The translations under genes were made by a program, and so were the position numbers. A stretch of 13,645 nucleotides of DNA. Origin: Bacillota bacterium. GTDB lineage: Bacteria; Bacillota_I; Bacilli_A; RF39; UBA660. The notes under the pieces were generated by a model. It saw only the letters and a program-made list of their open reading frames with translations, searched no databases and was not told the origin of the DNA. Positions 1 to 13,645 of the stretch are shown one piece after another. The stretch covers positions 1 through 13,645 of the forward strand of contig QAMK01000001.1 of assembly GCA_003149915.1 (NCBI GenBank). Reading direction: 5' to 3'. Position 1 is the stretch's first letter, and each line of letters opens with the position of its first letter.

Positions 1-2
1 AA

Positions 3-1076
3 AATATCAAAAAGAAGATAATTGAACTAAAATGCTCGCAAGATTACTGTGATACTAATTTTACTCATTTTAAAGAATTATTAGAAGAAAGAGAAAATAT
101 CATGATTTCTTATACTGCTCTTTACAATATTCTCACTACTCAGGGAATTAAATCCAAAAAGAAACATAAAGATCGAAAAACTCATAGAAGACGAAAAAGA
201 AAAGAATATGAAGGCGAACTGGTTCAGGCAGACGGAACACCATTTGATTGGTTTCAAAACGGTCATAAATATTCGATTCATGGTTTTATTGATGATGCAA
301 CCGGCAAAATATTAGGTCTTTATATGTGTGAACATGAATGTCTTTTGGGATATTTAGAAGCACTCAGACAAATGCTTACAAATTATGGAAGTCCTAAGTA
401 TTTATATCCTGATAAATACTCTGTCTTTTTCCCTGCTATGTCTCAGAAAGTTACGCTTGAAGAACAACTAGAAGGTAAAGAAAAACCAACTACTCAATTT
501 GGAAGAATTATGGATTTTCTTGGTATTGAAATGTTCCCTGCTTCTTCTTCCCAAGCTAAAGGACGAATTGAAAGGCTATGGGGAACTCTACAAGATCGCT
601 TAATTACAGAATTTAAAATTAATGACGTTCATACTATCGAACAAGCAAATGATTTTTTACCTAAATACATCAAAAAACATAATAAAAAATTTGCTATTGA
701 TGCTGTTAAGACTGAAAGCAAATTTGTTCCTATTCCTAGTTATGTCAATTTAGATTTATTACTTGCTTCCAAATTAACTAGAGTAATCGATAATTCTGGC
801 ACTTTTACCATCCAAAACAAAAAGTTTCAAATTCTTAATAATCATATCTCTCCAGGTGTTAAGGTTGAAATTTATATGAGCAAAAAAATTGGTATCATTG
901 TTTTACACAATAATACCAAGTACAAAGTGGTTAGTGTTGATTCTCTTCCAGCAAAATATTCAACACTTAACCTAAATCAATTTTACAAAGAACATAGTTT
1001 AGAAATCAATAATTTTGTCGAGCATTTACTTTCTTACGATGCCAAACAAAACAGTCCTTTGCTTACTACATCTTAA
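3..1076 (+). CDS. ISNCY (IS1202-like) family DDE transposase, 5' end cut by window edge
   Basis: Transposase that would cut and join the ends of its own insertion sequence. The frame stays open to the left edge: 33 codons read in frame before the ATG at 102, including FTHFKELLEERENI, so the true start lies outside and the ATG is internal. Numbering from that ATG, the DDE triad is visible as D44 (QADGTPFDW), D104 (YPDKYSVF) and E157 in QAKGRIERLWGTLQDRL, a stretch typical of this family. A basic segment (residues 17-35, many Lys/Arg) precedes the catalytic core. The visible 357 residues lack the N-terminal helix-turn-helix region expected in full proteins of roughly 430 residues. The C-terminus looks complete and ends in TAA. 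No frameshift or internal stop is seen, so the element may be intact outside the window. The family call rests on recalled motifs, not a search. Confidence 0.9.
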   Translation, partial: NIKKKIIELKCSQDYCDTNFTHFKELLEERENIMISYTALYNILTTQGIKSKKKHKDRKTHRRRKRKEYEGELVQADGTPFDWFQNGHKYSIHGFIDDATGKILGLYMCEHECLLGYLEALRQMLTNYGSPKYLYPDKYSVFFPAMSQKVTLEEQLEGKEKPTTQFGRIMDFLGIEMFPASSSQAKGRIERLWGTLQDRLITEFKINDVHTIEQANDFLPKYIKKHNKKFAIDAVKTESKFVPIPSYVNLDLLLASKLTRVIDNSGTFTIQNKKFQILNNHISPGVKVEIYMSKKIGIIVLHNNTKYKVVSVDSLPAKYSTLNLNQFYKEHSLEINNFVEHLLSYDAKQNSPLLTTS

Positions 1077-1121
1077 CAAATTATTATTCTTTTTTCAATA
1101 TACTTCGATAGTATACCACCC

Positions 1122-1169
1122 TATGACATTTTCATATGTTAATTTTGTTCATTTTTTATGACATTTTCA
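1122..1169. repeat. Two 13-base direct repeats in the IS 3' flank
   Basis: TATGACATTTTCA occurs at 1122-1134 and again at 1157-1169; the spacer is AT-rich. Both copies lie between the transposase stop and the convergent 1358-residue gene. A pair of identical short repeats at the edge of an IS fits transposase-binding sites, but this is inference. No convincing terminator hairpin with a U-tract for either convergent gene is visible in 1077-1189. Confidence 0.55.
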
Positions 1170-1189
1170 AAAATTATTGACATACTTTT

Positions 1190-4100
1190 TTAACGGAATA
1201 AAACACATGCAATTAATAGTAAAATCGATAAAGCCGATACGGTGTACATCAAATACAAACTGATGTTATCTGCATATCCAAGAGTACGGTGTGTTGTTTC
1301 TGTTTCTTGCTGTGTATTTCCTTCTACATCGATTGTTCCATTAGCCATTGCCGCTACAATTTGGTCTGCTCTTTCTTCTACATTGGAACTTTGATTTTGC
1401 CTTTCTAAATCCACTTTCTTGACATAAGCACGAAGAGTTTCCTTCATTCTTATATATCCATCTACTGCCATATTGTCATATACGAATTCATTATGTGGGT
1501 AAACATCCTTTTCTTCTGCCGTATGATTCTTACCAAAATCCCAGATTTGATAACGATCTTTGAAACGATCAAACTCTGCTTTTTCTTTTGCTTCCTGCGA
1601 CATAGATGCAGTATCAGAATCGGTTTCTACTTCTTTTTTAGTCTCTTCTGCTGCCTCTAAAAATGTTTTACTCGCCTCGTAGAAAGATCCACCATTTTGT
1701 AAAATCCAGTTTTCAACTCCAACGCCACCTAACCCATTTTCACCGACATTAGAATGGAACGGTTTATAACATTTCCCTTCTTTCAAAGTCTTTTTAGCAA
1801 TAATAACATTTGCAAGAACTGCTTGATACTTTTCTTCAGAAAGATTACGAATTGTTTCTAACCTATCCCTTAGACACATATCAGTCGAATAATCCACTTT
1901 ATCAGTCTTTTGAATAAATGTCATATCAACATCGACTGGTTCGTCTAGGCCGTCCAAAGAGACTCCTTTATATCTGAAATCTCCTTTACCCGTTTCACTG
2001 GCATCTTTAGCATGTGCTCCTAATTCTTGACGTAGTAAGTTTTTAAACTCTTTTAGTTTTTGTTCATCTGCAATCAAGGCTCTATCTAATCGCACCATAA
2101 AGTCGAAGTCACCATCGTTTGGTTTATTGGTATCTCTTCCAGTAGAACCCGTATCGATGATTTCTACAGTTCCTGGTACTAATTCTTTCTCTAACTCATA
2201 AACCGGTGTGATACCAGAACCTTCTAAACACCTTTCTACTGTCTTTAAAATGGCATCTCGTTTTCTCTTTGTCTCTTCCTGATTTCCTTTATTCTGTGCC
2301 ATTACCTCTCTTACATCATCTGTAATTAGCATCTCTTCAGGGGCAAATTCAAAGGAATCTCCAAGTCCATAATAAGACAAGCCTTGCATCTTTGTACGCA
2401 TATAATCATATTGTTCTGGTGCAAAAATCAATTTCCCTTCTTCGTTTACGACAGGAATATAAAATCCATTTTTAACGATTTCAAAATTTAATTTTCGTTC
2501 GTTACTAGGAACAACGAAATAATCAATTTCGGAAGAAGCAAAACCAGTTCGAATGCCGTAATGACTATTTGCTACACCACCAGTATAAAACGCCTCTAAT
2601 TTTGTTGCATCAAAATTTTCCTTACTTGCTATAGAGTCGTGAGATGTTTTCGTTATCACGAATCTACCATCACATTTTAGTACGACCGAAATGTCTCCAT
2701 ATCCCCGTATTCTAGTGTCATACGTTTCTTGAAACGTTTCTTTTTGTTCTTCAACTCTTGTTAAGTCAGTATCTAACGGGGTGCCATCTGTAGTAGATGC
2801 TGGTCCTAAAAACTCCTTACATACTGATCCGTTTTGCAAAATAGATTCCATGTATTGAATACTATTTAAACCTTTTACGAAATCTCCTTTTTCCAATGTA
2901 AAAGCATGTTTTGCTTCCTCTCTATGCTTTTCATCTGCCATCGCTACTTTGGCATGCATATAATTTTTAGCATCTTCAAATGTATCAATTCCAGCAAAAT
3001 GACAAAACATTTCTGTTAAACGATCTGGCAAATTATAATCTAGTTTTCCGTCTTTAGAAAAAAGCGTTGCCATTTCTAAAACGTTTTCGTATGTATCTTT
3101 TCCTAATTGATGAGCATTTGCAACTCCAGCTGCTCTCCCTTTCATCGTTTGATTGTAAAGAACATTCAAATGTCCTAGATAAGTATCCAAAATCTCTTTA
3201 TCTCGATTTGATAACTGACTTAATTCATTCTGATTTGTTAGAACACGTCGGAAAATTTTATCTCCTTTTTCGATTGACTCAAAATAATTAATTACGGAAC
3301 GATTATTGGATCCAAACGACGCTTTAATCAAATCAGCAAAAATCAAAATATCTTTACCACGGCTTGATTTGGCATTTAACATCGGAGAACCATAATTTGA
3401 TGCATACTCGGGATTTAATATTTTATAGACTTGATATGCTTTGGCCACATATGGCAAATTATTTTTTAAAAATATATCTTCAATTTGGTCTAATGTATCA
3501 TATGGATTTTCAGATGCCATAATCGGATCAATTAATGTTTCTCCAAGTCTTTGGATTTCGGAAGAATTAGATGTCGCAAGTCTAGAAACGATATTGCGGA
3601 TATCTTCTACATCATATTTTCTTACAATCGAATACAATATTTTTTTATCTTTGATATAGTTTAATAACTTGTCCTTGCCAATAAAGTCAATCGGTTTTTT
3701 CTGTTCAAACATATTTTCTAACATCGGATAAGTTTTTAGTGCCATAGATAAATATTCTAAATTTCCAGTTAAAAGTGCACTATTAGCTAACTGGAAAGCA
3801 TTTTTTAGTTGTTGTTCTGATATTCCCGCGATTTGCAGTTCAGACTTAGAAAAAACTAGTTCTTGTAAATGATATTGTTCTATAAATTGTCTAGGGTAGC
3901 TTAATAATTCGTCCCATATATATACATATTCGTTTGAACCAACCTCAATTTTTTCACGCAAAATATTATCATTTTTCTCATTAAATTTCACTAAAGTATC
4001 AAAGTAAAATCTAGAGATCCTATCAGATAGTCCTTGATTGAATAATTCATCTATTGAACCACCAGTACTTACATAATAATCAAGTACTGTAATATTTAGA

Positions 4101-5266
4101 TTATTGCAAATCAAGAATCCTTCTAGTCGTCTAACAAAATCCGGTAATGGCAATGGATGATCAAATAATTTTTCTTGTAAAGTTTGGTTTTTTTCGCTTT
4201 GATTCATAATATCCAATGCTTCATCGAAAATACTTGGAATTTCATTAAAAAAATGCTCTAGGTCACCAAATTTTTCAATTACTTGTTGTAATCCAGGTAA
4301 TAAATAGCGATAATCAACATTCTTTAATTCTTCGTAATGATTTCGTATGTCTTGAACCGTTAGGCTTCTTGTATAAAACCTGTTTTCTAAATCTTTATCT
4401 TGAAATGTTACATTCATTTCAGGATGATATTTTAAAAAGAAATCCGGATATTTTGTTTTAAAATTCTCTATTTTGTATGGGTTTTGAGAAATACTTGACC
4501 GTCTAGGTTTTCCTGAAATTAATTCATTATAGATTTTTTCTGCTATGACTTGCTCTGCTTGTTCAACGGATTCCACTTTTACATCTTTTGGTAACAATAT
4601 CTGATTTGTTGCAATGTATTGATATAGTTTTGGTTCTTGACTTAGAATAGAGCTTAACAAAGTTGGATTCCAATCATATACAGCTGTATTTCGTCCTTCA
4701 GACGAACTGTGATTTTTTGGTTTATTCACCAGTTGAACGTTTAATAGGCTAGGATAGGCTTCTATATCTTCAAATGTTAATGTCTCTTGATAGAAACGAT
4801 TTTGAATATCTTTTGGTATCTCATCCGATGGAAATCGATGTGGATTTTTTGCAATGATGTCATTCCCAAAGACTTTCTTTATTTCATCGTTTGATAGAGG
4901 ATAATATTCGTATAAATCTAGTTCATCCAATCCAGTTACATTGCAACCATTGAAATTACACTCTGTAATCCAATGCTTATTTCCAATATTATGAGCAATG
5001 TCCAAGCTGTGGAAATCGATATTCGCATGCGTTCCTTCGAAATTTGCCGGGATTGAAATTCCTTCTAAAGTTCCACAGGCAACTGGTAACCCTTCCCATG
5101 CGCTAGCAGGAATCATAGATAAATCGTAACTCAGTAGATTTTTTTGAAAATTAGCAACAGTCTGGTATGTTTCTTGAGTCCAGGAAGAAACAGATTCTAA
5201 CCATTGAATATATTCTTGTTTGATGCGATTAAATTCTTCGACACTCAATTTTTCTCTTTCTTCCAT
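1190..5266 (-). CDS. Large protein of unknown function with Pol-beta-like nucleotidyltransferase domain and C-terminal membrane anchor
   Basis: 1358 residues, role unknown. Residues about 1005-1210 look like a class I CCA-adding/OAS-like nucleotidyltransferase: GSTGRDTNKPNDGDFDFMV (1040-1058) gives the Gly-Ser motif plus D1053 and D1055, and VDVDMTF (1111-1117) supplies the third Asp (D1112 or D1114). Residues 1178-1206 (GLGGVGVENWILQNGGSFYE and on) resemble the helical domain that follows the catalytic core in archaeal-type CCA enzymes. All metal-binding Asp appear present, so activity is plausible; the transferred nucleotide and acceptor are unknown. One hydrophobic helix (about 1335-1356) ends the protein, and no signal peptide is seen, so a tail-anchored protein facing the cytoplasm is inferred. 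Residues 1-990 are unassigned; they include a duplicated motif (150-183, 288-320) and a conserved-looking block (800-970). The ATG at 5266 has an AGAAGG ribosome site 11-12 bases upstream. It seems to be a single-gene unit. It could be a CD-NTase relative, but no effector gene is adjacent. Confidence 0.75.
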   Translation of the reverse strand: MEEREKLSVEEFNRIKQEYIQWLESVSSWTQETYQTVANFQKNLLSYDLSMIPASAWEGLPVACGTLEGISIPANFEGTHANIDFHSLDIAHNIGNKHWITECNFNGCNVTGLDELDLYEYYPLSNDEIKKVFGNDIIAKNPHRFPSDEIPKDIQNRFYQETLTFEDIEAYPSLLNVQLVNKPKNHSSSEGRNTAVYDWNPTLLSSILSQEPKLYQYIATNQILLPKDVKVESVEQAEQVIAEKIYNELISGKPRRSSISQNPYKIENFKTKYPDFFLKYHPEMNVTFQDKDLENRFYTRSLTVQDIRNHYEELKNVDYRYLLPGLQQVIEKFGDLEHFFNEIPSIFDEALDIMNQSEKNQTLQEKLFDHPLPLPDFVRRLEGFLICNNLNITVLDYYVSTGGSIDELFNQGLSDRISRFYFDTLVKFNEKNDNILREKIEVGSNEYVYIWDELLSYPRQFIEQYHLQELVFSKSELQIAGISEQQLKNAFQLANSALLTGNLEYLSMALKTYPMLENMFEQKKPIDFIGKDKLLNYIKDKKILYSIVRKYDVEDIRNIVSRLATSNSSEIQRLGETLIDPIMASENPYDTLDQIEDIFLKNNLPYVAKAYQVYKILNPEYASNYGSPMLNAKSSRGKDILIFADLIKASFGSNNRSVINYFESIEKGDKIFRRVLTNQNELSQLSNRDKEILDTYLGHLNVLYNQTMKGRAAGVANAHQLGKDTYENVLEMATLFSKDGKLDYNLPDRLTEMFCHFAGIDTFEDAKNYMHAKVAMADEKHREEAKHAFTLEKGDFVKGLNSIQYMESILQNGSVCKEFLGPASTTDGTPLDTDLTRVEEQKETFQETYDTRIRGYGDISVVLKCDGRFVITKTSHDSIASKENFDATKLEAFYTGGVANSHYGIRTGFASSEIDYFVVPSNERKLNFEIVKNGFYIPVVNEEGKLIFAPEQYDYMRTKMQGLSYYGLGDSFEFAPEEMLITDDVREVMAQNKGNQEETKRKRDAILKTVERCLEGSGITPVYELEKELVPGTVEIIDTGSTGRDTNKPNDGDFDFMVRLDRALIADEQKLKEFKNLLRQELGAHAKDASETGKGDFRYKGVSLDGLDEPVDVDMTFIQKTDKVDYSTDMCLRDRLETIRNLSEEKYQAVLANVIIAKKTLKEGKCYKPFHSNVGENGLGGVGVENWILQNGGSFYEASKTFLEAAEETKKEVETDSDTASMSQEAKEKAEFDRFKDRYQIWDFGKNHTAEEKDVYPHNEFVYDNMAVDGYIRMKETLRAYVKKVDLERQNQSSNVEERADQIVAAMANGTIDVEGNTQQETETTHRTLGYADNISLYLMYTVSALSILLLIACVLFR

Positions 5267-5289
5267 GTTACTTACCTACCTTCTATTTC

Positions 5290-5298
5290 ATTATAACA
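5290..5298 (-). promoter_or_regulatory. Extended -10 promoter of the 1358-residue gene
   Basis: Read on the minus strand this is TGTTATAAT: a consensus TATAAT -10 (5290-5295) with the TG extension one base upstream. No good -35 is present; its position falls in the T-tract of the preceding terminator. The spacing from the -10 to the ATG at 5266 is about 23 bases, leaving a very short leader that still contains the ribosome site. Confidence 0.6.
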
Positions 5299-5311
5299 AA
5301 AATGAGAACAT

Positions 5312-5334
5312 AAAAAAAGAGACTTTCGTCTCTT
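5312..5334 (-). terminator. Intrinsic terminator of the DUF92 fusion gene
   Basis: On the minus strand a perfect 7-bp stem AAGAGAC/GTCTCTT (5328-5334 with 5317-5323) closes a GAAA tetraloop and runs straight into seven Ts (5318-5312). The first bases of the stem are part of the TAA stop codon of the gene it terminates (5333-5335). Confidence 0.85.
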
Positions 5335-6763
5335 AGAATACTAGGAATGCAACCATACCTGCAAGAAGTGCTGCAATCATAGAAGTTAAGAAGTTTACCA
5401 TTCCGTTTGTGATAAAATCGTAACCTGACACTTTGCGAATTCCCTTCATGCTCTTTGGTTTCTTTTCTAGGATAACTCCTTCTTTTTCATCGTAGTATTT
5501 TACTTGTAATAAAATTCCGAATAAACTATCCAAAAGAGATGTGAATACACCGAAGAAGAAGACAATTGCAAATCTCGGAATGATGTTATCGCCACCCAAA
5601 ACATTACTGAATAGTGCGATGAACAAGGCACCAAATACGGCTCCTGCCATACCTAGACTCGTAACACCACCAGATTCTCCCTTTGGAATTGGTTTCCACG
5701 TTAGGATAGAACGAACTTTTTCTTTTGAGAAGTATCCTAAACCACTACTCCATGTATCTGCTGTAACACCAGCGATAGCAGTCATCTCACAAACGAGAGC
5801 AATTTCACTACCAGTTGCGTAGTACATGATGCCGAATAGTAAACATGGAAGCCCGTTTTCGATAACATCACGGATGTCTTTTACTTTATCTTTTTTCGGT
5901 TTTTTATGATAATGTTCTAGCATAGCACTCGTCACAAAGAACAAAATCAATGCCCAGAATACAACCGGTCCATTTAAATAGAACACAGCTGTTCCTAAGA
6001 CCATGGCAGCAAAGCCGCCACCGTACGTTAAAAGTCCATTTAGCATCGATACAAAGACGATGATGCCAGTGATACTAAAGGCAATTCCGAACTTTAAGAA
6101 CGTCGGTTCTGTCATCAATAAAAATGTACAAAGTGCTGTAAATAATGGAACTGTAAAGTTATCAATTCCACCAACAGAGAACAGTTCTGTAATCGTTGCA
6201 AAGCAGGCGATGAAGAATGCATATGTAATTGTCATATCCGTCATTGCCAATGCTTCTAATAGTGCAGCAGCAATGATGAACGATATGATAAATACTGTGA
6301 AACTTCCTTCCGCTGTCTTGTGTGGAATCGGAAACTTATGTCGACCGATATACTCGCTTACTAAGCCGCCGATACCATCACCGTAACCAAGTATCAGGAT
6401 AGCAATGGCACCGATGTATTGGTAATCTGGATAACGGAACAATACAAATGCAAGGATTAACATTGCAATTGCATACCAGACGGTTCCAAATGTTTTATCC
6501 TTTCCCTTTCGTTCGATTCCTGGTATTTTGTCTGTCTTTAAATTAATGAAATTGATGATGACAAACAACAGAGGCAAAATACAGGCATAAATCCATTGAT
6601 CAAAAAAGATCATGGCAATCAGCCACCAGTTACACATACCAACATGTACAAACTTACGGCTGTCTTCTAATGAGAACTTCTTTTTCTTGTAACAGAAAAC
6701 GGATATACTAATAATCAAAACAATGTAAATGACAGATATTAGTAATCCCAACCAATTTGTCAT
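5333..6763 (-). CDS. Fusion of phytol/dolichol-kinase-like domain with DUF92 (VTE6/TMEM19-like) domain; likely isoprenoid-alcohol phosphorylation
   Basis: 476-residue polytopic membrane protein. Residues 1 to about 225 match the phytol/dolichol kinase branch of CTP-dependent membrane transferases: RKFVHVG (36-42), KDKTFGT (88-94), GYGDGIGGLVSEYIGRHK (126-143), KTAEGS (149-154) and DNFTVPL (201-207). Residues about 240-476 match DUF92: ADTWSSGLG (335-343), KGESGGVTSLG (361-371), LLDSLFG (410-416) and a closing NGMVNFLTS. In plants and cyanobacteria the separate proteins VTE5 and VTE6 make phytyl phosphate and then phytyl diphosphate, so the fusion suggests two-step phosphorylation of a prenol; the substrate here is unknown. 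The usual Glu in the DUF92 ADTWASE motif, as I recall it, is Gly here. The ATG at 6763 is chosen because GGGAG lies 8 bases upstream; the alternative GTG at 6772 overlaps that site. It has its own terminator and sits downstream of frr. Confidence 0.82.
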   Translation of the reverse strand: MTNWLGLLISVIYIVLIISISVFCYKKKKFSLEDSRKFVHVGMCNWWLIAMIFFDQWIYACILPLLFVIINFINLKTDKIPGIERKGKDKTFGTVWYAIAMLILAFVLFRYPDYQYIGAIAILILGYGDGIGGLVSEYIGRHKFPIPHKTAEGSFTVFIISFIIAAALLEALAMTDMTITYAFFIACFATITELFSVGGIDNFTVPLFTALCTFLLMTEPTFLKFGIAFSITGIIVFVSMLNGLLTYGGGFAAMVLGTAVFYLNGPVVFWALILFFVTSAMLEHYHKKPKKDKVKDIRDVIENGLPCLLFGIMYYATGSEIALVCEMTAIAGVTADTWSSGLGYFSKEKVRSILTWKPIPKGESGGVTSLGMAGAVFGALFIALFSNVLGGDNIIPRFAIVFFFGVFTSLLDSLFGILLQVKYYDEKEGVILEKKPKSMKGIRKVSGYDFITNGMVNFLTSMIAALLAGMVAFLVF

Positions 6764-6795
6764 ATTATTCACTCCCTATTCTTATGGTCATATTT

Positions 6796-6824
6796 ATGAT
6801 ACCATAATTTTTTTCTTTTTGAAA
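6796..6824 (-). promoter_or_regulatory. Possible weak promoter of the DUF92 fusion gene
   Basis: On the minus strand TATCAT (6796-6801) could serve as a -10, with TTTCAA (6819-6824) 17 bases upstream as a poor -35. It sits between the frr terminator and this gene, where a promoter is expected if the terminator works. The match is weak, so read-through from frr remains possible. Confidence 0.3.
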
Positions 6825-6833
6825 GACGTTTCC

Positions 6834-6861
6834 AAAAAAAAGAAGTACTTTTGTACTTCTT
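6834..6861 (-). terminator. Intrinsic terminator of frr
   Basis: A perfect 9-bp stem AAGAAGTAC/GTACTTCTT (6853-6861 with 6840-6848), loop of four bases, followed on the minus strand by about eight Ts (6841-6834). It overlaps the TAA stop codon of frr (6860-6862). Confidence 0.88.
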
Positions 6862-7408
6862 ACACAGTCATCAATTCTTTTTCTTTTTCTTTTAGAAGTT
6901 CTTCGATTTTTTTGTTGTATTCATCTGTTAATGATTGAACATCTTTTTCCATTCCCTTTTGAATGTCTTCTGAAATATCTTCTAATTTATCGATTTCGTT
7001 AATGGCATCGCGGCGGATGTTACGAATGGCAACTTTTCCTTCTTCAGCCATTGCTTTTACTTGTTTCGATAATTCTTTTCTTCTTTCTTCCGTTAAAGCA
7101 GGAATGACAATACGAAGTGTTTCTCCATCGTTACTTGGATTGTAACCAAGATTTGCTGCTACGATAGCCTTTTCCATAGATCCTAGGCAATGTTTATCGA
7201 AAGGTCTAATTAACAGTTGGTTGCCTTCTGGAACAGAAATTGTTCCTAAGCTTTTCAATGGTGTCATCGTTCCATAGTAATCAACCATAACACCGTCTAA
7301 ACTAGATGGATTGGCACGTCCAGCACGTACTGTTGAAAACCTTTTTTCAAGTCCTTCTAATGATTGTATCATTTTATTTTTTGCGTTTGTTTTTATTTCG
7401 TCGTTCAT
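6860..7408 (-). CDS. frr: Ribosome recycling factor
   Basis: RRF frees the ribosome from mRNA after termination by splitting the post-termination complex with EF-G. The 182-residue product is close to the usual length of about 185. Family landmarks are in order: FSTVRAGRANPSSLDGVMVD near the N-terminus (the hinge and start of the domain II region), YYGTMTPLKSLGTISVPEG, the RPFDK segment, NPSNDGETLRIVIPALTEER, and RRDA in the second long helix. It starts at an ATG with a good AGGAG ribosome site 6 bases upstream. In many bacteria frr follows pyrH; here the next gene upstream ends an unrelated ABC exporter unit with its own terminator, and a promoter of good quality lies directly before frr, so it is transcribed alone. 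The assignment is secure. Confidence 0.97.
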   Translation of the reverse strand: MNDEIKTNAKNKMIQSLEGLEKRFSTVRAGRANPSSLDGVMVDYYGTMTPLKSLGTISVPEGNQLLIRPFDKHCLGSMEKAIVAANLGYNPSNDGETLRIVIPALTEERRKELSKQVKAMAEEGKVAIRNIRRDAINEIDKLEDISEDIQKGMEKDVQSLTDEYNKKIEELLKEKEKELMTV

Positions 7409-7438
7409 GATATCTCCTTCATTCTTATTTATAGTACT

Positions 7439-7467
7439 ATTGTACGGAATTTTTCTCTTTTTTTCAA
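7439..7467 (-). promoter_or_regulatory. Sigma-A-type promoter of frr
   Basis: On the minus strand TTGAAA (7462-7467), a 17-base spacer, then TACAAT (7439-7444): one mismatch from consensus in each box. The -10 is about 30 bases before the frr ATG, leaving room for the AGGAG site. Confidence 0.7.
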
Positions 7468-7504
7468 GAGAATTCCTATGTTTTTAGTAGAAAGAACAGA
7501 ATGG

Positions 7505-7533
7505 AAACAAAAAGAGATTGGCAAACCAATCTC
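7505..7533 (-). terminator. Intrinsic terminator of the ABC exporter operon
   Basis: A perfect 8-bp stem GAGATTGG/CCAATCTC (7526-7533 with 7514-7521), four-base loop, followed on the minus strand by a T-rich run (TCTTTTTGTTT). The stem begins six bases after the TAA of the permease gene. Confidence 0.85.
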
Positions 7534-7539
7534 CATGGA

Positions 7540-8853
7540 TTATTTTTCTTTGGTTCTAGCAGCTTTTAAAATACGCATCCACATTTTATCTGTCGAATAA
7601 TTCAAAATTCCGACTTTGTAAATTCGTAATCCATATTTTATAGCAAAATAGATAAATACAATTAGTAGTGCAATTGCAATAAGACAATCTACAATGCCGA
7701 TTTCACCAATCACCAACAATGCTGGTGATAGTAAACATGAGATAAACGGAATATAAGATAATACTCGAATAAGAATAGAACCTTTGAACATACTTGCCAT
7801 AATTGCCAAATAGTAACCCACTAGTAGAATCACTAAAATCGGTCCTTGAATTTGTTGATAATCATCCATATTGACGGTCATCGATGCCAATATTCCTGCA
7901 ACCAACGCGTATGCGATAAATGATAATACCATTAACACTAATGTAATCGGAATAATATAGATTAATTTATCCATGATTCCAGTGGATGATAACGTCGTCA
8001 AAATACCATCGGCACCACTCATGATACCACCCGTGATGGCATCACCGCCAATCATATTTCGTACTACCATACCGATAACGGCATATATAATTAGCAACAA
8101 TCCTTGACTGATGATAAAAATATTAGAAGATAAAATCTTAGAAAAGAAATGTGCTTTGGGACTGACGTTCGAAATGATAATTTCCATACTTCGACTGGAT
8201 TTTTCGTCGTTGATTTCGGTTCCAATCATTTGGATTAAGAAGATAACTAGCATGAAGAACGGTAAAATGACAGTTGGGAATACCGTTCCCATAATCAAGG
8301 TCATACTATCGTCCATATCTTGCTCTTGCTCATTTAAAATGATTCGCTCAATCGTTGCCGGTGCAGAGATAGAAGCTAACACTTCTGGATTGATATCACT
8401 TTCACTCATCGCATAACTTTGTTTGACCAAAGTAATCGCACTGGCAATTCCTTGATAGAAAAGTCCGTCGATTGTATCATCTGAAATTACTTTTGCATCC
8501 AAATAATTTGTATCTGATGGTGTAAAGTACACTAAAATTTTATCGGTGTCTTTAATACTTTCTTGAGCACTTTCTAATGTACCTTCTACTTTTTCAAATG
8601 TCATTTCCGTATCGGTTAGGGAAACGCTATTTGCTTCTAATGTAGCTTGGAATTCATCGTAGATACCTACTTCATCCAATACCTCAATTTCATACGTATC
8701 GTTAAAGTCACCACCAAAGAATGTAATGATGGAATCGATGTTTACTAATGCAACAATCGATACTAGTAAGATGATATTGACAATGACAAACCATTTCGTT
8801 TTCATCTTTTTCTTTAAACTATAGTTAACTAAAAACCAAAACTTATTCGTCAT
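7540..8853 (-). CDS. ABC-2 type exporter permease, NatB-like
   Basis: Membrane subunit of an ABC exporter paired with the ATPase encoded just upstream. 437 residues: one N-terminal membrane helix (about 22-42), a large extracytoplasmic domain (about 45-180, rich in Asp/Glu/Thr), then about six helices (near 183-209, 244-265, 298-324, 338-355, 362-382 and 385-405). EKSSRSMEIIISNVSP after the second helix is the ATPase-coupling segment seen in this family (compare EK-R-MEVL motifs of ABC-2 permeases). The architecture fits NatB/YhaP-type permeases linked to Na+ or drug/peptide export; the cargo cannot be told. The ATG at 8853 is preferred, with AGGTG just upstream; an upstream GTG (8862) lies inside that site. 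The gene overlaps the ATPase gene by 11 bases, so translation is probably coupled. A strong terminator follows. Confidence 0.9.
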   Translation of the reverse strand: MTNKFWFLVNYSLKKKMKTKWFVIVNIILLVSIVALVNIDSIITFFGGDFNDTYEIEVLDEVGIYDEFQATLEANSVSLTDTEMTFEKVEGTLESAQESIKDTDKILVYFTPSDTNYLDAKVISDDTIDGLFYQGIASAITLVKQSYAMSESDINPEVLASISAPATIERIILNEQEQDMDDSMTLIMGTVFPTVILPFFMLVIFLIQMIGTEINDEKSSRSMEIIISNVSPKAHFFSKILSSNIFIISQGLLLIIYAVIGMVVRNMIGGDAITGGIMSGADGILTTLSSTGIMDKLIYIIPITLVLMVLSFIAYALVAGILASMTVNMDDYQQIQGPILVILLVGYYLAIMASMFKGSILIRVLSYIPFISCLLSPALLVIGEIGIVDCLIAIALLIVFIYFAIKYGLRIYKVGILNYSTDKMWMRILKAARTKEK

Positions 8854-9742
8854 AGTGAGCACCTACTTTCTCAATAAAGATTTCATTTAGAGAAGGCTCT
8901 AACGTTACAAACTTTGTAATCTCGTCGCTCTTTGAAAACGAATGGAATACATCTTTTACAACACTCTCATCGCTAATCTTTACAACGTACTCATCATGTT
9001 CTTTCGTAACACTTAGTACTCCTTTAATCTTTTCTATCTTCTTAGGATCAAACTTACCTTGAATGACGATATTCTTTTTGCGATAGTCTTTCTTAATCTG
9101 CTTTAAATATCCTTCTAGGACTGGATGACCATGAACTAAAATCACTAATTTTTCGCAGAACTCTTCTACGTGTTCCATTTGATGAGAAGAGAAAATAATC
9201 GATGTCCCCTTCTTCTGTAAATCGTAAATGGCATCTTTTAACAGTTTTACATTAATCGGATCCAAGCCTGTAAACGGTTCATCCAAAATCAATAATTTTG
9301 GTTCATTGATTACCGCACTGATAAACTGAATTTTTTGTTGATTACCTTTCGATAGCTCTTTGATTTTCCGATTTAAATAATCTGGAATTTGGAAATAGTT
9401 TAACCAATAATCTAGTTTCTTTAAAATGTCTTCTTCTAACATTCCTTTTAGGGTACCGTAAAATAAAATTTGTTCTTTTACCGTCATCTTTCCTAAAAGA
9501 CTTCTCTCTTCTGTTACAAATCCAATTTTGTCTGTGACATCATAGTCGATTTTCTTTCCGTCTAAAGTTACTTTACCAGATGTTGCTTCTAAAAGTCCCA
9601 TAATGATACGGAAGGTTGTCGTTTTACCGGCACCATTCGCTCCTAAAAGGCCAAAGATTTCTCCATCTTTCACAGTAAACGATAAATCGTCAACTGCTTT
9701 GTTGTCACCGTAATACTTTACGATATGTTCTACTTTTAACAT
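8843..9742 (-). CDS. ABC exporter ATP-binding protein, NatA-like
   Basis: Cytoplasmic ATPase that powers the neighbouring permease. In the 299-residue product the motifs are: Walker A GANGAGKT (34-41), an EER segment (78-80) in place of the usual Q-loop Gln, signature LSKGNQQK (130-137, the variant common in NatA/YhaQ-type subunits rather than LSGGQ), Walker B LLILDEP (150-156) with catalytic E155, D-loop GLD (159-161) and the switch His in SSHQ (H187). The last 90 residues fit the C-terminal extension (DUF4162-like) of this group. The ATG at 9742 is preferred because AGAGG lies seven bases before it; an upstream TTG at 9760 reads through the ribosome site. First gene of a two-gene operon with the permease. 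All catalytic residues are present. Confidence 0.95.
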   Translation of the reverse strand: MLKVEHIVKYYGDNKAVDDLSFTVKDGEIFGLLGANGAGKTTTFRIIMGLLEATSGKVTLDGKKIDYDVTDKIGFVTEERSLLGKMTVKEQILFYGTLKGMLEEDILKKLDYWLNYFQIPDYLNRKIKELSKGNQQKIQFISAVINEPKLLILDEPFTGLDPINVKLLKDAIYDLQKKGTSIIFSSHQMEHVEEFCEKLVILVHGHPVLEGYLKQIKKDYRKKNIVIQGKFDPKKIEKIKGVLSVTKEHDEYVVKISDESVVKDVFHSFSKSDEITKFVTLEPSLNEIFIEKVGAHYDE

Positions 9743-9761
9743 CTCATCACCTCTAATCAAT

Positions 9762-9790
9762 ATTCTAAATCATCATAATAAAAGAAGCAA
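9762..9790 (-). promoter_or_regulatory. Possible promoter of the ABC exporter operon
   Basis: On the minus strand TTGCTT (9785-9790), a 17-base spacer and TAGAAT (9762-9767). The -35 lies inside the terminator of the histidine kinase gene, so the two signals would be nested. The leader would be only about 10-15 bases before the ribosome site. Moderate match; read-through from the kinase gene is the alternative. Confidence 0.35.
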
Positions 9791-9804
9791 TCCTTATTGG
9801 ATTG
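9774..9804 (-). terminator. Probable weak terminator after the hybrid kinase gene
   Basis: A 6-bp stem CAATCC/GGATTG (9799-9804 with 9788-9793) with a five-base loop, extended by A-U pairs beyond one mismatch and followed by an interrupted T-run (CTTTTATTAT). The TAA stop codon (9794-9796) is in the loop. The stem and tail are weaker than at the other genes, so partial read-through into the exporter genes is plausible. Confidence 0.5.
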
Positions 9805-12172
9805 TTTCTAGATATTTTTGAAGGATTTCACGAACACGATTTACTTCCCGTTCTAATCTTGCAAAATCAGATGTAATGAACTCGGCATCTCCCGACTTAC
9901 TCTTCACTTCTTCTTCGAAAGCAATGTCTGCTAATTCTTTACAACCTAAGTATTTGGAATCACTCTTTAAGGAATGAACTTCAACCGCATAATTTGCCAT
10001 GTCTTTTTGATCTTTTAACTCTCTCATTTTATTCATTCTACTCTCTAAGCCACTAACATAATCTTTGGCTGTATCGTTGTACGTATCGATATCTCCTAGT
10101 AACTCAAGTCCTTTGGCAACATCGATTCTAGCGTCCATCAGTTGCTTTGTAGAATTTTGTTTTTTCTCTTCAGCTGCGATTAGTTCGTTCGTTAAATCTT
10201 TGGTATTTTCCGTAACCGGAGGAATGTCATAATCATCTCTCAAATCAGCTGGTTGCGCAATGTCCAATTTATCATTAGAACCGACTTCATAAATTGAAGC
10301 TGGCAAGTCTCCAAATAAGGAATCTTGTTCTTGCGGTTTGCTAGATGGTGCTGGTGCACTTTTAAATATAGTTGCCAATAATTTCTCTAATGGTTCCTTT
10401 TCAATTGGTTTGGCCAAGTAATCGTTAAAGCCAGCAGATAAATACTTCTCTCTCATACCGTTAATAGCATTGGCTGTTAACGCAACAACAGGTGTTTGAA
10501 ATCCTGGAATTTCTTTTAACTTTGCTAACGTTTCCGTTCCACTCATCTTAGGCATCATATCGTCCATTAAAATCAAATCGAATTGTTCGCCACTCTTGAT
10601 TTTATCGATACACTCAAATCCAGATGAGACATTTACTAGTTCTTTCGGATTGTATTTTTCTAATATTTTTCCTGCTACTTTTAGATTTAGCATATTATCA
10701 TCTACAACTAGTACTCGTTTTCCTAATAAAGATACTGTTCCACTTTCATTTTCGTTAATCACTGTTACTTTTTCTCCCTCTGATACAATCTTTTGATTTA
10801 AAATAATTGTAAATTTAGAACCACTGCCATATACACTTTGAACGATAATTTTTCCACCCATCATTTCTACTAATTGTTTGGTAATGGCAAGACCTAAACC
10901 CGTTCCTTCGACGGTTGTATTTCTATCTTCGTCTAATCGTTCGAACTTATTAAATAGTTTGTCAATATTTTCTGGTTTAATTCCTCTTCCAGTATCTTCT
11001 ACAGACACAATGATTCGACAAATATCGCCATTTTTCACACACGATACATCGTATTTTACATATCCTTTCTTCGTGTACTTAACTGCATTTGATAGAATAT
11101 TGGTAATTACTTTTTTCACGTTAGCTGCATCGCCATACAATGTTTTGGGAATATCTTCGGCGATATGAATCTGTAAATCTAGTCCTCGTTCTGTTGCTCT
11201 AGGTATCATCAATTTACCTAATTCTTTAAATGTATCATAAGCCTGGTAATTGGCATTCGTAATTTCCATTTTACCAGCTTCAATTTTTGAAATATCCAAG
11301 ATGCCATTTACAATTTCTAATAAGGTATTAGATGCTGTGACAACATCTTTGGCATTTTCTTTTGCTTCGTCTAGTGTCTTTGCATCTTCAATACAACTAC
11401 TAAACCCAACAATGGCATTCAAAGGTGTTCTAATTTCATGCGACATACTAGATAAGAAATCCGTCTTTGCTTGATTGGCCTTTTCTGCTTGATCTTTGGC
11501 CACATTTAATGCATGAATCATTTTCAAGTCTGGGTTTTCCATTGTAAAATACATCAAATAGTTAATAAATGTAATCGTTATTGAAATAATAATTAAATAA
11601 GGGGCCATCTGGTAAACAATTGATAAAAATCCAAAGGCAAAAATAATTGCGAAGATGGGGATGTATCGTTTGTCTAAATTTCGAATTCTAGTAAACGCAA
11701 TGATAATGGCACTGACAATATGAAGAATACAGATAAAATATGTTACGTATGTTGCTGGACCTGTTACTGATAAACTGCCATTTGTTTCTACGATATTTAA
11801 ATCTAGCAACAACATGATTAATATTCCAACAACATTGATAATCTGTATTGGTAAAACTGTTTTTGTCTGGCGTGCTTTTTGTTCTGTAAATGTAATTACA
11901 ATCGTATAGTAAAGTAAGCAAGTCGTAATTAATATTAAACAAATGAAGTCTAATTTGTTTAAAATGTTTACAAATACTTCTATTAAAGGAGTAATTTCTC
12001 CTATTGAAAAAACTCTTAAAATAGTTACTAAAATACTATCAATTAAACTACATACTAACATAATTGAATATGTTTTGTTTTCTAATGTATTTAATCTTTT
12101 TTTACTAAAATAAACGCAACATAATAATGCCGAAAAAATGATTGCGCATAATGGTAACTGTAATGTTCCCAC
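9794..12172 (-). CDS. Membrane hybrid sensor histidine kinase with receiver and Hpt domains
   Basis: Complete 792-residue phosphorelay protein. Residues 1-210 hold about seven membrane helices (near 5-22, 37-58, 68-92, 106-126, 143-163, 168-187, 190-209) with little outside the membrane, so the signal is probably sensed in or near the bilayer. Then a dimerisation/phosphoacceptor domain (FLSSMSHEIRTPLNAIVGFS, His245), an ATPase domain (N-box N358/N362, DTGRGI 393-398, GTGLGL 423-428), a receiver (acidic pair D491-D492, phosphoacceptor D537 in LILMDDMMP, T566, K588), a loose Pro/Asp-rich linker (605-680) and an Hpt domain (HSLKSDSKYLG, His733). The order His-Asp-His implies transfer to a separate response regulator, which is not in the window. 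The GTG start at 12172 has AGAGGTG seven bases upstream and no better ATG nearby. It has its own promoter. The signal is unknown. Confidence 0.95.
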   Translation of the reverse strand: MGTLQLPLCAIIFSALLCCVYFSKKRLNTLENKTYSIMLVCSLIDSILVTILRVFSIGEITPLIEVFVNILNKLDFICLILITTCLLYYTIVITFTEQKARQTKTVLPIQIINVVGILIMLLLDLNIVETNGSLSVTGPATYVTYFICILHIVSAIIIAFTRIRNLDKRYIPIFAIIFAFGFLSIVYQMAPYLIIISITITFINYLMYFTMENPDLKMIHALNVAKDQAEKANQAKTDFLSSMSHEIRTPLNAIVGFSSCIEDAKTLDEAKENAKDVVTASNTLLEIVNGILDISKIEAGKMEITNANYQAYDTFKELGKLMIPRATERGLDLQIHIAEDIPKTLYGDAANVKKVITNILSNAVKYTKKGYVKYDVSCVKNGDICRIIVSVEDTGRGIKPENIDKLFNKFERLDEDRNTTVEGTGLGLAITKQLVEMMGGKIIVQSVYGSGSKFTIILNQKIVSEGEKVTVINENESGTVSLLGKRVLVVDDNMLNLKVAGKILEKYNPKELVNVSSGFECIDKIKSGEQFDLILMDDMMPKMSGTETLAKLKEIPGFQTPVVALTANAINGMREKYLSAGFNDYLAKPIEKEPLEKLLATIFKSAPAPSSKPQEQDSLFGDLPASIYEVGSNDKLDIAQPADLRDDYDIPPVTENTKDLTNELIAAEEKKQNSTKQLMDARIDVAKGLELLGDIDTYNDTAKDYVSGLESRMNKMRELKDQKDMANYAVEVHSLKSDSKYLGCKELADIAFEEEVKSKSGDAEFITSDFARLEREVNRVREILQKYLETIQ

Positions 12173-12199
12173 TTCTTTTCACCTCTACTCTACTTTTTC

Positions 12200-12208
12200 A
12201 TTATAACA
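12200..12208 (-). promoter_or_regulatory. Extended -10 promoter of the hybrid kinase gene
   Basis: On the minus strand TGTTATAAT, a TATAAT -10 (12200-12205) with TG extension; no clear -35 at the proper distance. The 13 bases TGTTATAATGAAA are identical to those at the promoter of the 1358-residue gene. It lies about 28 bases before the GTG start. Confidence 0.6.
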
Positions 12209-12227
12209 TAAAAAATGATAACATAAT

Positions 12228-12257
12228 AAAAAACATATGAAAAATCATATGTTTTTT
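12228..12257 (-). terminator. Intrinsic terminator of the acyltransferase gene
   Basis: A perfect 13-bp inverted repeat AAAAAACATATGA/TCATATGTTTTTT (12228-12240 with 12245-12257) with a four-base loop. It is AT-rich but long, and its 3' arm supplies the U-run on the minus strand. It begins five bases after the TAA of the acyltransferase gene. The A-run on the 5' arm means it could also act on the plus strand, where no gene needs it. Confidence 0.8.
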
Positions 12258-12262
12258 GAATA

Positions 12263-13150
12263 TTATCTTCCTAATCTTCTAATTCGTGATAGTACTTTGC
12301 AATTTTGCGGAGTCAACTCAATCTGTTCTAATGGTTTGAATACTTCATCTGGATCCGTTACAGTTTTATCTTTAAAGTTTGCATTATTTTCTACTTCTGT
12401 AACATAATATTGAACTTCTGAAATTCGTTTATTTAAAAACTGTTGCCATTGTTCATCCATAGGTATTCCGTTATCGAAATCTTTTCTACTTGCCTTAGAG
12501 TATTTTTCAATTAACTCCCATTTCAATGTTGCCATCTTATCGCGTAAAACTTTAATTCCTTCTTCTTTATCATACTGTGAAATATCGAACGCGTCATCGA
12601 TACTAACATAACAGGTATCCCCTTCCACGTGAGTTGCCATCGGGACAACCCATGCACCGTGATTTGTTGCTAAATCATATACTCCTGGAAATATTTTTTC
12701 GGCTGGCTTATTTGGGGTTTTGTTCCAAGCTCCTTCAACGAAATCGATGACTTTACCGCCCATATCTAGTACCTTGCCAATTTTTAATTTAGATGCTGCT
12801 CTGCTTTTTTTATCCATACGGTCTACTAATATTACACCGTATAGCCATGATGAAACTCCATCGAATGTATGAAAGAATTGTGGCAAGCTTCCAAATAGAA
12901 TATATGCATGCGTATCAATTGCGCGAAGTACATATAAGATATCATATTTAAAGCTATGAGTTGGTGTAAAAATAATCGGAATATTATCCGGAATATTCCC
13001 TTTTTTCTCTACCACTAAATTTAAATCACTAAATTTTGGCAATGCCATTCTAACATAAGGATTCAACTTTTTTCTTAGCTTATAACTTCTCTCTGTGATC
13101 GTTTTGTCTGGATCATTATCCAATAAATGTTCAAAATAAAAATTATACAT
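12263..13150 (-). CDS. PlsC-like lysophospholipid acyltransferase family protein
   Basis: Probably transfers an acyl group to a lysophospholipid or related acceptor at the inner face of the membrane. In the 295-residue protein the family motifs are recognisable: the catalytic H-x4-D as HSFKYD (His65, Asp70) after NIPIIFTPT; a motif II-like VILVDRMDKKS (107-117); motif III as FVEGAWNKTP (137-146), where the usual FPEG reads FVEG; and a motif IV-like region AWVVPMATHVEGD (166-178). There is no clear membrane helix of full length. The last 80 residues are charged and unassigned. It starts at an ATG with GGGGAG seven bases upstream, behind a perfect sigma-A promoter, and is followed by a terminator, so it is a single-gene unit. 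The substrate and the choice between housekeeping PlsC and a paralog cannot be settled from sequence; the divergence suggests a paralog. Confidence 0.8.
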   Translation of the reverse strand: MYNFYFEHLLDNDPDKTITERSYKLRKKLNPYVRMALPKFSDLNLVVEKKGNIPDNIPIIFTPTHSFKYDILYVLRAIDTHAYILFGSLPQFFHTFDGVSSWLYGVILVDRMDKKSRAASKLKIGKVLDMGGKVIDFVEGAWNKTPNKPAEKIFPGVYDLATNHGAWVVPMATHVEGDTCYVSIDDAFDISQYDKEEGIKVLRDKMATLKWELIEKYSKASRKDFDNGIPMDEQWQQFLNKRISEVQYYVTEVENNANFKDKTVTDPDEVFKPLEQIELTPQNCKVLSRIRRLGR

Positions 13151-13181
13151 AGAAAACTCCCCTTTTTAAAAAGTCTTGCTT

Positions 13182-13210
13182 ATTATATCACAAGTTGTTA
13201 ACTTTGTCAA
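13182..13210 (-). promoter_or_regulatory. Perfect consensus sigma-A promoter of the acyltransferase gene, with inverted repeat in the spacer
   Basis: On the minus strand TTGACA (13205-13210), a spacer of exactly 17 bases, and TATAAT (13182-13187): both boxes match consensus at every base. The spacer carries an inverted repeat AAGTT-GTT-AACTT (13192-13204), placed where a repressor would block the polymerase; an operator role is inference. Confidence 0.88.
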
Positions 13211-13235
13211 AAAAGTGAAGTCACAGATAGTTTTT

Positions 13236-13645
13236 GCAAATGGAAATAATAAGTGTCCGCACATCTAATTACCTAAATGTAAGTTAATTTATTGATTTAA
13301 TAATAACATGTTTGAACTTTTGTAGTCAAACATGGCACGAGGATAATTATTGATCCAATCTTCTATTTTCTTTATAAAAGATGTTTTGATATTTGCGATA
13401 TCCGTTCCTTTTGGAATCCATCTTCTAATCAGTCTATTATTATTTTCATTACTTCCTCGTTCTCCCGAACAATATGGATGAGCATAATAAATTTTTACTC
13501 TAATTCCTTTCTTTCTACAGGATTTTTCTATCCCTTCGTACCCCATAAATTCTACACCATTATCAAATGTTATTGACTTAAAAATTTGATAAAATTTACT
13601 GCCATATTTTCTTTCCAGTTTATCTAATGCTCTGGCTATTGTTTC
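13236..13645 (-). mobile_element. IS30-family insertion sequence, 3' part; boundary approximate
   Basis: The element carries the IS30 transposase gene and runs off the right edge. After the stop codon (13289) about 50 bases lead to a segment that reads GTGCGGACACTTATTATTT on the minus strand (13244-13262), which resembles the terminal repeats of IS30 elements of Bacillota as I recall them. I place the end near 13236-13243, about 30 bases upstream of the acyltransferase -35 box. The opposite end and the target duplication are not in the window. Confidence 0.6.
13289..13645 (-). CDS. IS30 family transposase, C-terminal part; 5' end cut by window edge
   Basis: Transposase of an IS30 element. 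The frame is open up to the right edge: reading from 13645 it gives ETIARALDKLERKYG and continues to SITFDNGVEFMGYEGIEKSC, so the ATG at 13546 is internal. TFDNGVEF holds the second catalytic Asp, and AHPYCSGERGSNENNNRLIR holds the DDE Glu (in GSNENNN), followed by RWIPKGTD and WINNYPRAMFDYKS, all hallmarks of IS30 C-termini. The first Asp and the N-terminal DNA-binding domain lie outside the window. About 118 residues are visible of a usual 310-350. No internal stop or frameshift is seen in the visible part; it ends in TAA. Confidence 0.93.
   Translation of the reverse strand, partial: ETIARALDKLERKYGSKFYQIFKSITFDNGVEFMGYEGIEKSCRKKGIRVKIYYAHPYCSGERGSNENNNRLIRRWIPKGTDIANIKTSFIKKIEDWINNYPRAMFDYKSSNMLLLNQ

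Follow-up and report, generated by a model that had tools for sequence, protein, structure and literature searches.

Gene content of the locus

The window, i.e. the whole stretch of 13,645 nucleotides analysed here, carries on its minus strand a gene for a 1358-residue protein (P0001), whose conservation as an ORF is confirmed by comparison with its relatives. The initial annotation described a nucleotidyltransferase (NTase) domain at the end of a protein of about 1360 residues, and its ORF, motif positions and residue numbering are correct. The features discussed below are:

1190..5266, minus strand: ORF P0001, 1358-aa protein, ATG start (ORF list and translation)
4907..5266, minus strand: N-terminal segment, residues 1-120 (LLSYDLS...THANIDF), by eye common to P0010-P0013, which have other C-termini
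4718..4855, minus strand: scaffold repeat 1, residues 138-183 (repeat profile, 52.9 bits)
4301..4459, minus strand: scaffold repeat 2, residues 270-322 (repeat profile, 15.9 bits; outside the profile seed)
2912..3601, minus strand: conserved all-helical region, residues 556-785 (alignment, predicted model)
2423..2896, minus strand: predicted ADP-ribosyltransferase (ART)-fold domain, residues ~791-948, with K798, D832, D834, E891 and R906 (predicted model, fold search, alignment)
1388..2365, minus strand: predicted NTase and CCA/poly(A)-polymerase-type helical domain, residues 968-1293 (predicted model, fold search)
2102..2149, minus strand: GSTGR...DGDFD motif, residues 1040-1055, with the putative metal-binding D1053 and D1055 (alignment)
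1925..1933, minus strand: DVD, residues 1112-1114, third acid D1114 (alignment)
1208..1264, minus strand: C-terminal hydrophobic segment, candidate tail anchor, residues 1335-1353 (mean hydropathy 2.12)
5290..5298, minus strand: putative extended -10 promoter-like sequence, TGTTATAAT (sequence inspection)
5317..5334, minus strand: terminator-like hairpin ahead of the P0001 gene (site scan)

The P0001 gene is probably its own transcription unit, as suggested by an AGGTAGG upstream of it (5281-5275), the extended -10 sequence and the upstream terminator-like hairpin. The site scan did not return TGTTATAAT, and it found three terminator-like hairpins against 1.8 expected by shuffling. The gene is preceded by that of a DUF92-type membrane protein (5333-6772), in which the DUF92 domain (E 2.5e-48) lies behind a membrane part that we take to resemble phosphatidate cytidylyltransferase. 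ORFs at both window ends (3-1076 and 13289-13645), each running past the edge, are presumably transposases. The Frr encoded in the window is 69% identical to that of one member genome (G155), and a match to it was found in 12 of 15 member genomes tested; the window therefore probably belongs to the same order.

N-terminal scaffold and membrane tail

The length of about 1000 residues given by the initial annotation for the part preceding the NTase domain holds, but this part is not a single undivided block: it contains two repeats, the all-helical region and the ART-fold domain. The repeats, of about 50 residues each, lie between the N-terminal segment and the helical region. At least one is present in 21 of 35 locus and window members, the window protein having two and L043 six at a spacing of about 142 residues; repeat 1 of the window protein is itself among the ten seed sequences of the profile (alignment A4). 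In genomes the profile matched frames of family members only, in three of the six tested, and a genome-wide repertoire of repeats was not found. Simple patterns were used to sort the types of N-terminus and left many of them as "other"; THANIDF marks the group of the window protein.

The hydropathy scan of P0001 found one hydrophobic segment at the C-terminus and none elsewhere. The terminal membrane helix of the initial annotation is thus retained as a hydrophobic segment, but not as a hallmark of the build: only nine of 286 family entries end in one, namely three entries of the window protein, five proteins with 86-94% identity to it, and L065, and we interpret the predicted tail as a peculiarity of a small subgroup. 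The 286 entries include duplicates (the window protein three times, loci L002, L003 and L004 twice each). Hydropathy likewise indicated no secretion signal in 37 locus and window entries, of which two lack the N-terminus and two are duplicates.

The nucleotidyltransferase domain

The sequence GSTGRDTNKPNDGDFDFMV corresponds to residues 1040-1058 of P0001 and VDVDMTF to residues 1111-1117. The motif GSxxR...DxD is found in 284 of the 286 entries, the exceptions being P0175 and the 234-aa P0205, and is therefore non-random. D1053, D1055, D1112 and D1114 are all invariant in an alignment of 56 rows; among 42 non-redundant members having the ART domain, D1053, D1055 and D1114 are kept in all and D1112 in 38. 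The GS...DxD and downstream DVD noticed in the initial annotation are accordingly real.

The predicted model is confident (pLDDT 86.7), and in a fold search the part corresponding to residues 968-1293 falls among poly(A) polymerase, Cid1, CD-NTases and the CCA-adding enzymes of archaea. In the model the acids lie on adjacent strands of a palm-like fold (508-515 and 566-574 in model numbering). We interpret the C-terminal domain as a Pol-beta superfamily nucleotidyltransferase, and the CCA-like helical segment behind it, noted earlier from the letters, reappears in the model as one of CCA/poly(A)-polymerase type. Conservation and modelled fold are also in line with the earlier proposal that D1053, D1055 and D1112/D1114 form one active site.

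The NCBIfam family matched by most members is cca_archaeal (6 of 38, best E 3.5e-4); of MntA/HEPN toxin-antitoxin systems, the MntA model matched one of 38 (E 0.044). HEPN_RiboL-PSP matches in two of nine relatives lie over those relatives' own C-terminal helices. No gene reached the TIGR03671 cut-off of 281.3 bits in any of five member genomes, the single match scoring 17.7 bits. A housekeeping CCA enzyme was considered and set aside because of the PF01743 gene present in five of five member genomes and the patchy presence described below.

The ADP-ribosyltransferase-fold domain

As judged from the predicted model, residues 791-948 belong to the ART fold and constitute a second enzyme-like domain just before the NTase, which the first reading overlooked. 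Their closest folds are Tpt1 and DarT, and the closest solved structure is Tpt1. In the ADP-ribosyltransferase superfamily, NAD is bound by triads of the R-S-E, H-Y-E or H-H type. All 42 non-redundant members retain K/R798, T829, D832, D834, E891 and R906; for the first five of these, the place in a putative NAD site is suggested by strand order only. No likeness to KptA at the sequence level was found: hhalign gave a probability of 0.4% when 13 KptA frames were compared with the ART alignment. Of 160 entries with at least 700 residues, near-copies included, 159 carry the ART domain as a fusion; its core is absent from short family members.

The two folds raise the question of tRNA repair or maintenance, in which the Tpt1-like domain would clear 2'-phosphates and the CCA-like domain would rebuild 3' ends. 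The closest solved folds (for one domain Tpt1, for its neighbour poly(A) polymerase, Cid1 and the archaeal CCA enzymes) and the prominence of cca_archaeal among the profile matches speak for such a role. However, the unreached cca_archaeal cut-off, the PF01743 gene in all five member genomes, the patchy presence and the toxin domains that co-occur in two giant relatives argue against it, as does the model, which lacks the Tpt1 N-lobe and in which K/R-G and DxD would, by strand order, stand where KptA has HG and HVH. We consider this explanation improbable.

Family size and distribution

P0001 stayed below cut-off in Pfam (best E 0.11) and in NCBIfam (best E 0.0037) and had no match at E <= 1 in PADLOC, PHROGs and PDB sequences. 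A search of BFVD found nothing at E <= 0.001; profile searches of PDB sequences gave no match or weak unrelated ones. The initial impression that no named family has this build is borne out. A search of 5.8 billion proteins returned 12 relatives: six are 86-100% identical to P0001, P0008 and P0009 are 31-35% identical over 63-67% of the query, and P0010-P0013 share by eye the N-terminal part and have different ends. The genome scan added four loci (L001-L004) from uncultured Bacilli, whose gut origin is suggested by sample names such as "Lapin".

A search with the two-domain region, taken as residues 1120-1560 of the L004 protein, scored 7980 candidates and found 1738 database proteins at E <= 1e-3, of which the 120 listed cover the whole query region. 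A stand-alone relative of 414 aa yielded 161 matches, 120 of them listed. The family is thus large and has no name in any library used here; among the literature matches listed, no title concerned a fused ART and nucleotidyltransferase or the P0001 family.

The presence of the module is patchy: in one family sample 17 of 243 genomes have it, in the order sample 23 of 288, and in the phylum sample three of 392, all three (centre genome included) already in the order-sample set. That the initial annotation allowed for a lineage-specific protein seems likely to be right. A phage or plasmid gene was considered as well and rejected, no relative having been found among viral contigs, phages or plasmids.

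Modular relatives and giant proteins

The scaffold repeats also occur with another C-terminus, in P0010-P0013 and in a paralogue at L041:11631-15998 (TLTDCCQELN...). The latter is separated from an ART-NTase member by one 347-aa ORF and is 22% identical to that member over a scaffold stretch of 614 columns. The alternative C-terminus may be PcfJ-like. By eye, the proteins at L001:1832-5857 and L031:5878-11274 have about 140 extra residues after the NTase, resembling the ends of P0010-P0013.

A further, unnamed partner domain reads H[ST]LGAY ... HGIC ... HNE.VI.R ... PDYVVYVVDD. At L046:8943-13798 the NTase gene begins 6 bp after the gene of a 1210-residue protein with this "HSLGAY" domain, at L045:6955-10503 the NTase carries such a domain as a fusion, and P0215 has its end only. 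The domain has no above-cut-off Pfam match in the L045 and L046 proteins.

Two giants carry toxin domains. The frame of the L044 giant (L044:1-19998 and L077:2-1671) is open over at least 6666 residues of the stretch (6816 in the genome scan), matches C39 peptidase, transglutaminase and ADPrib_exo_Tox, and is directly followed by an ADP-ribosylglycohydrolase gene (E 2.3e-67), a candidate immunity gene. The giant at L039:203-17276 (5100 aa) has ADPrib_exo_Tox near its end; another stretch of it, GLYHITSLESAQKILQSG, looks ART-like by eye. Three small ORFs lie upstream, one WXG100-like at a sub-threshold E of 0.05, and a DUF4176 gene lies downstream (E 2e-28), an arrangement that looks like a type VII-secretion-like cluster. 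DUF4176 genes are reported to be common at T7SSb substrate clusters, and one is reported to be necessary for TelA secretion (PMC10765036, PMC9600955). Such features were seen in the giants L039 and L044 only.

For the window gene itself, no LXG domain was found in P0001, and no WXG or Lap genes beside it. Of 31 member genomes, 20 have a T7SSb EssC above cut-off, as against 13 of 31 non-member genomes; this enrichment is not significant. A 339-aa gene near another member (L032:14158-15174) has by eye a WXG100-looking N-terminus (GSWNGSSHDNL).

Neighbourhoods and defence genes

The genes around members in 32 loci are by eye mostly housekeeping-looking. By eye, no partner gene is common among the nearest ORFs (at most two per side), and no CBASS-type effector gene was seen adjacent to members. 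A lone 276-aa protein beside one member (L076:6534-7361, starting MYIYRGI) is possibly an ART.

These results bear on the membrane-bound second-messenger synthase of CD-NTase/OAS type that the initial annotation had entertained. P0001 has no PADLOC match, the membrane tail is confined to nine entries, the long members almost without exception carry the ART domain, and by eye no effector gene is shared by their neighbourhoods; we regard such a synthase as very improbable. Of the activities suggested initially, nucleotidylation of RNA or of protein is likely.

The main rival to the reading that we prefer below is an autoinhibited intracellular defence protein: the N-terminal scaffold of about 1000 residues would sense phage and hold ART and NTase off until infection, making a single-gene abortive infection system. 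The missing secretion signals, the want of a common immunity gene near members and the patchy presence would all agree with this. PADLOC, applied at 1e-10 and with no control set, covered 111 of the 121 neighbours; the other ten were short or near-duplicates. It matched 74 families, and MzaA matches in three of the 111 (alignment A6) reach E 3.4e-48; L030 lies by eye near a serine recombinase and apparent DpnII-type restriction genes. On the other hand, 22 of the 25 families listed are GajB models with one neighbour each, probably all from a UvrD-like helicase beside L034, and the others listed are, besides MzaA, HTH_VI (two neighbours) and RTasHel (one). In L069, L070, L071 and L072 a prfB-looking gene stands beside the member, in three of them together with a membrane-looking protein of 528-549 aa (by eye), which suggests stable, vertical-looking inheritance rather than an island. 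A defence island around family members has little support, and the giant relatives display features of exported toxins. Intracellular defence is a possibility that we consider unlikely.

Interpretation

We propose that the C-terminal half of P0001, a Tpt1/DarT-like ART-fold domain with a class I CCA/poly(A)-polymerase-type NTase directly behind it, would serve polymorphic conflict proteins as a two-enzyme effector module that is as yet unnamed and probably modifies RNA, and give this reading a probability of about one half. It draws on the two folds, the fully conserved polar residues (putatively catalytic), the interchangeable scaffolds of a modular build and the toxin domains in two giants, all of which, like the patchy presence, were computed directly. 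The module stands at the end of large modular proteins; much as polymorphic toxin families do, these proteins combine one N-terminal scaffold with different C-termini. Both enzyme-like domains may be active and may attack or tailor one target with NAD+ and NTP. This target could be a protein; RNA, and tRNA foremost, appears most plausible as a guess, since the folds resemble those of two kinds of enzyme that act on tRNA. The role would be in conflict with competitors, host or phage, and the window copy would work at the cytoplasmic membrane via its tail. Lone, cytosolic-looking members of medium size without immunity genes fit the conflict effector less well.

A more specific version is tentative, and we would not expect it to hold in full: a bifunctional effector using NAD+ and then NTP on the same RNA (e.g., ADP-ribosylating and nucleotide-capping a tRNA end), built on a polymorphic scaffold, exported in the giants of some species and membrane-anchored in the window lineage.

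We know of no earlier chain that joins an ART to a CCA-type NTase. If active, the module would be the first known, and would add an NTP-using enzyme of CCA type to the polymorphic toxin repertoire. It offers two clear putative active sites open to mutation, in a region that 1738 database proteins match and that no library used here names.

Comparison with known systems

The module resembles class I CCA-adding enzymes (TIGR03671) in its NTase fold, the helical domain that follows and GS...DxD...D, but the family scores far below the cut-off, has an ART-fold domain and a large scaffold in the same chain, and occurs in genomes that also have a PF01743 gene (5 of 5). With CD-NTases of CBASS it shares the NTase fold, whereas P0001 has no PADLOC match and no effector gene was seen nearby. 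T7SSb LXG polymorphic toxins are approached by the giant L039, with its WXG-like small ORFs, DUF4176 and toxin domain; in contrast, no genes of this kind flank the window gene, and P0001 has no LXG match. Tpt1/KptA and DarT share the fold of P0001 residues 791-948, while the modelled domain differs from Tpt1/KptA in having no N-lobe and, as strand order suggests, in the replacement of the first His by K/R and of the HVH strand by DxD.
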